From positions 1 through 64,000 of the forward strand of contig JAPLNR010000064.1 of assembly GCA_026401035.1 (NCBI GenBank): 64,000 nucleotides of DNA, read 5' to 3'. The stretch comes from Planctomycetia bacterium. Lineage in GTDB: Bacteria; Planctomycetota; Planctomycetia; Pirellulales; UBA1268. The number at the start of each line of letters is the position of its first letter. Within the stretch, counting starts at the first letter, position 1. The notes beneath the pieces were generated by a model. The model ran no database searches. It was not told the origin of the DNA and saw only the letters and a list, made by a program, of their open reading frames with translations. Shown piece after piece: positions 1-64,000 of this stretch. The position numbers were made by a program, and so were the translations under genes.

Positions 1-80
1 AGCCTCCTGTAGCAATTTCCGCGGCTCCGAGCATGTCACCGCCGGCGAACAATACGGCCAGCCGGCTCATGACAGACCAT

Positions 81-102
81 GACAGGCTAAAGCCCGTCCT
101 AC
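81..102. repeat. Dispersed palindromic repeat, copy 1
   Basis: A 22-base copy (GACAGGCTAAAGCCCGTCCTAC when read in two halves, GACAGGCTAA + AGCCCGTCCTAC) of an intergenic repeat seen again near 26349, 36395 and 52222. The core is a short hairpin, GACAGGCT paired with AGCCTGTC in the better copies. The rest of bases 1-185 holds no gene I can support. Function unknown; it may work as a weak terminator or be a REP-like element. Confidence 0.55.
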
Positions 103-185
103 TTTCCGGACAGCAAGCGCCGTGCCGAACAGGATTGGGACGCGCTTCTCGTGTCGAGCCGGCGGGGGATTTTTCCGCGAAAAAA

Positions 186-1487
186 TTACCCGCGGGAGAA
201 CGGCCTGAAAGCTGATCGTTGGGGCGGCTCTTTTGCCGGTGGCTGCTGTGCCGAATCGTCTGCCGCAGCGGCTGAATCGAGTTCGGCCTGCCGCTCCCGC
301 TTGATCTTCTCAAACTGATCTTCGACGGCGGTCATGCCCGCGGAAAGGTTTGGAAACATGGTCTTGAAAGTCGAGGCATTTTCGCGGGCAACATTCGGAG
401 TGGGGCGGGGCTTGCTCGGTGCCGGCCGCTGCGGCTGCTGATTGGCAGCATCGCCCCGCTGTGTTGCCGGAGTCCGGGCCTGACGCTGCCGGGGGGAATT
501 GGCTTGTTGCTGTGGCGCCTGCCGTACCGGAGGCGTTTGCTGGACGACTGCCGGCCGGGGCTCCGGTTGCCGCTGGGGCTCCGGTTGCTGCCGGGCGGCC
601 GGCTGGGCCGGTGCTTGTGTTGCCGGCGTGAACGAGCGATCCGCCTGGAGAGCAATCCGTTCCGGCACAACGAGATACCGGACGACCGGCACCGAGGCCG
701 CCGCGGTGCTGCCCTGCCGCATGGTTTCACGATCCGTTTGCACGGTTTCGACGGGGTTGTCGCCGCTGGTGGCCGCAGCCGGCTCGGCGGCGGGTCGAAC
801 GACCGACACGATCTCCGGTTCGGCGACGGGGGCCGCTTCGGCAGTCTGCTCGACCGCCACGGTTGGCTCCTGGGCGGGTTGGGCTGCTGCAGGCAGGACT
901 GCAACTGGCTGGGCTTCGGCAGCCGTCGCTGCGGGCGGCGTGGCTTCCGCGACTGCCGCGACCGGCAGCGTGGCCGGCGCGGCCTGCGATACGGCGGCTG
1001 GTTTCGCGACGTTCGCCGCGGCCTGCTCACCGGGTGCCCAAAGATCCGGCTGGGGAATGGCAGCCGCCGGATGCACGGGCAAGACGCCCGCCGCGGCGGA
1101 TCCGACGATCTGCCCTTCCGTGGTGCTGGGCGCCTTCACCAGCTGCACTTTCAGCAACGGCTGGCCTTCCCGTAACGAATGCTTGAGGATCTGCCCCTCG
1201 AACGAGTCGTGCGGCCGGACTGCAGCCATCGGCATCATCGCCTTGGGCCAGTCACGCAGCGCCACGTCCCACACCGTCACCGGCGATCCCTGCGGCAGCG
1301 ACCGCAGCGCCACGAAGATTGCCTCGCTCTCCACCTGCGGCTTCGACTGCGCGAGATGCACGTCGAGCGCCCTGTTCAAGCCGAAGGCAGCGGCTGCGCC
1401 CGCGATGAACGCGGCGGCAAAGACCGTGGCCGCTTTGGGTCGGTGGGATCGGTGCGACTGCTTGTCGTTCTTGGTGGCGGTGCTCAT
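186..1487 (-). CDS. SAF-domain, CpaB-like exported protein
   Basis: 433 aa. I start at the ATG at 1487 because an upstream in-frame start would only add a basic, unrelated tail. A hydrophobic segment near residues 20-40 (AATVFAAAFIAGAAAAF-like) is an N-terminal signal anchor. Residues about 55-120 form a SAF-type domain of the kind found in the Flp pilus assembly protein CpaB (EAIFVALRSLPQG, then GQILKHSLREGQPLL). The middle 220 residues are a low-complexity Ala/Pro/Gln linker, and the last 60 residues (TFKTMFPNL..., charged helix) look conserved. By family it would act at the envelope in a Flp/Tad pilus or secretion assembly, but no other tad/cpa genes are in the window, so the role is inference. 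It is last in the minus-strand series that starts with tyrA. Confidence 0.6.
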   Translation of the reverse strand: MSTATKNDKQSHRSHRPKAATVFAAAFIAGAAAAFGLNRALDVHLAQSKPQVESEAIFVALRSLPQGSPVTVWDVALRDWPKAMMPMAAVRPHDSFEGQILKHSLREGQPLLKVQLVKAPSTTEGQIVGSAAAGVLPVHPAAAIPQPDLWAPGEQAAANVAKPAAVSQAAPATLPVAAVAEATPPAATAAEAQPVAVLPAAAQPAQEPTVAVEQTAEAAPVAEPEIVSVVRPAAEPAAATSGDNPVETVQTDRETMRQGSTAAASVPVVRYLVVPERIALQADRSFTPATQAPAQPAARQQPEPQRQPEPRPAVVQQTPPVRQAPQQQANSPRQRQARTPATQRGDAANQQPQRPAPSKPRPTPNVARENASTFKTMFPNLSAGMTAVEDQFEKIKRERQAELDSAAAADDSAQQPPAKEPPQRSAFRPFSRG

Positions 1488-1735
1488 GGCCCAAACCTTT
1501 CGCGACGGTCTTCGGATCTTTCTGCCGCGCTCGAATCTCTTGCGCTGGAGTGAAATCGACAGCACTCGCCCGAGGCGAACAACGCAAATTACGACGCGGG
1601 CTTTTCTTGTGGAAACTCCTTATTTTACGGCGGGCCCGCGGGCACTCGGCGGCAGCGTCGCCGCAGCTTGCCGTGCTTGCCAAGCCGCAAGCCGGCAACT
1701 TGTCTCATGCGGCTCATCTCACAGAGATCGCCGGC

Positions 1736-2638
1736 TCAACGCAGGGCGGGATCATCGCCAGTCGCATCCTCGGCGAAGAGCGGGTCGACCGCGCGGCCCT
1801 GCGGCCGGATCGAGAGCAGCCGCATCGTGGGCTGGCCTCCGGAGCGGTCGCGAAAGAAGGCATCGCCGACGGTCGACGCGCCGTCGCCGGCGCAGCCCAC
1901 GAGGAGCGTCGCATTGGCCGGGATCGTCACCTCGAACCGCAGCCGGTCGAGCGGATGCTCGCGCTGGCCGGCCTCCATGCGAAACACGCCTTCCTCACCC
2001 ACCCATGATCGTTCCAGCGGCCCATGCTTGATCGTCGGCGTCAGCTCCAGACGCACGCGGCCGTCTGCCGCCGGCCACGACCGCAGCGTGAAGTGTGGGC
2101 TCGCGTCGCGATAGGTGCCGCCGTGCACCGCCTCGCCGTCGTGCTCGAGCAGCACCAGTTCCGTGAGTCCCGTGGCGGCGACAATTTCGTTCTCCCGGCC
2201 CGGCAGCAGCCGCAGCAGCCGTCGCACCACCGCCGGCCGAGCGGACGGCGCCGTAGGCAGATTCCCCTCGTCGGCCGCCGCGGCCTGCGGCTCGAATCGC
2301 GCGGCGAGTGCCGGTGGCAGTGGGCCGGTGACGACGCCCGCCCGCAGGCCATTGGCCGCGAGCCGCCGCCGCACGCCGTCACCGAGAGCCTGCTCGTCGA
2401 CGATCTGCCACAGGTCTTCACTGAGTTGTGCGTCGTGCTCTTCCGCACGCACGAAGACCATCTCGATCGGGATCGTCTTGGGGGCGGGCCGCATCGCGGC
2501 CGACTCCAGGCGGTCGGCCGCCGCCGGAAGGTTGCCGGGCTCCCACAAGGAACTGGAGAGGAGCGTGAAGCGACAGCCCGGCAGCGCGCATGCGCAGAGC
2601 ATGGAAAGGACGACACGCCTTGTCGTGCGTGGAAGCAT
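1736..2638 (-). CDS. Putative lipoprotein of unknown function
   Basis: 300 aa. The N-terminus MLPRTTRRVVLSMLCACALP followed by GC is a signal peptide with a lipobox (L-P-G-C), so the mature protein should be lipid-anchored at Cys22. The remainder has no motif I recognise: it is a mixed alpha/beta protein with a central stretch rich in hydrophobic beta strands (HFTLRSWPAADGRVRLEL) as in secretin- or pilus-associated planctomycetal proteins. It lies 155 bases downstream of purQ on the same strand and 248 bases upstream of the CpaB-like gene, so an envelope role beside that gene is plausible but unproven. Confidence 0.6.
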   Translation of the reverse strand: MLPRTTRRVVLSMLCACALPGCRFTLLSSSLWEPGNLPAAADRLESAAMRPAPKTIPIEMVFVRAEEHDAQLSEDLWQIVDEQALGDGVRRRLAANGLRAGVVTGPLPPALAARFEPQAAAADEGNLPTAPSARPAVVRRLLRLLPGRENEIVAATGLTELVLLEHDGEAVHGGTYRDASPHFTLRSWPAADGRVRLELTPTIKHGPLERSWVGEEGVFRMEAGQREHPLDRLRFEVTIPANATLLVGCAGDGASTVGDAFFRDRSGGQPTMRLLSIRPQGRAVDPLFAEDATGDDPALR

Positions 2639-2793
2639 GGGCGGCAGGGATCCGCAAAAGAGGCCGGCTGGGGCGGGGAGGGTAGCCGTGGCGGCGCGGG
2701 GGAGTCAACGCCGCCGAAAGGTCCCTGACGCCGGGCCGTGAATGGCGGCAGTGCCGGCCGTGCCGGCGGATTGCCCCACTTTCCAGCCGGGCT

Positions 2794-3564
2794 TCAGGAG
2801 ACCGTTTTGACGGCATTGGCGAAGATCGCCAGGCCCGCTCCGGCCGCCGCACCGTCGAGCCGTCCGTTCCACGCCGGATGCTGCGTGGCGTCGATGAACC
2901 GCTCCGGGTGCGGCATCAGACCGAAGACCCGGCCCGTTTCATCGCACGCGCCGGCCACGTCGGCGGCGGCACCATTGGGATTCGTCGATACGCCCCGCGC
3001 ATCGGCGGCATACCTCAGGACGAGTTGCCCGGCGGCGTCGAGCATGGCGAGATCCGCCGCTGACCGCGCCACGAACCGGCCCTCGCCGTGCGCGATCGGC
3101 AGGTCGAAGGAGCTCTCGATCCCCTGTAGAAAGAGGCACTTGCCCGGCATGGCCTGGAGCCGCACCCAGCGATCGATGAATTGTCCGGAGTTGTTGTGGG
3201 CGAGCGCCGCCCGTGCCGCGCCCGTCGCTGGATCACCGAGCAGGAGGCCCGTCTGCAGGAGCACCTGGAAACCGTTGCAGATGCCGAGCAGGAGCCCCCC
3301 CTTGTCGCGAAACTTTTTCAGGGCGTCGCCGAGCCGCATCTTCAGTTCGAGCGCGAAGATGCGGCCGCTGGCGATGTCGTCGCCGTAGGAGAAGCCGCCG
3401 GGGATGCAGAGGATCTGGAAGTCGTCGGCGAGCGCCGGCTTCTGCGCGAAGGCCCGCACGTGCACGCGGCGGCTGATCGCCCCCGCCCGCTCGAAGGCGT
3501 GGGCCGTCTCGTGGTCGCAGTTGGTGCCGGGGGCCCGCAGGATGAGCGCGCGAGGCGAGAGCAT
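2794..3564 (-). CDS. purQ: Phosphoribosylformylglycinamidine synthase glutaminase subunit PurQ
   Basis: 256 aa, a class I glutamine amidotransferase that supplies ammonia to PurL for step 4 of de novo purine synthesis. The oxyanion-strand motif CIPGGFSYGDD (residues 53-63), the nucleophile Cys96 in LLGICNGFQ and the His219/Glu221 pair in MPHPERF are all present. The start at 3564 is fixed by the overlap with purL: the purL stop TGA and the purQ ATG share one base (TGATG), a usual sign of translational coupling. Slightly longer than the typical 220-230 aa of stand-alone PurQ. Confidence 0.96.
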   Translation of the reverse strand: MLSPRALILRAPGTNCDHETAHAFERAGAISRRVHVRAFAQKPALADDFQILCIPGGFSYGDDIASGRIFALELKMRLGDALKKFRDKGGLLLGICNGFQVLLQTGLLLGDPATGAARAALAHNNSGQFIDRWVRLQAMPGKCLFLQGIESSFDLPIAHGEGRFVARSAADLAMLDAAGQLVLRYAADARGVSTNPNGAAADVAGACDETGRVFGLMPHPERFIDATQHPAWNGRLDGAAAGAGLAIFANAVKTVS

Positions 3565-6506
3565 CAGAGTTCCTTTCTGTCCTGCCGCCAGGCCCGCGCG
3601 AGGCGGTCCACCGGCAGGCTGGCGGACGGGCCGCCGGTCGTCACGATCTCGAGGCACTCGCCACCGGTCACGGCACCGATCCAGCCCCAGGCCACGCCGT
3701 TCAACAGGGCAGCGAAGCGGTCGGCCTGGGCGGTCGGCACCTCGCAGAGAAAGCGGCCCGGCGTCTCGCAAAATGCGATCGCGAGGTCGCCCTCGGGGGC
3801 GGAGTTGGCGTCGCGCAGCTCGCTCGGCACCAGCGCCAACTCGATCCGCGCACCGAGGCAGCCACCAATGGCCATCTCGGCCACGCCCGCGGCGAGCCCG
3901 CCGTCGGAGCAGTCGTGGCAGGCCGCGAGGAGGCCGGCCCGTTGGGCCGCGGCCACGGCGGCGAAGACGTTTCGGCAGGCGGCAACGTCGACCGCGGGCA
4001 CCCGTCCACCCTGCACCCGTCCGGTGAGCGCGAGCTGGCTGCCAGCCAGATCGTCCCGGGAAAGCCCCACGATCGCGAGGCGATTGCCAGACTGCTTGAG
4101 ATCGGGGGTGACGGTGCGGCGGACGTCCTCAACCTGCCCCAGCGCGGTGGCGAGGAGCGTCGGCGGAATCGAAATCTCGTGCTGCCGGCCCGACGGATCG
4201 GTCCAGGCGAAGACGTTGTTGAGGCTGTCCTTGCCACTCACAAACGGCGCGGCAAACGCGACCGCCATGTCGTGGCAGCCGCGGCAGGCCTCGACGAGCG
4301 TGCCGAGCGAGTCTTCGCGGCGGGTGTCGCCCCAGCAGAAATTATCGAGCAGCGCGATCCGCCCGGGATCGGCGCCGGCAGCGATGGCGTTGGCCATCGC
4401 CTCCACGATCGCGCCGGCCGCCATCTGGTAGGGATCGAGCCAGCCGAGCCGGTTGCGGAGGCCGACGCCGATCACGATCCCGCGGTCGCGGCCGAGCACG
4501 CCGCGGATGACGGTGCCGTCGGCCGGGCCCGCGCCGGGGCCAAGCAGCGGCTTCACCACGCTGCAGCCCTGCACCTCGTGGTCGTATTGCCGGATGATCC
4601 ATTCCTTGCTCGCCACGTCGTGCAATCCGAGCACGGCGACGACGGCGGCCGCCAGGTCTTTTTCGACCACCACGTTTCCAGTCGTCCACGCGGTCGGCTG
4701 CACGGCCGGCGGCACGTGCCGCGATTTCAGCCGTTGCTTCGGGCGGCCTTCGTGGAGGAAGTGGCAGTCGAGTTCGCCGGCAGTGCGGCCCTCCCAGCGG
4801 AGCACGAGCTTTCCCGTGCCGGTGAAGGTGCCGATGGCGGAGGCCTCGACCCCTTCATCGGCGGCGACCTTGGCAAGTTTTTCCCAGTCGGCGGGCGCGA
4901 CCGCGAGCACCATGCGCTCCTGTGCCTCCGAGATCCAGACTTCCGTCGCCGACAGCCCGTCGTACTTGAGCGGCACGGCTTCAAGATCGACCGTCGCGCC
5001 GAGTTGCGCACCCATCTCGCCCACCGCGCTCGAGAGGCCGCCGGCGCCGCAGTCGGTGATCGCGTGGAAGAGCCGTTGCCGCGCGGCCTCGAGCACGAAG
5101 TCGGTGAGTGTCTTCTCGTGGATCGCGTGGCCGATCTGCACCGAGCCGCCCGATTGGCTCTCGCTGGCGCTCGACAACTCCACGCTCGAGAACGTCGCGC
5201 CATGGATGCCATCGCGGCCCGTCCGGCCGCCGGCCACCACGACCAGGTCGCCCGGCCGCACGGCGGCGTCGGCCGAATGCCGGGGCATGATGCCGACGGT
5301 GCCGCAGAAGACGAGCGGATTGCAGGTGTAGCCCGGATCAAAGGCGACGGCGCCGGCGATCGTGGGGATGCCCATGCGGTTGCCGTAGTCGCGCACACCG
5401 GCGACAACGCCCGAGAGCAGCCGCCGCGGATGAATCACGCCGGGGGGCAGGTCGGCCGCCGGCGTATCGGGCGGGCCGACACAAAACACGTCGAGGTTGG
5501 CGATCGGCTTGGCGCCGAGCCCCGTGCCGAGCACGTCGCGGATCACGCCGCCCAGGCCGGTGGCCGCGCCGCCGTAGGGCTCGATCGCCGAAGGATGGTT
5601 GTGCGTCTCCACCTTCACGCAGATGTCGTGGTCGCCGTCGAACCGCACCACGCCCGAGTTGTCACGAAACACGCTCACGCACCAGTCCTTCGCGCCGAGC
5701 GACTCGCGGATTTTCTGCGTGGCCGCGAAGACCGTCTCCTTGAGCAGGTTGTCGTAGCGGCAACTGCCGGCTGGGCCGACGTGGTCGACGGGGCTGCCGA
5801 GCGTCTTGTGGCAGCAGTGCTCGCTCCAGGTCTGCGCGATCGTCTCCAGTTCGATCTCGAACGGATCACGGCCCACCATGCGGAAGTGGTCGCGCACGGC
5901 GTGGAGTTCGCGGGGAGTGAGGGCGAGGCATTTTTCACGGCTGAGTTGCACCAGCGACTGGTCGTCGAGCCCCTCGAGCCGCACCGCATGCTGCGCGAAC
6001 GTCCACGGCCGGCCCCCCGCGAGCGTCTTGAGCGGGAGCGGTCCGATCACCACGTCGTGGATCGCCTCGCTGGCGAGCAGTTTCCAGGCGAGCCGCTCGG
6101 CGTCGGCCTTCTCGAGCGTGGGCAGCCAATATTTGCGGACGCTGCGGACGGCGGTCGGCCGCAGGCCCAGAAGCGCCATCGCCTCCTGCGCGCTCTGTGC
6201 GGCCGGATCGGTGACGCCGGCCCGGGGCAGCACGTGAAGCACGGTCGGCAGATCGTGTGGCCCGGCGAGCAACTGCCCGTCGGGCACTTCGGCCAGCGTG
6301 AACGACTCCGTGACCGGATCGGTGAGCAGCGCGGTGGCGAGCCGCTCCACATCGGCGCGGGAGATCTCCCCCTCGATCAGCCAGCCGGCGGCCGTTCTGC
6401 TCTTGGTGCATCCGGCGATCCCCAGTTCGGCGGCGCCGGCCACGACGGCGCGGGCGGCATGATCGGCATCGGGATCGAGCAGGTGGACGTCAACTTCCCA
6501 CAGCAT
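3564..6506 (-). CDS. purL: PurL with two N-terminal PurS-like repeats
   Basis: 980 aa, the ATP-dependent synthase subunit of FGAM synthase. The start at 6506 gives an immediate PurS-like fold. Residues 1-73 and 87-160 each resemble the small PurS subunit (second copy: a GVTDP motif, then VRSVRKYW), followed by the linker and the PurL catalytic body with SEHCCHKT at 228-235 and the VETHNHPSA and SGKDS motifs further on. The usual small bacterial PurL is about 730-750 aa and needs a separate PurS; here the extra 230 residues appear to supply it, so a free purS gene is probably not needed. It overlaps tyrA by 17 bases upstream and purQ by one base downstream. Confidence 0.95.
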   Translation of the reverse strand: MLWEVDVHLLDPDADHAARAVVAGAAELGIAGCTKSRTAAGWLIEGEISRADVERLATALLTDPVTESFTLAEVPDGQLLAGPHDLPTVLHVLPRAGVTDPAAQSAQEAMALLGLRPTAVRSVRKYWLPTLEKADAERLAWKLLASEAIHDVVIGPLPLKTLAGGRPWTFAQHAVRLEGLDDQSLVQLSREKCLALTPRELHAVRDHFRMVGRDPFEIELETIAQTWSEHCCHKTLGSPVDHVGPAGSCRYDNLLKETVFAATQKIRESLGAKDWCVSVFRDNSGVVRFDGDHDICVKVETHNHPSAIEPYGGAATGLGGVIRDVLGTGLGAKPIANLDVFCVGPPDTPAADLPPGVIHPRRLLSGVVAGVRDYGNRMGIPTIAGAVAFDPGYTCNPLVFCGTVGIMPRHSADAAVRPGDLVVVAGGRTGRDGIHGATFSSVELSSASESQSGGSVQIGHAIHEKTLTDFVLEAARQRLFHAITDCGAGGLSSAVGEMGAQLGATVDLEAVPLKYDGLSATEVWISEAQERMVLAVAPADWEKLAKVAADEGVEASAIGTFTGTGKLVLRWEGRTAGELDCHFLHEGRPKQRLKSRHVPPAVQPTAWTTGNVVVEKDLAAAVVAVLGLHDVASKEWIIRQYDHEVQGCSVVKPLLGPGAGPADGTVIRGVLGRDRGIVIGVGLRNRLGWLDPYQMAAGAIVEAMANAIAAGADPGRIALLDNFCWGDTRREDSLGTLVEACRGCHDMAVAFAAPFVSGKDSLNNVFAWTDPSGRQHEISIPPTLLATALGQVEDVRRTVTPDLKQSGNRLAIVGLSRDDLAGSQLALTGRVQGGRVPAVDVAACRNVFAAVAAAQRAGLLAACHDCSDGGLAAGVAEMAIGGCLGARIELALVPSELRDANSAPEGDLAIAFCETPGRFLCEVPTAQADRFAALLNGVAWGWIGAVTGGECLEIVTTGGPSASLPVDRLARAWRQDRKEL

Positions 6507-7347
6507 CGCGGTCTTCCTTGGCGGCTTCGAGCAGCGAGACGAGTTTTTTGCGGTCGTTCTTTTCGAGCGCCGCAAGCATCTTTTCGGTGACGGCCGCGAT
6601 CCGGGAGAGCGACTTGGCCACGAAGGGGGCGTTGTCGAGCAGGATATCGGCCCAGAGTTCGGGGTCGCCGGCGGCGATCCGCGTGGTGTCGCGCCAGCCG
6701 CCGGCCGTGAACTGCCGCGCCTCGGGTGGTGTGGCGGCGGCGACCGCGGCGGCGATCACGTGGGGCGCGTGGCTCGTGGCGGCGAGCAACCGATCGTGGT
6801 CGCGCGGGGGCATGATGAAGACGGTCGAGCCGACCGCGGCCCAGAATTCCCCGGACTCCTCGACATCTTTCTGCGGCGTGGCCTTGGCGGGGGTGACCAC
6901 GGTGACGCGGCCCGTGAAGAGATCGGCGGCGGCTGCGGCGGGGCCGCGGCGATGGCTGCCGGCGATCGGATGGGCCCCGACGAACCGGCCGCGCCGCGAC
7001 CGGCGGCGCTTTTCCCAGTGGGCCACGATCGAGTGCTTCGTGCTGCCGGCGTCGGTGATCAGCGTGCCGGGCCGCACGGCCGCGTCGATCTCGTCGAGCA
7101 GTGCGGGAATCGCCGCCACGCCCGTGGCGACGACGACAAGGTCGGCCTCCGCCACGCCGGCGGCCAGGTCGGTGGTCGTTTCCATGACCGTTCCGCCGCG
7201 TTTCGCCTCGGCGAGCGATGCGGCCGAGCGGCCGATGCCGATCACGCGGCCGGCAAGCCGGCGGGAGACCAGCGCGAGCCCGACCGAGCCGCCGATCAGG
7301 CCAACACCCACGATGGCGACTCGAGGCCAGTGAATGGTTGCTTTCAT
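6490..7347 (-). CDS. tyrA: Prephenate dehydrogenase
   Basis: 285 aa from the ATG at 7347; the longer frame upstream has no coding character. Converts prephenate to 4-hydroxyphenylpyruvate with NAD(P) in tyrosine synthesis. The Rossmann motif VGVGLIGGSVG is at residues 12-22, the substrate-site motif GAHPIAGS and the helix motif ATSHAPH are present. No ACT or chorismate mutase domain is attached, so it is the monofunctional form and feedback control by an ACT domain is absent. First gene of the tyrA-purL-purQ run; its end overlaps purL by 17 bases. Confidence 0.92.
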   Translation of the reverse strand: MKATIHWPRVAIVGVGLIGGSVGLALVSRRLAGRVIGIGRSAASLAEAKRGGTVMETTTDLAAGVAEADLVVVATGVAAIPALLDEIDAAVRPGTLITDAGSTKHSIVAHWEKRRRSRRGRFVGAHPIAGSHRRGPAAAAADLFTGRVTVVTPAKATPQKDVEESGEFWAAVGSTVFIMPPRDHDRLLAATSHAPHVIAAAVAAATPPEARQFTAGGWRDTTRIAAGDPELWADILLDNAPFVAKSLSRIAAVTEKMLAALEKNDRKKLVSLLEAAKEDRDAVGS

Positions 7348-7474
7348 CGCCGGAGGGGGTGGTGAGGGAACGGGGGAGGCGGGCTCTTGAAAGGGACGAA
7401 CGAGGCCGGTTTTTACCAGATGGCTCGGGCATGTGTTAGGGTCGTGATCCACGGGGCCGCGAAGCCCCGTTCAT

Positions 7475-8587
7475 GTGGATCCACGCCGTTTTATGCCGCC
7501 CGTTCCGCAGGTGCACGCGATGCTCTTCGAGCGACGGATGCCACCGGCCCTCCTGGCCGACGTGCTGGGACGGCTCGCGATCAGCTTGGCTGCGGGCATC
7601 GATCCGCGGCGGGCATGGACGAGCGAGTCGGCCCGGGTGCCGCGTCGCTGGCAGCCGCAGATGGAAGCCGCTGCGCGGACGCTCGCCGCCGGTGGCGGGC
7701 TCGCCGACGCGCTGCGGGCGACCGACGGCGCGTTTCCGCCGTTCGTCGTCGGCATGGCCGCCGTTGGCGCTGAAACCGGTCACGAAGCCGAGACCCTGCG
7801 GCAACTCGCCGACGTGCTCCGCGGCACGGTGCGGTCGACGCGGGCGCTTGCGAGCAGTCTCGTGTGGCCGGCGTTTCAGCTGACGACTGCGGTGGGCGTC
7901 GTCGGCCTGCTCATTTTTCTGGCCGGGGTGATCCGCGACGGCAACAACCAGCCGGTCGATGTGCTCGGCCTCGGGCTCATCGGCCTGCCGGGGCTCGTCG
8001 TCTATCTGGCGATCGTCGGCGGGATCGTGGCCGTTGGGCTGACGTTTCTCAAGCAGTCCGTTGCCAGTTGGCGCCGGTACGGCGTCGCCCGCCTGATCGT
8101 CGATCGCCTGCCCGTGATCGGCACGGCCTCGCAGGCGGCCGAGGCTGCCGCCTGGTGCCGGGCCGCAGCGCTCGCGAGCCACGCCGGTCTCACCGCCGGC
8201 CGGCTCGTCGTGCTGGCGTCGACTGTTGCCCCCGGTATCGCGATCGATCCTCTGGCGATCGAAGAGCGGCTGCGGCGCGGTGCCACGCTCGCCGAAGCGC
8301 TCCGCGCGACCAAGCGGCTCCCGGAGCGGCTCCTGCACGCGGTGGCCGTGGGGGAGGCGACGGGCAACACGGCCGAAGTGCTCGACCGGATCGCGGGTGA
8401 ATTCGACGACGATGCCCGCCGTGGCTTCGAGGCCGCGGCCCGCGGCGCGGGGTTCGTGGCCTGGGCGGTTGTGGCCGGCCTGATTGCCCTGGTGGTGTTT
8501 CGGATTTTCTCGTTCTATGTCGGCGTGATCCAGGATGCGGCCGGGCAGGTCAGGCTGCCATCTGCCGCCGGAAAGCGGCCCGGGTAA
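7475..8587 (+). CDS. Type II secretion F-domain (GspF-like) inner-membrane protein
   Basis: About 370 aa. Two T2SSF repeats can be seen: residues 22-150 (GIDPRRAW ... AAVGAETGHEAETLRQLA) and about 215-340 (HAGLTAGRL ... AVAVGEATGNTAEVLDRIA), each with the Gly-Glu-x-Thr-Gly signature, plus hydrophobic segments at about 125-150, 165-190 and 335-358. This is the platform protein of type II secretion and type IV pilus machines. Alternative starts are ATG at 7493 and 7520; the last fits the domain edge best and has a weak CAGGTG upstream. No ATPase or secretin gene lies near it. Divergent from tyrA. Confidence 0.8.
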   Translation: MDPRRFMPPVPQVHAMLFERRMPPALLADVLGRLAISLAAGIDPRRAWTSESARVPRRWQPQMEAAARTLAAGGGLADALRATDGAFPPFVVGMAAVGAETGHEAETLRQLADVLRGTVRSTRALASSLVWPAFQLTTAVGVVGLLIFLAGVIRDGNNQPVDVLGLGLIGLPGLVVYLAIVGGIVAVGLTFLKQSVASWRRYGVARLIVDRLPVIGTASQAAEAAAWCRAAALASHAGLTAGRLVVLASTVAPGIAIDPLAIEERLRRGATLAEALRATKRLPERLLHAVAVGEATGNTAEVLDRIAGEFDDDARRGFEAAARGAGFVAWAVVAGLIALVVFRIFSFYVGVIQDAAGQVRLPSAAGKRPG

Positions 8588-8598
8588 ACTTGTTGGAC

Positions 8599-9504
8599 AT
8601 GCGTCGCCCCTTGCTCACCGTCGCGCTGCTCGCTTGCATGGTCGCCGGAGTGGTCGCGTGCGCCGATGATGCCGGCCAAGCCAGCCGCCCTCTGAAGACG
8701 CAGCAGGAATTGATGTCGGACCGCGGGTTTGTGCGGTACCGCGGTTCGTGGCGAACCGTGCAGGAGATCGAGCTCATCGAACGGGCCGAGCGGGCAAATC
8801 TCGCGCAGAAGGAATGGACCGGCCGGCTCGAGCGGCTGCGAAAGCAGCTCGACCGGTCGGGGCAGGCCGATCAGGCCGCCGAGGAGATCCGGGAGATCGC
8901 CGATCCGTTCGCCGTGCCGGCGCTGGCCGCGGCGGTCGCGGCGGAGCCTGTCTTTCGCGTCCGCAGCCTGTATGTGGAGGCGCTCGGACGGATCCGTTCG
9001 GCCGACGCATTGGCCACCCTCGCGGTCGTGGCCGTCGATCACGCCGATCCCGAAACACGGATCGCGGCGGTGGAGCGGCTCGTGGCCATCGGCCCGCAGC
9101 CGGTGCTGCCGATGATCGTCGCGGCGCTCGCAAGCCCCGACAACGCCCGCATCAATCGTGCGGCCGAGGCCATCGGCCGGCTCGTCGGGGAGTCGCCGTC
9201 CGGCGGTTCGGCGCGGGGCGGTCTCGTCGGCACCCTGATCGCCGCTTTGGAAACACAGCACATGGCGATCGTCGGCGACGGCACGCCCGAGGGATCGACG
9301 ACGGCCACGTTCACGCCCGCGGGCGGCGGCCTCGCCGTCGGTGGCGGCGCGAAGCGGGTGAAGACGACCCTGCGCAACGAACGCGTGCTCGAGACACTGG
9401 TGACGATCACCGGCGCGAACTTTGAATGGAACGCAGCGGCGTGGCGGGCCTGGCTGGCGAGCCGCGAGGCGCCGCCCGACTACGATCCGCGCCGCGGTTT
9501 GTAG
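8599..9504 (+). CDS. Exported HEAT-repeat protein
   Basis: 301 aa. I use the ATG at 8599; a TTG nine bases earlier is also in frame. A signal peptide spans residues 1-22 (RRPLLTVALLACMVAGVVA, ending A-C-A). After a charged coiled segment (residues 45-95) come HEAT-like alpha-alpha repeats, residues about 100-185 (FAVPALAAAVAAEP, ALATLAVVAVDHADPETRIAAVERL, VLPMIVAALASPDNARINRA). The C-terminal 100 residues are beta-rich and unfamiliar. HEAT proteins are protein-binding scaffolds; no partner is apparent. It starts 11 bases after the GspF-like gene, so the two are probably one transcript. Confidence 0.7.
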   Translation: MRRPLLTVALLACMVAGVVACADDAGQASRPLKTQQELMSDRGFVRYRGSWRTVQEIELIERAERANLAQKEWTGRLERLRKQLDRSGQADQAAEEIREIADPFAVPALAAAVAAEPVFRVRSLYVEALGRIRSADALATLAVVAVDHADPETRIAAVERLVAIGPQPVLPMIVAALASPDNARINRAAEAIGRLVGESPSGGSARGGLVGTLIAALETQHMAIVGDGTPEGSTTATFTPAGGGLAVGGGAKRVKTTLRNERVLETLVTITGANFEWNAAAWRAWLASREAPPDYDPRRGL

Positions 9505-9549
9505 ACCGCTTGCGTGGCACGTGGTGGGATCTGCCTGAAATTCCTCAGC

Positions 9550-10896
9550 CTACAAACCCGCCTGCCGTCTGCGCTTCGGAAACCATTCGGCGTCGAGCAC
9601 GAGCAGGGCGACGCGGTTCTCAAGATTCGGCCGGAAGACCGCCAGCAGGAGCAGCGGCATATACCACGCCATGAACAGCCCGCCATTGTGGGCCTTCCAG
9701 AACTGGCTCCCGAGGAGCACCGCGGCGGAGCAGCTCAAGAGCGTGCCGAGATTTTTCGGTGCCGGCCAGATGGCCAGCGTGGCCATCATCGCGACAAAGG
9801 CGGCGAGCACCGGGAGCCGAAACACGGCGTCGTTGAACGGCAGCGCCCAGAATCCCTCGAGCGAGACTTCGTTGGGGAAGATCCAGCCGAACATCTGCCG
9901 CAACTGACCGACGAAGATGGCGGTGCTCGGCGACGTGAACCAGAGCGCCACGACGAGCAGGAGCAGCGCCGCGCCGATGCCGAGCAGAAACCGGCGGATT
10001 CCCCGTTCCCAGTAGAAGCTGCACCACAGCGGCAGCAGAAAAACAGGATAGTAGATCGTGCCGATCGCCAGGCCGATGAGGGAGCCGGACACGAGCGGCC
10101 GCCGATAGGCGGCGATCGCCCACACGACCAGCGCGCCCGGCAGCGCATGATCGACGCGACCGGTCATCAACGCCGTGTAGGGGAGCAGCAGGTAGAGCAC
10201 GGCCGCTGCGATCCCCAGCCGCACGTTTTCGAAGTGGAGCCAGCCGATCGCGATCATGCCCGACACGATGGCCAGCTGCGAGAGGATCGCCATCACGCGG
10301 GCGGTGGTCTCGTGCAGCAGGCGGCGGGTGGTTTCGGCCGCTTCCTGGCTGCCGTCGGCGGCCGTGTCGGCTGGAAAAATCCGCTGCGTCGAGAGCTGTG
10401 GCAGGAGGAAGAGCAGGGGGTAGCCCGGGCCGAGCCGCGTCAACTGGTCGGCGTCGACTTCGGCATCACGGGTTTCGAGCCGCGTTGCCGCGGCGGCGCC
10501 GGCGAGATCGTCGCGCTGGGGGCGGGTCGTGATCACGTTGGCCAGCAGGAAGACGAGCAGCGAGACGCCGAGAAACGTCAGCCCCCCCACCGAGAGATTT
10601 GGTTCAAGGAGCGGTCGCCGCACCATCAGCGAGTCGAAGAGCATCCGCACGAGCAGCGCCGCCGACACCGTGAAAATCCAGAGGAAGCCCATCTGTTGGA
10701 CGGCCGCGCTCGCCTTGTAGCCGCCGTATTCCACGGCCAGGAGGCCGGGGGCCAGGAGGATCAGCCCGATGAGATCGAGGTTCCGCACGCTCCAGAGGCG
10801 GTTGAACTTGAAGAAGAGCGCGATCGACAGAAGCGACGAGAGGTAAAACCACGTCGTGGGGTTGACGCGGTAATATTGGAAGAGAATGTCGCTCAT
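9550..10896 (-). CDS. Polytopic membrane protein of unknown function
   Basis: 448 aa with about ten hydrophobic segments (for example residues 17-28, 39-60, 68-88, 104-122, 205-225, 230-247, 262-280, 300-320, 360-380, 395-420). The fourth and fifth are separated by a roughly 80-residue soluble loop. Short loop motifs such as MTGRVDHALPGAL and WKAHNGGLFMAWYMPL are reminiscent of GT87/DUF2029-type polyprenol-phosphate glycosyltransferases, but I cannot see the acidic catalytic motif clearly and do not assign it. Convergent with the HEAT gene (45-base gap). Confidence 0.6.
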   Translation of the reverse strand: MSDILFQYYRVNPTTWFYLSSLLSIALFFKFNRLWSVRNLDLIGLILLAPGLLAVEYGGYKASAAVQQMGFLWIFTVSAALLVRMLFDSLMVRRPLLEPNLSVGGLTFLGVSLLVFLLANVITTRPQRDDLAGAAAATRLETRDAEVDADQLTRLGPGYPLLFLLPQLSTQRIFPADTAADGSQEAAETTRRLLHETTARVMAILSQLAIVSGMIAIGWLHFENVRLGIAAAVLYLLLPYTALMTGRVDHALPGALVVWAIAAYRRPLVSGSLIGLAIGTIYYPVFLLPLWCSFYWERGIRRFLLGIGAALLLLVVALWFTSPSTAIFVGQLRQMFGWIFPNEVSLEGFWALPFNDAVFRLPVLAAFVAMMATLAIWPAPKNLGTLLSCSAAVLLGSQFWKAHNGGLFMAWYMPLLLLAVFRPNLENRVALLVLDAEWFPKRRRQAGL

Positions 10897-11000
10897 TCCA
10901 TCGCTTTGGAGGGGCCTGTGTTCCGGGCGGACTGGGGGGATTCCAGCCGCAAATACCCTTTTTAAGGTACGTCCCGCAGCCGGCTTTGGAAACGACGTTC

Positions 11001-11471
11001 CTATTCCGGCCGTGTTTTGCCGATGACTGCGGCGTGGCCGGCAGGATTTCCCGCAGCATCCTCGAGCGCGAGCACGGTGACGTCATCGATCACGAAGCGC
11101 CGCCCTGTTGCCGAGATTCGCGTGCCCGAATAGCCGGTGACGAAGCCCAGCCGGGCGAGCGTGTCGAAGAGCTGCCGCCGACCGGCGGTGGCATCCGTTG
11201 GGGCGGTGTCGGCGGAAGGACGGCCGAGCAGCTCTTCGGGTGCGGCGTCGAAGGCCGCCGCCGCGGCGCGGTTGGCCCAGTCGAGCAGGGGCTTGGCCGC
11301 CGCGTCATGGGCGAGCACACCCTGCGGCAACGCGAAAAGCCGCCGGGCATCGTCGGCCGGATCCCCCGACCGTTCGACGAGGTCGCGGCCCAGCAGGCGG
11401 CGATGGGAGTCGAGGATCACAGTCGCCCGCTCGATCCAGCACGGGTCGTTCGGCACGGATGCCGCCGTCAT
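11001..11471 (-). CDS. MEKHLA-domain (PAS-related) protein
   Basis: 156 aa. The pattern ATVILDSHRRLLGRDLV, then LLDWANRAAAAAF and LGFVTGYSGTRIS, with a C-terminal RRFVIDDVTVLALEDAAG, fits the bacterial MEKHLA domain, a PAS-like small-molecule sensing fold. The start at 11471 overlaps the stop of the upstream SLC13 gene in an ATGA, so the two are translationally coupled. A larger frame that extends to 12047 is a shadow of the transporter gene. A sensing or regulatory role for the transporter is inference from the coupling. Confidence 0.75.
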   Translation of the reverse strand: MTAASVPNDPCWIERATVILDSHRRLLGRDLVERSGDPADDARRLFALPQGVLAHDAAAKPLLDWANRAAAAAFDAAPEELLGRPSADTAPTDATAGRRQLFDTLARLGFVTGYSGTRISATGRRFVIDDVTVLALEDAAGNPAGHAAVIGKTRPE

Positions 11472-13264
11472 CGAAAGGGCCAGATGAGCGGAGCGAGCGC
11501 CACCGTGACCGCCATCACGAGCAGGTTGAGCGGCCCGCCAAACCGCAGGTAGTCGCTGAACTTGTACCCGCCGGGACCGTAGATCATGAGGTTTGTCTGG
11601 TAGCCCATCGGCGTGGCAAAGCCGCAACTGGCGGCCACCGTCACCGCCATCACGAACGGCATCGGGTTCACGCCGAGATCGGCGGCCGTCTGCCAGGCGA
11701 TCGGGAAGATGAGCACCGCGGCGGCGTTGTTGCTCATCAATTCGGTGAAGATCATCGTCACGAGGTAGATCGCCGCGAGCACGGCATGCGGGCCGTCGCC
11801 GGCGGCCGCGATCGTCGACTGCGCAATCGCCTCGTCGAGGCCGGTTTTCTCCATGGCCTTGGCGAGGCCGAAGCTGGCCGCGATCAGGAGCAGCGACTCC
11901 CATTCGATGCTCCGCCGGGCCTCGTTCGAGGAGATGCAGCCCGCGGCCAGCACGGCCGCCGCCGCCACGAAGGCCGCCGCCACCATCGGCACCAGTTCGA
12001 ACGTGGCCGCGAGCACCATCGCGGCGAGCACCGTGCAGGCGATCCATGCCCGGTCGTGCCGCGGCGGCGTCGATCCGCTCACTTCGCTGACGAGATAAAA
12101 ATGTCGGTTTGTCCGCTGCCGCTCGAGGAATGTGGGGCTGGCCTCGAGGAGCAGCGTGTCGCCCGGCTCGAGCGCGATGTCACCGATCTTCATCTGCAGC
12201 CGCTCGCCGTTTCGGGCGACGGCGATCACGACGGCGTCGTACGTCGAGCGAAACCGTCCCTCGCGGATGGTCTGCCCGACGAGCGGACAGGTGTTCGACA
12301 CGACCGCCTCGACGAGCACCCGCTCCGACCGCGGCCCGTCGAGCTGGAAGACCTGGTCGGTGGCCGGCCGCAGCCCGCGGATCTTCTGGAGTTCGACGAC
12401 CGAGTCGACGACGCCGACGAACACGAGCCGGTCGCCCTCCTCGAGCCGCTCGCTGGGCGCGACGGCGGCCATCACGTGGCCAGCCCGGTCGATCTCCATG
12501 AGGAACAAGCCCTCGAGGCCGCGGAGACCGGCCTGCTCGATCGTGCGACCCACGAGCGGACTGCCGGGCTCGACGAACATCTCGAGCGAATACTGCCGCG
12601 GATCGTCGCTCTGGCTCATGGCGGGGCGGCGATCCTTCAGGAGATAGCGGCTCTTGCTGGCGAGCAGGAGGTAGGCGAAGCCGGCGATCACCAGCGGCAC
12701 GCCGAGCCAGGTGATCTCGAACATGCCGAGCGTGCGGCCCGTCTTCGCGGCCACGAGGCCGCTCACGACCACGTTGGTGCTCGTGCCGATGAGCGTGCAG
12801 AGCCCGCCGAGCACCACGGCGGCGTTCATCGGCATGAGCAGTTTCGACACGCTCAGCCGGTGCTTCTTTGCCCAGTCACGGATCGCCGGCACCATCAGGG
12901 CGACGACCGGGGTGTTGTTCATGAAGGCCGAGACCGCTGCCGGGCCGACCATCGTGCGGAGTTGCGCCGCGGCGAGCGACTGCGGCCGGCCGAGCGCGCG
13001 ATCGACGACGGCGGCGAGCGCGCCGGTGCGTTCCACCGCCGCCGCCACGACGAACAGCGCGGCGACCGTCAGCATGCCCTCGTTGCCCATGCCGCGGAAG
13101 GCCTCGTCGGGGGTCAGAACGCCGGCTGCCAGCAAGGCGACCACGCCGCCGATCATCGCCATGTCCGGGGCCCGCTGTCCGAAGAGCAGCATCACGAGCG
13201 TCGCCAGGACGACGACCGCCGTGAAGACCGCCTGCCAGTTGTGCAGCAATGCTTCGAAATTCAT
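11468..13264 (-). CDS. SLC13-family anion transporter with RCK_C domains
   Basis: 598 aa from the ATG at 13264. N-terminal half: hydrophobic helices with the DASS signature SAFMNNTPVVALMVP (about residues 111-125) and GTSTNVVVSGL (about 155-165). Between about residues 225 and 395 two soluble RCK_C (TrkA-C) domains are inserted (GSPLVGRTIEQAGLRG, LEEGDRLVFVG; CPLVGQTIREGRFR, LEPGDTLLLEA). The C-terminal half repeats the transport fold with a second amphipathic motif (ELMSNNAAAVLIFPIA). This layout is known for bacterial sodium/dicarboxylate or sulfate carriers such as SLC13 proteins with TrkA-C inserts; the substrate cannot be read from the sequence. Coupled to the MEKHLA gene. Confidence 0.88.
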   Translation of the reverse strand: MNFEALLHNWQAVFTAVVVLATLVMLLFGQRAPDMAMIGGVVALLAAGVLTPDEAFRGMGNEGMLTVAALFVVAAAVERTGALAAVVDRALGRPQSLAAAQLRTMVGPAAVSAFMNNTPVVALMVPAIRDWAKKHRLSVSKLLMPMNAAVVLGGLCTLIGTSTNVVVSGLVAAKTGRTLGMFEITWLGVPLVIAGFAYLLLASKSRYLLKDRRPAMSQSDDPRQYSLEMFVEPGSPLVGRTIEQAGLRGLEGLFLMEIDRAGHVMAAVAPSERLEEGDRLVFVGVVDSVVELQKIRGLRPATDQVFQLDGPRSERVLVEAVVSNTCPLVGQTIREGRFRSTYDAVVIAVARNGERLQMKIGDIALEPGDTLLLEASPTFLERQRTNRHFYLVSEVSGSTPPRHDRAWIACTVLAAMVLAATFELVPMVAAAFVAAAAVLAAGCISSNEARRSIEWESLLLIAASFGLAKAMEKTGLDEAIAQSTIAAAGDGPHAVLAAIYLVTMIFTELMSNNAAAVLIFPIAWQTAADLGVNPMPFVMAVTVAASCGFATPMGYQTNLMIYGPGGYKFSDYLRFGGPLNLLVMAVTVALAPLIWPFR

Positions 13265-13436
13265 GAGGCGGGCATTTTCGCGGAAATCTGGGCGGAAAGG
13301 GAAGTTGTCGTGCGGGAGGCGCGGATTCGCAAGGGCAAAACCCCGCAACGCGACCGGCGAAACGCCACTCTGGTCGCAACGCCGGCCGGCGCGTTAGCCT
13401 CACGGCATCGACACCCCCCCGAAGGAGACGCTGCCC

Positions 13437-14060
13437 GTGATCGACCAACTGCTGCAGGGAAACGTGAAGTTCGTCACGGCTGAGTTCAAGCCGAACGAGG
13501 AGTATTACCAGTCGATCGCCACGAAGCAGACGCCCAAGGTGCTCTGGATCGGCTGCTCCGACTCGCGTGTGAGCGAGCATCAGATGACGGGATCAAAGCC
13601 CGGCACGATGTTCGTGCATCGCAACGTCGCCAACATCGTGGCCTTCAACGACGTCAACATCTCCGCGATCCTGGAATACGGCGTCGTACACCTGAAGATC
13701 GAAGACATCATCGTCTGCGGCCACACCCGGTGCGGCGGCATCGCGGCGATCGAGGACGGCGTGCACGAAAACTACATCGCCGACTGGCTCTGCATCGCGA
13801 CGGGGGCCAAGGAGGCGGCCGACCGCATCGCGCGGGAGCGTGGTCTCTCCCGCGATGAGAAGCTGGCAGTGCTCACGGAGGAAAACGTGAAACTGCAGAT
13901 CAAGCATCTCAAGAATCTCGCCCTCATCAAGAACATGCACGCGAAGGGCTCGCTGCCGCGGATCCACGGCTGGCTTTATCGCGTGGAAACAGGCACGGTC
14001 GACGTGCTCATCGACGGCCGTGATGCACAGGCCGGGCCGAGCCTGACGGCGTTGGCCTGA
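13437..14060 (+). CDS. Beta-class carbonic anhydrase
   Basis: 207 aa, interconverts CO2 and bicarbonate. Zinc ligands and the Asp-Arg dyad are visible: Cys40-Ser-Asp42-Ser-Arg44, then His96 and Cys99 in CGHTRCGG. Length and motif order fit the bacterial beta class (Can/CynT). The start is a GTG at 13437 with a strong GAAGGAG at 13421-13427, nine bases upstream, and no better ATG. Divergent from the SLC13 transporter; the 172-base gap carries its promoter, which I could not pin down. Confidence 0.95.
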   Translation: MIDQLLQGNVKFVTAEFKPNEEYYQSIATKQTPKVLWIGCSDSRVSEHQMTGSKPGTMFVHRNVANIVAFNDVNISAILEYGVVHLKIEDIIVCGHTRCGGIAAIEDGVHENYIADWLCIATGAKEAADRIARERGLSRDEKLAVLTEENVKLQIKHLKNLALIKNMHAKGSLPRIHGWLYRVETGTVDVLIDGRDAQAGPSLTALA

Positions 14061-14446
14061 GCCGGGCTCTTCAAAAACTAACACATGGGAAAACGGCTCG
14101 AATGCGACTGAAGCCCCTGCGGTAAAAGGGGTTGCGGCGTGTGCTGGCTCGTGTGTCATCGCTCAAGGAAAACGTTGACTCTGCCGATCCCATTCGTATG
14201 CTTAGCGAGTCGATGGTTTCCCTGGAGCATGCATGTGTGTTCCAGAGCAGTTGGTGGACCGGCTCCACATGACCCACCTCCAGGCCGGCCCCAGTGTTTG
14301 ATTGGTTGATGCTCGACTGATTCGTCGTCCGCGCCCGTCGTCGGGAATCGGACGATCCCGCCTGTCAGTCCAAAACAAGCGATTGATTTCAGGGTTCGGT
14401 GCCTCCGGTGCCGGCCTCCCGCCTTACTCCGCAACGGAGGACGATC
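14061..14446 (+). other. 386-base intergenic leader of the DUF1559 gene
   Basis: No gene supported here. A small hairpin (CCCCT...AGGGG) sits near 14117-14134 just after the carbonic anhydrase and could be a weak terminator. A promoter-like pair lies at 14175-14202 (listed separately), which would give a leader of about 240 bases in front of the pseudopilin. Short reading frames on the minus strand lack ribosome-binding sites and family resemblance. Confidence 0.4.
14175..14202 (+). promoter_or_regulatory. Sigma-70-like promoter for the DUF1559 gene
   Basis: TTGACT at 14175-14180 and TATGCT at 14197-14202, separated by 16 bases. Five of six bases match the -35 consensus and four of six the -10. 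It is the best promoter match in the gap; not tested. Confidence 0.4.
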
Positions 14447-15493
14447 ATGTTCCATACCCAGCTTCGGTTCCACGGCACCGCTTCAGACCTCGACACGCGT
14501 CGGCAGGCGGGCTTCTCGCTCGTTGAGCTGCTCGTCGTCGTTGCCATCATCAGCACACTCGTCGGCCTGCTCCTGCCGGCCGTGCAGTCGGCTCGCGAGA
14601 GCGGCCGGCGGACCAGTTGCGCCAACAACGTCCGGCAGCTGGCCACCGCGTGCCAGCAGCACGTGGAAGCGCAGGGGCATTTCCCGACCGGCGGCTGGGG
14701 TCAGGAGTGGGGCGGCGATCCCGATGCCGGCTTTGGCAGCAAGCAGTCGGGTGGCTGGCACTATGCGTTGCTCCCCTACATCGATCAGTCGGCCCTGCGA
14801 AATGACGGAGCGGGGCAGGACGACACAGGAAAGGCCGCCGCCGCAAGGCGGGCCTACGAAACCCAGGTGGGCACGTTCGCCTGCCCGACCCGCGGAGTAT
14901 CGGCGCCAGTGCCAGTTTCCGGTTCGTACCGGAACAGCAGCACCGCCACGTTTACGCCAGCCGTTGCCGGCCGCAGCGACTATGCCGCCAATGGTGGCGA
15001 TGTCGTGTCGGCCGCGATGGTGGACCAGGCGGTCACTGCCAGTGCCACCGAGCAAAATATCCTCGCAATGCCCGGCTCGGCGGCGGGCAGCGTGGCCGCC
15101 GCCGGCAACGACAAGGCCACCGGCGTGGTGTTTCGCGGCAGCATGATGCGGCCGGCGCACCTCCGCGACGGCATGTCAAACGTTTACCTGCTTGGCGAAC
15201 GGTTTATTCAAAAAGGCCAGGCCCAGACGTCCAGCGCTCTTGGCAACGAGCACAGTTGGCTCGTGGGCTTCGACGACGATTCGATCCGGTTCACGGCTTC
15301 GTCTCCGGAGGGCGATAGCGACTCGGCAACTTCCTCGTTCGAAGGCCGATTCGGCGGTGGCCACTCCGGCGTCTTCCCGATGGCGATGGCGGACGGCTCT
15401 GTGCACATGCTTCCGTTCAGCATCGATCTGAGCACGCACCAACGGCTCGGCAATCGTCGCGACGGCCAGGTGGCCATGCTGCCGACAAACTGA
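14447..15493 (+). CDS. DUF1559 pseudopilin-like protein (H-x9-DG)
   Basis: 348 aa. The ATG at 14447 has a GGAGG at 14436-14440. A type IV prepilin motif, RRQAGFSLVELLVVVAII, gives cleavage after Gly22 with Phe23 as the N-methylated residue and Glu at position +5, followed by a hydrophobic helix to about residue 46. The C-terminus has HSGVFPMAMADG, the H-x9-DG motif that marks planctomycetal DUF1559 proteins, which usually occur in many copies per genome. Such proteins are thought to be exported pseudopilins; a pilus or secretion role is family knowledge, not shown here. Only one copy is in the window. Confidence 0.93.
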   Translation: MFHTQLRFHGTASDLDTRRQAGFSLVELLVVVAIISTLVGLLLPAVQSARESGRRTSCANNVRQLATACQQHVEAQGHFPTGGWGQEWGGDPDAGFGSKQSGGWHYALLPYIDQSALRNDGAGQDDTGKAAAARRAYETQVGTFACPTRGVSAPVPVSGSYRNSSTATFTPAVAGRSDYAANGGDVVSAAMVDQAVTASATEQNILAMPGSAAGSVAAAGNDKATGVVFRGSMMRPAHLRDGMSNVYLLGERFIQKGQAQTSSALGNEHSWLVGFDDDSIRFTASSPEGDSDSATSSFEGRFGGGHSGVFPMAMADGSVHMLPFSIDLSTHQRLGNRRDGQVAMLPTN

Positions 15494-15507
15494 GGCCGGC
15501 TTCCGAT

Positions 15508-16140
15508 ATGATGCTCGGCATGAGCATTCCGCATGATCCGCCGCGTGAACGGTTCGAAGGTTACTACGCCACCCTGAAGGCCCCCTGGGACATCGGCCGG
15601 CCGCAGCGGCCGTTCGTCGAGGCGGGCGATGCGATCCACGGCCGCGTGCTCGACAGCGGCTGCGGCACGGGCGACCTCGCCCTCTGGCTGGCGAGCCGGG
15701 GCTGCGCCGTGACCGGCGTCGACTTCCTCGAGAAGCCGCTCGCGGTGGCCCGCAAGAAGGCGCAGGACCGCGGGCTCGACGCCAATTTCCTGCAGATGGA
15801 TGCCCTCGCCACGGGCGAGCTTCCGGAGCGATTCGACGCCGTCACCGACTGCGGGCTCTTTCACACGTTCGACGACACCAGTCGCGCCGCCTATGTCGCA
15901 GCGCTTGCAAAGCTGCTCGAGCCCGGGGCGCGGGTGTTCGTGCTCTGCTTTTCGACCGACGAGCCGGGAGCGCACGGTCCGCGCCGGGTGAGCGAGCAGG
16001 AACTTCGGGCGGCCTTCGCAAAGGGCTGGGAGATTGAAAAGATCGAACCGTCGAGATTCGAGGTGGTGCCGGGGATTCCCGGGGCCGATTTCAGCCTGGG
16101 CGGGGCGAAGGCCTGGTTCGCGACGATCCGCCGGGCTTGA
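15508..16140 (+). CDS. Class I SAM-dependent methyltransferase
   Basis: 210 aa (206 from the alternative ATG at 15520, which I consider as likely). Motif I GRVLDSGCGTGDLALWLA (about residues 45-62), an acidic end of strand 2 (VTGVDFLEKPL) and motif IV DAVTDCGLFHTF mark a Rossmann-like methyltransferase. The N-terminal segment FEGYYATLKAPWDIGRPQ is typical of small-molecule methyltransferases in the thiopurine/tellurite (TehB-like) group. Substrate unknown. It follows the DUF1559 gene by 14 bases without obvious functional link. Confidence 0.85.
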   Translation: MMLGMSIPHDPPRERFEGYYATLKAPWDIGRPQRPFVEAGDAIHGRVLDSGCGTGDLALWLASRGCAVTGVDFLEKPLAVARKKAQDRGLDANFLQMDALATGELPERFDAVTDCGLFHTFDDTSRAAYVAALAKLLEPGARVFVLCFSTDEPGAHGPRRVSEQELRAAFAKGWEIEKIEPSRFEVVPGIPGADFSLGGAKAWFATIRRA

Positions 16141-16327
16141 GAGTCCGAGCCTCCGTCGGTGTTCAGATGGCCGGTGATCAAGGGATTGTAGGTCTTCGAT
16201 CGGCGGCTATTTGAACTGGAGGGGGAGGCGGTCCGTAGAATGGATTGGAGCAACACGGCCGATTGAAAAGCTGAACCGGAGTTGGGCGCTCTTCTGTCGG
16301 GGACATTCATTTCAAGAGGAACTGGCC

Positions 16328-16603
16328 ATGACACGTTCATTCATGCTGATGATGACGATGATTCTGCTGACGGCCGGCACGGCGTTGGCCCAGCAGGTGG
16401 TGGTTCAGCCGCAGGTGGTTGCCCAGCCTCGGGTGGTGACTCAGCCGCAGATGGCACAGCCGACCAGGTCGTACCGCAGCTACTCTGTAAACCCCACGAA
16501 TGTGCCGCGGGGCAAGGCGGGTCGCGATGGAACGCATGCCGGTGAGTCCACCTGGCGGCACGCCGGTGCAAAGGCTCACGGCAACTACGGCAGCGGCCGC
16601 TGA
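16328..16603 (+). CDS. Small exported Val/Gln/Pro-repeat protein
   Basis: 91 aa. The ATG at 16328 follows an AAGAGGAA ribosome-binding site; the frame extends upstream to 16211 without coding character. Signal peptide residues 1-21 (MILLTAGTALAQ, cleavage after Ala). The mature part opens with four imperfect repeats of V-x-QPQVV (residues 22-45) and ends in a basic, Gly/His-rich tail. Composition and size fit small secreted planctomycetal proteins of unknown function. A possible promoter TTGAAC (16211)/TAGAAT (16236), with a long 19-base spacer, lies upstream. Confidence 0.6.
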   Translation: MTRSFMLMMTMILLTAGTALAQQVVVQPQVVAQPRVVTQPQMAQPTRSYRSYSVNPTNVPRGKAGRDGTHAGESTWRHAGAKAHGNYGSGR

Positions 16604-16642
16604 TCCTGGTCGTGGCAGGCCGAAGCCGGCCCTGCAAGTTGA

Positions 16643-16684
16643 GAGGCCCGGCGCGATGCACAGCATCGCACCGGGCCCTCGGTG
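16643..16684 (+). terminator. Stem-loop terminator between convergent genes
   Basis: GAGGCCCGGCGCGATGC at 16643-16659 pairs with GCATCGCACCGGGCCCTC at 16663-16680 with one bulge and one G-T pair and a three-base loop. It sits between the small exported protein and the convergent gluzincin gene, so it could serve both. There is only a short T run (GGTGTTT) after it, hence moderate confidence. Confidence 0.55.
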
Positions 16685-16727
16685 TTTGCGGACATCCCGG
16701 CCCCGGAGCCGCAGCTCCGGCGACCGG

Positions 16728-17531
16728 CTATTTTCGGTTGTTGAGACTCAACGTGTGGATAGGCGGCACCTCCTTCCAGGCGGAATCGAGAAACGCAATT
16801 GAATCAAGGTCGTAGTGACGCTTGAGTGCGGTGGCCAGGCCGTCGGCATCAATATCGTCGACGAATCGGATGAACGTGACGGCGTCGCGACGCGCGATCA
16901 GCCAGCGGACGAGCGCAGCGCTCTGGCCGTAAAAGACCCGCTGCCGCCGTGTATCAGCCGGATAGTCCTCCAGCGCGAGCAGATCGGGGCTGGTGAACGA
17001 GCAGCCCTGCCGCTGGGCGAGCCGGAAATCATCCTCGTGGCCGAGCTGTTTCGCGGTGCCGTCGAAGAGCAGGGCGAGCCCTTCGTCGGCCCAGCGGGGC
17101 GGGGGAGCGTGAACGAAATGATCGGCCAGCACGACATGCACGAGTTCGTGGGAAAGCGCGTCGGGAATCACGTCCGGACCGTCGCCCATCACGTCGATCC
17201 GTCGGCTCGAGACCGCGTTGCCCGAGAAGTTGATCGCGGTGGCACCGCGGGAGCCGGCAGGCGGCAGGCCGACGGCGGCGGCGAATGCGTCGGGAGTGGC
17301 ATGCACGTGGATCGCACAGCGGGCAATCCAGCGGCGGGGCGATTCGTTGCCGAGAAGCAGCCCGAAGGCGGCGCTGCGAACCTGCTCGGCAGCGGCACGA
17401 ATCTGCGCCGCGCGGGCCGGGCTCGTGCCGTGGACCACGATATTGCCGGTGAACTCGTCGGCGCCGGCCACGGCAGCGAGGCCGAGCGGCAGGAGCATCG
17501 CGACGACAGCCTGTCGAAGCCGAAGGTTCAT
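16728..17531 (-). CDS. Secreted gluzincin metallopeptidase-like protein
   Basis: 267 aa from the ATG at 17531; the much longer open frame beyond it is a shadow. Signal peptide residues 1-23 (VVAMLLPLGLAAVAGA). The zinc motif HELVH is at 128-132 and the third ligand Glu150 in RWADEGLALLF, the spacing of the MA-like gluzincin family (peptidase_MA/DUF1570-type). Likely an exported peptidase or a peptidase-fold protein; substrate unknown. Confidence 0.78.
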   Translation of the reverse strand: MNLRLRQAVVAMLLPLGLAAVAGADEFTGNIVVHGTSPARAAQIRAAAEQVRSAAFGLLLGNESPRRWIARCAIHVHATPDAFAAAVGLPPAGSRGATAINFSGNAVSSRRIDVMGDGPDVIPDALSHELVHVVLADHFVHAPPPRWADEGLALLFDGTAKQLGHEDDFRLAQRQGCSFTSPDLLALEDYPADTRRQRVFYGQSAALVRWLIARRDAVTFIRFVDDIDADGLATALKRHYDLDSIAFLDSAWKEVPPIHTLSLNNRK

Positions 17532-17762
17532 GACGGAAGGTTTCCACCGGGTTTCGGAAATCACGACTTCAGAGGTGCACACGGCGTGCCATTCGGAAAA
17601 GGGATCGCAGGCGGGAATTGAAAACCTATTTCTGCGGCCGCGCCATGCCTGGTGCCGGGCTGAAGCATCGAAGCCGGCGGGCCTGTCGCTGCTTGAAAAC
17701 CGTGCAGCGAATGCGCGGCTGGCCGGCAGGGCCCTGTCGGCGGTGGGGAATAGACTCGGGCC

Positions 17763-18677
17763 ATGCGACTCTTCCCCTGCGATCGCTACCAGCTGCCGCT
17801 GCCCGACGGCCATAGCTTCCCGATCGACAAATACGCACTGCTGCGGCGGCGGCTGGAGTCGCATGCCAAGGCCGGGGCAACGCTCGAATTCATCGAACCG
17901 CATGCCGCCACCGACGACGAACTGCTGCGGGTGCACGATCGCGGCTACCTCGGTCGCGTGATGGCCGGCACGCTCTCCCGCGAAGAGGTCAGACGGATCG
18001 GGTTTCCATGGAGCCGGGAACTGGTGGAGCGGTCGCTTCGCAGCACGGGCGCCGCGGTCGATGCGGCGGCGGCCGCCCTCGCCGACGGAGTCGCGGCAAG
18101 CCTCGCCGGCGGCACGCACCATGCCGGCAGCGACTGGGGGGAGGGCTACTGCGTGTTCAACGACACGGCCGTGGCCGCGCGGGAAATGCAGGCCCGCGGA
18201 GCGGTCCGCCGCGTGCTCATTCTCGATTGCGACGTCCACCAGGGCAACGGCACGGCCGAGATCTTCGCCGCTGACTCCACCGTGTTCACGATGTCAATCC
18301 ACGGCGCCAAAAACTTTCCGCTCCGCAAGCACCCCAGTTCGCTCGACGTGCCACTCGAGGATGGCACGGGCGACGACGACTATCTGCGGGCTCTCGACGG
18401 GGCGCTCGACGAATCATTCGACCGGGCCGCTGCCGATCTCGTGCTCTACATCGCCGGCGCAGATCCCTATGCCGGTGACCGCCTCGGCCGGCTGAAGCTC
18501 ACGAAGCAGGGACTGCTCGCCCGCGACCGGATGGTGCTCGAGGCGGTACGTGCCGCGGGCACGCCGCTGGCGATCGTCTGCGGCGGCGGCTACTGCCAGG
18601 ATCTCGAGTCGATCGTCGACATCCACGCCGCCACGATGCTTCTGGCCGCGGCCGGCGATTCCAGTCGGAAAACTTGA
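17763..18677 (+). CDS. Histone deacetylase-family (AcuC/HDAC-like) deacetylase
   Basis: 304 aa, zinc-dependent amidohydrolase of the HDAC superfamily, close in size to the class IV and plant-like bacterial branch. The His pair in GGTHHAG (His119-His120), the metal ligands Asp155-Cys-Asp157-Val-His159 in DCDVHQGNGT, a second acidic ligand in GADPYAGDRLG and the catalytic-Tyr region CGGGY near the C-terminus are all present, so it should be active. Possible substrates are acetyl-lysine, acetylpolyamines or acetylated small molecules. The polyamine option is of interest because aguA/aguB are in the same window, but 45 kb away. Confidence 0.9.
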   Translation: MRLFPCDRYQLPLPDGHSFPIDKYALLRRRLESHAKAGATLEFIEPHAATDDELLRVHDRGYLGRVMAGTLSREEVRRIGFPWSRELVERSLRSTGAAVDAAAAALADGVAASLAGGTHHAGSDWGEGYCVFNDTAVAAREMQARGAVRRVLILDCDVHQGNGTAEIFAADSTVFTMSIHGAKNFPLRKHPSSLDVPLEDGTGDDDYLRALDGALDESFDRAAADLVLYIAGADPYAGDRLGRLKLTKQGLLARDRMVLEAVRAAGTPLAIVCGGGYCQDLESIVDIHAATMLLAAAGDSSRKT

Positions 18678-18678
18678 A

Positions 18679-18709
18679 CGGCGGGCAGCATCGCCTATAC
18701 TGCCCGCCG
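18679..18709 (+). terminator. Strong stem-loop after the deacetylase gene
   Basis: A perfect 10-bp stem (CGGCGGGCAG at 18679-18688 with CTGCCCGCCG at 18700-18709) and an 11-base loop begin two bases after the deacetylase stop. No long T run follows, so the terminator call rests on stem strength and position. Confidence 0.55.
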
Positions 18710-18902
18710 GAAGGTTTCAGAAATATCCTTGCTTTGAATTGGGCGACCCTCGCGGCCGCCCGTACCAACCTCGCGAAAGCACAAGGTGGTGACCTGACCT
18801 GGCAACAGGGCGGGAGGATATGCGTTGGGAGCGTCTCCCGGCGAAGCTTTCGAGGATGCATTCGAAAGCACCTTCCTTTCCATCATCGGAAAGGAAAGCG
18901 TC

Positions 18903-19154
18903 ATGCCCGTCGGCTATCCATCGATTCGGGTCCTCAATCACAATCCGACACACCATCTGTGGAACAACAACGGAACATGGTGGGTGCATTTCACGGTTCA
19001 CTTCGACCAGCGGAAGCGCCGCGTCAGAAGATCGCTCAAGACCCGGTCGTTGACCGAGGCGGTCGAGCGTCGCGATGCCTTGCTGCTGCGGATCAGCCAG
19101 GAGGGTGAGCTGGTGCCGGAGCGGTTTTCCTACGACCGGCGGGCCATCGTCTAA
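18903..19154 (+). CDS. Small protein resembling an integrase arm-binding domain
   Basis: 83 aa. ATG at 18903 preceded by GGAAAGGA. The segment GTWWVHFTVHFDQRKRRVR followed by SLKTRSLTEAVERRDALL has the strand-strand-strand-helix pattern of the N-terminal arm-type DNA-binding domain of tyrosine recombinases (three strands then a helix carrying A-x-x-x-R-D). No catalytic domain follows: the frame stops properly after RRAIV. It may be a stand-alone DNA-binding protein or the left-over start of an integrase. It lies at the left edge of the accessory stretch that ends at tRNA-Arg. Confidence 0.5.
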   Translation: MPVGYPSIRVLNHNPTHHLWNNNGTWWVHFTVHFDQRKRRVRRSLKTRSLTEAVERRDALLLRISQEGELVPERFSYDRRAIV

Positions 19155-19344
19155 ATCGCGTGCGTCGGAATCGTGGAGAGGGGGGCCGTACCGCCGCAAT
19201 GCTTCGGGTCAGGGAAACTGTACTGGCAAGACCGCGCCTGTCCGGCAACCTGGTCGGTGTTTCAACGGCTGGCGTCACGTGCCACGGGCACGGCCGCCGA
19301 AGAATTTTCAGCGGGTGGCGGTTTGCGATCGCAAGGAGGCGACG

Positions 19345-20073
19345 ATGCGCAGGGTTTCATACGGGCTGGTGGCAGTCCTGGGCATGCTGATCGTGGCGGA
19401 CACCGCCGCGGCGCGGCCTTTCGGATACATCTGGGAGAAGCGCAAGGCCGAACTCTATGCGCGGTTGTCGCGGGACGTATCGGTCCGCGTGAATGCCCGC
19501 GTCAACGCGGCGAAGAAGGCACTGCAAGACTCGCTCGACGCGCAGGTGGCCGACGAGGCGGCGAAACTCCAGGAGCAGGCGGAGGCCGGTGCGCAGGAAC
19601 TCGATGCCCGATTTGGCGAGGAAATCCACGCCCTCGACGAGGCCTTCGCAGTCGAATCGAAAGCGCTCCGCGAGCGGTTTGATCTGCAGTTGCAGGATCT
19701 GAAGAAGAAGGTGGACGCGGATGTCGCGGCAGCCAGTGCCGCGGCGGCAGCCAAGATCGAGGTCGATGCAAAACAGGCCGTCGCAGACGCGGCAGCCGTC
19801 AACACCGACCTTCAGAAGGACGTCACGGCCAAGACCGAGGCGGAAATCAAACGCATCGAGCAACAGTCGGCGGTTGAAATCAAAAATATCCTGGCAGCGA
19901 CCGAGAAGAAGGTGGACGTCGAACTGACAAAAATGAAGGCCCACATCGACCAGCAGGTCGCCGAGATCGCGAAGCGGCTGGAGGCGGATCGTGCCGCGGC
20001 AGAGAAGAAGCCCGCCGAAGCCGAAGCCGACGTGGAAGGTGGCTCAGATTCAGACGCCGACGCGGCGGATTGA
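19345..20073 (+). CDS. Exported coiled-coil, apolipoprotein-like protein
   Basis: 242 aa. ATG at 19345 with an AAGGAGG at 19333-19339. A signal peptide spans residues 1-23 (VAVLGMLIVADTAAA, cleavage after Ala). The rest is almost entirely one long amphipathic helix rich in Ala, Lys, Glu and Asp (residues 30-220), with heptad-like spacing and repeats such as AAAAAKIEVDAKQAVADAAA, ending in an acidic tail (GGSDSDADAAD). It resembles apolipoprotein/ATP-synthase-b-type coiled coils only in composition, so no function is assigned. The 190 bases upstream hold no other gene. Confidence 0.6.
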   Translation: MRRVSYGLVAVLGMLIVADTAAARPFGYIWEKRKAELYARLSRDVSVRVNARVNAAKKALQDSLDAQVADEAAKLQEQAEAGAQELDARFGEEIHALDEAFAVESKALRERFDLQLQDLKKKVDADVAAASAAAAAKIEVDAKQAVADAAAVNTDLQKDVTAKTEAEIKRIEQQSAVEIKNILAATEKKVDVELTKMKAHIDQQVAEIAKRLEADRAAAEKKPAEAEADVEGGSDSDADAAD

Positions 20074-20217
20074 GCCAGGCGGCCCCGGTGGTCCCGTGCG
20101 TAGCGTCCGGGAGATCCAACGCATGGCAGCGGTGATGGCGGCCGATGACCGCTGCCAAGCCGACGGTCTCGGTGCGACGGGCAAGACTCTTTCGAAGACC
20201 TCATCTGCGGCGCGCCG

Positions 20218-20341
20218 CTATCGGCCCGTGTCCACGCTGAACTGCACCTCGACGAGGTCGTCGATCTTGTCCTTGCCATACGTCATGCCAAAGTCTTGGC
20301 GATTGATCGCCACGGCCCCTTTGAGCCTGAGAGCATCGCCG
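20218..20341 (-). pseudogene. YceI-family protein, C-terminal remnant
   Basis: Reading the minus strand from 20341 gives GDALRLKGAVAINRQ, then DFGMTYGKDKIDDLVEVQFS, then a stop at 20218. This matches the last beta strands of YceI-like lipocalin-fold proteins (I-x-R-x-D-F-G-M-T-Y, then D-x-V-E-V-x-F-x-V). The rest of the domain, normally about 130 more residues and a signal peptide, is missing: upstream the frame runs into the recombinase remnant on the other strand. So a yceI-like gene was cut by insertion or deletion with its breakpoint between about 20341 and 20383. Confidence 0.55.
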
Positions 20342-20382
20342 TCTTCCGCATCGTGTTTCCGCTTGAGGTCAGCAAGGAGCCC

Positions 20383-21542
20383 GAGGTGAGCGGCGAAATC
20401 GCCGACCGCCCGGGCATCAATCAGGTCTGGGCCGGCATAGAGGCCAAGCGATGGGACCTGATCATCGCCGAGGAGTCGAGCCGCCTCTACCGCCACCACA
20501 CGAAGGCGGGCGAACTGTTCGAGTCGGCGGTGGACGCCGGCGTGCGGGTGATCTGCCCGTCGGACTACATCGATACGGCCGACGATGACTGGCCCGACCG
20601 GCTGCATACGTGCCAGATGCAGCACTCGCGGTCGAACTTCTACACCCGGCAACGGATCCGCCGGGCGAGACGTCGGCCGAGGTGGGCGAGTGGCTCGACT
20701 CGATCAAGTTCGCCAAGGCGAAATGGTCGCGGCAGTCCAAGTGGACCACCTACAACGTCAACTCGATTATCCGCAGGACGATCTATCGCGGCTTCGAGAC
20801 CAACCGCGTGAAAGTCGAGAAGCGGAAGCTTCGCACGGGCAAGTCGCAGCCTGTCTGGAACGACGAAGACAAGATCCAAACGCGGGAGAGCCCGCATCTG
20901 CGGATCGTCTCGGACCATCTCTGGTACATGGCCAACGAGGTCGTCGACAAGCGACGCGTGTTCCAGAAGCCCGTTCGCGGCGCGGGCCACCCGCTCCGCG
21001 GCACAACTCGGCAGCGGCGCGGGCTGCTTGCCGGCGTGTTCACCTGCGGCGTCTGCGGCTCGCCGATGTACTCGCACGGCAAGACGGACGGCGTCTTCCG
21101 GTGCTCGGGGGCCACTGAGCTCAAGAAGCTCGACAAGGACGAGAAGAAGCTCGTGGCAGCGCTGCCGCCGGCGGTGGCGGGCCCGCTCCGCCAGGCGGCC
21201 ACGGCGGAGGGCGAGCCACCGGCTGGCGAGCCCGCGAAGATGCTTCAGCGGACACTGGTGGTGAATGCGTTTGCCGAGCCGCAGCTGGTAAAGCACGCCT
21301 GCGTGATCGTGCAGCGTCGGCTGGAGGGGAAGACCTACAAGGAGATCGCCAAAGAACTCGATCTCACGAAGGACCACATCCAGAACTGCGCCCGGATCAC
21401 GAAGTTGATGGAGGAGGCAGGCATTCCCGAGCCCTACCACCGACTGACGGAGAAACCGGCCAGGGTCGCCCGGTGGTGCAGCAAGCACTGGCTGAAGGCG
21501 GGCGACCGCAAGGGCGGCGGCAAACGCCGCCGGGCGTCATGA
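20383..21542 (+). pseudogene. Large serine recombinase, frameshifted and internally deleted
   Basis: Two pieces in different frames. Bases 20383-20640 encode the second half of a resolvase catalytic domain (WDLIIAEESSRLYRHHTKAG, then GVRVICPSDYIDT and NFYTRQRIRRA). Bases about 20660-21542, in another frame, encode the recombinase domain (NVNSIIRRTIYRGF), a damaged zinc ribbon (FTCGVCGSPMYS, FRC) and a C-terminal helix-turn-helix tail (GKTYKEIAKELDL). The N-terminal part with the catalytic serine is absent, about 60-80 residues after RQRIRRA are missing, and the second half of the zinc ribbon is gone. It cannot be functional. It abuts the YceI remnant on its left. Confidence 0.75.
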
Positions 21543-21609
21543 CGCCGTCGGCGGTATACTGGTCCATGCTGATAGAAAAACGTTCTGCCCCTTTTTCGGG
21601 AACGCAGCC

Positions 21610-21834
21610 ATGAGCAGAGTCACCGTCGATCCAAAGCAGATGAACGGCGTGCCGTGCATTCGCGGCCTGCGAATTCCCGTGGCGACCGTCGTCGGCATGA
21701 TTGCGGAAGGAATGACGAAAGAAGACATTCTTCGAGCTTTTCCCGACCTGCAGGCGGAGGACGTTCACGCGGCGCTCTCTTACGCCGCTGAGGCCGTGCG
21801 AGAGCGGGAACTTCCGCTGCTGCATGCCTCATGA
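21610..21834 (+). CDS. DUF433-family antitoxin
   Basis: 74 aa. VDPKQMNGVPCIRGLRIPV and VVGMIAEGMTKEDILRAFPDL are the DUF433 (VapB-like, winged helix) signature, and DVHAALSYAAE closes the domain. By family it is the antitoxin partner of DUF5615 PIN-like toxins and is expected to bind its toxin and its own promoter. Its stop overlaps the start of the toxin gene (ATGA at 21831-21834). Confidence 0.88.
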   Translation: MSRVTVDPKQMNGVPCIRGLRIPVATVVGMIAEGMTKEDILRAFPDLQAEDVHAALSYAAEAVRERELPLLHAS

Positions 21835-22205
21835 GATTCCTCATCGACAATGCTCTTTCACCGGTTGTCGCAGAAGGCCTGCGGCAGGCAGACCATGATG
21901 CAATTCACGTCAGGGATTTGGGGCTTGCGGCTGCGGATGACGAAACGATTTTTGAGCACGCGGACCGCGATCAACGGGTTATCATCTCGGCGGATACCGA
22001 CTTCGGCACGATTCTCGCTATGCGAAACGTGGCGAGGCCGTCGGTGATTCTGTTTCGTGGAGCGACCCCCCGAAACCCGATCGGCCAGGTCAAGCTGTTG
22101 CTTGCCAATCTTCGCGAGATAGCACCGAGTGTCGAACGCGGCGCCGTCGTGGTGCTAGAGCCCCAGCGAATCAGAATCCGCACGCTGCCGATGATCTCTT
22201 CGTAG
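21831..22205 (+). CDS. DUF5615 PIN-like toxin
   Basis: 124 aa. MRFLIDNALSPVVAEGLRQ, then HDAIHVRDLGL and DQRVIISADTDFGTIL, give the acidic pattern of PIN-like (Mut7-C/DUF5615) nucleases: Asp6, Asp29, Asp56 (approx.) and the D-x-D-F pair. Likely an RNase toxin of the VapC type, inhibited by the DUF433 protein translated just before it. The pair sits inside a decayed mobile stretch, which fits a cargo or plasmid/island stabilisation module. Confidence 0.88.
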   Translation: MRFLIDNALSPVVAEGLRQADHDAIHVRDLGLAAADDETIFEHADRDQRVIISADTDFGTILAMRNVARPSVILFRGATPRNPIGQVKLLLANLREIAPSVERGAVVVLEPQRIRIRTLPMISS

Positions 22206-22309
22206 ACCTCACGGCCGCATCGCCTTGCACGCGTCGTGGCATTTCCGGCAGGCCGCCAGGGGCCGTCTACGTGGTGCCCAGGGCCCGCGGTGGCCGAAAC
22301 CTAGGCACG

Positions 22310-22520
22310 CATGCCAAGCGGCTTGTGGCGAAGGCGGGCGTTGAGGTGTGGCCGAAGATGTTCGTGAACCTTCGTGGCAGCCGATCGGACGATCTGGACC
22401 GCAATCCGGAGATCACGGAAAAGGCGATCGACGTTTGGATCGGCAACTCGGAACGAATCCGCCGGCGTCACTATCACGGGGTGCGGCCGGAAGACTGGGC
22501 GGCAGCCACCGGAAAAACGG
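22310..22520 (+). pseudogene. Tyrosine recombinase (integrase), C-terminal remnant
   Basis: The frame encodes AKRLVAKAGVEVWPKMFVNL, then RGSRSDDL and IDVWIGNSERIRRRHYHGVR. This is the end of a tyrosine recombinase catalytic domain in the planctomycetal form: the Arg of the NLRxSR motif and the nucleophile Tyr in RHYHGV. Everything upstream (arm domain, core-binding domain, first Arg) is missing, and no start is visible. The frame then runs on through junk into the 3' end of tRNA-Arg at 22628. An integrase end next to a tRNA 3' end is the typical arrangement at an integrative-element att site. Confidence 0.7.
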
Positions 22521-22627
22521 CGCAAATTCCGGCGCGCCCAGCGTCGTTCAGGAGTGTTCAGGAGCCATCAACCCTTCACGACGCCCGCAAAAAATCGCTT
22601 GGCGTCGTGAAGGACGCGGAAACTCAA

Positions 22628-22701
22628 TACCCCCGACTGGGGTCGAACCAGTAACCTTCAGCTTCGGAGGCTGACGCTCTATCCAATTGAGCTACGGGAG
22701 C
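22628..22701 (-). tRNA. tRNA-Arg (anticodon CCG)
   Basis: Reading the minus strand from 22701: acceptor GCTCCCG pairs with CGGGGGT (two G-T pairs), D arm with AGCTCAATTGG and GAGC, anticodon stem TCAGC/GCTGA around CTCCGAA (anticodon CCG), T arm ACTGG-TTCGACC-CCAGT and discriminator A. No CCA is encoded. Its 3' end faces left, towards the recombinase remnants, consistent with use as an integration site. Confidence 0.95.
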
Positions 22702-22779
22702 ATACCGACCGAAGTCTACCACCCAACGGCGGCTGGCAACAGGATTCCACTATCGGCCGCGGCTGGTGCGGTTGATGGA

Positions 22780-23805
22780 TCAGGCCGAACGCCGCAGTGG
22801 CGCCGCCGACGGACCCTGTTTTGGCCGGCTGGCCTCGGCATGCGGGCCATCGATCCGAATCGTCCGCATCCCCGCCGACTCTTCCCGCTCGGCGGCCGCC
22901 CGCGCCATCGTTCGCAACTGCCGGTAACGGGGCAGGTAGGAGCCAAATTGCATCAGCGCCACGGCCCGGCCCACGAGCATCGGCGCCGTGCCGAAGGGTG
23001 CGCGGGCCACCGCATGCCGCACGATCTCGATCAGATGCAGCACCAGACCCGCCACGAGCGGCCGGCCCGCCACCGATCGCCAGAAGAGCCGCTCGGCATG
23101 GAGCCCAGACTTGAATGGCTGCTTGTGTTGCTTCGAAAGCGGCGCCGCCACCACCCGCGATGAAGTCTCGAGCACGACCGGACAGCCGGTCTGCGCGACG
23201 GCGACGGCCATGTCGACATCGGCACAGCTGTCGCCGCACGCGGTCGAGAATCCGGGTCCCGCCTGCTGCAGGATGTCGGCCCGCCAGAAGCCAGCTTCGA
23301 GCACCGGACCGTGCGGCGCAACGGCGGCTGCCGCCATCTTCGCCACGCTGTTCGCAGAGCGGCGGGGCGCGATCGCAATCCGCCGGCCACCGCGGCCGTA
23401 GCGGATGCCCGCACCCACGACGCGCTCCTGATCGTCGACCGCCACGGACAGCGGCACCACCGCCGCTGCGTTACTGGTTTCAAAGCGGGCCAGTGGCCCG
23501 GCCGTCCAGCCTTCGGTGGCCCGCCAGCCGGCAGCGAGGATATGGATCACCTCGCCTTCGCTCGCAGCGATGCCGAGATTCGTGCAGGCCACGAGGCTCG
23601 AGCCGATGGGCGCCTGAACGAACCGCACTTCCTCGCGGATATTCCAGGGGTCGCCATATTCGCAGCCCAGCGCCACGACAATCTCGCAGCCGTCGGGACG
23701 GTTTTCCAACACGCTGACGAGCGTGTCTTCCAGCGCGGAGGTGCCCGTCGCCGCCGGGATGACAATCGACAGTCTGGGCCGACACGAGACCGATCGCGAC
23801 ATCAT
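22780..23805 (-). CDS. Family 2-type glycosyltransferase
   Basis: 341 aa. RLSIVIPAATGTSALEDTLV (residues 10-30) and EIVVALGCEYGDPWN, followed by VACTNLGIAASEGEVIHILAAG, match a GT-A fold, but the usual DDD/DxD is replaced by an I-L-A-A-G at the sugar-nucleotide site and the C-terminal half (LEAGFWRADILQQAGPGF, CADVDMAVAVAQTGCPVV) carries the acceptor-site ED equivalent only weakly. It may be a non-canonical or inactive member. Function in envelope glycan synthesis is inference. Two adjacent ATG codons at 23800-23805 make the start MM; a Ser/Pro/Lys-rich C-terminal tail follows the domain. Confidence 0.6.
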   Translation of the reverse strand: MMSRSVSCRPRLSIVIPAATGTSALEDTLVSVLENRPDGCEIVVALGCEYGDPWNIREEVRFVQAPIGSSLVACTNLGIAASEGEVIHILAAGWRATEGWTAGPLARFETSNAAAVVPLSVAVDDQERVVGAGIRYGRGGRRIAIAPRRSANSVAKMAAAAVAPHGPVLEAGFWRADILQQAGPGFSTACGDSCADVDMAVAVAQTGCPVVLETSSRVVAAPLSKQHKQPFKSGLHAERLFWRSVAGRPLVAGLVLHLIEIVRHAVARAPFGTAPMLVGRAVALMQFGSYLPRYRQLRTMARAAAEREESAGMRTIRIDGPHAEASRPKQGPSAAPLRRSA

Positions 23806-23903
23806 CTATCCCCCCGCTGGCGTGAGCCCCTGCCCGCTGTGACGGCGCAGAACTACCGACACGAATTCTCTAAAACGACAAATCCCGCTTGGCAGCGACC
23901 GCT

Positions 23904-24173
23904 TCAGGCCGCGGCCCGCTGCGGCTGCAGTTCGGTGAACAAGTTGACCGTCTGCAGCATCTCGCCATCGGCGTCGTAAAACTGCAGGACGCCCACGTCG
24001 ATCAGCCACATGGCGAACATGTCCGACACGCGATAACAGCGGGCCACGCAGCGGCCGCGATCGATGCGGATATTCTCCTGCACCTCGGCCACGTCAACGG
24101 CCTCGAGGCCGAGGTCGAGAAAGTAGCGGGTAACGAGGTGCCGCACGTCGGCGGCATGCATGTGCAATCGCAT
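23904..24173 (-). CDS. Small conserved protein of unknown function
   Basis: 89 aa. Start chosen at the ATG at 24173 because an AGGAGG (complement of 24183-24188) lies nine bases upstream; an in-frame TTG earlier would overlap that site. The protein has no signal peptide: MRLHMHAADVRHLVTRYFLD, a central acidic/basic segment with two Cys (RCVARC) and an alternating beta C-terminus (MWLIDVGVLQFYDADG). I do not recognise it. The strong ribosome-binding site argues for a real gene. The 265 bases between it and the lipoate-ligase gene hold nothing I can identify. Confidence 0.6.
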   Translation of the reverse strand: MRLHMHAADVRHLVTRYFLDLGLEAVDVAEVQENIRIDRGRCVARCYRVSDMFAMWLIDVGVLQFYDADGEMLQTVNLFTELQPQRAAA

Positions 24174-24447
24174 GGAAGGCAACCTCCTGTTGCAAACTGG
24201 GCGAACGACTTCCTGTCGATCGGGGGCGGAACCTTACCGGGGACTACTCGGCGACGGTAGGCGACTTTCTCCGCTCCCGATCCTTCACCGATCCCTCTGA
24301 CAGAGTCGTCATCGTCCCGAAGCCTTTGCCGGGATGATTTTCCCGTAGCGAGTCTTTCCAACCCTCACTATCCGACGCGTCTTGCCAGGCTGCCTCGTCG
24401 TGCCAGATCGCACAGCCTGCCAAAAAGCGGGGCCTGCTTCAGCCGGA

Positions 24448-25251
24448 CTACAGCCGATTCGTCCAATCTTCCTGCGAATACCGCTCCCGCACGAGCCGCT
24501 CGACCCGGTCGTGGGGGATCGCGCAGCGGGTGGCGACCGCGCCGAAGGCCTGCCGCACCAGCGACTCGAGCGCCGGCCGCCCCAGATGCAGGTTGGCCAG
24601 AAATTCACCGTGGGGGCGGCGGGCCCGGTAGTCGGGTTCGCGGGGCGGATGACGCAGAACGCGGGAAATGAGGCTGATGTCGAAATCGTCGAGTAGCGTG
24701 CCGTGGTAGAGCACGCCGTGCCGCCGCACCCGCAGGGCGTTGCCCGAAAACTTCAGCGCAGCGCCAGCGGCGCCTTGCATGAGCACCAGGTCGCTCGAAC
24801 CCCGGCGATCCACCGCGAGCCCCGCGGCGCACAATGCCTGCCGCAGCGGACCGAGCAGCGCCGCATGAATCCGTTCGATGGGCGGAGCGCCTTCCGGATG
24901 CGGCACGATCACCGACCACATCAGGCAGCCCGGCCCAAGCACCACCGTGAGCCCGCCACTCGGCCGCCGGCAGACCCGCACGCCGAGTGCGGCGCACGAC
25001 TCGCGGTCGATCTCCTCGTCGAGCCGGCTCGACGAGCCGACCACCACGGCCGGCGTGGCCGCCATCCAGGTTCGCACCACTGCGCCGGTGGCAATGCCTT
25101 CGTGCGCCTCCTCCAGCAGGGCCTCGTCGAGGGCGAGATGCTCCTCGACCGTGTCGAATCGGGCGTCGAGCCACTCTGCCGCCCAGGCCTGACCGTCCGG
25201 AACCGCGGCCAAAGCGTGGTCTGCTTCGTGATGGGCGGGACGTTGACGCAC
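24448..25251 (-). CDS. Lipoate-protein ligase A-like (BPL/LPL domain)
   Basis: 267 aa. The catalytic BPL_LplA fold is visible: TWMAATPAVVVGSSSRLDEE (strand and loop), VCRRPSGGLTVVLGPGCLMW (the RR-x-SGG nucleotide loop) and ALKFSGNALRVRRHGVLYHG (the catalytic Lys in K-F-S-G-N, then H-G-T-L-L). Such enzymes attach lipoate or octanoate to acyl-carrier domains of 2-oxoacid dehydrogenases or GcvH. It lacks the C-terminal LplA accessory domain, so it may be a transferase (LipM/LipL-like) or work with a partner. Divergent from the HEAT gene at 25345. Confidence 0.82.
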   Translation of the reverse strand: MRQRPAHHEADHALAAVPDGQAWAAEWLDARFDTVEEHLALDEALLEEAHEGIATGAVVRTWMAATPAVVVGSSSRLDEEIDRESCAALGVRVCRRPSGGLTVVLGPGCLMWSVIVPHPEGAPPIERIHAALLGPLRQALCAAGLAVDRRGSSDLVLMQGAAGAALKFSGNALRVRRHGVLYHGTLLDDFDISLISRVLRHPPREPDYRARRPHGEFLANLHLGRPALESLVRQAFGAVATRCAIPHDRVERLVRERYSQEDWTNRL

Positions 25252-25344
25252 GGGGCGACTCCCCTAGACTTCCAGATATCCGCGGCCCGGCAACGCACCG
25301 CGGCCTCCAACCCATTCTCTTGCTTCGGCAATCGGGCCCGCCAC

Positions 25345-26358
25345 ATGGCAGACACACCCCAGCGGTCGCTTTCACCTGACGACTCGCTGCCGCCCGTCGA
25401 GCCGCCGAGCGCTGCGTTTCTCGTGCAGCTGTTCCTCGTGCCGGGGCTGATCGTCACCATCATCGTCTGTGTCTGGCTCGCATTCCACTGGCTCGCGCAT
25501 CTGGGCAACGATCCGCAGGCCTACGTCCGCACCCTTCGCCGCAATAACGAGGGCCGCTGGCAGGCCGCGCTGAATCTGGCCAATGATCTCCGTGGGCCGG
25601 GGGGCGGAGCCCTGAAGTCGGACGAAGCCCTCGCCACCGAACTCGGCCGGATTCTCGACGACGAGGCGAAGAGCGGCCGCACGGGGGAGCAGACGCAGAC
25701 ATTGAAGGTGTATCTCTGCCGGGCGCTGGGGGAGTTTTCGATTCCGGCGGCTGCGGAGCCGCTCGTCGCCCGGGCGGAGAACGTGGCCGATCCGCAGACG
25801 GCGCGGGCGGCCGTCGAGGCGCTCTCCGTGCTGCAGACGAATCTCATCGCCGCCGACCGCGCGGCAGCCGATCCCGCCGCGCTCACCGGCGCCGTCATCG
25901 CCGCCTCCCGGAGCGACGACGTGCCGCTGCGGCTGGCAGCGGCCTTCACCCTCGGCGTGGTGGGCGGACCGGACGCAGTCGATCGGCTGCTGGTGCTGGC
26001 CGGCGATGCATCGGATGACGTCCGGTTCAACGCGGCGCTCGGGCTTGCCCGGCAGGGCAGGGAAGAGGCGGTCGACGGCCTCGTCGAAATGCTGTCGCTC
26101 CCCGATGTGCCGCCGGCGGCTGCCGCTGCGGACCGCGGCGCGGACGCGGCCCAGTCGCAGCGCTACAAGCGGGCGCTCGTCGTGGTCAACGCCCTGCGCG
26201 GCGTGGCCCTGCTCGTTGACACCACACACCAGCCGCCCCCGAAGAGTATCCTTGACCGCGTGCAGGCCGCCACGCAGGATCCGGTGGCCGACGTGCGCTC
26301 GAGCGCCGCCGCGGTGCTCAAAAAGATCGAGCGTCTGTCGGTCACGCCGACAGGCTGA
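25345..26358 (+). CDS. Membrane-anchored HEAT-repeat protein
   Basis: 337 aa from the ATG at 25345. One transmembrane helix at about residues 25-48 (FLVQLFLVPGLIVTIIVCVW) leaves a short N-terminus inside and a large C-terminal part. From about residue 65 alpha-alpha HEAT units repeat: ALGEFSIPAAAEPLVAR, ARAAVEALSVLQ, PLRLAAAFTLGVVGGPDAVDRLL and VRFNAALGLARQGREEAVDGL, then VADVRSSAAAVLKKIERL. A scaffold at the membrane; no enzymatic motif. The 3' end overlaps a copy of the dispersed palindromic repeat (26349-26370). Confidence 0.75.
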   Translation: MADTPQRSLSPDDSLPPVEPPSAAFLVQLFLVPGLIVTIIVCVWLAFHWLAHLGNDPQAYVRTLRRNNEGRWQAALNLANDLRGPGGGALKSDEALATELGRILDDEAKSGRTGEQTQTLKVYLCRALGEFSIPAAAEPLVARAENVADPQTARAAVEALSVLQTNLIAADRAAADPAALTGAVIAASRSDDVPLRLAAAFTLGVVGGPDAVDRLLVLAGDASDDVRFNAALGLARQGREEAVDGLVEMLSLPDVPPAAAAADRGADAAQSQRYKRALVVVNALRGVALLVDTTHQPPPKSILDRVQAATQDPVADVRSSAAAVLKKIERLSVTPTG

Positions 26359-26370
26359 AACCCGTCCCAC
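26349..26370. repeat. Dispersed palindromic repeat, copy 2
   Basis: GACAGGCTGAAACCCGTCCCAC across its 22 bases, starting inside the last codons of the HEAT-repeat gene and ending just before the ferritin-like gene's ribosome-binding site. Same family as 81-102, 36395-36416 and 52222-52270. Confidence 0.55.
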
Positions 26371-26388
26371 TTTCCTCAGGAGCCCATC

Positions 26389-26841
26389 ATGGCAGCGACG
26401 ACCCAGCAGACGATCGAACTTCTTCTCGAGAGCTACAGCATGGAACTCGAGACCGTGATGAACTACCTCGCCAACAGCGTAAACCTCGACGGCGTGCGGG
26501 CCGAAGAGATCAAGAAGTCGCTCGGCGGAGACGTGCTGGGGGAGATCACCCACGCCCAGCAGCTCGCCAATCGGATCAAGCAGATCGGCGGCCATATCCC
26601 CGGTTCCAAGGCTCTCACGCTCGGCAAGCAAATTCAGCCCGTTACCGACACCACCGATGTGGTGGGCGTGATCAGGTCGGTGATCGCCGCCGAGGAAGCG
26701 GCCTGTGCGCAGTACAAGAAGATCATCAAGGCCGTCGAAGGCGAGGACTACGTCACGCAGGATCTCTGCGTTCGCATCCTGGCCGACGAGGAAGGCCATC
26801 TCGTGCAGTTCAAGGGCTTCCTGAAGGAATACACGAAGTAG
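26389..26841 (+). CDS. Ferritin-like (bacterioferritin/Dps-type) di-iron protein
   Basis: 150 aa, a four-helix ferritin-like protein with an SD (CAGGAG) before the ATG at 26389. Iron-type carboxylates are in place: Glu in SMELETVMNYL (helix A), E-x-x-H in LGEITHAQQL (helix B), E-E-A-A-C-A-Q-Y (helix C) and ADEEGHLVQF (helix D). No haem-binding Met site is clear. Iron storage or detoxification is the likely role; the small size fits bacterioferritin-like DUF2202/rubrerythrin-type members too. Confidence 0.85.
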   Translation: MAATTQQTIELLLESYSMELETVMNYLANSVNLDGVRAEEIKKSLGGDVLGEITHAQQLANRIKQIGGHIPGSKALTLGKQIQPVTDTTDVVGVIRSVIAAEEAACAQYKKIIKAVEGEDYVTQDLCVRILADEEGHLVQFKGFLKEYTK

Positions 26842-26844
26842 GCT

Positions 26845-27681
26845 TCAGGCGTTGATGTATTCGTCGAGCGCCTCACGGAGCATCTCCGTGTCGGGCTCGA
26901 TGCCCGTCCAGGTGTGGAAGTCGATCGCCGTCTTCTCGCAGTGGATCTCGAGGCCGTCGATCGCACACGCGCCATGCCTGACCGCGGCGGCCACCACCGG
27001 CGACGGTTGGGACACCAGCGCGAAGTCGGCCACCACGAGATCGTTGCGCAGCCCCGAAAATTCCACGATCGGCTTCGGGCCAACGGCGGGCACGGCGGAA
27101 ACGACGATGCCGACCCGCTCGGGAATCTCGATCGCGGCCTGCCAGGGAACTGCCGTGGCCGGCGCGGCCTCGAGGCCGTTGAGGGCCTCGACCAGCGCGG
27201 CGGCCCGTTCGGGGGTGCGGTCGCAGACGAGAATTTCAGCGACGTTGGCCAGCGAAAGCTCGAGCGCCGTGGCCCGGGCGGCGGCGCCCGCCCCCACGAT
27301 GAGCACGCGGGTGCCAGTCGGATCGATGTGGGTGCGCAGGGCCTCGACCGCGCCGCGGCCGTCGGTCATGTGGCCGACGAGGCCTGTCGGCTGCCGGTCG
27401 ACCAGGCTCACCGCACCGGAAAACGTGGCGGCCGGCGAGGCGGACGCCATCAGGGGCAGGGCCGCGGCCCGCAGCGGCCCGGAGAGCACCGCCCCGCGAA
27501 ATCCCAGCGCGGCCACGCCGGCGATCGCCTCGGTCAGCCGGTCGGGGGTGACTTCGAGCGTGAGAAACCGCCAGTCGAGGCCGGCCGACTCGAGCATGCG
27601 TTCGTAAAGATATTGCGCGGGATTGCCCGCCGCCGGAGCACCCAGCAGCGCGATGATTTCCTGAAGGGCCGGGCTCGTCAT
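26845..27681 (-). CDS. Shikimate dehydrogenase-like protein with altered active site
   Basis: 278 aa with the AroE two-domain layout: N-terminal substrate domain and NADP Rossmann domain (VLIVGAGAAARATALEL at about 126-142). The conserved N-V-T-x-P-x-Lys motif reads V-L-S-G-P-L-Arg (Arg71 at the place of the catalytic Lys), the G-A-x-N-T motif reads GAVSLV, while the catalytic Asp is kept (Asp107 in HMTDGRG). So it belongs to the family but is unlikely to be the ordinary shikimate dehydrogenase of aromatic synthesis. It could use another substrate or be regulatory. Convergent with the ferritin-like gene (3-base gap). Confidence 0.8.
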   Translation of the reverse strand: MTSPALQEIIALLGAPAAGNPAQYLYERMLESAGLDWRFLTLEVTPDRLTEAIAGVAALGFRGAVLSGPLRAAALPLMASASPAATFSGAVSLVDRQPTGLVGHMTDGRGAVEALRTHIDPTGTRVLIVGAGAAARATALELSLANVAEILVCDRTPERAAALVEALNGLEAAPATAVPWQAAIEIPERVGIVVSAVPAVGPKPIVEFSGLRNDLVVADFALVSQPSPVVAAAVRHGACAIDGLEIHCEKTAIDFHTWTGIEPDTEMLREALDEYINA

Positions 27682-27734
27682 CCGCCGCCTCGAACAGTGA
27701 CCATCCGTCGGTTTTCGCGGTGACGGGCGTCACC

Positions 27735-28298
27735 TCACACCGTGACGCTCGTCACGGCCGCGAACCGTGGATCCTTGCGGATCGGGTCGAAGTCGGGCTC
27801 GACCTCCATCAGTTCGCGGAACCGGCCATCACTCGCAATCGCCTGCGTGAGGTGCTCGATGGCCGCCAACACCTTGCCGTCCAGCGAGAGATAGCAGGCA
27901 AGATTGTAGTGCAGGATCGGCTGCTGCGGCGACGCCACCAGCCCCTGCTTGAGAATGCCGATCGCCTCGTCGAGCTGGCCCAGCCGCTTCAAGCACCAGC
28001 CCAGGCCAAGCCAGGCCTCCAGCCGCTTTGGGTCTTCCTCCGAAACGAGCGTGAGCGGGCCGATTGCCTCCTGCCAGCGGCCCAATGCCCGCAGCGCCTC
28101 CCCCTCGAGCAGCTTGGCATCGGGCTTGGAGCGGGTGGGCTCGGGGAGTTCATCCAGGATGCGGAGGCCGCGCAGGAGCACTTTTTCCGCGGAGGCCGGA
28201 ACCGGACGGTCGGTTTCGACCAGCAGTTCGCCGAGTTCGATATAGCCGGCAGACTGCCGCAAAATGGCCTGGCGGCGATTCCGTGACATGGCGGTCAT
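27735..28298 (-). CDS. TPR-repeat protein
   Basis: 187 aa. At least three tetratricopeptide units can be seen (LLEGEALRALGRWQEAIGPL, AWLGLGWCLKRLGQLDEAIG, LHYNLACYLSLDGKVLAAIE, each with the W/L-G-Y/F-A-P pattern). The N-terminus is basic, with no signal peptide, so it is cytoplasmic. A protein-binding role is all that can be said. It is 53 bases upstream of, and on the same strand as, the AroE-like gene. Confidence 0.78.
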   Translation of the reverse strand: MTAMSRNRRQAILRQSAGYIELGELLVETDRPVPASAEKVLLRGLRILDELPEPTRSKPDAKLLEGEALRALGRWQEAIGPLTLVSEEDPKRLEAWLGLGWCLKRLGQLDEAIGILKQGLVASPQQPILHYNLACYLSLDGKVLAAIEHLTQAIASDGRFRELMEVEPDFDPIRKDPRFAAVTSVTV

Positions 28299-28472
28299 GG
28301 GCTCCTCCTCGATCCACGCGCTCGTTGCCGCCTTTGCGACACCAGTGCTTTATACGCAGGTGGGGCGGTTTGGGTCGGCGAAATCGCGATTTTCCCGGGC
28401 CCGGGGATTCCGGGCTACGGATTTTCCCTTCCGGCGCCACATATAGAGGTAGGCACCCCCGAGGAACTTCCC

Positions 28473-30845
28473 ATGCGATTGACGGTTCGAACCCTGCTGG
28501 CCTGGCTCGACAACGTGCTGCCGGCCGACGAGCAAAAACAGATGGGCGACAAGGTGCTGGGCAGCGCCGCGGCCCAGCAACTGGTGGACAGAATCCGGCG
28601 GGTGGTGGAACGGCCGACGATCTCCGCCCCCCGGGTCGACGGCAAGGGGCTAGCCGCCGATGCCAACTCCGTGGCCGAGTATCTCGACAACACGCTCGAG
28701 TCCGAAAAACTGGAGGCCTTCGAGCGGATCTGCGTCGAATCCGACATGCATCTGGCCGAGGTGGCCGCCTGCCACAACCTCCTCGCCGCGGCGTCCACCG
28801 ACCCGGCCGTTTCCGCGCTGCTCGATGCCTCAGGGCGCAAGCGTCTTCTCGCTGCGATGCAGCATCGCTCCGCCGTTCTCTTCGCCGAAGCCGAGCGTCG
28901 GGAGGCCGTGGCCAACGCCCGCGCCCTGCAGGCGGCCCTGCGAACCGCCGCGCCGGAACACGACGACACGGTTTTGTTCGACAAGAGCCGGCACGCGGTA
29001 CCGCTGCCGTCGACAAACGGTGCAACCACAACGCCGGGGAAGGAACCGCGTCGGCGGACTGCGCTCGGCGCCTGGGCCGCGGCACTGACGGCATTGACGC
29101 TGCTGCTCGTGCTCGGCGGACTGCTCGGGCAGTCGATCATGAGCAGTCGCGGCCGGAAGATTGCCGCACGGCAGGAGCCGCCAGCCGTCGCGACGACAGC
29201 CGTTGAAGCGATTGAAGAACCGGCCGCGGCGATCGCCGAGCAGGCGGCCGCCCAGCCGGAACCTGTCGAGCCGGCCGTGGAGCCGGTGGCGAAAGAAGCG
29301 TCGGCCGAGCCACCGGCCGTACCGCAGGAAGCGATCGCCGAGCCAGCGGTAGAACCGGCGGGGGCGCCAGGAGTGGAATCAGCACCGCCAGTTGCGGCCG
29401 TGGTCGAGGCCACGCCAGCGGTCGAGGCCACGCCAGTGCCGGCCACCGCACCGATTGCCCCCGCGCCGCCGCCGGTGACGGAGTCGCCACGTGTTGCCTT
29501 CGGTGATGCCCTCGCCATCGCGGCCACGCCCACCCCCGTCGCGGCCATCCCGCCGGTGCCTGCCACAGCAACACCGGCCCTGGCATCACCCTTCGACGCG
29601 CCGGCCGGTGCGACGCCGCCTGCGGCCGCGGCCCCGCAGCCGGCCGTCGGTTTTGTCGGTACGGACGGACTCCTCCTGCACAAAGTGGCCGCGGCGGGGC
29701 AGCAGGCGTGGGTGCCGTTCACGCCCGGCGCGGCGATCGGCCTGCGTGAAGACCTGATTGCGCCGTTCGGTGGTCATCCCGACGTGAATATTCGCGGCGT
29801 GAGAATCCGTCTCCTGCCCGGCACGCGGGCCACGGTGTCGCTCGATCCTGATGGCACGCCGCGGCTCGAAATCGCATTTGGTCGCGCCGTGGCGCGGGCC
29901 AGCAGCGGCGATGCGCGGCTTGCCATCACGGCCGGCGGGCTCGCGGGCACGATCATGGCGGGGCTCACCGAACCGGTGGCCATCTCCGTGGAGCTCGAGC
30001 GGTTTGCCGGAACGGATCCAGCCAGTCAGCCGGCGCGGGTGCGGGCGGGTGTCGTGGCCGCTTCGGGCGGAATGCAGTGGAGGCAGGCGGCAGGGCCCGA
30101 AGGGATGCTCGCGGGGATCGCGCCCGAAGGCATGCTCGAGGCCCGCACCGCCATCAACTGGGACAGCTTCCGTCCCGGGAACGCCGCGCTCGAGCGGCTG
30201 CCCAGCCTGCCGGAGTGGATTGCCTCCGCGCCGCCCGCCGACCGGCTCGAAAAAGCCGCCCACGAGGCGCTCGCGGCGAAGGTGGCGGCTGTCGCGCCGC
30301 TCGACCGCGCCCTTCGCGAACTGGCCGCCGATCGCCGCGTGGAAAACCGGATTCTGGCGGTCTCGACACTCGCGCTGCTCGGAGAATTCGAGGAACTGGT
30401 AGAGCTCCTGTGCGCCGACGCCCCCGGTCGCAAGCTTGAGGGCCGGCAGTGGCTGCAGCTGGAGGCGACCACCGTGCCGCTGGCCCTGGCCCGTGGTGAA
30501 CTGGCCGCCGGCAAGCTGCGGGAAGCGTTTGAAAATCGTGGCCCGCACGGCAAGGCTGAGGTGCTCGACGCCATGGCCCGCGGCTTCAGCAACGAAGACC
30601 TCGCGGCCGGAGCCGACCGGGCGCTCGTGGCGGCGCTCGACGACGAGGATCTCGTGGTGCGGCGCTACGCAAGCAAGTGCCTCTACGACATCGTGCAGCC
30701 CTCGGCGACCGACAGGCTCCGCTACCGTCCTGACGGGATGCCCGACCTGCGGCGGGAGGGCGTCAACTGGTGGCAGGGCCAGCTCGAGAAAGGGCTCGTC
30801 CGTCGGGCGGGCACGCAGCCTTCCGGCGGGGCCGTGACACGGTGA
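28473..30845 (+). CDS. Large single-span membrane protein with FecR-like region
   Basis: 790 aa. The N-terminal cytoplasmic part holds two similar units (LLAWLDNVLPADEQKQ, residues 8-23, and VAEYLDNTLESEKLEAFERI, about 67-87) that recall the zinc-less anti-sigma motif. One transmembrane helix follows (ALTALTLLLVLGGLLGQSIM, about 206-225), then a 150-residue Ala/Pro/Glu-rich linker and a beta-rich FecR-like block (IRGVRIRLLPGTRATVSL, then GDARLAITAGGLAGTI; about 430-525). The last 200 residues look like HEAT helices. I infer an envelope signalling protein; this is not a family I can name. An AGGAAC precedes the ATG at 28473. Confidence 0.55.
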   Translation: MRLTVRTLLAWLDNVLPADEQKQMGDKVLGSAAAQQLVDRIRRVVERPTISAPRVDGKGLAADANSVAEYLDNTLESEKLEAFERICVESDMHLAEVAACHNLLAAASTDPAVSALLDASGRKRLLAAMQHRSAVLFAEAERREAVANARALQAALRTAAPEHDDTVLFDKSRHAVPLPSTNGATTTPGKEPRRRTALGAWAAALTALTLLLVLGGLLGQSIMSSRGRKIAARQEPPAVATTAVEAIEEPAAAIAEQAAAQPEPVEPAVEPVAKEASAEPPAVPQEAIAEPAVEPAGAPGVESAPPVAAVVEATPAVEATPVPATAPIAPAPPPVTESPRVAFGDALAIAATPTPVAAIPPVPATATPALASPFDAPAGATPPAAAAPQPAVGFVGTDGLLLHKVAAAGQQAWVPFTPGAAIGLREDLIAPFGGHPDVNIRGVRIRLLPGTRATVSLDPDGTPRLEIAFGRAVARASSGDARLAITAGGLAGTIMAGLTEPVAISVELERFAGTDPASQPARVRAGVVAASGGMQWRQAAGPEGMLAGIAPEGMLEARTAINWDSFRPGNAALERLPSLPEWIASAPPADRLEKAAHEALAAKVAAVAPLDRALRELAADRRVENRILAVSTLALLGEFEELVELLCADAPGRKLEGRQWLQLEATTVPLALARGELAAGKLREAFENRGPHGKAEVLDAMARGFSNEDLAAGADRALVAALDDEDLVVRRYASKCLYDIVQPSATDRLRYRPDGMPDLRREGVNWWQGQLEKGLVRRAGTQPSGGAVTR

Positions 30846-30888
30846 CGGAGACGGTTTTGATGCCCTGTGGCCGCATGAATCGGGCGGT

Positions 30889-30918
30889 TTGTCGAAGCGC
30901 TGGCGTGAGTGATATGCT
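30889..30918 (+). promoter_or_regulatory. Sigma-70-like promoter for the hpf-PTS operon
   Basis: TTGTCG at 30889-30894 and TATGCT at 30913-30918, spacer 18 bases. It would start transcription near 30925, about 80 bases before hpf. Both hexamers are partial matches, so this is a candidate only. Confidence 0.35.
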
Positions 30919-31007
30919 CCGGCAGACGGTTTTTAAGGCCGGGATCGCCGCCATGGACCGGTGCGGTCGGCGGGATTCGCTTCGTTGGTGACAGGAGAAG
31001 AGTCAGG

Positions 31008-31328
31008 GTGCAAATCAAAGTTTCGGCACGGCATGGGCATCTGAGCCCGGCATCGCAGTCAAAAATCACCGCCAAGGTCTCGCGACTCAAGCGGTATTTC
31101 GACCGCCTCACCGCCCTCAATGTGACCGTCGACCTCCAGAATGCCGGGCTGCCGGCAGTCGAAATCGTCGCCTCCGCCGAGCATTTTCACGACATGGTCA
31201 GTCACGAGCACTCCGCCCACCTGTGGCGGAGCGTGGACGGTGCGGTGCAGAAGCTCGAGCAGCAGCTGCGGAAGCACAAGGAGAAGGTCCGGGATCACAA
31301 GCACGCGGAAACCGCCCGACGGGGCTGA
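31008..31328 (+). CDS. hpf: Ribosome hibernation promoting factor (short HPF/RaiA family)
   Basis: 106 aa with a GTG start at 31008 preceded by AGGAGAAG. VQIKVSARHGHLSPASQSKI and TALNVTVDLQNAGLPAVEIV show the beta-alpha-beta-beta-beta-alpha fold of HPF/YfiA, which occupies the decoding centre of idle ribosomes. It is the short form without the dimerising C-terminal domain; the tail is a basic, Lys/His-rich helix. First gene of a run with PTS EIIA, HPr and EI, which parallels the hpf-ptsN-npr order next to rpoN in Proteobacteria. Confidence 0.9.
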   Translation: MQIKVSARHGHLSPASQSKITAKVSRLKRYFDRLTALNVTVDLQNAGLPAVEIVASAEHFHDMVSHEHSAHLWRSVDGAVQKLEQQLRKHKEKVRDHKHAETARRG

Positions 31329-31387
31329 GCCCCGACCGATCCACGACCGACAGCCACTCAGAGAAAACAATCGAGAGTCAATCGCGC

Positions 31388-31864
31388 ATGAAGTTTTCCG
31401 ATTTTGTCGCGGTGGATGCCATCCGTTCCGACATCGAATCCGACACCAAGCAGGGGGTGATCCGCGAGATGGCGGAAGCGCTCGTCGAAGCGGGCAAGAT
31501 CGCCCCGGGCGAGCTCGAGGGCATCGTGAAGGCGATCATGAAGCGCGAGGATCTCGGGAGCACCGGGATCGGCCGCGGCGTGGCCGTGCCCCACACCAAG
31601 CATCCCAGCGTCGACCGGCTCGTCGGCACGGTGGCCGTCAGCCGCAAGGGAATCGAATTCGAGAGCCTCGACGGCGAGCCTGTGCAGCTCTTCTTCCTGC
31701 TCGTGTCGCCTCCCGACCGGCCGGGCGATCACCTGCGGGCACTGGAAAACATCTCCCGGCAGCTCCGTGACGACGGATTCTGCAAACGGCTGAAGGCGTC
31801 GCAGACGCCGGCCGAGATCGAACACCTGCTCGAAGAAGCCGATCATCACGGATTCGTGTCGTGA
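31388..31864 (+). CDS. ptsN: PTS EIIA (PtsN/fructose-type) regulatory phosphocarrier
   Basis: 158 aa. The phospho-acceptor is His69 in IGRGVAVPHTKHPSV, and LFFLLVSPPDRPGDHLRAL is the conserved second half of the EIIA-Fru/Ntr domain. No EIIB or EIIC genes are in the window, so it most likely acts as a signalling EIIA-Ntr-type protein fed by HPr. ATG at 31388; the stop overlaps the following frame (GTGA). Confidence 0.88.
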   Translation: MKFSDFVAVDAIRSDIESDTKQGVIREMAEALVEAGKIAPGELEGIVKAIMKREDLGSTGIGRGVAVPHTKHPSVDRLVGTVAVSRKGIEFESLDGEPVQLFFLLVSPPDRPGDHLRALENISRQLRDDGFCKRLKASQTPAEIEHLLEEADHHGFVS

Positions 31865-31881
31865 GCTGCTGCTTGGAAAGT

Positions 31882-32196
31882 ATGAGCCAGGAAACATTAT
31901 CCCGCGAGGTGGTGGTCGGTAACCGGCAGGGGCTGCATGCCCGGCCGGCCGATCTGCTTGCGCGCGAGGCCCGCAAGTGGCAGTCGCGGATCGAGCTCGT
32001 GGGCAAATCGCAGCGGGCCGACGGCAAGAGCATCCTCGAACTGCTGACGCTCGCGGCCGAGGCCGGCACGCGGCTCGTTGTCGAGGCAACGGGGCCCGAT
32101 GCCCAGGAGGCGATCGAGGCGATCGGCGGCCTCTTCGACCGCAATTTCAACGAACAAATGAATGGCAACGACGCACCAGGCGAAACCAGACGGTAG
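31882..32196 (+). CDS. ptsH: HPr phosphocarrier protein
   Basis: 104 aa from the ATG at 31882 (an in-frame GTG at 31861, overlapping the previous stop, is an alternative that adds seven residues). His19 in RQGLHARPADLL is the EI-phosphorylated histidine, and Ser50 in GKSILELLTLAA lies at the HPr-kinase position. The C-terminal 15 residues after the fold are extra. Transfers phosphate from EI to EIIA. Confidence 0.92.
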   Translation: MSQETLSREVVVGNRQGLHARPADLLAREARKWQSRIELVGKSQRADGKSILELLTLAAEAGTRLVVEATGPDAQEAIEAIGGLFDRNFNEQMNGNDAPGETRR

Positions 32197-32422
32197 TCCT
32201 GCAAGAGTCCTGTCCAAGACAATCCGACCGAACACCAGTCAGTCCGAACACTCACCGACCGAAACAAAAGAAGGAGCCGCAACGAGCCGCCAGGCGCGAG
32301 TCGTGCGGGGAAGTTGATCGCAGCCCGTCGGCCACCAGCCTGGTGGGCCGGCCCCGGATTTCCGGGAGGGCGATGCGATCCCCTCGCGATGATTCAAGCC
32401 GCCGGCGCGCGGAGTGCGCCCC

Positions 32423-34162
32423 ATGCTGAAACTCCAGGGTATTGCCGTCTCGCCCGGCGTCACGATCGGCGAGGCGCTCGTTCTCGACAGCGAGGGATTT
32501 CGCATCCCGCGTCGCTTCGTGGAGCGGAGTGCCGTCGATACTGAGCTCGAGCGGCTCAAGACCGCGGTGGCCGAGACCGCCCGGGAGATCGAGCACAACC
32601 GCGACGCGATCCGGGCCGAACTCGGCGAGCAGTATTCCGCCATCTTCGACGCTCATCTGGCGATGCTGCACGACGAGCGGCTGCAGGCGGAACTGACCAG
32701 CGCCGTCCGCGACAAGAACTGGTGGCCGGAATACGCCGTCAGCCGCACGCTGCGCCGCTACGCCAAGGCGTTTCAAAACCTCGACAACCACATCGCGCAG
32801 CGGGCCCACGACATCTACGACATCGAGAAGGGGCTGCTCCGCAACCTGCTCGGCCAGCGCCGCGAGACGCTCGCCGCGATCTCGCAGCCCGTGGTGGTGC
32901 TGGCCCACAACCTCACGCCGAGCGAGACGGCCAATCTCGACCGGCAGTTCGTGAAGGGCTTCGCCACGGAGCTTGGCGGGCCGGGCAGCCACACGGCGAT
33001 CGTCGCCGAGGGGCTCGAGATTCCGGCCGTCGTGGGGCTGGGGCCGTTCCTCGCCGACGTGTCGGGGGGCGAGCCTGTCATTCTCGACGGCAACCAGGGC
33101 ATCGTGATCCTGCAGCCCGACGAGGAGACGATCGCGCGGTATCGGGTGGAGGTGGAGACGGCCCGCACGGTGGCCGCGAAGCTCGACCAGCTCCGCGACC
33201 TGCCGGCGGAGACGACCGACGGGGTGCGGATCCAGATCACGGGCAACATCGAATTTCCCAGCGAGGCCGAACTGTGCCTCTCCCGGGGCTGCGACGGGAT
33301 CGGTCTCTACCGCACGGAGTTTCTCTACCTCACAAGCAAGCGCGAGCCGACTGAGGAGGACCACTTCGCCGCCTACAGCGAGGTGGTGAAGGCGATGCAC
33401 GGCAAGCCCGTGGTGATCCGCACGCTCGACCTGGGCGCCGACAAGATGCTCACCGAGCGAACGCCCGAGGAGGAGCGGAATCCCTGCCTGGGGCTCCGCA
33501 GCATCCGGCTGTCGCTCCGCCAATTGCCGATGTTTCGCACGCAGTTGCGGGCAATCCTGCGGTCGAGCGCCCTGGGCGACGTTCGCGTGATGTTTCCGCT
33601 GGTTTCCACGATCCTCGAGCTGCGTCAGGCCCGCATGGTGCTGGCCGACGTGATGGAGGATCTCGCCGAACACGGCATCGCATTCAATGCGAAGATGCCG
33701 GTGGGCATGATGGTCGAGACCCCGGCCGCCGTGATGATGCTCGATGCATTCATCAAGGAGGTCGATTTTGTCTCGATCGGCACCAACGACCTGATCCAGT
33801 ACACGCTGGCGGTCGATCGGAGCAACAAGGAGGTGGCCGACCTCTACAACGCCTGTGATCCGGCGGTGCTGCGGCTGTTGCGCCGCTCGCTGGACGTGGC
33901 GGGGGAGGCCGGAGTGCCGGCCAATGTATGCGGTCAGATGAGCGGCAGCGTGACGTACACGCAGCTGCTTCTGGGATTGGGCCTGCGGCAGCTTAGCGTG
34001 CCGGCAAGCGCCATCCCGGAGGTCAAGCAGGTGTGCCGAAGTGTTTCGGTCGCCGAATGCCGCGTGATCGCCGAACGGGCGCTGACGATGGACAGCGCCC
34101 GCGAGGTGAAGGCTTTTTTACGCGACCAGATGCGTCGCCTGCTCTCCGAGAGCGTCGCCTAG
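32423..34162 (+). CDS. ptsI: PTS enzyme I
   Basis: 579 aa from the ATG at 32423 (GTG at 32414 is a weaker alternative). Takes phosphate from PEP and passes it to HPr. His190 in GGPGSHTAIVA is the phosphorylated residue, and the PEP site is in GLYRTEFLYL, RTLDLGADK and the NDLIQYTLAVDR and CGQMSGS segments. It is full length. The 226 bases between ptsH and ptsI hold no gene. With EIIA and HPr alone present it points to a regulatory PTS. Confidence 0.95.
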   Translation: MLKLQGIAVSPGVTIGEALVLDSEGFRIPRRFVERSAVDTELERLKTAVAETAREIEHNRDAIRAELGEQYSAIFDAHLAMLHDERLQAELTSAVRDKNWWPEYAVSRTLRRYAKAFQNLDNHIAQRAHDIYDIEKGLLRNLLGQRRETLAAISQPVVVLAHNLTPSETANLDRQFVKGFATELGGPGSHTAIVAEGLEIPAVVGLGPFLADVSGGEPVILDGNQGIVILQPDEETIARYRVEVETARTVAAKLDQLRDLPAETTDGVRIQITGNIEFPSEAELCLSRGCDGIGLYRTEFLYLTSKREPTEEDHFAAYSEVVKAMHGKPVVIRTLDLGADKMLTERTPEEERNPCLGLRSIRLSLRQLPMFRTQLRAILRSSALGDVRVMFPLVSTILELRQARMVLADVMEDLAEHGIAFNAKMPVGMMVETPAAVMMLDAFIKEVDFVSIGTNDLIQYTLAVDRSNKEVADLYNACDPAVLRLLRRSLDVAGEAGVPANVCGQMSGSVTYTQLLLGLGLRQLSVPASAIPEVKQVCRSVSVAECRVIAERALTMDSAREVKAFLRDQMRRLLSESVA

Positions 34163-34219
34163 CGACGCCGCCCACGCGGGCGGAGAGCAACGGAAGGAAA
34201 CGAAAGGAAACGACGGATT

Positions 34220-35848
34220 ATGAAACAGGAAATGCTGATCAACGTGTCGCAGCCGGAGGAATGCCGGATCGCGATCATGGAAGACGGGGTGCTGGAGGAG
34301 CTCTACGTGGAGCGGACCAGCCAGGACAACCTCGTGGGCAACATCTACAAGGGACGCATCGTCAACATCGAGCCCTCCATCCAGGCGGCGTTCGTCGACT
34401 TCGGTGTGGGCCGCAACGGCTTCCTCCACATCAGCGACGTGGAGCCGCAGTATTACCGGCAGGGCGGGCTCGATCCCGACAAGGCGTTTGACGTGGAGCC
34501 GCCGCCGCGCGGTGGTGCCGCGCCGGGCCGGAGTGGCGAAGCCGACGACGCCGACGACCGGGCGCGGACGGCCACGAAGCGGAAGCCCCGGCTGGGCGAT
34601 CGGCCGCGGGTGAAGCCGCCGATTCAGGACGTTCTCCGCCGTGGTGACGAGGTGCTCGTGCAGGTGATCAAGGAGGGCTTTGGCACCAAGGGGCCGACGC
34701 TCTCGACCTACATCTCGATCCCCGGCCGGTATCTCGTGCTCATGCCGCCGCTGGGCCGCGTGGGCATCTCCAAGAAGATCGACGACGAGCACGATCGCCG
34801 CATCCTTCGCGACATCATGCTCGACCTCAAGCCGCCGAAGGGCGTCGGCTTCGTCGTGCGAACGGCCGGCACGGAGCGGACCAAGTCGGAGATGGCCCGC
34901 GACATGACCTATCTGCTGCGGCTCTGGAAGAGCATCGTGCGGCGCATGCGGAAGTATTCCGCGCCGATCGACATCTACCAGGAAAGCGACATGATCATCC
35001 GCACGATCCGTGACATGTTCACGGAGGACGTAGGGCGGATCCTGATCGACGAGCCGGCTGCCTACGAGCGGGCCCGCGAGTTTCTCGAACTCGTGATGCC
35101 GAAATACGTCAGCCGGCTGCAGCTCTACGAAGGCAAGGAGCCGCTCTTCCACCGCTACGGTCTCGAGGAGGAGATCGGGAAGATGTACCAGCGGAAGGTG
35201 CCGCGCAAGGGCGGCGGCTCGATCGTGATCGACCAGACCGAGGCCCTCGTGGCGATCGACGTCAACTCGGGGTCGTTTCGCACCGAGAAGAGCGCCGAGG
35301 AAAACGCCTACCAGATGAATCTGATCGCGGCGAAGGAGATCGCCCGCCAGCTGCGGCTGCGGGATCTCGGCGGCGTGATCGTCAACGACTTCATCGATAT
35401 GCGGCGCGAGAAATACCGCCGCGGGGTCGAGAAGGCGCTGCACGACGCGATGAAGCGGGATCGGGCCCGGACGAAGATCCTGCGGACGAGCCCCTTCGGC
35501 CTGATCGAGATGACCCGGCAGCGGATTCGGCCGTCGCTGCGGAAGAGCATCTTCCGCGACTGCCCCACCTGCACCGGCACGGGCATGGTGAAGACGGCCG
35601 AGAGCATGGCGATCGAGGTGATGCGCACGCTGCAGCTCTCCGCCACGCGGGGCGATGTGACGCGGCTCAACATCACCGTGCACGACGAGGTGGCCACCTG
35701 GATCAACAACCGCAAGCGGCGGGAAATCACGCAGTTCGAGGATGCAACCCACATCCAGCTGCATGTCGACGGCAAGGACGGCGTGTCGCCGGAGCATTTC
35801 GTCCTCGAGGCCTGGGACACGACCGGCCGCGCGATACGGTTTCCGTAG
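34220..35848 (+). CDS. RNase E/G family endoribonuclease
   Basis: 542 aa. The catalytic core is complete: the S1 domain (NLVGNIYKGRIVNIEPSIQA, residues 37-56), the two catalytic acids Asp347 (VAIDVNSGSF) and Asp390 (IVNDFIDM), and the zinc-link cysteines Cys447/Cys450 in CPTCTGTG. The S1 domain carries a Pro/Arg/Asp-rich insert (about residues 80-133), and there is no long RNE C-terminal scaffold, so it is nearer to RNase G in size. It processes rRNA and mRNA. The RBS is a GGAAGGAAA run. Follows ptsI by 57 bases. Confidence 0.92.
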   Translation: MKQEMLINVSQPEECRIAIMEDGVLEELYVERTSQDNLVGNIYKGRIVNIEPSIQAAFVDFGVGRNGFLHISDVEPQYYRQGGLDPDKAFDVEPPPRGGAAPGRSGEADDADDRARTATKRKPRLGDRPRVKPPIQDVLRRGDEVLVQVIKEGFGTKGPTLSTYISIPGRYLVLMPPLGRVGISKKIDDEHDRRILRDIMLDLKPPKGVGFVVRTAGTERTKSEMARDMTYLLRLWKSIVRRMRKYSAPIDIYQESDMIIRTIRDMFTEDVGRILIDEPAAYERAREFLELVMPKYVSRLQLYEGKEPLFHRYGLEEEIGKMYQRKVPRKGGGSIVIDQTEALVAIDVNSGSFRTEKSAEENAYQMNLIAAKEIARQLRLRDLGGVIVNDFIDMRREKYRRGVEKALHDAMKRDRARTKILRTSPFGLIEMTRQRIRPSLRKSIFRDCPTCTGTGMVKTAESMAIEVMRTLQLSATRGDVTRLNITVHDEVATWINNRKRREITQFEDATHIQLHVDGKDGVSPEHFVLEAWDTTGRAIRFP

Positions 35849-35886
35849 GCTGGCGGCACAAAATCACCGCGAAACGCCGGTTTCCT

Positions 35887-35926
35887 CGCCCCTCTCGACC
35901 CGGGGCGGGGGGATCGGTATTTTTAG
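35887..35926 (+). terminator. Stem-loop and T run between RNase E/G and rplU
   Basis: CGCCCC at 35887-35892 pairs with GGGGCG at 35902-35907 over a nine-base loop, followed by TATTTTTA at about 35919-35926. It may end the RNase transcript or act as an attenuator in front of the ribosomal-protein gene. Confidence 0.4.
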
Positions 35927-35977
35927 GGGCTCGCGATTTTTCACTTTCCACACCCGTTTCTGCATCGGATCTGAACC

Positions 35978-36352
35978 ATGGCCAAGGCATCCCCCGCGAA
36001 CGCTTCCGACCCCGCCGCCACGATGACCGGCGCCGGGCATCACTATGCGATCGTCGCCGACGGCGGCCGGCAGTATCGCGTGAGCGAGGGGCAGGTCATG
36101 GAGATCGACTTCCGCCATCTGCCGGCTGGCAGCGAGGTGGTGTTTGACGAGGTGCTGGCCGTCAGCAAGGCCGGGCGGCTCACGCTCGGCACGCCGATGG
36201 TGAAGGGCGCGACCGTGAAGGCCGAGGTCATCGGACTGGTGCAGGGCACCAAGATCTTCGTGCAGAAGTTTGCCCGCCGCAAAAACTACCGCCGCCGCAC
36301 CGGCCATCGCTCGATCGCGACGAAGGTGCGGATCGCGAGCATCTCGGCCTGA
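35978..36352 (+). CDS. rplU: 50S ribosomal protein L21
   Basis: 124 aa, about 20 more than the usual 102-105 because of an N-terminal tail (ASPANASDPAATMTGAGHHYA) before the domain. YAIVADGGRQYRVSEGQV, then VKGATVKAEVIGLVQGTKI and VQKFARRKNYRRRTGHR, are the L21 core and its RNA-binding loop. Its usual neighbour rpmA (L27) is not downstream here: the next gene is the convergent ubiD. Confidence 0.95.
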   Translation: MAKASPANASDPAATMTGAGHHYAIVADGGRQYRVSEGQVMEIDFRHLPAGSEVVFDEVLAVSKAGRLTLGTPMVKGATVKAEVIGLVQGTKIFVQKFARRKNYRRRTGHRSIATKVRIASISA

Positions 36353-36394
36353 TGCCAAACAGGCACCCGCCTGTCGCACCCGTCCCCAGCCAAT

Positions 36395-36416
36395 GACAGG
36401 CTGAAGCCTGTCCTAC
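36395..36416. repeat. Dispersed palindromic repeat, copy 3
   Basis: GACAGGCTGAAGCCTGTCCTAC split over 22 bases, with a perfect 8-bp stem (GACAGGCT/AGCCTGTC) and a two-base centre. It sits between the convergent rplU and ubiD genes and could help terminate both. Confidence 0.6.
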
Positions 36417-38302
36417 AGCAATCCCGCCAGCGGACCGCCGCGTTGGCAGAGGGCGTCGACCTGGGCTGAGACGGCCGAATCCTCCTCGACCGGCGGCGCG
36501 TGATGCGGCTTGAGCCGCGCGTCGATGACGAGCGGCCCGCGACAGCCCCAGTGCTTCTGGTGCACCGCCGCATCGACGCCGTGAACGTCGGCCGCGGGAT
36601 TCGACCGCGTGAACGTCAACCAGAGCAGGTTTTCGAGGCTCGCGGCGGCGAAGTCGCTGTCATCGACGATCACGATCAGCGGCCAGGCCCGGAGCGGATG
36701 CTCCGGGCCGACCGACCTGCAGAGCCGCTCGATGTCGTCCGCCCACGGCGCCGTGGCCGCGAGCGCCCAGATCGCGGCATCGCTTTCCGCCTCCAGCCGG
36801 GGCCGCGGCTCGATCCGCGGCCCACTGATCGCGACGACGCCCGGCAGGCAGACGCGGGGATTGCCGAAGCCGTCGGGCAGCGTGATGCCGCCGGGCAGTT
36901 CCCGTGGCAACGACCGGATCGCCGGTCCCCGCGCGGCGACGACGAGCTTCGAACCCGCGTTGAGTCCGCTGCCCGAGTAGTCGAGCGTGTCGATCATGGT
37001 CTCGGTCTGGAAGTGGCAGTCGCGCCGCCAGTCGACCCGTTCGAGGAGGTGCGCGAGAAACGGTCGAATGTCGTGGGCATCGAGGCCGGGGGCGTCTCCC
37101 GCGGCGATGATGAAGAGATACTTCGCGAGCGAGAGCTGCCCCTGCCCGAGGATCGCCGAGGCCTGCGTGAGCAGTTCGGCCGGCCGCGTTGCCGGTTTCC
37201 AGGGGAGGTAGCGCTCGCTCCCCACGGCCAGGAGCAGCGGATGCACGCCCGAGGCGTCGACCGCATGCACGCTCTTCACGCCCGGCAGCACCGTCGGGAT
37301 CACGGGGCCGGTCAGTTCGTGGACGAGCCAGCCGAAGAGCGTGTCTTCCTGCGGCGGCCGCCCGACCACCGTGACCGGCCAGATCGCGTCGGCGCGGTGC
37401 CAGACATGGTCGACCTGCATGACGGGGAAATCATGCCGCCGGGCGTAGTAGCCGAGATGGTCGCCAAACGGGCCCTCGGGCTTCGTCGCCCCCGGATGCA
37501 CCGTGCCCTCGATCACGAAGTCGGCCTCAGCGTAGATGGCCGGGCGATTCTTCCGCGTGATCATCGGGATGCGATGGCCGGCGAGCACGCCGGCGAACGT
37601 GAGTTCGGAAAGCCCTTCCGGCAGCGGCATCACGGCCGAGGGGGCGAGTGCCGGCGCGCCGCCCACGAAGATCGCCACCTTCAGCGGCTCGCCGCGGGCC
37701 AGCGCCGCCGCATGGTGCACGCCGATGCCGCGATGCAGCTGGTAGTGGAGGCCGACCTCGCGGTCGTGCTCGTAGGCATTGCCCGCCAGTTGGACGCGGT
37801 ACATGCCGAGGTTCGAATGCTTCGTGCCGGGATGGTTCGGGTCTTCGGTGTAAACAGCCGGCAGGGTGACGAACGGTCCGCCGTCGCCGGGCCAGCTTGT
37901 CACCTGCGGCAGCCGCGAGAGCAGAATTTCACGGGCGAGCACCGGGCCCGAGCGGACGTGGCGTGGCAGCATTGAGAGGGCGTCGTACGGCGACCGCCAG
38001 TAGCGCCAGGGTTTTTTCAGTGCCTCGGCGGGATCGATCTTGAGTTCGACCAGCCGCTTCACGCGGTCGAGAGAGTCGGCGAAGATCCGCTCGATCCGCC
38101 GCTGCGTGCCGTAGAGGTTCACGAGCACTGGGAAGCCCGCGGCCTTGGGGTTCGTGAAGAGCACCGCCGGCCCGCCGGCGCGAAACAGCCGCCGCTGGAT
38201 CTCGGCGATCTCGAGGTGCGGGTCGACCGGGTGATCGATCTCGACGAGTTCCCCTTCCTCACGAAGGGCATTGACACAGGCGCGAAGCGTTCTGAATCCC
38301 AT
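36413..38302 (-). CDS. UbiD-family prenylated-FMN decarboxylase
   Basis: 629 aa, longer than the usual 480-500 because of a C-terminal extension of about 120 residues. The metal and prFMN residues can be seen: Asn164 and Arg169 in KHSNLGMYRVQL, and Glu276 in EGPFGDHLGYY (276-286). UbiD enzymes reversibly decarboxylate unsaturated or aromatic acids with cofactor made by a UbiX prenyltransferase, which is not in the window. Starts at the ATG at 38302, next to a long inverted repeat. Substrate cannot be told. Confidence 0.9.
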   Translation of the reverse strand: MGFRTLRACVNALREEGELVEIDHPVDPHLEIAEIQRRLFRAGGPAVLFTNPKAAGFPVLVNLYGTQRRIERIFADSLDRVKRLVELKIDPAEALKKPWRYWRSPYDALSMLPRHVRSGPVLAREILLSRLPQVTSWPGDGGPFVTLPAVYTEDPNHPGTKHSNLGMYRVQLAGNAYEHDREVGLHYQLHRGIGVHHAAALARGEPLKVAIFVGGAPALAPSAVMPLPEGLSELTFAGVLAGHRIPMITRKNRPAIYAEADFVIEGTVHPGATKPEGPFGDHLGYYARRHDFPVMQVDHVWHRADAIWPVTVVGRPPQEDTLFGWLVHELTGPVIPTVLPGVKSVHAVDASGVHPLLLAVGSERYLPWKPATRPAELLTQASAILGQGQLSLAKYLFIIAAGDAPGLDAHDIRPFLAHLLERVDWRRDCHFQTETMIDTLDYSGSGLNAGSKLVVAARGPAIRSLPRELPGGITLPDGFGNPRVCLPGVVAISGPRIEPRPRLEAESDAAIWALAATAPWADDIERLCRSVGPEHPLRAWPLIVIVDDSDFAAASLENLLWLTFTRSNPAADVHGVDAAVHQKHWGCRGPLVIDARLKPHHAPPVEEDSAVSAQVDALCQRGGPLAGLL

Positions 38303-38308
38303 AAAAAT

Positions 38309-38393
38309 AAAAGGTGACAGCCACCAAATCTGGGTAAAATGGAGAGCAGACAGTTATAGGCATCTTGCCCAGATTTGGTGGCTGTCACCTTTT
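38309..38393. repeat. 26-bp inverted repeat in the ubiD/osmC promoter gap
   Basis: The left arm at 38309-38334 (AAAAGGTGACAGCCACCAAA then TCTGGG) and the right arm at 38368-38393 are perfect reverse complements (26 of 26), with a 33-base spacer. Its edges are AT-rich on both sides. It fills most of the 107-base gap between divergent ubiD and osmC. Size and structure fit a MITE- or REP-like element or a strong cruciform or terminator; it has no coding content. Confidence 0.85.
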
Positions 38394-38409
38394 TTAGCGA
38401 AGGAGATCG

Positions 38410-38820
38410 ATGGTCAGCCTCACCACCACCTACGAAGGCGGGCTCCGCTGCCGTGCCGTCCACGGCCCGTCTGGCACCGCGCTCGTCACCGATGCCCCGG
38501 TCGATAACCACGGCAAGGGGGAGAGTTTCTCGCCCACCGACCTCGTGGCCACGGCGCTCGGGGCCTGCATGATGACGGTGATGGGGATCGTGGCCGAGCG
38601 GCACGGCATCGATCTGGTCGGCATGAAGTCGGAGACCGTGAAGGAGATGACGAAGGAGCCGCCGCGGCGGATCGCCGCGCTCCGCACGCGGCTCACCATT
38701 CCGCTGCCGGCCGATCATCCGAACCGGCAACTGCTCGAGCAGGCGGCCCACACCTGCCCGGTGCACAAGAGCCTCCATCCCGACATCGACGCCGCGATCG
38801 AATTCGTCTGGGCGGGCTGA
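38410..38820 (+). CDS. OsmC/Ohr-family peroxide-reducing protein
   Basis: 136 aa. Cys pair of the family: Cys in LGACMMTVMG and Cys in HTCPVHKSL. The RBS AAGGAG precedes the ATG at 38410. OsmC proteins reduce organic hydroperoxides with thiol help (lipoyl or dithiol). Motif TDLVATALGACMMT matches OsmC rather than Ohr. The inverted repeat upstream overlaps its expected promoter region. Confidence 0.9.
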   Translation: MVSLTTTYEGGLRCRAVHGPSGTALVTDAPVDNHGKGESFSPTDLVATALGACMMTVMGIVAERHGIDLVGMKSETVKEMTKEPPRRIAALRTRLTIPLPADHPNRQLLEQAAHTCPVHKSLHPDIDAAIEFVWAG

Positions 38821-38879
38821 CGGGAATCCTCAGGCAGAGCAAGCCAGAGCAGGACAAATCAGGGCAGGGCAGGAAGCCG

Positions 38880-40229
38880 ATGGCCGATCTCTTCAGTGCC
38901 TCACGCGCCGCGAATGTTGCGAGAGCCGCGCCGCTGGCCGCGCGGATGCGGCCCCGGCGGCTGGCCGACTATGTCGGGCAGGCGAAGGTCGTGGGGCAGG
39001 GGATGCTCCTCAGGCGGCTCATCGAGGCCGATCGCCTCGGATCGGTGATCCTCTACGGACCGCCGGGCGTCGGCAAGACGACGCTCGCTGAAATCATCGC
39101 GACCGAAACGAAGCGGCGGTTCGTCGAACTTTCGGCGACGGCCTCGGGCGTGAAGGAACTCCGCGAGGTGCTCGAGGCCGCCCGCCGTCGGCTCGAGGAC
39201 GACGGCCAGCGGACCTGCCTCTTCGTCGACGAGATCCACCGCTTCAACAAGTCGCAGCAGGATGTGTTATTGCCCGACGTGGAAAGCGGCGTGATCGCGC
39301 TCATCGGCGCGACCACGCAGAATCCTTTCTTCGCGCTCACGAGCGCCCTCGTGAGCCGCAGCCGGATTTTCGAGCTGGAGAGCCTGTCGCGGGATGACGT
39401 CGCCGAGATTCTCAGGCGGGCCGTAGCCGACCGGGAGCACGGGCTCGGAGGTGATCAGGTGACGCTCACGCCGGAGGCGGTGGAGTTTCTCGTGGAGACC
39501 TCCGACGGCGACGCCCGGCGGGCGCTCGGCGCCCTCGAGATCGGCGTGCTCTCGAGCAGCAGCCGGCCGCTCATCTTCACGCTCGACCTCGCCCAGGAGA
39601 GTGTGCAGCGGAAGGCCATTCAATACGACTCGGGCGATACCCACTACGACTGCGCCAGCGCCCTGATCAAAAGCATCCGCGGCAGCGATGCCGACGCTGG
39701 TCTCTACTGGCTCGCCCGAATGCTCGAAGGCGGGGAGGACGTGCGGTTTCTCTCGCGCCGCCTCGTGATCCTCGCCAGCGAGGACATCGGCAACGCCGAT
39801 CCGCGGGCCCTCATGATCGCGGTGGCCGCGATGCAGGCGACGGAGTTCGTCGGACTGCCCGAGTGCCAACTCACGCTTGCGCAGGCCGTGACGTATCTCG
39901 CGCTCGCCCCCAAGAGCAACGCCTGCACGGCGGCGATCGGCGCGGCCCGCAGCGACGTTCGTGAGAAGCAGGTGATCCCCGTGCCGCGGCACCTGCAGGA
40001 CAAGCACTACGCGGGGGCCAAGCGGCTCGGCCACGGGCAGGGCTATGAATACTCCCAGGATGCCCCCGACGGCATCGCCGCGCAGGACTATCTGGGCGTC
40101 GAGAAGCGGTATTACGAGCCGACCGACCGCGGCTTCGAACGCGACCTGGCCGAGCGGCTGGCCGAGATCCGCCGCCGGCTCAAGGACGGGCCCCGCCGGA
40201 ACGCCCAGGAACTGTCGCCTGAGCCGTGA
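38880..40229 (+). CDS. rarA: Replication-associated recombination protein A (MgsA/RarA)
   Basis: 449 aa AAA+ ATPase acting at stalled replication forks. Walker A GPPGVGKTT (residues 60-68, Lys66), Walker B CLFVDEIHRF (113-122), sensor-1 region GATTQNPFF and the C-terminal clamp-loader-like tail (KQVIPVPRHLQDKHYAGAKR, then GHGQGYEYSQDAPDGI) fit RarA throughout. Start ATG at 38880 with an AGGAAG upstream. Length as in the family. Confidence 0.95.
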   Translation: MADLFSASRAANVARAAPLAARMRPRRLADYVGQAKVVGQGMLLRRLIEADRLGSVILYGPPGVGKTTLAEIIATETKRRFVELSATASGVKELREVLEAARRRLEDDGQRTCLFVDEIHRFNKSQQDVLLPDVESGVIALIGATTQNPFFALTSALVSRSRIFELESLSRDDVAEILRRAVADREHGLGGDQVTLTPEAVEFLVETSDGDARRALGALEIGVLSSSSRPLIFTLDLAQESVQRKAIQYDSGDTHYDCASALIKSIRGSDADAGLYWLARMLEGGEDVRFLSRRLVILASEDIGNADPRALMIAVAAMQATEFVGLPECQLTLAQAVTYLALAPKSNACTAAIGAARSDVREKQVIPVPRHLQDKHYAGAKRLGHGQGYEYSQDAPDGIAAQDYLGVEKRYYEPTDRGFERDLAERLAEIRRRLKDGPRRNAQELSPEP

Positions 40230-40288
40230 ATCTGGGCGGCATGGACGCCGGAAAAAGTGTGGTAAACTCCCCTCACCGTTCGATCGGT

Positions 40289-40364
40289 GGTGGCTATAGC
40301 TCAGTTGGTTAGAGCACTAGATTGTGATTCTAGGGGTCGCGGGTTCGAGTCCCGTTAGCCACCC
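40289..40364 (+). tRNA. tRNA-His (anticodon GTG)
   Basis: GGTGGCTATAGCTCAG at the 5' end, anticodon loop TTGTGAT (GTG), T arm GCGGG-TTCGAGT-CCCGT, 3' AGCCACC-C. The extra G before the acceptor pairs with the C discriminator, the G-1:C73 identity pair of tRNA-His. CCA is not encoded. Confidence 0.96.
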
Positions 40365-40379
40365 TGTTAGTTTTTCGGG

Positions 40380-41612
40380 TTATTTCTGAGCCCCGCCCAG
40401 GTCGAGTTTCTTCCACGTGCGGCCGGAGAGCTTCGCCGCGTTCTCCACCGATAGCGGGCCGTTGTCCTTGAAGGTCAACGACTGGAGCTTCGGCATCGCC
40501 GCGATGGTCCCGGCGGACGCCTCCGTGACGCCGGTCTCCCGGATGGAAAGCTCCTTTAGGTTGGGCAGGCCGGCGATCACCGCCACCGTGGCGTCGGTCA
40601 TCTTTGGCAGGCTCCAGATGTCGAGCACCTCCAGCTCCCGGGCCGACGCGAGCTGACGCAGCCCCTCGTCACCGACGCTCGCGAGTTCGTGCAGGTAGAG
40701 CCGTTTGAGATGCGGCAGGCTGGTCAGCACCGCGAGCGCCGGATCGCCGACATCGGGCAGATCACGTAGCGTCAGGCGAGTGAGGGGCACGCCCGCGAGC
40801 GCGAGAACACCCTCCGAACCGAATCCCTGGCAGCGGAAGATCTCGAGCGAGGAGAGCTTGGAGAGCTTCGCGAGCTGCGGCCCCGCCGCATTGGTGATCG
40901 CGAAGTCCTGCATGAGCAGCGATTCGAGCGTTTGGCTCGCAGCCAGATCGGTGAGGCCTGAGTCGGTGACGGCCGTGCTGCGATGCTTCAGGCCGGTGAG
41001 CTGCGGCAGCTTGCCGACCACCGCCATCGTCATGTCGCCGGCCTCCATGTTGCCCCGCAGGTCGAGCGTTCGTAGCTGCGGCAGTTTGGAGAGGCGGCGG
41101 GTGTTGAGGTCATTGAAGCGGTTCTGGAGCAGGGTCAGCCGCTCGAGCTTCCCCAGGCTGGCGATCAGCTTCAGGGCAGTACCGGTCATGTTGGTGTTTG
41201 ACGACAGGTCGAGCTCGACGAGATCCGGAAAGGCCTCCGCAAGCTGCTGGACGCCCGCATCCGTGATGGCACTGTTGGTCAGCGCGATCGTGTCGAGCCT
41301 CTGGAGGCCCGTGAGCTGGCCCACCATCGCGTCGTTGAGAACCCGGCAGTTGAGGATCTGGAGTTTTTTCAGGTCAGCGAGCCGGCCGAAGAGCGCGATA
41401 TCGTCGGCCGTGAGATCCGCGCCGTCCTCGATCGCGATCTCGGTCAATTTCCCGGCGTCGTCGAGGCGAAACTTCGCCGCCTTGCCCAGGGATGCGAGCC
41501 GCGTTTTTGCAAGCTCCACGTCGGCGGCCGTCGCCGGCTCGGCCGTGGCGATCTGCCCGCCGACGGCATGCGTCACCAACAAGGCGATAAGCACGACCAG
41601 CAGGCGCATCAT
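40380..41612 (-). CDS. Exported leucine-rich-repeat protein
   Basis: 410 aa from the ATG at 41612 (the frame open beyond it to 43241 is a shadow of the next gene). A signal peptide covers residues 1-25 (LLVVLIALLVTHAVGGQIATA). After a short helical region the LRR array runs to the end: units such as LQRLDTIALTNSAITDAGVQ, LVELDLSSN, LKRLYLHELASVGDEGLRQL and LKELSIRETGVTEASAGT, of the 24-residue cysteine-containing or plant-like type. Likely periplasmic or surface, protein binding. Confidence 0.82.
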   Translation of the reverse strand: MMRLLVVLIALLVTHAVGGQIATAEPATAADVELAKTRLASLGKAAKFRLDDAGKLTEIAIEDGADLTADDIALFGRLADLKKLQILNCRVLNDAMVGQLTGLQRLDTIALTNSAITDAGVQQLAEAFPDLVELDLSSNTNMTGTALKLIASLGKLERLTLLQNRFNDLNTRRLSKLPQLRTLDLRGNMEAGDMTMAVVGKLPQLTGLKHRSTAVTDSGLTDLAASQTLESLLMQDFAITNAAGPQLAKLSKLSSLEIFRCQGFGSEGVLALAGVPLTRLTLRDLPDVGDPALAVLTSLPHLKRLYLHELASVGDEGLRQLASARELEVLDIWSLPKMTDATVAVIAGLPNLKELSIRETGVTEASAGTIAAMPKLQSLTFKDNGPLSVENAAKLSGRTWKKLDLGGAQK

Positions 41613-41668
41613 TCGGTCGCACCGCAACAGATTCTGCACGGAACCCTCTTTGAATTTCGGGATACGAA

Positions 41669-43189
41669 TCAGTCGAGCTGATACCCGGCCGGATAGGTCG
41701 GCTTGATCAGGTCGGCCACGCGGGGCGTCTTGAGGTCGGCGAGATTCGTGACCTGCAGGTTCTTGGCATCCCACTCGACCTTCTCGCCCCACTCGCCCAT
41801 CTCGCCGTTGGCGCCGCCCTTTGCGGCCGCCCAAACGGCGAGATTGCCCAGCAGGATGGTTTCGGTCAGCGGTCCGCCGCGATCGATGAAATTCGAATGG
41901 CAGATCTTCGGATCCCCGGCCTGCTTCGCCCGGAACAGCTCGAACATGTTGTTGACGTCGTTGCCCTTGCCCTTGTCCTCGGGGGCTTCGAAGTCGGCCT
42001 TCACCTTCTCGACGCCGCACAGCCGATAGTTGCCGCAGTAATCGTCGGTGCTGTAGAAGGCCCCCTTCTCGCCCACCACCAGCACACCGCTGTTGGAGAC
42101 GTCGGTGATGCCCCACTTGTCGAATACCTCCGCCGGCGGCTTGTTGCCCTTGCGGTCGTACCACCAGAACGGAATCGCCGGCCGCTCGGCGGTCTCGGGA
42201 AACTCGAACTTGATGATCGAGCTGGCCGGGAAGCTGTCGAAGTCGTGGCCCGTGCTCTTCGCCACCACCGACACCGGGTCGCGGAGTCCGCACGAGGCGA
42301 AGGGCACCGTCAGCATGTGACAGGCCATGTCGCCAAGCGCCCCCGTGCCGAAGTCCCACCAGCCGCGGTGCTGGAAGGAATGGTAGAGGCCGGGCCAGTA
42401 TTCCCGCGACGGTGCCACTCCCAGCCAGTTTTTCCAGTCGAGCCGCTCGAGGACCCGGCCGATCTCCTGTTGCTTCTTCTGCACGAGGTCGGCGACGATC
42501 TCGGCGACCTCCTCCGCGGTCGTGGCGGCATCCTCTTCTTCGGTGACCTGTGTCATCGCCTCGGCCTGGTATTTCCGCACGTTCATCCGTCGATTCGGAC
42601 CCTGGGCCCAGACGGGCCGATTCGACCAGGCATAGACCTCCTTGAGAGTCCCGAGCACGCCTGACCGCAGTTGCGCGATCGCTTCGCGGGAGGAGGGCAG
42701 GGCGGTGCCTTGGTTGCCCATCTGGGTGCAGACACCCTTTTCCTGGGCCACCTTGGCCAGGAGCCGCGCCTCGTAGATCGTTCGCGTGAGCGGCTTCTGC
42801 GTGTAGCAGCTGATTCCCAGCCGCATCGCGGCGAGCGTCGCCGGGGCATGCATGTGATCCGGAGTGCTGATCGTGACGATGTCGATGTTCTTGCCATGCT
42901 TGGCGAGCAGTTCGCGGTAATCGGTGAACCGCTCCGCCCCCTTGAACTTCTCCGAATTCCCCTTGCTCTCGAGCGTGTTGCGGTCGACGTCGCAGATCGC
43001 GACCACGTTGCCGAAGAGGGCGGCGTTGTCGGAATCGCTGCCCCCCTTGCCCCCCACGCCGATGCAGGCGACGTTCAACTGCTCTCCGGCCGAGTTGCTC
43101 CAGGCGGTGCGGCCGCCCGCAGCGACGAAATAGCCGGCGCCGGCCAAGGATGCGGCCTGCAGAAAATCGCGACGTGTGGTTGCTGGCAT
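41669..43189 (-). CDS. Tat-exported Gfo/Idh/MocA oxidoreductase
   Basis: 506 aa. A twin-arginine signal TTRRDFLQAASLAGAGYFVA is at the N-terminus. The Rossmann fold starts at VACIGVGGKGG (about residue 40), the catalytic-type Lys is in QKPLTRT, and STPDHMHAPATLAAMRLG is typical of the planctomycetal subfamily. The C-terminal domain is GFO_IDH_MocA-like. Acts on sugars or cyclitols with a bound NAD(P)-type cofactor in the periplasm; substrate unknown. Its neighbour at 41612 is separated by 56 bases on the same strand. Confidence 0.9.
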   Translation of the reverse strand: MPATTRRDFLQAASLAGAGYFVAAGGRTAWSNSAGEQLNVACIGVGGKGGSDSDNAALFGNVVAICDVDRNTLESKGNSEKFKGAERFTDYRELLAKHGKNIDIVTISTPDHMHAPATLAAMRLGISCYTQKPLTRTIYEARLLAKVAQEKGVCTQMGNQGTALPSSREAIAQLRSGVLGTLKEVYAWSNRPVWAQGPNRRMNVRKYQAEAMTQVTEEEDAATTAEEVAEIVADLVQKKQQEIGRVLERLDWKNWLGVAPSREYWPGLYHSFQHRGWWDFGTGALGDMACHMLTVPFASCGLRDPVSVVAKSTGHDFDSFPASSIIKFEFPETAERPAIPFWWYDRKGNKPPAEVFDKWGITDVSNSGVLVVGEKGAFYSTDDYCGNYRLCGVEKVKADFEAPEDKGKGNDVNNMFELFRAKQAGDPKICHSNFIDRGGPLTETILLGNLAVWAAAKGGANGEMGEWGEKVEWDAKNLQVTNLADLKTPRVADLIKPTYPAGYQLD

Positions 43190-43455
43190 GCGAGGGTCCT
43201 TTTCGTGATCCGGGCGTGAAAACGGCCGTGCCGACAGACAAACGCGTCCACTACGGCGAATGCCGGCCGGCCGTTATCGTAATCCGGCATCCGACTGAGG
43301 GATAGCCTTCGGGGGGCTCGGAGGGCGGTGATGGATCTGGGTCAGTGCGCCGTTTCTGCGGGCTGTTTGACTCCCCCCGCCAAAAGCGGTACCAAACTAT
43401 CGTCGCTGGCTTCGAGCCCGCATGTGCCCCGCCCCCTGTTGCGGAGACTCCGACT

Positions 43456-44205
43456 ATGATCCTGGGAAAACTCTGGAAGACGCTTGCCGCGCAGATAAAC
43501 AAGGTCGCCAATTTCTTCTGGACGGCCGATCCGGTCGCGCAACTCCAGTACGAATATGACAAGGCGGTCGACCAGATGAAGGAGGGCCGCGAGGGGCTCG
43601 AGCAATATCGGGCGCTCGTCGAGCGGGTGACGCGGCAGGTGAACGGCGACCGCGAGCACGTGGCCAAGCTCGAGGCCCAGGTGAAGGCCTACCTGCAGAT
43701 CGGCGAACGCGAGACCGCCGCCAAATTCGCCATGGAACTCCAGCGGGCGAAGAGGGAACTGGCCGAGAACGAGGCCCAGCTCAAGCTCCACGAGACGGCC
43801 TACGGCAACAATGTCTCAAAGGTGCAGCACGCGACCAAGAAGCTGGCCGACCTCAAGCACAAGATTCAGAAGTATGATGCCGAATTGAAGCTGAGCCGCG
43901 CTGAGGCCGAACTGGCCAAACTCGCCACTAGTTTCAACTTCGATATCACGACCGACTTCGGCCAGATCGAGGATGTGATCCAGGACAAGATCGGGCTCAA
44001 CCGGGCCAAGGTTCGCGTGGCGGCCGATCTTTCCGGCAACGGTCTCGAGAAGATCAAGACGGAGCAGGCCGTCGAGAAGAACATGGCGGACCAGGCGCTC
44101 CGCGAGTTTGAGATCGAGATGGGCATGGTGACTCCGGAAACGTCCGGCGTGAAGGCCGACGACAAGGAACTCGGATCGGAGCGGTCGAAGCAGAAGGCCA
44201 CCTGA
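43456..44205 (+). CDS. pspA: PspA/IM30 (Vipp1-like) membrane-stress protein
   Basis: 249 aa from the ATG at 43456. Nearly all helical: an amphipathic N-terminal helix (MILGKLWKTLAAQINKVANF), then the long coiled-coil hairpin (residues 30-180, e.g. QLQYEYDKAVDQMKEGREGL, LKHKIQKYDAELKLSRAEAE) and a C-terminal extension with ADDKELGSERS. PspA/Vipp1 proteins belong to the ESCRT-III superfamily and coat membranes under envelope stress. No pspBC or pspF is nearby; instead an AAA+ ATPase gene follows after 31 bases, so the two look like one transcript. Confidence 0.85.
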   Translation: MILGKLWKTLAAQINKVANFFWTADPVAQLQYEYDKAVDQMKEGREGLEQYRALVERVTRQVNGDREHVAKLEAQVKAYLQIGERETAAKFAMELQRAKRELAENEAQLKLHETAYGNNVSKVQHATKKLADLKHKIQKYDAELKLSRAEAELAKLATSFNFDITTDFGQIEDVIQDKIGLNRAKVRVAADLSGNGLEKIKTEQAVEKNMADQALREFEIEMGMVTPETSGVKADDKELGSERSKQKAT

Positions 44206-44236
44206 GACTCCCATCCCTCGCATTCAAGTCGCACCC

Positions 44237-46114
44237 GTGGCAGCTGTTCCTCCCGCATCCGGATCCTCCTCAGCCTCCGCCGAATCCCGGCCGAGTGCCG
44301 GTGAAGCCATTGCGCCGCCATCGCTGGGAACGGCCGCTGCGGCCGCAGACGCCGGCGCGTCGCTGCCGGCGTGGTGCCCCGCTTGGGCCGAGCGGCTGGG
44401 CGACGCCTATCTCTCTGGCACAAGCTGCATGTTCCTGCTGCATGGCAACGTGCGGGATCTCGTGCCGGTGGCCCCTCCGGGGCAGGAAGCGGCGTCTGGC
44501 TGGGGCACCGTGTCTGATTTTCTCGCCCGCGAGATGTTTGGCCGCTGGGACATCGTGCTGGCCTACGACGTCGGCAAGGGGCTGCGGCCGCTGGCGGGGC
44601 CCGATCCCAACCGGCTCCGCGCGATGGCGCAGTGGCTCACGGAGCGGCTGGGCAATGCCGCCAACTGGCCCCGCGATCCCGATGCCGCGATCGCGGCCCT
44701 CGATGCCCTACTCGAGCGAAATCTCCTCGAGCCGCCCGAACAGCGGAAGCGGATCGCCTTGGTGCTCGACTATGCCCAGTATCTCGCGCCCGGCGGCGAC
44801 GGCGGCCGGTCCGGCGCGAGCCGGCTCGTGCGGCTGCTGGGCTGGGCCACCAACCCGCTTCTGCGCCGCGTGAACGTCTCGATCGTGCTGATCACCGACT
44901 CGATGGCGGAGATCCATCCCCGACTCGTCACCAATCCTGCCGTGACCACGATCGACGTGCCGCTCCCCGACGCCGCCGAGCGGGAGCGGTTTGCCCTCGC
45001 GACGGCTACTGCGGCCGGCATGCCCGCCGTCCAGATGGATGCGGTGAAGCGCACCGCGGCGCTCGCGGGGGGCTTGTCGCTCGAGAGCCTGCGGGCCGTG
45101 ATCACGATGTCGGCCCGCGCGGGGACGCCCCCGGACGGCCCGGAATTCGCGATCCAGAAGAAGGACCTCATCGAGCGTTCGTGCCAGGGGCTCATCGAGT
45201 TCATCCAGCCCCGGCTCACGCTCGACGCCGTGGCTGGCCATGCCGAGGCGAAGCACCGGCTCGAAGCCGACGCGCGGGCGATTAGGCGCGGGCAGTTCGA
45301 GAGCGCCCCGATGGGCTACCTGATCTGCGGCCCCGTCGGCACGGGCAAGAGCTTCATCGCCGAGTGCTACGCCGGCAGCGTGGGCATCCCCTGTGCCGTG
45401 CTCAAAAATTTCCGCAGCAAGTATGTCGGCGAGACGGAGGGCAACCTCGAGCACGCCCTCGACGTGCTGCGGAGCCTCGGCCCGGTGGTCGTGATCATCG
45501 ACGAGGCGGATGCGGCCCTCGGCAATCGCCAGTCGGACGGCGACTCGGGCACGTCGGCCCGCGTCTTCTCGATGATCGCCCGGCAGATGGGCGACACCCG
45601 CTACCGGGGCAAGATCGTCTGGATGCTGCTCACGAGCCGCCCCGACCTCCTGCCGATCGACCTCAAGCGGCAGGGCCGCGCCGAGGTGCACATCCCGCTT
45701 TTCTACCCGCACGATCAGGCCGAGATGGAGGCGATGTTCACCGCGATGGCACGCAAATGCCACGTGAAGCTCGCCCCCGGTCTCCCGGGCCCGGTGGATC
45801 TCGAGCTCGGCCTCTCCGGGGCCGACATCGAGAGCGTCGTGCTGGCCGCGCGGCGGAAGGGCCTCGAGCGGGCGGCCGACGCCGGCCAGCCGGCTCCCGA
45901 CACGATTTCGGCCGCGGACCTCAAGGCGGCGCTCGACGACTTCATGCCGTCGGCGCAGGGCCTCGAGAAGGAGATGCAGGAGATCGCAGCGGTGCTCGAA
46001 TGCACCGAGAAGCGGTTTCTGCCCGATCGCTGGAAGGAAAAAGTGAACCAGCCTGGGGGCAGGTCACGCCTCCAGGAACGCCTCGCCGCGATCCGCGAGG
46101 TGGTTTCTTCATGA
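44237..46114 (+). CDS. Two-domain AAA+ ATPase next to pspA
   Basis: 625 aa, GTG start at 44237. The first 45 residues are disordered (Ala/Ser/Pro). Residues about 50-300 look like a degenerate AAA unit: FLLHGNVRDLVP at the Walker A place lacks the GKS/T, and RIALVLDYAQYL is a weak Walker B. The second, active AAA has Walker A GPVGTGKS (365-372), a pore-loop KYVGETEGN (395-403), Walker B VVVIIDEAD (417-425) and a sensor-1 LLTSRPD. This is the type II layout of NSF/VCP or Vps4-related remodellers. Directly downstream of pspA; a small helical protein gene follows after 32 bases. Confidence 0.85.
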   Translation: MAAVPPASGSSSASAESRPSAGEAIAPPSLGTAAAAADAGASLPAWCPAWAERLGDAYLSGTSCMFLLHGNVRDLVPVAPPGQEAASGWGTVSDFLAREMFGRWDIVLAYDVGKGLRPLAGPDPNRLRAMAQWLTERLGNAANWPRDPDAAIAALDALLERNLLEPPEQRKRIALVLDYAQYLAPGGDGGRSGASRLVRLLGWATNPLLRRVNVSIVLITDSMAEIHPRLVTNPAVTTIDVPLPDAAERERFALATATAAGMPAVQMDAVKRTAALAGGLSLESLRAVITMSARAGTPPDGPEFAIQKKDLIERSCQGLIEFIQPRLTLDAVAGHAEAKHRLEADARAIRRGQFESAPMGYLICGPVGTGKSFIAECYAGSVGIPCAVLKNFRSKYVGETEGNLEHALDVLRSLGPVVVIIDEADAALGNRQSDGDSGTSARVFSMIARQMGDTRYRGKIVWMLLTSRPDLLPIDLKRQGRAEVHIPLFYPHDQAEMEAMFTAMARKCHVKLAPGLPGPVDLELGLSGADIESVVLAARRKGLERAADAGQPAPDTISAADLKAALDDFMPSAQGLEKEMQEIAAVLECTEKRFLPDRWKEKVNQPGGRSRLQERLAAIREVVSS

Positions 46115-46146
46115 TCTGATCGAGAACATTTTCAGGAGCATTTCTG

Positions 46147-46452
46147 ATGTCGAAATCCAGTGCCGCAAAGACTCCGTGGTTTGACGCCGCCAGCGACTCG
46201 CCGCTGCTCACCGAATACGCCCGCAAGCTCGACTCCTTTCTCGACGTCGTCGCCGACGGCAAGGTCGACGCCAAGGAACTCGAGGCCCAGGAGCAGCGGG
46301 TGGTGAAGCTCATGAAGGAAGTAGAGCCCCTGCTCTCGCCGGAAGCCCACGAGAAGGTCACGCAGTTGCTCTGCGAGGTGACGGCCTACGACCTGATGAA
46401 CACGTTTCACATGGCCGGCAAGTCGCGGCCGCAGACGAAGTTTCGCGGGTGA
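46147..46452 (+). CDS. Small helical protein in the pspA-AAA cluster
   Basis: 101 aa with an AGGAG eight bases before the ATG at 46147. No signal peptide. Predicted three-helix, charged protein: LLTEYARKLDSFLDVVADGK, AKELEAQEQRVVKLMKEVEPL and AHEKVTQLLCEVTAYDLMNT. I do not recognise the family. Its place as the third gene suggests a partner of PspA or the ATPase, for instance an adaptor; this is inference from order only. Confidence 0.6.
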   Translation: MSKSSAAKTPWFDAASDSPLLTEYARKLDSFLDVVADGKVDAKELEAQEQRVVKLMKEVEPLLSPEAHEKVTQLLCEVTAYDLMNTFHMAGKSRPQTKFRG

Positions 46453-46520
46453 GAGATTCGGGGTGCGGACAATCCTGCTTGGCATGGTGATTGCCTCAAG
46501 CCTCAATGTGCCGAACCCGG

Positions 46521-46657
46521 CTTCGGGCCACCCACGCCCCGTCGCCGGACGTTCGCTGCGGGCATCCTGCCCTGCGCTCACTCGATGCTGACTACGCTCC
46601 GCCATCCTGGCTGCGCTTGTCAGCAACGCCGGCTCCTGGGGCATGGGTGGCCCGAAG
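46521..46657. repeat. Imperfect 20-bp inverted repeat, 3' of the pspA cluster
   Basis: CTTCGGGCCACCCACGCCCC at 46521-46540 and GGGGCATGGGTGGCCCGAAG at 46638-46657 are reverse complements with one mismatch. They frame a 97-base GC-rich centre. The 268 bases between the small protein gene and convergent top6A hold no gene; they may contain a bidirectional terminator. A further GGGCAGGATGCCCGTGTG run (near 46696) recurs in variant form at about 47891. Confidence 0.5.
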
Positions 46658-46720
46658 CCTCCGTCCGCCGGTTGCCCGGGCCAAGCGTAAACGGGCAGGA
46701 TGCCCGTGTGTCGCGTAAAA

Positions 46721-47869
46721 CTAGTCGAGCCAGTCCTGCTCCTCGAGACGCTGCGGCGTGTAGACCTCGGTGACGTAGCTGATGTCCTTCGAGATCAGCG
46801 ATTCGACTTCGAGCTTGAAGCCGTTTTTCAGCATCGTCTCGATCTCCTTCTGCCAGCCCTTTTTTCCGGAGAACCACGGGTAGGCGGCGATCTGCTTGGC
46901 CCGCTTGATGTCGGTGTCGTTGAGGGTGATCTGCACGCTCGGATTCAGTTTGCAGCGGTCGTAGTCGCGCGACCGGATGCCGAGAAACCGCGCCTCGGGG
47001 ATCGCCATCCGCTTCGACTCGTAGGCGAGATTGATCGAGCCCTGCTTGAGCACGGAGTAGATGTAGTAGCCCCAGGGATCGTTGTCGAGCAGGCAGTAAA
47101 CGGGGAGTTTGAGTTCGTTGTGGAGCCGGTAGAGCATCCGCCGCACGCCGCGGGGGGGCTGGCCGCCGCCGTGGGTGAGCAGGCAGGAGTGCTTCCGCCA
47201 GAATTTATCCTCGTTGAACCGCCGCCAGACGGTGTCTTTCTCGACGTGGAGGATGAATTTCGCGTCGCACGACTTGAACTTCACGATGTCGGCTTCGACG
47301 ATCGAGGGAATGCTGTAGCCGCCGGAACCCATGCGGGAGCAATCGATCTCGTCGCCCGAGTCGATGAGGGTGATCGGGCCCACCATGCCGCCGCGGTTGC
47401 TGGCATAGACGTGGAGTTCCTCGCGGAGGCTCTCGAGCGTGACCTCAAGGTCCTCGATGATCGGGTCGCACTCCTCCTGAGTGCCGAACGTCTCCTCGCG
47501 GGTGCCCTCGATCGTGTGCTTGAGAAGGTAGTAGAGACCACGGATGCTCGTGGTCTTTTGCTGGTCGATGAGGGCCTTGCAGCCGGTGGCCACGAGCAGC
47601 GTCTGCATGTAGCTCTTCGCCTGCGAGAGGTTGAAGAGTTGGCGACGGTTCGTCTGCCCGCCCATCTCGATGATCTTCCGCGCCTTGTTGAAGCGGACGT
47701 TCGAGAGGCTGCGGGTGGGGATGTCGAGGTGCGGATCGCGGCGCTTCTCGGCGGCGCTGGCCACTTCATCGGCTAGGTCGACGATCAGGCCGAGCGTCTT
47801 GACGTCGACCGGCGGAAGCTTCGATTTCGCCGGGGTAGATTTCTTCGCGCTCTTCGCGGTCGTGGCCAT
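46721..47869 (-). CDS. top6A: DNA topoisomerase VI subunit A (Spo11-like)
   Basis: 382 aa, the size of archaeal Top6A. Catalytic Tyr region TSIRGLYYLLKHT (Tyr113/Tyr114), TOPRIM Glu200 in ILHVEKDTVW and Asp242-Asn-Asp244 in LLDNDPWGYY, plus the THGGGQPPRGVRRML motif of the family. Type IIB topoisomerases cut DNA in both strands and relax supercoils as A2B2 with the GHKL subunit B. No top6B gene is in the window, so the partner, if any, is elsewhere. Topo VI is common in archaea and plants and rare in bacteria. The basic Lys/Ala/Ser-rich N-terminal 20 residues are an added tail. Confidence 0.93.
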   Translation of the reverse strand: MATTAKSAKKSTPAKSKLPPVDVKTLGLIVDLADEVASAAEKRRDPHLDIPTRSLSNVRFNKARKIIEMGGQTNRRQLFNLSQAKSYMQTLLVATGCKALIDQQKTTSIRGLYYLLKHTIEGTREETFGTQEECDPIIEDLEVTLESLREELHVYASNRGGMVGPITLIDSGDEIDCSRMGSGGYSIPSIVEADIVKFKSCDAKFILHVEKDTVWRRFNEDKFWRKHSCLLTHGGGQPPRGVRRMLYRLHNELKLPVYCLLDNDPWGYYIYSVLKQGSINLAYESKRMAIPEARFLGIRSRDYDRCKLNPSVQITLNDTDIKRAKQIAAYPWFSGKKGWQKEIETMLKNGFKLEVESLISKDISYVTEVYTPQRLEEQDWLD

Positions 47870-47939
47870 CAGCGGACGGTTCTCCGTGGGGCAGGATGCC
47901 TGCGTGAGCCGGCATCCTACCTTCCGGACAAACCGAAGG

Positions 47940-49271
47940 CTAACACCGGACGTCGTCGGCGCGGCCCACGGCCTTCATGCGGCGGAGGAAGTGCGGCGCG
48001 TCCATCGGCTGGGCGGTATCGGCCTGCTTGGCCGCCCCACCCGGCTGCCGCACCTGCGGGACGTTGAAAAACTCGGCGATCCGTCCGACCACGGTCCGCT
48101 GCTCGGCGGGTTCGAGTTCGGGGAAGATCGGCAACGCCAGGGTTTCCTCTGCGGCCCGTTCCGTCTCCGGCAGGTCGCCCTTCTGCCAGCCGAGCGAGGC
48201 GAAGCACTGCTGCATGTGGAGCGGCACGGGGTAGTAGATCTCGGTGCCGACCTTGCAGGCCGCGAGATGCGCCCGCAGGGCATCACGCCGGCCGCCGGCC
48301 ACGCGGATCACGAACTGGTTCCAGACGTGCCGGCCACGCGGCTCCTCGCCCGGCACCACGACATGCTCTTCGAGATCGTAGTGCGAGAAGAGCTCCATAT
48401 AGCGGGCCGCGTTCGACTGCCGCGCTGTCGTCCAGGCATCGAGGTGGGGCAGCTTCACCCGCAGCACAGCGGCCTGGATCGAGTCGAGGCGGCTGTTGAT
48501 GCCGACGACCTGATGGTAGTAGCGGGGCTCCATGCCGTGCACGCGGAGGAGTTTGAGCGACTGGGCGATGTCGTCGCGGGTGGTGGTGAGGAAGCCGCCG
48601 TCGCCGATGCCGCCGAGATTCTTCGTGGGATAGAAGCTGAAGCAACCGACGTCGCCGAGGGATCCGGAGCAGCGGCCGTGCCACGTGGAGAGAATCGACT
48701 GCGCGGCGTCCTCGACGATCGGCAGCCCCGCCGCCTTGGCGATCGGCAGGAGCGCGTCCATGTCGGCGGTGCGGCCGAACAGGTGCACCGGCATGATGGC
48801 CTTCGTCCGCTTGCTGATCTTCCGCTCCACGTCGACTGGATCGACAAGGTAGGTGACGGGATCGATGTCGGCAAAGATCGGCACCGCGCCGAGCCGCGTG
48901 ACGGCGCTGGCGGTGGCGAAGAACGTGTAGCTCGGCAGGATCACCTCGTCACCCGGCTGGATGTCGAGCGCCATGAGCGCCAGCAGCAGGGCATCGCTGC
49001 CCGAGGCACAGGAGATCACGTGGGGCACACCGAGGGACCGGGCCAGTTCGACCTCGAGATCGGCGACGTCCGGCCCGAGAACGAAACGGCCCGAGTCACA
49101 GACGCGGTCGAGCGCCGCGCGGATCTCCTCACGGAGCACGGCATATTGCCGGTCGAGCGCGAGCAGGCCCACACCGGGAAGGAAGCCGCCGGCATCCGGC
49201 CGGTCATCCGCGGAGTTGGCGTGCTTATCGCTGGCGTTGGCGGGCAGGATCGATGTGTTTGGGCGGATCAT
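47940..49271 (-). CDS. DegT/DnrJ/EryC1/StrS sugar aminotransferase
   Basis: 443 aa from the ATG at 49271 (a possible start at 49313 adds 14 residues). PLP-dependent transfer of an amino group to a keto-sugar nucleotide. Asp188 in IVEDAAQS binds the pyridine nitrogen and Lys217 in FSFYPTKNLGG forms the Schiff base; RLDSIQAAVLRVKL and the C-terminal NQFVIRV are family motifs. Used in surface-polysaccharide or natural-product sugar formation. The C-terminal 40 residues after RIAEFFNVP are extra. Stop lies 71 bases before top6A on the same strand. Confidence 0.93.
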   Translation of the reverse strand: MIRPNTSILPANASDKHANSADDRPDAGGFLPGVGLLALDRQYAVLREEIRAALDRVCDSGRFVLGPDVADLEVELARSLGVPHVISCASGSDALLLALMALDIQPGDEVILPSYTFFATASAVTRLGAVPIFADIDPVTYLVDPVDVERKISKRTKAIMPVHLFGRTADMDALLPIAKAAGLPIVEDAAQSILSTWHGRCSGSLGDVGCFSFYPTKNLGGIGDGGFLTTTRDDIAQSLKLLRVHGMEPRYYHQVVGINSRLDSIQAAVLRVKLPHLDAWTTARQSNAARYMELFSHYDLEEHVVVPGEEPRGRHVWNQFVIRVAGGRRDALRAHLAACKVGTEIYYPVPLHMQQCFASLGWQKGDLPETERAAEETLALPIFPELEPAEQRTVVGRIAEFFNVPQVRQPGGAAKQADTAQPMDAPHFLRRMKAVGRADDVRC

Positions 49272-49722
49272 GATGGCCAGTTCTCCGAGGCGCTCTCTTC
49301 CGGACGTCGCCATGCAGTCGACCCTGCACGATGCGCCGCCACTGCAGACGTGATCGTCACGATCGCCCCATTCGCTACAGTCATTTGCCGGGTTGGTAAA
49401 AGTCGCCGCCCGCGAGCGGGCTGGCGGCATCAAGGTTGGGGAAATAGGCCAGGCTGAGAGCAGGGTCAATGCCACACGGGCGCCGCTCCGGCGGACCCTT
49501 CCCGGGAGTAGGCCGGGACAACGGCCGGGCCAGTGGAAAAGCCGCGGCTCTGGGGGACTGGGCAGTTTGGCCGGAAAAGTTTGACACTTGCCGGTCGGGG
49601 AACCTAGATTCCTTCGGTTTCCAAGTCCCGCACTTTGCCGGCGCGCATGCCTCGGTCCTGCGGGAGAAAGGTGGAGTTGAGCGGTCGATCGATGCAGATC
49701 AGGCATCGGTCACGCCAGTCGG
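49272..49722. other. 451-base divergent intergenic region
   Basis: It lies between degT (minus) and tex (plus). I see no gene. It contains a promoter-like pair for tex (49581-49610, listed separately) and GC-rich inverted sequence CCGGGAGTAGGCCGGGACAA that has no clear stem. Confidence 0.4.
49581..49610 (+). promoter_or_regulatory. Sigma-70-like promoter for tex
   Basis: A perfect -35, TTGACA (49581-49586), and TAGATT (49605-49610) separated by 18 bases; the transcript would begin near 49617, about 105 bases before the tex ATG. It is the best promoter match seen in the window. Confidence 0.55.
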
Positions 49723-52221
49723 ATGGGATCCATAACGCTCATCGATTTGGGGCAGATTGCCCAGCGGCTCGGTCTTCGGTCGGCCGGCGTCGAGGCGGCG
49801 GTGCAACTGCTCGACGAGGGCAACACCGTTCCGTTCATCACGCGCTACCGCCGCGATCAGACCGGCGGCCTCGACGAAGTCGACATCCGGCGGATCGCCG
49901 ATTCCGTCGGCAAGGCGCGGCAACTGGCCGACCGCAAGCAGACGATCCTGCGAACGATCCAGGGGCAGGGGAAACTCACGCCCGAACTGACGGCACAGAT
50001 CGAGGCCGCCGACAGCCCGAAGCAACTCGAGGATCTCTACCTGCCCTTCAAGCCACGGAAACTCTCGCTGGCCGAGATCGCCCGGCAGCGGAGGCTGGAG
50101 CCTTTGGCCCGCGAAATCGTCGCCGCAGCTTCCCTGGCGGCCGATCTCGACAAGCGGTCAGCCGATTTCATCGATGCCGACGGTCAGGTGGCCACGGGTG
50201 CCGACGCCCTGCTGGGCGTGGGCCACATCATCGCCGATGAATTCAGTGAACGGGCCGACGTGCGGCAGCGGCTGCGGGGCATCCTCTACAAGAAGGCGCA
50301 CCTCAAGAGCCAGCGGGTTGAAAGCGAAGGGAAGGCGCTCTCGAAGGACGAAAAGCACTTCCGCGACTATTTCGATTATTCAGAGCACGTGCAGCGGGTG
50401 GCGCCGCATCGGGCGCTGGCGATCAACCGCGGCGAGCGAGCCAAGCTGCTGAAGGTGAGGATCGATGGGCCCGTCGAGGAGATGCAGGCGGCGGCGGAGG
50501 AATTGCTTGTCGCCCCCGACCATCCCCATGGCGATTTTCTGCGGGGCTGCGTCCGCGACGCGCTCACCCGGCTCGTGCTGCCGAGCCTCGAGCGGGAGAT
50601 CCGCCGCGAGATCACCGAATACTGCGAGACCCACGCCGTCGAGGTCTTTGCGCGCAACCTGCGCAACCTGCTCCTGCAGTCGCCGGTGGCGGGCCGCCGC
50701 GTGCTGGCGCTCGATCCCGGCTTCAAGAGCGGCTGCAAGGCGGTGGTGATCGACGAGTGCGGCAACCCGCTCGAGCATGCCGTCCTGCACATCATCGGCA
50801 AGAAGGAAAAGCGCGAGGCAGCGGCGCAGAAGATCGTCGAGATGGTGAAGGCCCATGCCTGCACCGTGATCGCCGTCGGCAACGGCACGGCCGGCCGCGA
50901 CACGGAGTCGCTCGTGGCCGAACTCGTCGGCGGCGATCTCAAGGAGCTCGACGTCGGCTACGTGATCGTCAACGAGGCGGGGGCGAGCGTCTATTCGACG
51001 AGCGCCTACGGCCGCGAGGAACTGCCGACCCACGAGGCGGCTGTGCGTGGCGCGATCTCGATCGGCCGCCGGCTCCAGGACCCGCTTTCGGAGCTGGTGA
51101 AGATCGAGCCGGCCAACATCGGTGTCGGCCTCTACCAGCACGACGTGAAGGCGCGGCACCTGCATACCTCCCTCGACGCCGTGGTGGAGAGTTGCGTGAA
51201 CTACGTGGGCGTCGACGTGAATACGGCCAGTCCGGCCCTGCTGCGGTACGTGTCGGGCCTCAATCAGACGACCGCGAAGGGCTTTCATGAGTGGCGGACG
51301 AAGAACGGCGCCTTCACCTCGCGGCAGCAATTCCTGGAGGTGCCGGGATTCGGCGAGTCTGCATTCGTGCAGGCCGTGGGTTTTCTGAAGATCACCGGGG
51401 GTGTGAATCCGCTCGATTCGACCTGGATCCATCCCGAGAGCTATGCCGTGGCCGAGAAGGTGCTCGAGCGGCTGGGCGGCAGCCAGCAGGATCTCACGAG
51501 CCGGCAGCAGGCCGAGGTGCTCGCTGAGAAGGCCGCCGGCATCGATTTGCCGAAGCTGGCGGAGGAACTGGGTGTCGGCCGGCTGCTGTTGACGGACATC
51601 ATCGAGCAACTCTCCCGGCCGGGCCGCGATCCCCGCGAGGATCTGCCGAAGCCCTTCTTCAAGAAGGGCGTGCTCAAGCTCGAGGATCTCGAGGTGGGCA
51701 TGGAACTACTCGGGTCGGTGCTCAACGTCGTCGACTTCGGCGCCTTCGTCGACATCGGCCTGCACGATAGCGGCATGGTGCATATCAGCCAACTCTCCTC
51801 CCGCTATGTCCGCGATCCCCACGACGTGGTCACGGTCAGCCAGATCGTGAAGGTGTGGGTGCTCGAGATCGACAAGGGCCGCCGCAGGGTGGCGCTCACG
51901 ATGATCCAGCCGGGGAGCGAGCAGCAGCAGCCGAAACGGCAGCGATCGGAACGGGGGGAACGACGGCCCAAGCAGACGGCGGAGCAGGGCGGCTCCCCTC
52001 CGCAGGCCGGCGGCAGGCCGCAGCCCTCACGGCCCGCCCGCGGCCGTGACAATGCCCGGCCGCCACGGGAGCCGCAGACGCGAAGTTACGTGGCCAGCAC
52101 GCCCAAGAAGCCGGCCAAGCCGCTCACCAAGGAGATGCGTGAGGGGAAGGAGCCGCTTCGCACCTTCGGCGATCTCAAGCAGTTTCTCGACAAACGGGAA
52201 TCGGGCGGCGAAGAGAAGTAG
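49723..52221 (+). CDS. tex: Tex-family S1 RNA-binding protein
   Basis: 832 aa. The N-terminal helix domains, the YqgF/RNase-H-like domain (VLALDPGFKSGCKAVVIDE), the helix-hairpin-helix (GVDVNTASPALLRYVSGL) and the S1 domain (GSVLNVVDFGAFVDIGLHDS) are in the usual order. Tex is a conserved nucleic-acid-binding protein involved in transcription. It carries an unusual C-terminal extension of about 110 residues, rich in Gln/Pro/Arg, ending in a SWIB-like or DUF-like short helix KEPLRTFGDLKQFL. Start ATG at 49723. Confidence 0.93.
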   Translation: MGSITLIDLGQIAQRLGLRSAGVEAAVQLLDEGNTVPFITRYRRDQTGGLDEVDIRRIADSVGKARQLADRKQTILRTIQGQGKLTPELTAQIEAADSPKQLEDLYLPFKPRKLSLAEIARQRRLEPLAREIVAAASLAADLDKRSADFIDADGQVATGADALLGVGHIIADEFSERADVRQRLRGILYKKAHLKSQRVESEGKALSKDEKHFRDYFDYSEHVQRVAPHRALAINRGERAKLLKVRIDGPVEEMQAAAEELLVAPDHPHGDFLRGCVRDALTRLVLPSLEREIRREITEYCETHAVEVFARNLRNLLLQSPVAGRRVLALDPGFKSGCKAVVIDECGNPLEHAVLHIIGKKEKREAAAQKIVEMVKAHACTVIAVGNGTAGRDTESLVAELVGGDLKELDVGYVIVNEAGASVYSTSAYGREELPTHEAAVRGAISIGRRLQDPLSELVKIEPANIGVGLYQHDVKARHLHTSLDAVVESCVNYVGVDVNTASPALLRYVSGLNQTTAKGFHEWRTKNGAFTSRQQFLEVPGFGESAFVQAVGFLKITGGVNPLDSTWIHPESYAVAEKVLERLGGSQQDLTSRQQAEVLAEKAAGIDLPKLAEELGVGRLLLTDIIEQLSRPGRDPREDLPKPFFKKGVLKLEDLEVGMELLGSVLNVVDFGAFVDIGLHDSGMVHISQLSSRYVRDPHDVVTVSQIVKVWVLEIDKGRRRVALTMIQPGSEQQQPKRQRSERGERRPKQTAEQGGSPPQAGGRPQPSRPARGRDNARPPREPQTRSYVASTPKKPAKPLTKEMREGKEPLRTFGDLKQFLDKRESGGEEK

Positions 52222-52270
52222 GACAGGCTTCAGCCTGTCAATTACGCCGACCGGCTGAAGCCTGTCCCAC
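52222..52270. repeat. Dispersed palindromic repeat, copy 4 (tandem inverted pair)
   Basis: Two copies head to head: GACAGGCTTCAGCCTGTC at 52222-52239 (8-bp stem, two-base loop) and GGCTGAAGCCTGTCCCAC at about 52253-52270. It lies between convergent tex and infA and may terminate both. Confidence 0.6.
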
Positions 52271-52299
52271 TTCTCACGGGGCACTTCCCGAGCCGCGGA

Positions 52300-52521
52300 C
52301 TACCGTTCGCGGAAGGTGATCCGGCCCTTGGTGAGGTCGTAGGGGGAGAGTTCGACCTTCACCTTGTCTCCCGGAACGATGCGGATGAAGTTCTTCCGCA
52401 TCTTGCCGGCGACATGCGCGTTGACGATATGGCCACCGGTGATCTGCACGCGAAACCGCGTGTTGGCAAGGGCCTGCGTGACGACGCCTTCGACTTCGAG
52501 TGCCTGTTCTTTTTCGGCCAT
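52300..52521 (-). CDS. infA: Translation initiation factor IF-1
   Basis: 73 aa, the standard size. The S1/OB fold is complete: [20 protein letters not shown], then [20 protein letters not shown] and [20 protein letters not shown]. It assists 30S initiation. It is 69 bases downstream of prfB on the same strand and convergent with tex, a grouping of two translation genes. Confidence 0.97.
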
Positions 52522-52590
52522 GGGTTTCCTTGCGTGCTCAATCAGTCAAAAAGCATCGTATCTCCCGGCCGCTGCACAGTCCAGCCGGTG

Positions 52591-53716
52591 TCATTCGTCG
52601 CCGCCGGACTGCGGGGCGGAGCCCGAGGCCTTCCATTTGAGGAAGGCGTCGAGAAAGCCGTCGATGTTGCCGTCGAGCACGCTCTGGAAGTTGCCCACGT
52701 AGTGGCCGGTGCGCTGGTCCTTCACCCGCTGGTCGGGATGAAGGAAATAGTTGCGAATCTGCGACCCAAACCCCGTCTTGGGCTGCAGTTTGTAGCGGGC
52801 GAGTTGCTCCGCCTCCCGCTTTTCCTCCTCGAGCCGCGCGATCCGCGACCGGAGCATCTTGATCGCTGTCGCCCGGTTCTTGTGCTGGCTGCGTTCGCTC
52901 TGGCACTGCACGACGATGCCGGTGGGGAAGTGGGTGAGCCGGATGGCGCTCGAGGTCTTGTTGACGTGCTGGCCGCCGGCGCCGCTCGCGCGAAAGACGT
53001 CTTCGCGGATATCCTCGTCGTTGAGTTCGACTTCCGTGTCGTCGTCGGCGATCTCGGGCGAGACGTCGACGGCTGCGAAGCTCGTCTGCCGCTTGCCTTC
53101 GGCGTTGAACGGGCTGATCCGCACGAGCCGGTGGATGCCGGTCTCCCCCTTCAGGTAGCCGTAGGCCCATGGGCCGCGGATCGCGACGGTGGCGCTCTGG
53201 ATGCCGGCGACGGCGTCGTCCTGCCGGTCCAGCAGTTCGACGTCGAAATCCCGTTTTGCCGCCCAGGCCGAATACATCCGCAACAGCATCTCGGCCCAGT
53301 CGTTGGCATCGGTGCCGCCGTCCCGGGCATTGATCGACACGATTGCATCGGCAGCGTCGTGGGGACCGGAAAGCAGTGAGGCGAGTTCGAGTGCGGCGAC
53401 GAGCTTTTCGAGCCGGTCGGTCTCCTGGGCGAGTTCCGGCTCAAGCGACCCGTCTTCACGGGCGAGTTCTTCGAGAGCCTCGAGGTCGCGGCTGACCGCG
53501 AGCGCCTCGTCGAGCGGCTTCAGGATCGAATTGACGCTTTTCAGCTCGGCGACGGTGGCCTGGGCCTTCTCGTTGTTGTCCCAGAAATTCGCCTGCCCCA
53601 TCGCATCTTCGATGCGCGCGGCAGACCGCTTGCGACCCTCCCAGTCAAAGAGAGTCTCGGAGTTGGAGGAGTCGGGTCCGGATCGTTTCGGCGCGGTTGA
53701 GAAGAGCTGTATCCAT
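52591..53716 (-). CDS. prfB: Peptide chain release factor 2, with programmed +1 frameshift
   Basis: Two frames make one 374-aa protein. The first 23 codons from the ATG at 53716 encode MDTALLNRAETIRTRLLQLR and DSL, then an in-frame TGA at 53647-53645. Read in the +1 frame after CTT (CTTTGAC), translation continues with D-W-E-G-R-K to the stop at 52591. The body has the RF2 SPF (here ISPFNAEG), the GGQ motif (ASGAGGQHVNK) and the C-terminal domain. The slip is the known RF2 autoregulatory CUU-UGA-C site; the usual upstream SD-like AGGGGG is not obvious here. Terminates at UAA/UGA. Confidence 0.95.
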
Positions 53717-53829
53717 GTGGGCAATTCTACGGGTCAGCGGGGTCGCGGAGAAGCCAGGCAGTGTGGCCCGGCCGAAGCAGTGCCGCGAGCCCTCCTTTCG
53801 CGCCTTCGTGTTGAAGGCCTCGAGGCAGC

Positions 53830-54963
53830 TCACATCCGCTCGATGCGGTTGCCGGGCAGGCGGCGGACGAGCCGGCGCATCTCCAGCACGCTGAGCGTGG
53901 AGAGCACCTGCGAGGGGGCGAGGCTTACCGTTTCGAGGATGTCGTCGACCGTTACCGATCCCCGGCCGACGCAGTCGAGCACGCTCCGCTCCACGGACCC
54001 CAGCTGCAGTTCGGCCGCGCTCTCGACCGGCGTCCCTTCGGGGGTCGTCGCCGTCTCGAAGAGCGGCCCGAATTCCTCGAGCACATCATCCACCCCCTGG
54101 ACGAGTTTCGCGCCGTCGCGGATCAGCGCATGGCAGCCGCGGGACATCCGGCAGTCGATCGGCCCCGGCACGGCGAAGACCTCACGGCCCTGCTCGCCCG
54201 CCAGCCGCGCCGTGATCAGCGCCCCCGACCGCTCCGAGGCCTGCACCACGATCGTGCCGAGCGACATCCCCGACACGATCCGATTCCGTTGGGGAAACGC
54301 CCCGCCGAACGGCTCGCTCAAGGGGGGCGCCTCGCTGATCAGGGCCCCATGGCGGACGACCTCGGCCGCAAGCTCCTCGTGCTCGGGCGGATAGACGTTG
54401 AGCACTCCGCTGCCGAGCACCCCGACCGTGCGGCCCCCGGCGGCAATCGCACCGCGGTGGGCTGCGGCATCGATTCCGCGGGCCAACCCGCTAACGACCG
54501 TATAGCCAGCCCGGGCAAGGCTGCCGCCGAGTTGTTCGGCGATCCGGAGTCCATACGGGGTGGCATGCCGCGCGCCGACGACCGCCACGGCCAGCGCGTC
54601 ACAGGGAAGGATCGCGCCACGGACGAAGAGCAGGCCGGGCGGATCGTCGATTCGCGAGAGCAGCGGCGGATAGCCGGCGCTCCCCTCGAGGACGATCTCC
54701 ACCGCGTGCTTCACGCACAGCGCGATCACGTCGTCGGCCGTCGGATCGGTGGCGAGCGTTGGGATCAGTTTGGAAAGTTTCGGGCCGATCCTGCCGACCG
54801 CCCGAAGCTCGTCAGGGCAGGCGGCGAAGACGCCGGCCGGCGTGTCGAACCGTTCGAGGAGGAGTTTGCGGAGCCGGGCACCGATGCCGGGCACGCAGGC
54901 GAGGCGGACATGATCCCGTAGATGCTCAAACGCGGCACGGGCTTCATCGGGTGCGGAAGGCAT
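53830..54963 (-). CDS. dprA: DNA-processing protein DprA
   Basis: 377 aa from the ATG at 54963. Binds incoming single-stranded DNA and loads RecA in transformation. The Rossmann-like core is intact: VVGARHATPYGLRIAEQLGG, then SGLARGIDAAAHRGAIAAGG and TVGVLGSGVLNVYPPEHEEL, PRNRIVSG-type FPQRNRIVSGMS. An N-terminal HhH-like region and a C-terminal winged helix are both present. Start lies 50 bases before the ferredoxin-side gap; followed by prfB 113 bases downstream. Confidence 0.93.
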   Translation of the reverse strand: MPSAPDEARAAFEHLRDHVRLACVPGIGARLRKLLLERFDTPAGVFAACPDELRAVGRIGPKLSKLIPTLATDPTADDVIALCVKHAVEIVLEGSAGYPPLLSRIDDPPGLLFVRGAILPCDALAVAVVGARHATPYGLRIAEQLGGSLARAGYTVVSGLARGIDAAAHRGAIAAGGRTVGVLGSGVLNVYPPEHEELAAEVVRHGALISEAPPLSEPFGGAFPQRNRIVSGMSLGTIVVQASERSGALITARLAGEQGREVFAVPGPIDCRMSRGCHALIRDGAKLVQGVDDVLEEFGPLFETATTPEGTPVESAAELQLGSVERSVLDCVGRGSVTVDDILETVSLAPSQVLSTLSVLEMRRLVRRLPGNRIERM

Positions 54964-55074
54964 GGAACAACGCGCCTCGCAAAGGATCATACGTGAACAT
55001 TTGTCACGTTGTATCGCGAAGGGCGGTGCGAGTCAAACCGTGAGGATCCGCTTCTGAAACAGGCGATCTCCGGG

Positions 55075-55470
55075 TCAGCCGGCGGCTGCCTTCAGTTCGG
55101 CGAGGTGCTGAGCGGTGTTGACGAGCCGTTCCCAATTTTTCTCGACATATTCCGGCGGGCCGCCGATCTGGGCCACCACCTGGGCGACCTCCTCCGTCGG
55201 CACCATCTCGATCGCGTCCCAGGGGCAGACCTTCAGGTCGTAGGGATTGGACTTCTTGCCCGGGATGTGCACGCACACTTCGCAGCCCACGCACCGCTCG
55301 ATATCGATCTCGCACCAGCTCTGCAGGTTGTGAAACTGGTCGTATTGCTGCACCTTGAAGATGCAGTCGACGGGGCAGACCTCGAGGCACGACTCGCACC
55401 CCGTGCAGTTGTCGGCGTTGATGACGGCCAGTTCTTTCGGCAGTTTCTTGCGGGGGCCTGCTTTTGCCAT
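55075..55470 (-). CDS. Two-cluster 4Fe-4S ferredoxin
   Basis: 131 aa. First cluster Cys22-Cys25-Cys28-Cys32 in CTGCESCLEVCP. The second has Cys60, Cys63, Cys66 and a later Cys82 followed by Pro; the gap of 15 residues between the third and fourth ligands is longer than usual. A basic lead (MAKAGPRKKLPKEL) and a C-terminal helical tail of 40 residues (EVAQVVAQIGGPPEYVEK) are added. Electron carrier; partner unknown. Start ATG at 55470; the frame open beyond it belongs to lysA's shadow. 98 bases after lysA, same strand. Confidence 0.88.
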   Translation of the reverse strand: MAKAGPRKKLPKELAVINADNCTGCESCLEVCPVDCIFKVQQYDQFHNLQSWCEIDIERCVGCEVCVHIPGKKSNPYDLKVCPWDAIEMVPTEEVAQVVAQIGGPPEYVEKNWERLVNTAQHLAELKAAAG

Positions 55471-55568
55471 ATGCGTATGAGATCGACTGGGGAAGGTACG
55501 GAATTCAGTCGGACGGCACTCAAGGTATGGTATCCGGCCCACCGGGCCTGTCCACGGCCCACCAAGGC

Positions 55569-56870
55569 CTAAACGGTTTCCCCACGCACCAAATCCTCGG
55601 GGGTTTGCCGCTTTCGAACGAGCCGGGCCTTTCCGCCGTCGAGGAGCACCTCGGCCGGCAGCGGCTTGGAATTGTAGTTGCTCGCCATCACGAAGCCGTA
55701 GGCCCCGGCAATCTCGATCACGAGGTAATCGCCCACCTGGGCCCGGGGCAGGGCCCGGGTGGCCACGAAGCCGCCGTCGGTCTGCGTAAAGATGTCGCCC
55801 GACTCGCACAAGGGGCCGCCCACCGCCACGTCTTCCAACTGCTGTGCCGCAGCGTCGTCGGCCGGGCAGAGGCTCATCGGATGATAGGCCCCATAGAGCA
55901 CCGGGCGGGCGAGCGTGTTGAATCCCGCATCGACGAGCGTGTATTTCCGGCCACCCTGCTTCTTGATCGCCCGCACCTCGGTGACGAGAAAGCCCGACTC
56001 GGCCGTGAGGTAACGGCCCGGCTCGATCTCGAGGCGGATGCGGTGGCCAAACGTCTGCTCCAGTTTCCTGCGTGTGGCATCCCAGAGCGTGAAGTAGCCG
56101 GAGAGATCGGCGTGCACTTCGCCCGGTTTGTAGGGCACCGGCAGGCCACCGCCGGCGGAGATGGTCGTGAGCGAGCGGCCGATCTCGAGGGCCACCCGCT
56201 CGAGTGCGCCGGCCACCTCGGCCAAATGCGCCAGATCGGTGCCGCTGCCAATGTGCATGTGCAGGCCCGTGACGCAGAGCCCGGCCCACTCGGCGCGGCG
56301 GAGCACGTCGGGAATCTCCTCGTGCCAGATGCCGTGCTTCGAACCCTCGCCGCCGGTGTTGGTCTTCTGGCTGTGACCATGGCCGAAGCCGGGGTTCACG
56401 CGCAGGGTGACGCTCGCACCCGGCACCCGCTCGGCAAGCTGCTCGAGCATGTCGGACGAGCCGCAATTGACGTGGATGCCGAGCTTCGCCACCGCGTCGA
56501 GGCTCTCGCGGTCGAAGATATCGGCCGTGTAGACGATCGGATGGGCCGGCGGCAGGCCGGTGGGATCGGCCGCGCGGTCGGCATGAGCCGTGTAGCCGGC
56601 GGCCAGCGCCCGGTGGATTTCGCCAGTGCTCACGGCATCGACGAGCACGCCCGCGCGGCGGATCAGGTCGAGCACCGCGAGATTGGAGCAGGCCTTCTGG
56701 GCGAACCGCACGGTGTCCCAGGCCGCGAGGTCGCGGCAGCGGCGGCGGATCATCTCCGCGTCGTAGGCGTAGAGCGGCGTGCCATATTCGCGGGCGAGTT
56801 CGGCCACGCCGACGCCGGCGATCTGGTCGCGAAGGCCGTTGGAGTTCATGGGGGTCGTCGTTGTGATCAT
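55569..56870 (-). CDS. lysA: Diaminopimelate decarboxylase
   Basis: 433 aa (an internal ATG at 56849 is an alternative start). Last step of lysine synthesis: meso-DAP to L-lysine with PLP. The Lys in RFAQKACSN (about residue 59) is the PLP site, GGGLPVPY and EPGRYLTAESGF bind the phosphate, and GPLCESGDIF carries the catalytic Cys. The alanine-racemase-like barrel and C-terminal sheet are complete. It is downstream of the 567-aa secreted protein by 25 bases. Confidence 0.94.
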   Translation of the reverse strand: MITTTTPMNSNGLRDQIAGVGVAELAREYGTPLYAYDAEMIRRRCRDLAAWDTVRFAQKACSNLAVLDLIRRAGVLVDAVSTGEIHRALAAGYTAHADRAADPTGLPPAHPIVYTADIFDRESLDAVAKLGIHVNCGSSDMLEQLAERVPGASVTLRVNPGFGHGHSQKTNTGGEGSKHGIWHEEIPDVLRRAEWAGLCVTGLHMHIGSGTDLAHLAEVAGALERVALEIGRSLTTISAGGGLPVPYKPGEVHADLSGYFTLWDATRRKLEQTFGHRIRLEIEPGRYLTAESGFLVTEVRAIKKQGGRKYTLVDAGFNTLARPVLYGAYHPMSLCPADDAAAQQLEDVAVGGPLCESGDIFTQTDGGFVATRALPRAQVGDYLVIEIAGAYGFVMASNYNSKPLPAEVLLDGGKARLVRKRQTPEDLVRGETV

Positions 56871-56895
56871 TGGGTGTTTTTGACGGGAGTGGGCA

Positions 56896-58599
56896 CTAGC
56901 GAGGGAGCGGCACGGATCCCGGGATCGGGAATCCCGGTGGGAGTTGTGGCAGCGGCACGCCGGCGGGACCGGCCGGCGCCGCCGGGGCGCCGCTCAGAGT
57001 GGCCACGGCCTTGAGCACGCCGGCATCCGCCGAAAGCCGCGTGACGAGGCCACGGTCGATCGGCCGCACGAAGAGTTGCAACAGCGACGAGTCGGCCGTG
57101 TCGGCCCGTTCGGCGGCAGCGAGGATCTGCGGCCCCGCGCCCCGATCCGCCGCGTAGCCGAGCACGCGGTTCAGCGCCACCTGCACATTGGCGATCGGCT
57201 TCGCCTCCGGATCCGCGCGGCCGCTGGCCGCCAGCGCCGCCGTGATGCGTTGCTGCAGGTCGCCGCCGACGAGCACGAAGGCATACTCATCGGCGACGGC
57301 GAGCGTGAGATCGAGCGACTTCCCGAGCTGTTTGGCAACCGGCGAGTCGCCGAGTTCGACGGCGATCGTATGGAGATTGGCGGGGCCCGCCTTGCCGCTG
57401 TCGAATTTCACGCTGACACCGGCGGGCAGCCCGGCCTGAGGGCCAAACATCTTCTTCACCCGCTGCTCGAGTGCCGCGCCATCCTTCACCCGCACACCGG
57501 CCGTGATGGCCGGCAGCGGCGCCTGCTCGGAGCTGGTAGTCGTGTCGACCGCCACGGCGGCGTCGATGCCGCCGCTCTTGAGCGTGGCGGACAACAGTTC
57601 GCGGAGGAGGCTCGCGATCGTGCGGGTGAGCGGATCGGCGCTCTCCTTTGGCAACGACTGGTCGAGCGCCTCCATCACCTGCGCCTGGGTGGCTTCGGAT
57701 ACCGACTGCGCCACATAGCCGCGGATCGCCGGGCTCTTGCCGTTGGCCGCCGCCGGCGTGGCCACCGTGAGCGTGCCGTTACCGGCCGCCGCAAACGCCG
57801 TCGCCGACACCGATCCCGCCAACGCCACCGAACGATTCTCCACGAAGACGGTATTGCTCTCGGCGTCGATCGACAGGCCCAGCGAGAGCGACTCCGTCTG
57901 CCGCAGACCCGCCAGCCCGGCCTTCAGCGCATCGGTGTCGACCGGTTGGCCCTGCGCGGCCGAAGCGGCCGACGCCTGCTCGAGCGCGGATTCGAGCTGC
58001 TTGCGCACGGCGGCCGACATCCGGCCCGGAAAGACCTCCACGCCGAGCGTGTAGTCCTTGGCGACGGCCGCCAGCGCCGGCCCGGGATCGGCCGCACCGC
58101 CCGGCATGCCGACAGGCGCGATCACGGCCCAGCCGTCGCGTTCGGTGATCTCGAGCAGCAGGCCGCTCGGCAGCGTGATCCGCCGCTTGGTGCCGTCGGT
58201 TTCCACCGGACCGGTCACGGACTGCAGCGATGCAAGCAGTTTGTCGAGGTCCTTGACGGGCACGAATCCGTGCAGGGCGATGTCGGTGCCGTCGCTGGTG
58301 ACCACCGCCCCGAGAGGTCGCTTCACGTCGAGTCCGCTGAGACCGCGGCCCTGCGTGGCGAGCAGCAGCACCGATTCGAGCATGCCGGCGAGGCCGGGGT
58401 TGTCGATCTGGTTGCCAAGCCAGCCGAGCTGCTTCTTGAGATCGCCATAGCTGTCGAACGCGGCGACGAGCAGCACCGTGCGTTCGGCCGCCGCGGCGCG
58501 GGAGCGGCCGCCTGCCGACAGCAGGCAGGCGAGGCTGCAGGCGGCGACGATACAGCCGTGCAGGATGTTGATCGACCGACCGCGGCGTGGCAAACGCAT
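56896..58599 (-). CDS. Secreted protein of unknown function
   Basis: 567 aa. Signal peptide residues 1-38 (HGCIVAACSLACLLSAGG, then RAAAAE). The body has a repeat: GDLKKQLGWLGNQIDNPGLA near the N-terminus, a charged coiled region (RKQLESALEQASAASA), and beta-rich blocks (GRMSAAV, KADFVRG). The layout resembles planctomycetal DUF-type solute proteins with internal duplication, but I cannot name it. It precedes lysA by 25 bases, so the two share a transcript; no functional link is apparent. The C-terminus is Pro/Gly-rich. Confidence 0.6.
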   Translation of the reverse strand: MRLPRRGRSINILHGCIVAACSLACLLSAGGRSRAAAAERTVLLVAAFDSYGDLKKQLGWLGNQIDNPGLAGMLESVLLLATQGRGLSGLDVKRPLGAVVTSDGTDIALHGFVPVKDLDKLLASLQSVTGPVETDGTKRRITLPSGLLLEITERDGWAVIAPVGMPGGAADPGPALAAVAKDYTLGVEVFPGRMSAAVRKQLESALEQASAASAAQGQPVDTDALKAGLAGLRQTESLSLGLSIDAESNTVFVENRSVALAGSVSATAFAAAGNGTLTVATPAAANGKSPAIRGYVAQSVSEATQAQVMEALDQSLPKESADPLTRTIASLLRELLSATLKSGGIDAAVAVDTTTSSEQAPLPAITAGVRVKDGAALEQRVKKMFGPQAGLPAGVSVKFDSGKAGPANLHTIAVELGDSPVAKQLGKSLDLTLAVADEYAFVLVGGDLQQRITAALAASGRADPEAKPIANVQVALNRVLGYAADRGAGPQILAAAERADTADSSLLQLFVRPIDRGLVTRLSADAGVLKAVATLSGAPAAPAGPAGVPLPQLPPGFPIPGSVPLPR

Positions 58600-58729
58600 G
58601 GCAAAGGGCTCCTTCGGTGGGAAGTCGGGCCCTGCAGTTTAGCAGGTGCGCCGGAGGCTTGGTGGTTCGCGGCGCGCCGGCGCCCGACTGCATACCGGCG
58701 GCCCGCGAAAACCGGTATTCTCCACCGGC

Positions 58730-59638
58730 ATGCAGCCCAGCGAAGAGTCTTTCGACCGGCGTCTCGATCTGCCATCGGCGCCGCCGCTGCGGCCACGCTG
58801 GCGGCTGCGGCCGCAGGCGCTGCTCTATCTCGCGACGGCCGCCACGACGTTCGCGGCCGGGGTGGCCGGCTGGCAGCCGCTGGTGCTCGGGCTCGACGAT
58901 CAGCTGGCGGAGCAGATCGGACCGCACTGGCAGCGGGGGCTCGTCTACATGATCGCCGTGATGGCGGTGCTGTCGGCGCACGAGGCCGGCCACTTCATCG
59001 CCGCGCGGCTGCACCGCATTCCGGCGACGCTCCCCTTTTTCATTCCCGTGCCCGTGCTGCTCACCGGCACGCTCGGCGCGGTGATCGGCATGGAGGGCTC
59101 GCGGGCCAGCCGCCGGCAACTCTTCGACATCGCGATCGCCGGGCCGATCGCGGGTCTCGTCGTCGCCCTGCCGGTGCTGGCCGCCGGCATGCTCTTCGGG
59201 ACGGCCGCCGCCAACAGCCCGTTTGCCACCCCGCCGGTCGCGCAGTGGATGCTGCGGCTCCTGCGGCCCGACATCGCCGCGGCTGGGAGCATCGAGCCCA
59301 ACGCCCTCTTCATGGCCGGCTGGGTGGGCCTGCTCGTCACCGGACTCAACATGATCCCCGTCAGCCAGCTCGATGGCGGCCATGTGAGCTTCGCCATCTT
59401 CGGCGCGCGGGCCAACTGGATCGCCCGCGCCATCCTGCTCCTGTCGATCGCGGCCATCGTCGTGCTCGGCCGCTACAACTGGATCGCGATGGTCGTGATC
59501 GTGGCGCTCATGGGCACCGACCATCCGCCGATTCGTGATGACGGTCGGCCGCTGGGCCTCGCGCGGACGATGCTCGGCCTCTTCTCCCTGCTGATCCCGA
59601 TCGTCACGTTCATGCCCGAACCGCTGTTGATCGATTGA
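58730..59638 (+). CDS. Site-2 protease-like M50 membrane metalloprotease
   Basis: 302 aa from the ATG at 58730. HEAGH zinc motif at residues 84-88 within a transmembrane helix, second motif NMIPVSQLDGGH near 225, several hydrophobic segments (about 31-50, 70-95, 130-160, 205-230, 245-290). This matches the minimal S2P/DUF family that cleaves membrane-bound regulators or signal remnants. The PDZ domain of larger S2P homologues is absent. Divergent from the secreted protein gene at 58599. Confidence 0.9.
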   Translation: MQPSEESFDRRLDLPSAPPLRPRWRLRPQALLYLATAATTFAAGVAGWQPLVLGLDDQLAEQIGPHWQRGLVYMIAVMAVLSAHEAGHFIAARLHRIPATLPFFIPVPVLLTGTLGAVIGMEGSRASRRQLFDIAIAGPIAGLVVALPVLAAGMLFGTAAANSPFATPPVAQWMLRLLRPDIAAAGSIEPNALFMAGWVGLLVTGLNMIPVSQLDGGHVSFAIFGARANWIARAILLLSIAAIVVLGRYNWIAMVVIVALMGTDHPPIRDDGRPLGLARTMLGLFSLLIPIVTFMPEPLLID

Positions 59639-59649
59639 GATCGGGCCGG

Positions 59650-61509
59650 TCAGTCGGCCGCGGCCCGCCGCAGAGAGACCGTCAGCGCGCCGTCGTTGTC
59701 GGCCAGCTGCGTCCAGTCGTCGGCGCAGCGCAGGAAGAGCTGCCCGTCGGACGGAGCCACGAACGTGCCTGTCGAGCCGAGCGGAATCTCCGCGCCGAGC
59801 GCGTAGTCGTGAAACACCGCGCCCACGAGCCCGCCGTGGCCGGCGCCGTCGCCGGCGGCAGACTGCGGCTGGCCCGCCTGCGCCGTCCGCCATGTGCCCT
59901 CGGCCGTCAGTTCGTATGTCACGCCCTGTTCCAGACGTAGGCCGCTCGCCTGCCAGCCGCCCGCCGCCCGCACCGTGGCCTTCAGGCTGCCGCCGGCCGG
60001 GAGCGCACGAAACTTCGCCTTCCATGGCCAGGCGGCGAGATCCGCGCGAAAGCCATTGCCGACCGTTTTCAGGAACTGGTCGTATTCGAACGAGACTTCC
60101 CTGGCGACCGGGCCGTAGACCGACTCGAACGACACGTCGGGCCGCTCTTCCATCAGCGCGATCGCCAGCGGCTTGAAGCGGTCGGCATAGTTGGGGTTGT
60201 TGGCGAGCATGTGGCAGAGGGCCCACCGCCAGGCGTAGTCCTGCCACGTGCCCGACGGCGTCCGCCCCGGCACGGCGATCTCGAGCAGGCCCCGCTTCGG
60301 TTCGGCCTTCTGCAAATACGCCATCACGCCGGGCCCGACGTCGACCGCCTGCTGCCCCTCCCGCCAGTAGTTGCCCATCTCAGCCACGCCTTCGGCGAGC
60401 CACGTGGGGCCGGTCGATCCGAAAGCGAGGTGGCAGAAGCCGTGCGTGCACTCGTGCTGGATTACGCCGTGGTCGGCGCAGGAATAGAGCGTCGCCTTCC
60501 GCTGGTCGCCGAGCGACGCGTTGAAGCAGACGCCGGCCTGCTCCCGGATCTTGGCGACGCCGTCGGGCTCCGGGAGCGTGCCGGCGGGCCAGACCGCGAG
60601 ATCATGGACGACGAATCCCTCGACCACGCCCCGCGGCCCGCGACCGAAATAGCGCTCGAGCAGGCCGGCCATCCGTTCGAGCTTGTCGAGAATGATCCGC
60701 GCCTCGCGGTCGGAGACGTCCGACAGAAAGGCGAAGTGCGGTGAACGGATCAGCCGCGGCTCCTGCTTCGGCTCGGCGGAGAGGCCGCGGTATTTGTTGG
60801 CCAGCGCATCGTCGCCACGTTCCTCGAGGGCGGTGCCGGCGACGTTCTCGACGACGAGCGACTTGGCGACCACGTCGCCGGTGTCGAGCCGCACCGCGTC
60901 GAGGCTCACGATCTTCGCCCCCGGCTCGATCCGCCGCAGGTCGCTGCTCTTCAGCCGGCCCGTGGCGGTCTTGGCCAGCCTGAAGGAGAGCGTGGTCTTG
61001 CGGTGAAACGCGGCCGCATCCGGCAGTTGCACCACCAGGCGGCCCTTCGACGCCTGCTTGACGGCGGCCGTGACCCCGCAGTCGGCGAAGTCCGTCGGGC
61101 TCTGCGGCTCGTCGGCCATCGTCACCCCGGCCTGCGCCTCGTCGGCATCGATGAGCGTCAGTGCGACCACGTCTGCGTCGGCCTTGCCGCCGCGATTGAG
61201 CCGCGTGTGGAAACGGACCATCTGTCCGGGCTTGAGTTTTGCGATCTCGAACACGCCGGCGATCTCGATCTCCGCCGGGAAGGCGAGCAGCGTGCCGTCG
61301 GCGAGCGCCACGCCCCGTTCGTCGTTGGCCTGAACGCGGACCTCGACGCGGCCGCCGGCGTCGTCACGCACGGTGAGCCGCCCCGCCGCGACGGCTTCGA
61401 CGGTGCCGGTGAGTCGCAACTGCTCGGTGGCCGTGAGCTGCGCGGCGAGCGGCGCCGCAACCGCTGCCTGAATCAGGCCGGCAGCCATCCATGCCATGTG
61501 TGTTCGCAA
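59650..61509 (-). CDS. Secreted gluzincin with LecA-like C-terminal domain
   Basis: 619 aa. Signal peptide residues 1-23 ([14 protein letters not shown]). The zinc site is HECTH at 352-356 with Glu373 in WLAEGVAEM, as in MA-clan peptidases. The last 130 residues ([48 protein letters not shown]) resemble a PA-IL/LecA-type beta-sandwich lectin. Before the catalytic part lies a beta-rich domain of unknown kind. Probably an exported peptidase or binding protein. Convergent with the M50 protease gene. Confidence 0.75.
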
Positions 61510-61689
61510 GGCCGCGCCTCCGGAGAGTGTTCGGCCTACAGTCTATGGCAGCGCACGTTCCGGGATGGCCGGGGAAAAACCCGCCGCCCGCGAGCCTGCC
61601 GTGGCTGTTCGTTGACGCTGGCCGTCCGGCGTTCCACAATTCGACATCGGATCCGGACCATCGCCCCGCACGCTTTCAGGAGGATCGCC

Positions 61690-62973
61690 GTGAGCATCGC
61701 ATCGCAAGGCACACCCAATTTCGTGGAGCAGGACGATCCCGAGGTGTGGTCGGCCATCGCCGCGGAGCAGACCCGCCAGCAGGAAGGCCTGGAGATGATC
61801 GCCAGCGAAAACTTCACGAGCCCCGCCGTGATGCAGGCGGTTGGCAGCGTGCTGACCAATAAATATGCCGAGGGCTACCCCGGCCACCGCTACTACGGCG
61901 GCTGCGAGTTTGTCGACAAGGTCGAGGACCTCGCCCGCGAGCGGCTCAAGGCCCTCTTCGGGGCCGAGCACGTCAACGTGCAGCCACATTCGGGCAGCCA
62001 GGCCAACTCCGCCGTCTATCTCATGGCGATCCAGCCCGGCGACACCGTGCTCGCCTTCGACCTGGCCCACGGCGGCCATCTCACCCACGGCATGAAGCTC
62101 AACAGCTCCGGCATCCTCTATCGCTTCGTCCACTACGGTGTCCGCCGCGACAACCATCTGCTCGACTTCGACCAGATCGCGAGCCTGGCCCGGGAGCACA
62201 AGCCGAAACTCATCATCGCCGGTGCGAGCGCCTACCCGCGCGAGATCCCGCACGGCCGCTTCGCCGAGATCGCCCGCGAGGTGGGGGCCAAACTGATGGT
62301 CGACATGGCCCACTACGCGGGGCTCGTCGCCGCCGGCATCCACGACAACCCGGTGCCCGTCGCCGACTTCGTCACGAGCACCACCCACAAGACGCTCCGC
62401 GGACCCCGCGGCGGCATCGCGATGTGCCGTGCCGAAAATGCCAAGGCGCTCGACCGCTCGGTGTTTCCGGGGACGCAGGGCGGTCCGTTGATGCACGTCA
62501 TCGCCGGAAAGGCCGTGGCGTTTGCCGAGGCGCTCAAGCCCGACTTCAAGCAGTATGCGCAGCAGGTGGTCGAAAACGCCCGCCTGCTCGCGGCGGAATT
62601 GGCCGCCGGCGGCGTGAAGCTCGTGAGCGGCGGCACCGACAACCACCTCATGCTCGTCGACGTCACGCCGCTGGGCATCGGCGGCAAGCTCGCCGAGGAG
62701 ACGCTCGACCGCTGCGGCATCACCTGCAACAAGAACATGATCCCGTTCGACGAGCGGAAGCCGATGGATCCCTCCGGCATCCGGCTCGGCACACCGGCGC
62801 TCACGACCCGCGGCATGGGCACCGACGAGATGAAGCAGGTCGCGGCCTGGATCCTCCGCGTGCTCAAGGCCCCGACCGACGAGAAGGTGCTCGAGTCGAC
62901 GAAGCGCGACGTCGCGGAGCTCGCCGAACAGTTTCCCGTCCCGGCCGCGAAGCTCGAGCCGACCGAAAGGTGA
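61690..62973 (+). CDS. glyA: Serine hydroxymethyltransferase
   Basis: 427 aa, GTG start at 61690 with a perfect AGGAGG. PLP enzyme: serine and tetrahydrofolate to glycine and methylene-THF. Lys234 in [13 protein letters not shown] holds PLP, and [13 protein letters not shown] and [11 protein letters not shown] are the substrate loops. Length as expected. It is followed after ten bases by aguB and aguA, an operon that pairs one-carbon and polyamine metabolism. Confidence 0.97.
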
Positions 62974-62983
62974 GCGGTCGATC

Positions 62984-63850
62984 ATGAGCCGAATCGTCAG
63001 GGTTGGGCTCGTGCAGTCGGCGTGCACTCCGTCGCGGGAGGCGAATGTCGCGCAGGCGCTCGACGGCATCGCCGCGGCGGCACGGGGCGGCGCGGAGGTC
63101 GTTTGCCTGCAGGAGCTCTTCGCCGGCGAATATCCCTGCCAGAGCGAGGATCACGAGCAGTTTGGTGCCGCCGAGGCGGTGCCGGGGCCGCTCACGGAGC
63201 GACTCGCCCAGGCCGCGCGGCAGCACGGCGTGGTGCTCGTGGGGAGCGTGTTCGAACGCCGCACGGCGGGGCTCTTCCACAATACGGCCGTGGTGTTCGA
63301 CGCCGACGGCTCGACGGCCGGCGTCTACCGCAAGATGCACATTCCCGACGATCCACACTATTACGAGAAGTTTTATTTCGCGCCGGGTGACACGGGCTTC
63401 ATGGCCGTGCCGACATCGCGGCTGAAAGTCGGCCCGCTCGTCTGCTGGGATCAGTGGTATCCCGAGGCGGCGCGGCTCACGGCCATGGCCGGCGCCGACG
63501 CGCTCTTCTATCCCACGGCGATCGGCTGGCTCGACGGCGAGGAGCATCTGCACCGCGAGCAGTATGAATCCTGGGACACGATGCTCAGGAGCCACGCCAT
63601 CGCCAACGGCGTGTTCGTGGTGGCGGTGAACCGCACGGGCCGCGAAGGGGAGTTGCGGTTCTGGGGCGCGAGCGTGGTCTATGCGCCCAACGGCGAGCAG
63701 CTCGTGAAGGCGGGCCATGATTCGGCCGAGTCCATCGTCGTCGAGTGCGATCTCGACCGCATCGAATGGTCGCGGACGCGGTGGCCGTTTTTTCGCGACC
63801 GCCGCATCGACGCCTACGGCGCTCTGCTGAAACGCTGGGGCAACGCATGA
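62984..63850 (+). CDS. aguB: N-carbamoylputrescine amidase
   Basis: 288 aa nitrilase-family enzyme, converts N-carbamoylputrescine to putrescine, CO2 and ammonia. Glu44, Lys117 and Cys154 (GPLVCWDQWYPE) form the catalytic triad; the Y-Y-E-K-F region is typical of AguB. The stop overlaps the aguA start (ATGA). Together with aguA it completes agmatine to putrescine conversion. Confidence 0.93.
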   Translation: MSRIVRVGLVQSACTPSREANVAQALDGIAAAARGGAEVVCLQELFAGEYPCQSEDHEQFGAAEAVPGPLTERLAQAARQHGVVLVGSVFERRTAGLFHNTAVVFDADGSTAGVYRKMHIPDDPHYYEKFYFAPGDTGFMAVPTSRLKVGPLVCWDQWYPEAARLTAMAGADALFYPTAIGWLDGEEHLHREQYESWDTMLRSHAIANGVFVVAVNRTGREGELRFWGASVVYAPNGEQLVKAGHDSAESIVVECDLDRIEWSRTRWPFFRDRRIDAYGALLKRWGNA

Positions 63851-64000
63851 CCACTCCCGACGGTGCCGCCGCGCTTGGCTACCGGCTCGCGGCCGAATGG
63901 GAGCCGCATGCGGCCACCTGGCTTGCCTGGCCGCATCGCCAGGCGACCTGGCTCGGCGACTTCGCCGAGATCCCGCCGGTGTTCGAGAAGATCGCGCGGC
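63847..64000 (+). CDS. aguA: Agmatine deiminase, 5' part
   Basis: The first 51 codons, cut by the window end: MTTPDGAAALGYRLAAEWEP then HAATWLAWPHRQATWLGDF, the N-terminal part of the AguA/PAD fold (P/A-E-W-E-P-H-x-A-T-W-L-A-W-P). Catalyses agmatine to N-carbamoylputrescine. ATG overlaps the aguB stop (ATGA), so the two are coupled. Confidence 0.9.
   Translation, partial: MTTPDGAAALGYRLAAEWEPHAATWLAWPHRQATWLGDFAEIPPVFEKIAR

Follow-up and report, generated by a model that had tools for sequence, protein, structure and literature searches.

Why should the gap between two divergent genes in a planctomycete genome be filled largely by a perfect inverted repeat? In the window, the 64,000-nucleotide stretch of DNA analysed here, a ubiD gene and an osmC-like gene diverge from a gap of 107 bases (38303-38409), 85 of which are taken by the repeat. 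The window's own genome (G000) comprises 3.77 Mb in 82 contigs and is 94.5% complete. The features of the locus are these:

36413-38302, minus strand: ubiD, encoding a UbiD-family decarboxylase, neighbour gene (Pfam)
38309-38393, no strand: whole element, very probably a REPIN made of two inverted REP arms and a spacer (pairing, folding, repeat family)
38309-38334, plus strand: left REP arm, AAAAGGTGACAGCCACCAAATCTGGG, with its core GGTGACAGCCACC at 38313-38325 (inverted-repeat and core search)
38335-38367, no strand: spacer of 33 nt, with AGTTATA, also present in the elements that genomes G001 and G023 have in this gap
38354-38359, minus strand: TATAAC, candidate -10 box for ubiD, in the loop
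38368-38393, minus strand: right REP arm, exact reverse complement of the left, with its core at 38377-38389
38410-38820, plus strand: osmC-like gene, neighbour gene (Pfam)

The first-pass annotation of this DNA had described 26 of 26 paired positions across a 33-base spacer, with A/T runs on both flanks. Both descriptions hold, and the pairing lies far beyond chance. The 26-nt perfect inverted repeat is the longest in the window, compared with a maximum of 14 in 30 locally shuffled windows, and with two mismatches allowed the arms reach 33 nt and the loop is 19 nt. The predicted DNA fold of the 107-nt gap has an energy of -33.3 kcal/mol (z = -10), and none of 200 shuffles was equally stable. 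The ubiD start codon lies six bases from the element; read by eye, these six bases show no Shine-Dalgarno sequence, and AAGGAG is retained upstream of the osmC-like ATG. At its gathering thresholds Rfam reports only two tRNA genes in the window (40290-40363 and 22628-22701) and nothing at the hairpin, which therefore fits no described RNA family at that threshold.

Could the hairpin serve as a bidirectional transcription terminator? Within each arm a stem of five pairs does lead into a run of Ts, once per strand, but neither gene needs a terminator in this gap, because both diverge from it. The arms, moreover, are far longer than termination requires and are repeated across the genome, and we regard this explanation as extremely improbable.

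The number of arm copies in the genome, which the first-pass annotation had named as a check on mobility, is high. The core GGTGACAGCCACC occurs exactly 25 times in G000, against none for the reversed control, and AAANGGTGNCNGNCACC gives 41 strand matches against one for its control. BLAST with the whole element returns 58 matches, both strands counted. Grouped together, the matches of these searches fall at about 26 places, some of them complete elements, others single arms or mini-palindromes of 23 bp (AAAAAGGTGACAGCCACCTTTTT); a core at C70:36020, which stands without A/T context and is likely due to chance, was left out of this number. Exact cores within the window are confined to the 38309-38393 element. 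Full doublets like the window copy are found on contigs C69 and C70, with a second one on C46, and shorter doublets on C29. When 18 elements were aligned, they proved to have conserved ends, similar length and variable spacers, and in most full copies the distance from core to core is 73-77 bp. Neither a GTAG (GT[AG]G) nor a CGTC tag is seen by eye at the foot of the stem, in either window arm or in the 18 aligned elements.

The same repeat extends to relatives. Among 196 genomes across the order, the pattern is present in 17 of the 36 that belong to the window's family but in only five of the 160 others, with one match for the reversed control. Copy number differs sharply within genera; in genus g4, for example, the four genomes have 37, 1, 0 and 2 pattern matches.

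Two other structures were noted in G000. At C2:12811-12905 two inverted mini-REPs surround a different, GC-rich stem, perhaps one repeat family nested in another. In the window itself, an unrelated REP-like hairpin at 52213-52275 has 27-nt arms (GAGAAGTAGGACAGGCTTCAGCCTGTC) that are 93% paired around a 9-nt loop, and its family is larger and dispersed (75 BLAST matches in the genome, both strands counted).

Evidence for insertion comes from a sister copy rather than from the window copy. This sister, at C46:106387-106468, sits where two genes adjoin, and the second of them appears to encode histidyl-tRNA synthetase. It is missing in all five congeners searched (G001 to G005), where the two genes meet in an ATGA overlap, and comparison with these five shows no visible target duplication at the empty site. 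Two more sites (C69:15188 and C70:47108) aligned uncleanly, the relatives having 11-98 bases of other sequence. The counterpart of the latter in G001, on C8, has a REPIN-like element of the GGTGCCTGGCACC type at the same gene boundary, and the occurrence there of elements of different types hints at a favoured place for insertion. An unrelated DDE transposon could give rise to a MITE, likewise small and multi-copy with terminal inverted repeats, and flanked by a target duplication. Such an origin has next to no probability, however, given that the empty site shows no duplication and that the same arms bound genes for Y1 HUH transposases.

These genes, for REP-associated tyrosine transposases (RAYTs), are found in relatives of G000. 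Inverted cores surround the RAYT gene at six of 12 loci in the window's family (G008, G015, G012, G019, G028 and G001), compared with none of 18 loci in other families; no core was found in the examined flank of the family loci in G006, G009, G010, G013 and G027, or of one of the two in G029. A finer comparison of arms covers the seven of 15 RAYT loci that passed a motif filter, and all seven, which have both catalytic motifs (NHWH as the HuH motif and YVERNP as the tyrosine motif), are bounded by exact inverted arms of 16-31 bp. The RAYT unit of G012 ends in AAAAGGTGCCAGCCACCAAATCTGGG, which is identical to the window arm at 25 of its 26 bp. PF01797 (Y1_Tnp) is matched at 50.5 and 45.3 bits against a cut-off of 23, with HuH and tyrosine motifs present, and on the NCBIfam RAYT model NF047646 the G008 and G012 proteins score 73.7 and 75.7 bits, below the curated cut-off of 80.

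Presence of the transposase also follows abundance of the repeat. PF01797 is matched in all eight family genomes with at least 10 pattern matches, against seven of the 28 others (Fisher p = 0.0002, in a test that ignores the relatedness of the genomes), and a RAYT protein search splits the same genomes 7/8 against 7/28; both counts include the remnant in G000 described below. G022 has 18 pattern matches, yet no RAYT is found in it by protein search. Outside the window's family, in the region C63:7500-10000 of G163, from another family of the order, the arms that enclose a RAYT unit are of the same GAC type as in the window. The intact 223-aa RAYT of this unit was read by eye, its tyrosine motif being YVERNA and so missed by the script, and the right arm with its inner flank shares 31 of 33 bases with the window arm by our own count. 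This unit might reflect transfer between families of the order.

The first-pass annotation had also looked to a matching transposase in this genome, and here the outcome is divided. A search of G000 with PF01797 gives one match, a 60-residue piece at C82:113677-113856, whose frame runs directly into a REP arm at 113875. The query with a whole RAYT recovers this same piece only, with one stop, and neither query finds an intact RAYT in the 94.5% complete genome. The piece scores 22.8 bits on NF047646 (cut-off 80) and matches all seven RAYT proteins extracted from the 11 loci listed. A remnant that ends in an arm is thus what G000 itself provides, while intact RAYTs flanked by arms are found in relatives. 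Since the RAYT of G000 is truncated, its REPIN population is probably immobile now, and the family in this genome is probably a fossil.

We conclude, with little doubt, that the inverted repeat between ubiD and the osmC-like gene is a REPIN, a non-autonomous mobile element that shares its ends with a RAYT (Y1 HUH transposase) unit. Its REPs are paired and inverted in one hairpin with a short spacer, its copies are dispersed, a sister copy has an empty site to set against the occupied one, and in relatives the same REPs flank the RAYT gene. The earlier suggestion of a MITE or REP-type element linked to REP-associated transposases is therefore borne out by the copies, the sister's empty site, the arm-flanked RAYTs and the remnant that ends in an arm. 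As a putative mechanism, the hairpin arms would be recognised in single-stranded form by the RAYT, which would cut and rejoin them in trans and so spread REPINs into gaps between genes. Because the arms at the ends of the RAYT units are the REPIN arms themselves, one readily sees how REPINs and RAYT ends are related.

The other suggestion in that annotation, a cruciform or two-way regulatory hairpin, gains no support as the primary identity. We consider it very unlikely that the element is an immobile structure selected for control of ubiD and osmC, even though it fills the divergent gap, its perfect pairing is preserved, and G001 and G023 have elements with a shared spacer between the same two genes. 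Against this, the same arms stand at about 26 places in the genome beside unrelated genes, they flank RAYT genes, and the corresponding gaps of most relatives are without such an element. A secondary effect of the REPIN on ubiD is possible.

How old, then, is the window copy? From the 16 ubiD-osmC gaps extracted (G015 being left out), both the congener G001 and G023, which belongs to another genus, have an element in which two arms enclose a related spacer. One arm lies upstream of ubiD in G013 and G022, and CTATAACT stands at a similar place in G003, without clear arms; the gaps of G003 and G004 may hold decayed copies. No arm was seen in the gaps of G002, G005, G018, G008, G016 and G024. The case for a common origin of the G000 and G023 elements is made by their identical place and shared AGTTATA, not by the similarity of their spacers, which score 9.0 compared with 13 and 12 for the best pairs from different places; the higher-scoring pairs (25, 23 and 23) are from genomes of the same genus and could be orthologues. 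One congener and another genus share the window copy, which is an old insertion. The patchy pattern is most simply explained by vertical inheritance with losses, the alternative being independent insertions at a favoured site. The first-pass annotation had set a single-copy arm, together with conserved sequence in the promoters of relatives, against mobility. The first half fails, as the arm is multi-copy, and the second holds in part, because two relatives retain the window copy in this gap.

The shared AGTTATA, present in the spacers of G000, G001 and G023, reads TATAACT on the ubiD strand. A sigma-70 consensus scan found no promoter, so it is conservation that speaks for a -10 box, and it suggests that the ubiD promoter, with TATAAC as its -10 box, now lies inside the hairpin loop. 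The ubiD mRNA would then start within the loop and contain one arm only. The broader idea that REPIN spacers generally carry a promoter was rejected, as TATAAC is found in none of 21 other REPIN spacers (a set without the two rows from G028:C208, where there are three arms).

The arms themselves differ between these genomes. Both window arms are of the GGTGAC type, as are nearly all copies in G000, and their counterparts at this site in G001 and G023 have GGTGCC types or decayed forms. From these three sequences, either the arms at this gap changed together or they were replaced where they stood. A more elaborate history, which we put forward as doubtful, would make the window REPIN an ancient copy that has been domesticated and now has the ubiD promoter in its loop. 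Both of its arms would have been rewritten to follow the REP type of the host genome (GAC in G000, GCC types in G001 and G023), a concerted evolution of an orthologous REPIN in which RAYTs drive conversion or replacement without a change of site. Should such arms indeed follow the type of their genome, this would be a natural case in which to ask whether RAYTs maintain or convert REPs in place.

Where does this family stand among known systems? A full-text literature search with the core strings found no paper, and one for RAYTs and Planctomycetes found only PMC3733652 and PMC6006769, so that the repeat family seems undescribed, as a sequence, in the literature searched (PMC8049555, consulted in part, is also cited here). 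As mobile DNA it is of a known kind, while the family itself seems to be new, its RAYT system not found described in that literature. The REPIN is ordinary in kind, and its old copy at a promoter is mildly interesting.

The tagged REPs treated in the consulted part of PMC3733652, with GTAG or CGTC, are reported there in Planctomycetes among others, and their dimers, mostly 20-100 bp apart, are similar in arrangement; neither tag, however, stands at the feet of the planctomycete repeat. Likenesses are also apparent to the REPtrons and TnpAREP subclasses of PMC6006769, as covered in the part consulted, in which a RAYT with HuH and Y motifs is flanked by its own REPs, and that part describes untagged, atypical REP structures for subclass 2.6 and class 3. 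The combination of NHWH and YVERNP matches no row in the examined part of its TnpAREP table, and in class 3, which that part records for Planctomycetes, the Y motif ends in EQ, unlike YVERNP. The REPINs of Pseudomonas fluorescens SBW25, to judge from the part of PMC3116915 consulted, have a different sequence. In contrast to them, the planctomycete family lacks a GTAG tag, is rich in A/T at its outer ends, numbers tens of copies and has, in G000, a broken RAYT. The architecture is nevertheless alike, with two inverted REPs, conserved ends, a variable spacer of near-constant length, a hairpin, dispersed copies and a link to RAYTs, and the invariant 16-mers of SBW25, 71 bp apart, compare with 73-77 bp from core to core here. 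An untagged REPIN/RAYT system of uncultured planctomycetes is thereby added to those already known.

Follow-up and report, generated by a model that had tools for sequence, protein, structure and literature searches.

The window, a stretch of 64,000 nucleotides from contig JAPLNR010000064.1 of a Planctomycetia bacterium, carries three genes in tandem on the forward strand: pspA (43,456–44,205; 249 aa), a gene with a GTG start that encodes a double-AAA ATPase (44,237–46,114; 625 aa), and a gene for a small orphan helical protein of 101 aa, referred to here as SM (46,147–46,452), which is conserved downstream of the AAA gene in most loci. The intervening gaps measure 31 bases (44,206–44,236) and 32 bases (46,115–46,146), and the sequence thus bears out the shared direction and close spacing from which the initial annotation had proposed a bacterial ESCRT-III/Vps4-like unit. 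Just 3' of the module, on the reverse strand (46,721–47,869), lies a gene for a topoisomerase VI subunit A/Spo11-type protein (PF21180, E = 5e-58; PF04406). A pattern scan of the region returned no sigma-70-like promoter, although a null of this kind is weakly informative.

The pspA product scores 50.9 bits against PF04012 (E = 2e-13), over the curated cut-off of 33.9, which makes it a member of the PspA/IM30 family within the ESCRT-III superfamily, and it is the single PspA_IM30 match in the host genome. Searches of that genome with positive controls gave no match for PspB or PspC, in agreement with the earlier remark that these classic partners are absent. PspA orthologues adjoining the AAA gene in relatives show 61–90% identity, and the module-linked PspAs, from both the compact operon of the window and the longer form described below, group together in one PspA clade. 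Members of this clade score poorly against Pfam relative to canonical PspAs, and some genomes carry both kinds. By its sequence, then, the window pspA is part of a divergent PspA/IM30 clade that is tied to the double-AAA ATPase.

Because Foldseek aligns the ATPase over its full length to double-AAA proteins, its N-terminal part can be recognized as an AAA unit by fold; PF00004 matches the second unit alone (aa 362–487, E = 2.5e-21). The AlphaFold2 model, built with 41 relatives, has a pLDDT of 89 and a pTM of 0.83, with residues 1–40 at low confidence, and its nearest folds in the PDB are p97/Cdc48, Rix7, NVL and AFG2, each aligned over both units (about 570–610 columns, E of about 1e-18). At the Walker A position of the first unit, located by an alignment of 41 relatives and by the secondary structure of the model, the family has F-L-L-H-G-N-V-x-D-L (FLLHGNVRDL in the window, forward strand, 44,432–44,461), with a lysine in none of the relatives inspected, and in the alignment the acidic pair DE of Walker B is lost family-wide. 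The second unit keeps its Walker A, GPVGTGKS (forward strand, 45,329–45,352), a Walker B of IDEAD (IIDEAD in the window), RQGR as its RxGR arginine fingers, and an aromatic pore loop with a conserved KYVG (KYVGETEGN in the window); residues G365, G368, G370 and K371 are invariant in the 41 alignment rows. Model and alignment thus agree with the earlier description of a degenerate first unit and an intact second one, and the motifs suggest that the first tier is structural and that the second hydrolyses ATP.

The second unit possesses the full equipment of a Vps4-type cassette, that is, Walker motifs, aromatic pore loop and arginine fingers, and the initial annotation had likened the whole protein to Vps4. 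As a statement of family this does not hold: the CdvC model scores it at 40.5 bits, the cut-off being 650, a Pfam search finds no MIT domain in the ATPase, and there are two AAA units rather than one, the N-terminal part being the degenerate AAA unit. Since it lacks an MIT domain and its nearest folds are of the Cdc48/p97 type, the ATPase is Vps4-like at most in its job. Nor can it be assigned to the CDC48 family, whose model it matches with 58.2 bits against a cut-off of 802.65, its first unit being without a Walker A. Two further groups of relatives were encountered: a second double-AAA family in the host's order (L022–L029; 26–30% identity to the ATPase), whose loci show neither PspA nor SM in the vicinity, and distant relatives (28–34% identity) surrounded by hypothetical genes on large Bacilli plasmids (L210, 5281–6903; L211, 5719–7296), where neither of the two loci examined has an annotated PspA within about 6 kb.

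When one genome per species was scanned, 80 best relatives were obtained, 57 of which have enough flanking DNA for gene order to be read. PspA, ATPase and SM occur in that order at 50 of these 57 loci, the others being PspA-ATPase (3), ATPase-SM (1) and ATPase alone (3). The three-gene order is therefore conserved well beyond chance, and the genes stay together, as had been anticipated, across Planctomycetota and also outside the phylum. Within a sample of 98 genomes of the host's order, a close ATPase orthologue is present in 20, and in nearly all of them, contigs permitting, PspA lies upstream and SM downstream. One locus (L017, 659–1434, genome G008) has two small open reading frames between pspA and the ATPase gene, the second of which is PIN-toxin-like by eye, the two resembling a VapBC pair.

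In Myxococcota (L171), Acidobacteriota (L182, L184), a deltaproteobacterium (L187) and some Planctomycetota (L070) the module takes a longer form, in which about 4–5 kb separate the upstream PspA from the ATPase, after which SM is again found. The space between is taken up by genes for a fusion of binding protein and OmpA, a permease, an ABC ATPase and a protein of about 290 aa that is membrane-bound by appearance and has no Pfam match. The three-gene form of the window looks like this long operon minus its four transport genes. Such an arrangement might mean that the ATPase acts as a chaperone in the assembly or quality control of membrane complexes, its original client being the linked ABC transporter together with the OmpA-fused binding protein, and that PspA is no more than the membrane platform whose tail recruits it; assembly of membrane-linked complexes is also proposed in the passages of Ravi et al. 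2024 (PMC11237479) that deal with these genes. However, the transporter genes are absent from between PspA and the ATPase in most planctomycete relatives and in the window, where PspA, ATPase and SM stay, and the window's genome returned no match for the binding-protein/OmpA gene in a search run without a positive control. We therefore regard the chaperone explanation as unlikely.

The association of PspA with the ATPase extends beyond gene order. A PspA above the Pfam cut-off occurs in all 20 genomes of the order that have a close ATPase orthologue, as opposed to 11 of the 78 that do not. In a phylum-level sample of 294 genomes, the ATPase was found in 34 of the 36 with a module-type PspA, the two genes often lying on different contigs, and in a thirty-fifth such genome (G282) part of the ATPase is encoded at the edge of a contig. 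At least six genomes (G106, G173, G215, G260, G273, G286) keep the pair with no PspA within the stretch around the ATPase. PspA is missing from the vicinity of some relatives of the ATPase, and in one genome (G158) the ATPase and SM are present and no PspA was detected.

The third component follows the other two less strictly. SM occurs in 21 genomes of the order, 18 of which also have the ATPase; the two ATPase genomes that lack it (G097, G037) are both cases in which a contig end cuts the locus, and in two others (G008, G026) it is retained on another contig. Three genomes have SM and no ATPase. In G005, SM comes directly after PspA; in G041 and G088 (L221 and L220, respectively) SM sits beside the topoisomerase VI A gene as it does in the window, with neither PspA nor ATPase, an arrangement suggestive of a deletion that spared SM. 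Because SM follows the PspA/ATPase pair imperfectly, the role of adaptor first given to it is a guess, and we propose for it the broader part of an accessory of the pair.

The model of SM (pLDDT 85, pTM 0.69) has four predicted helices, two short (21–26, 29–37) and two long (42–62, 65–92), rather than the three originally described, and its invariant residues include W11, D37, E44, Q48, L63, H68, T72 and L75. SM matches no family in Pfam or NCBIfam, and neither its fold nor its sequence has a significant counterpart in the PDB (nothing by Foldseek at E <= 0.001). Likeness to MIT, which could have lent substance to an adaptor role, was rejected on the same searches, there being no MIT match in Pfam and no Foldseek match in the PDB at that threshold. 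An affinity with TerB, considered on account of the sequence ADGKVDxxEL, was likewise set aside, since a single one of 36 members matched PF05099, weakly (E = 0.009) and not above the cut-off of that family. At distant ATPase loci without SM, unannotated genes of 200–250 aa adjoin the ATPase (L079, 8662–9273; L087, 2353–3015; L085, 5559–6302), and these are possible functional replacements of SM.

A comparison of C-termini revealed that module PspAs end in a variable tail carrying a short motif, [KR]-x-[LMI]-G. In the window this is KELG (K237-E-L-G240; forward strand, codons at 44,164–44,175), and elsewhere KQLGP, KDLGP, KTIGP, KEMGP, KSMGP and similar forms. The motif lies no more than about 16 residues from the C-terminus in nearly all cases and at the exact C-terminal end in three; in the PspA of L087 it occurs twice. 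Spotted by inspection and then counted, so that its definition is post hoc, it is present in the tails of 119 of the 121 distinct PspAs whose genomes bear the ATPase, including PspAs encoded far from the ATPase gene, a count that leaves out two matches located within the last helix; shuffled tails have it in 4.3% of cases. A divergent pair of ATPase-linked PspAs (L099, L100) is without it. The motif was found neither in canonical planctomycete PspAs nor in the other operon proteins (transporter parts, membrane protein, SM, ATPase).

The motif is missing from all five module-type PspAs whose genomes do not have the ATPase (G005, G019, G047, G056, G199) and present in the PspA of G282, the genome with the partial ATPase gene. 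Fisher's test of motif against ATPase presence gives p = 8e-8, a value that ignores kinship. In a test on the tree there were three concordant independent pairs, no discordant pair and one tie (G282, there scored as without ATPase), too few events for the sign test (p = 0.25). Because PspAs encoded apart from the ATPase also show the motif, it cannot be a constraint on shared DNA. Its persistence across otherwise dissimilar tails and its occurrence in these unlinked pairs argue for its being functional, as does the fact that neither canonical PspAs nor the rest of the operon's proteins carry it. That it serves as a partner site for SM is disfavoured both by G005, where PspA and SM adjoin without motif or ATPase, and by distant families that have motif and ATPase but no detectable SM. 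In the locus of G019 (L212, 4912–9869) two PspA-like genes stand about 4 kb apart with two genes for SPFH/band-7-like membrane proteins (by eye) between them; this genome has no ATPase of the module family, and its module-type PspA is without the tail motif.

Co-occurrence and the common tail motif strengthen the functional link between PspA and the ATPase that the initial annotation had drawn. If, instead, these were envelope-stress genes that are merely co-transcribed and have separate functions, the tail motif being meant for some other partner, then genomes that keep SM without the ATPase, and the one with ATPase and SM but no detected PspA, would be readily accommodated. The co-retention of PspA and ATPase where the two are unlinked would not, and neither would the disappearance of the motif where the ATPase is missing, even in G005 with its SM directly after PspA. 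To our minds this makes the separate-functions account very improbable.

PspA proteins are established as polymerising on membranes. The reading that we favour, with a probability of roughly 0.6, is that the three genes form a compact bacterial ESCRT-III-type module in which the ATPase engages the PspA tail through the motif and remodels PspA polymers. On this model, which draws on the sequence comparisons and on analogy, PspA would polymerise on the membrane, and the ATPase, probably a hexamer like others of its family, would form a Cdc48-like double ring whose first tier is structural and whose second hydrolyses ATP. The ring would engage the flexible PspA C-terminus through [KR]-x-[LMI]-G (KELG here) and thread PspA through the second-tier pore, such that subunits are pulled out of the polymer, which would thereby be remodelled and its subunits reused; SM would act as an accessory to the pair. 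Threading is proposed by analogy: Vps4 extracts ESCRT-III subunits and unfolds them, and the paper that describes this treats the dismantling of PspA rods in cells as an unsettled matter (PMC11746142). Because the operon carries an ABC transporter in several phyla, PspA may not be the sole client.

Tail recruitment would also be compatible with a reversed relationship, in which PspA regulates the ATPase and is not its substrate. There is precedent for this in E. coli, where PspA binds and inhibits the AAA+ protein PspF. The ATPase of the module is, however, no sigma-54 activator, its matches being classical AAA proteins of the Cdc48-like type, and it retains a substrate-threading pore loop; we consider regulation by PspA improbable. 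Returning to the remodelling of PspA by the ATPase, a broader version would have a dedicated Cdc48-type ATPase recycling ESCRT-III in several phyla, reading a KxLG(P) tag on PspA as an independently evolved equivalent of the Vps4-MIM pairing, with SM as the third co-conserved component. This we put forward tentatively, at somewhat less than even odds.

The pairing itself is not new, because Ravi et al. 2024 (PMC11237479) reported, as a genomic prediction, PspA beside a double AAA protein with an inactive N-terminal copy, and the passages concerned propose ATP-dependent, ESCRT-like membrane remodelling. The initial annotation's view that the system is little studied is accordingly overstated as regards its description and stands for experiments, the literature searched having yielded no experimental study of the pairing. 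What appears to be new is the family of SM, the finding that it accompanies the operon in several phyla, and the PspA tail motif; the passages of Ravi et al. 2024 (PMC11237479) on these genes make no mention of SM or of the motif. Recent structural papers (PMC11746142 among them) suggest, by analogy with Vps4, that unspecified chaperones or PspF disassemble PspA and Vipp1. The module offers a concrete candidate for the ATPase that would disassemble these bacterial ESCRT-III proteins, together with a four-residue tail motif that can be mutated and natural control genomes that have lost both motif and ATPase. It would also bear on the claim that systems of ESCRT-III with a recycling ATPase are confined to archaea and eukaryotes.

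Several known systems resemble the module in part. The longer operons, with their ABC ATPase, permease and PBPB-OmpA protein, match neighbourhoods described in those passages of Ravi et al. 2024 (PMC11237479). With the ESCRT-III/Vps4 systems of eukaryotes and archaea, Cdv included, the module shares the combination of an ESCRT-III superfamily polymer with an AAA ATPase, and a short C-terminal motif of the polymer subunit that accompanies that ATPase (MIM there; KxLG here, where it tracks the presence of the ATPase across genomes). Vps4 combines a single AAA unit with an N-terminal MIT domain, whereas the window ATPase carries two AAA units and lacks MIT. Its tandem units and its best whole-chain fold matches ally it with the unfoldases Cdc48/p97, Rix7/NVL and AFG2, whereas, unlike Cdc48/p97, it is without a nucleotide site in the first unit and has no recognizable Cdc48 N domain. 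In the archaeal Halo_adaptin ESCRT loci (PMC10936438), too, an AAA ATPase lacking MIT is preceded by a PspA-like gene, but there the ATPase has a Cdc48-type N domain and the partners are winged-helix and adaptin-like proteins (PMC10936438). Finally, as in the reported disassembly of VIPP1 by chloroplast Hsp70 (Li et al. 2025, as cited in PMC13051332), a chaperone would act on a PspA-family polymer by way of its C-terminal tail, although the tails differ and the part taken there by Hsp70 would here fall to an AAA ring.
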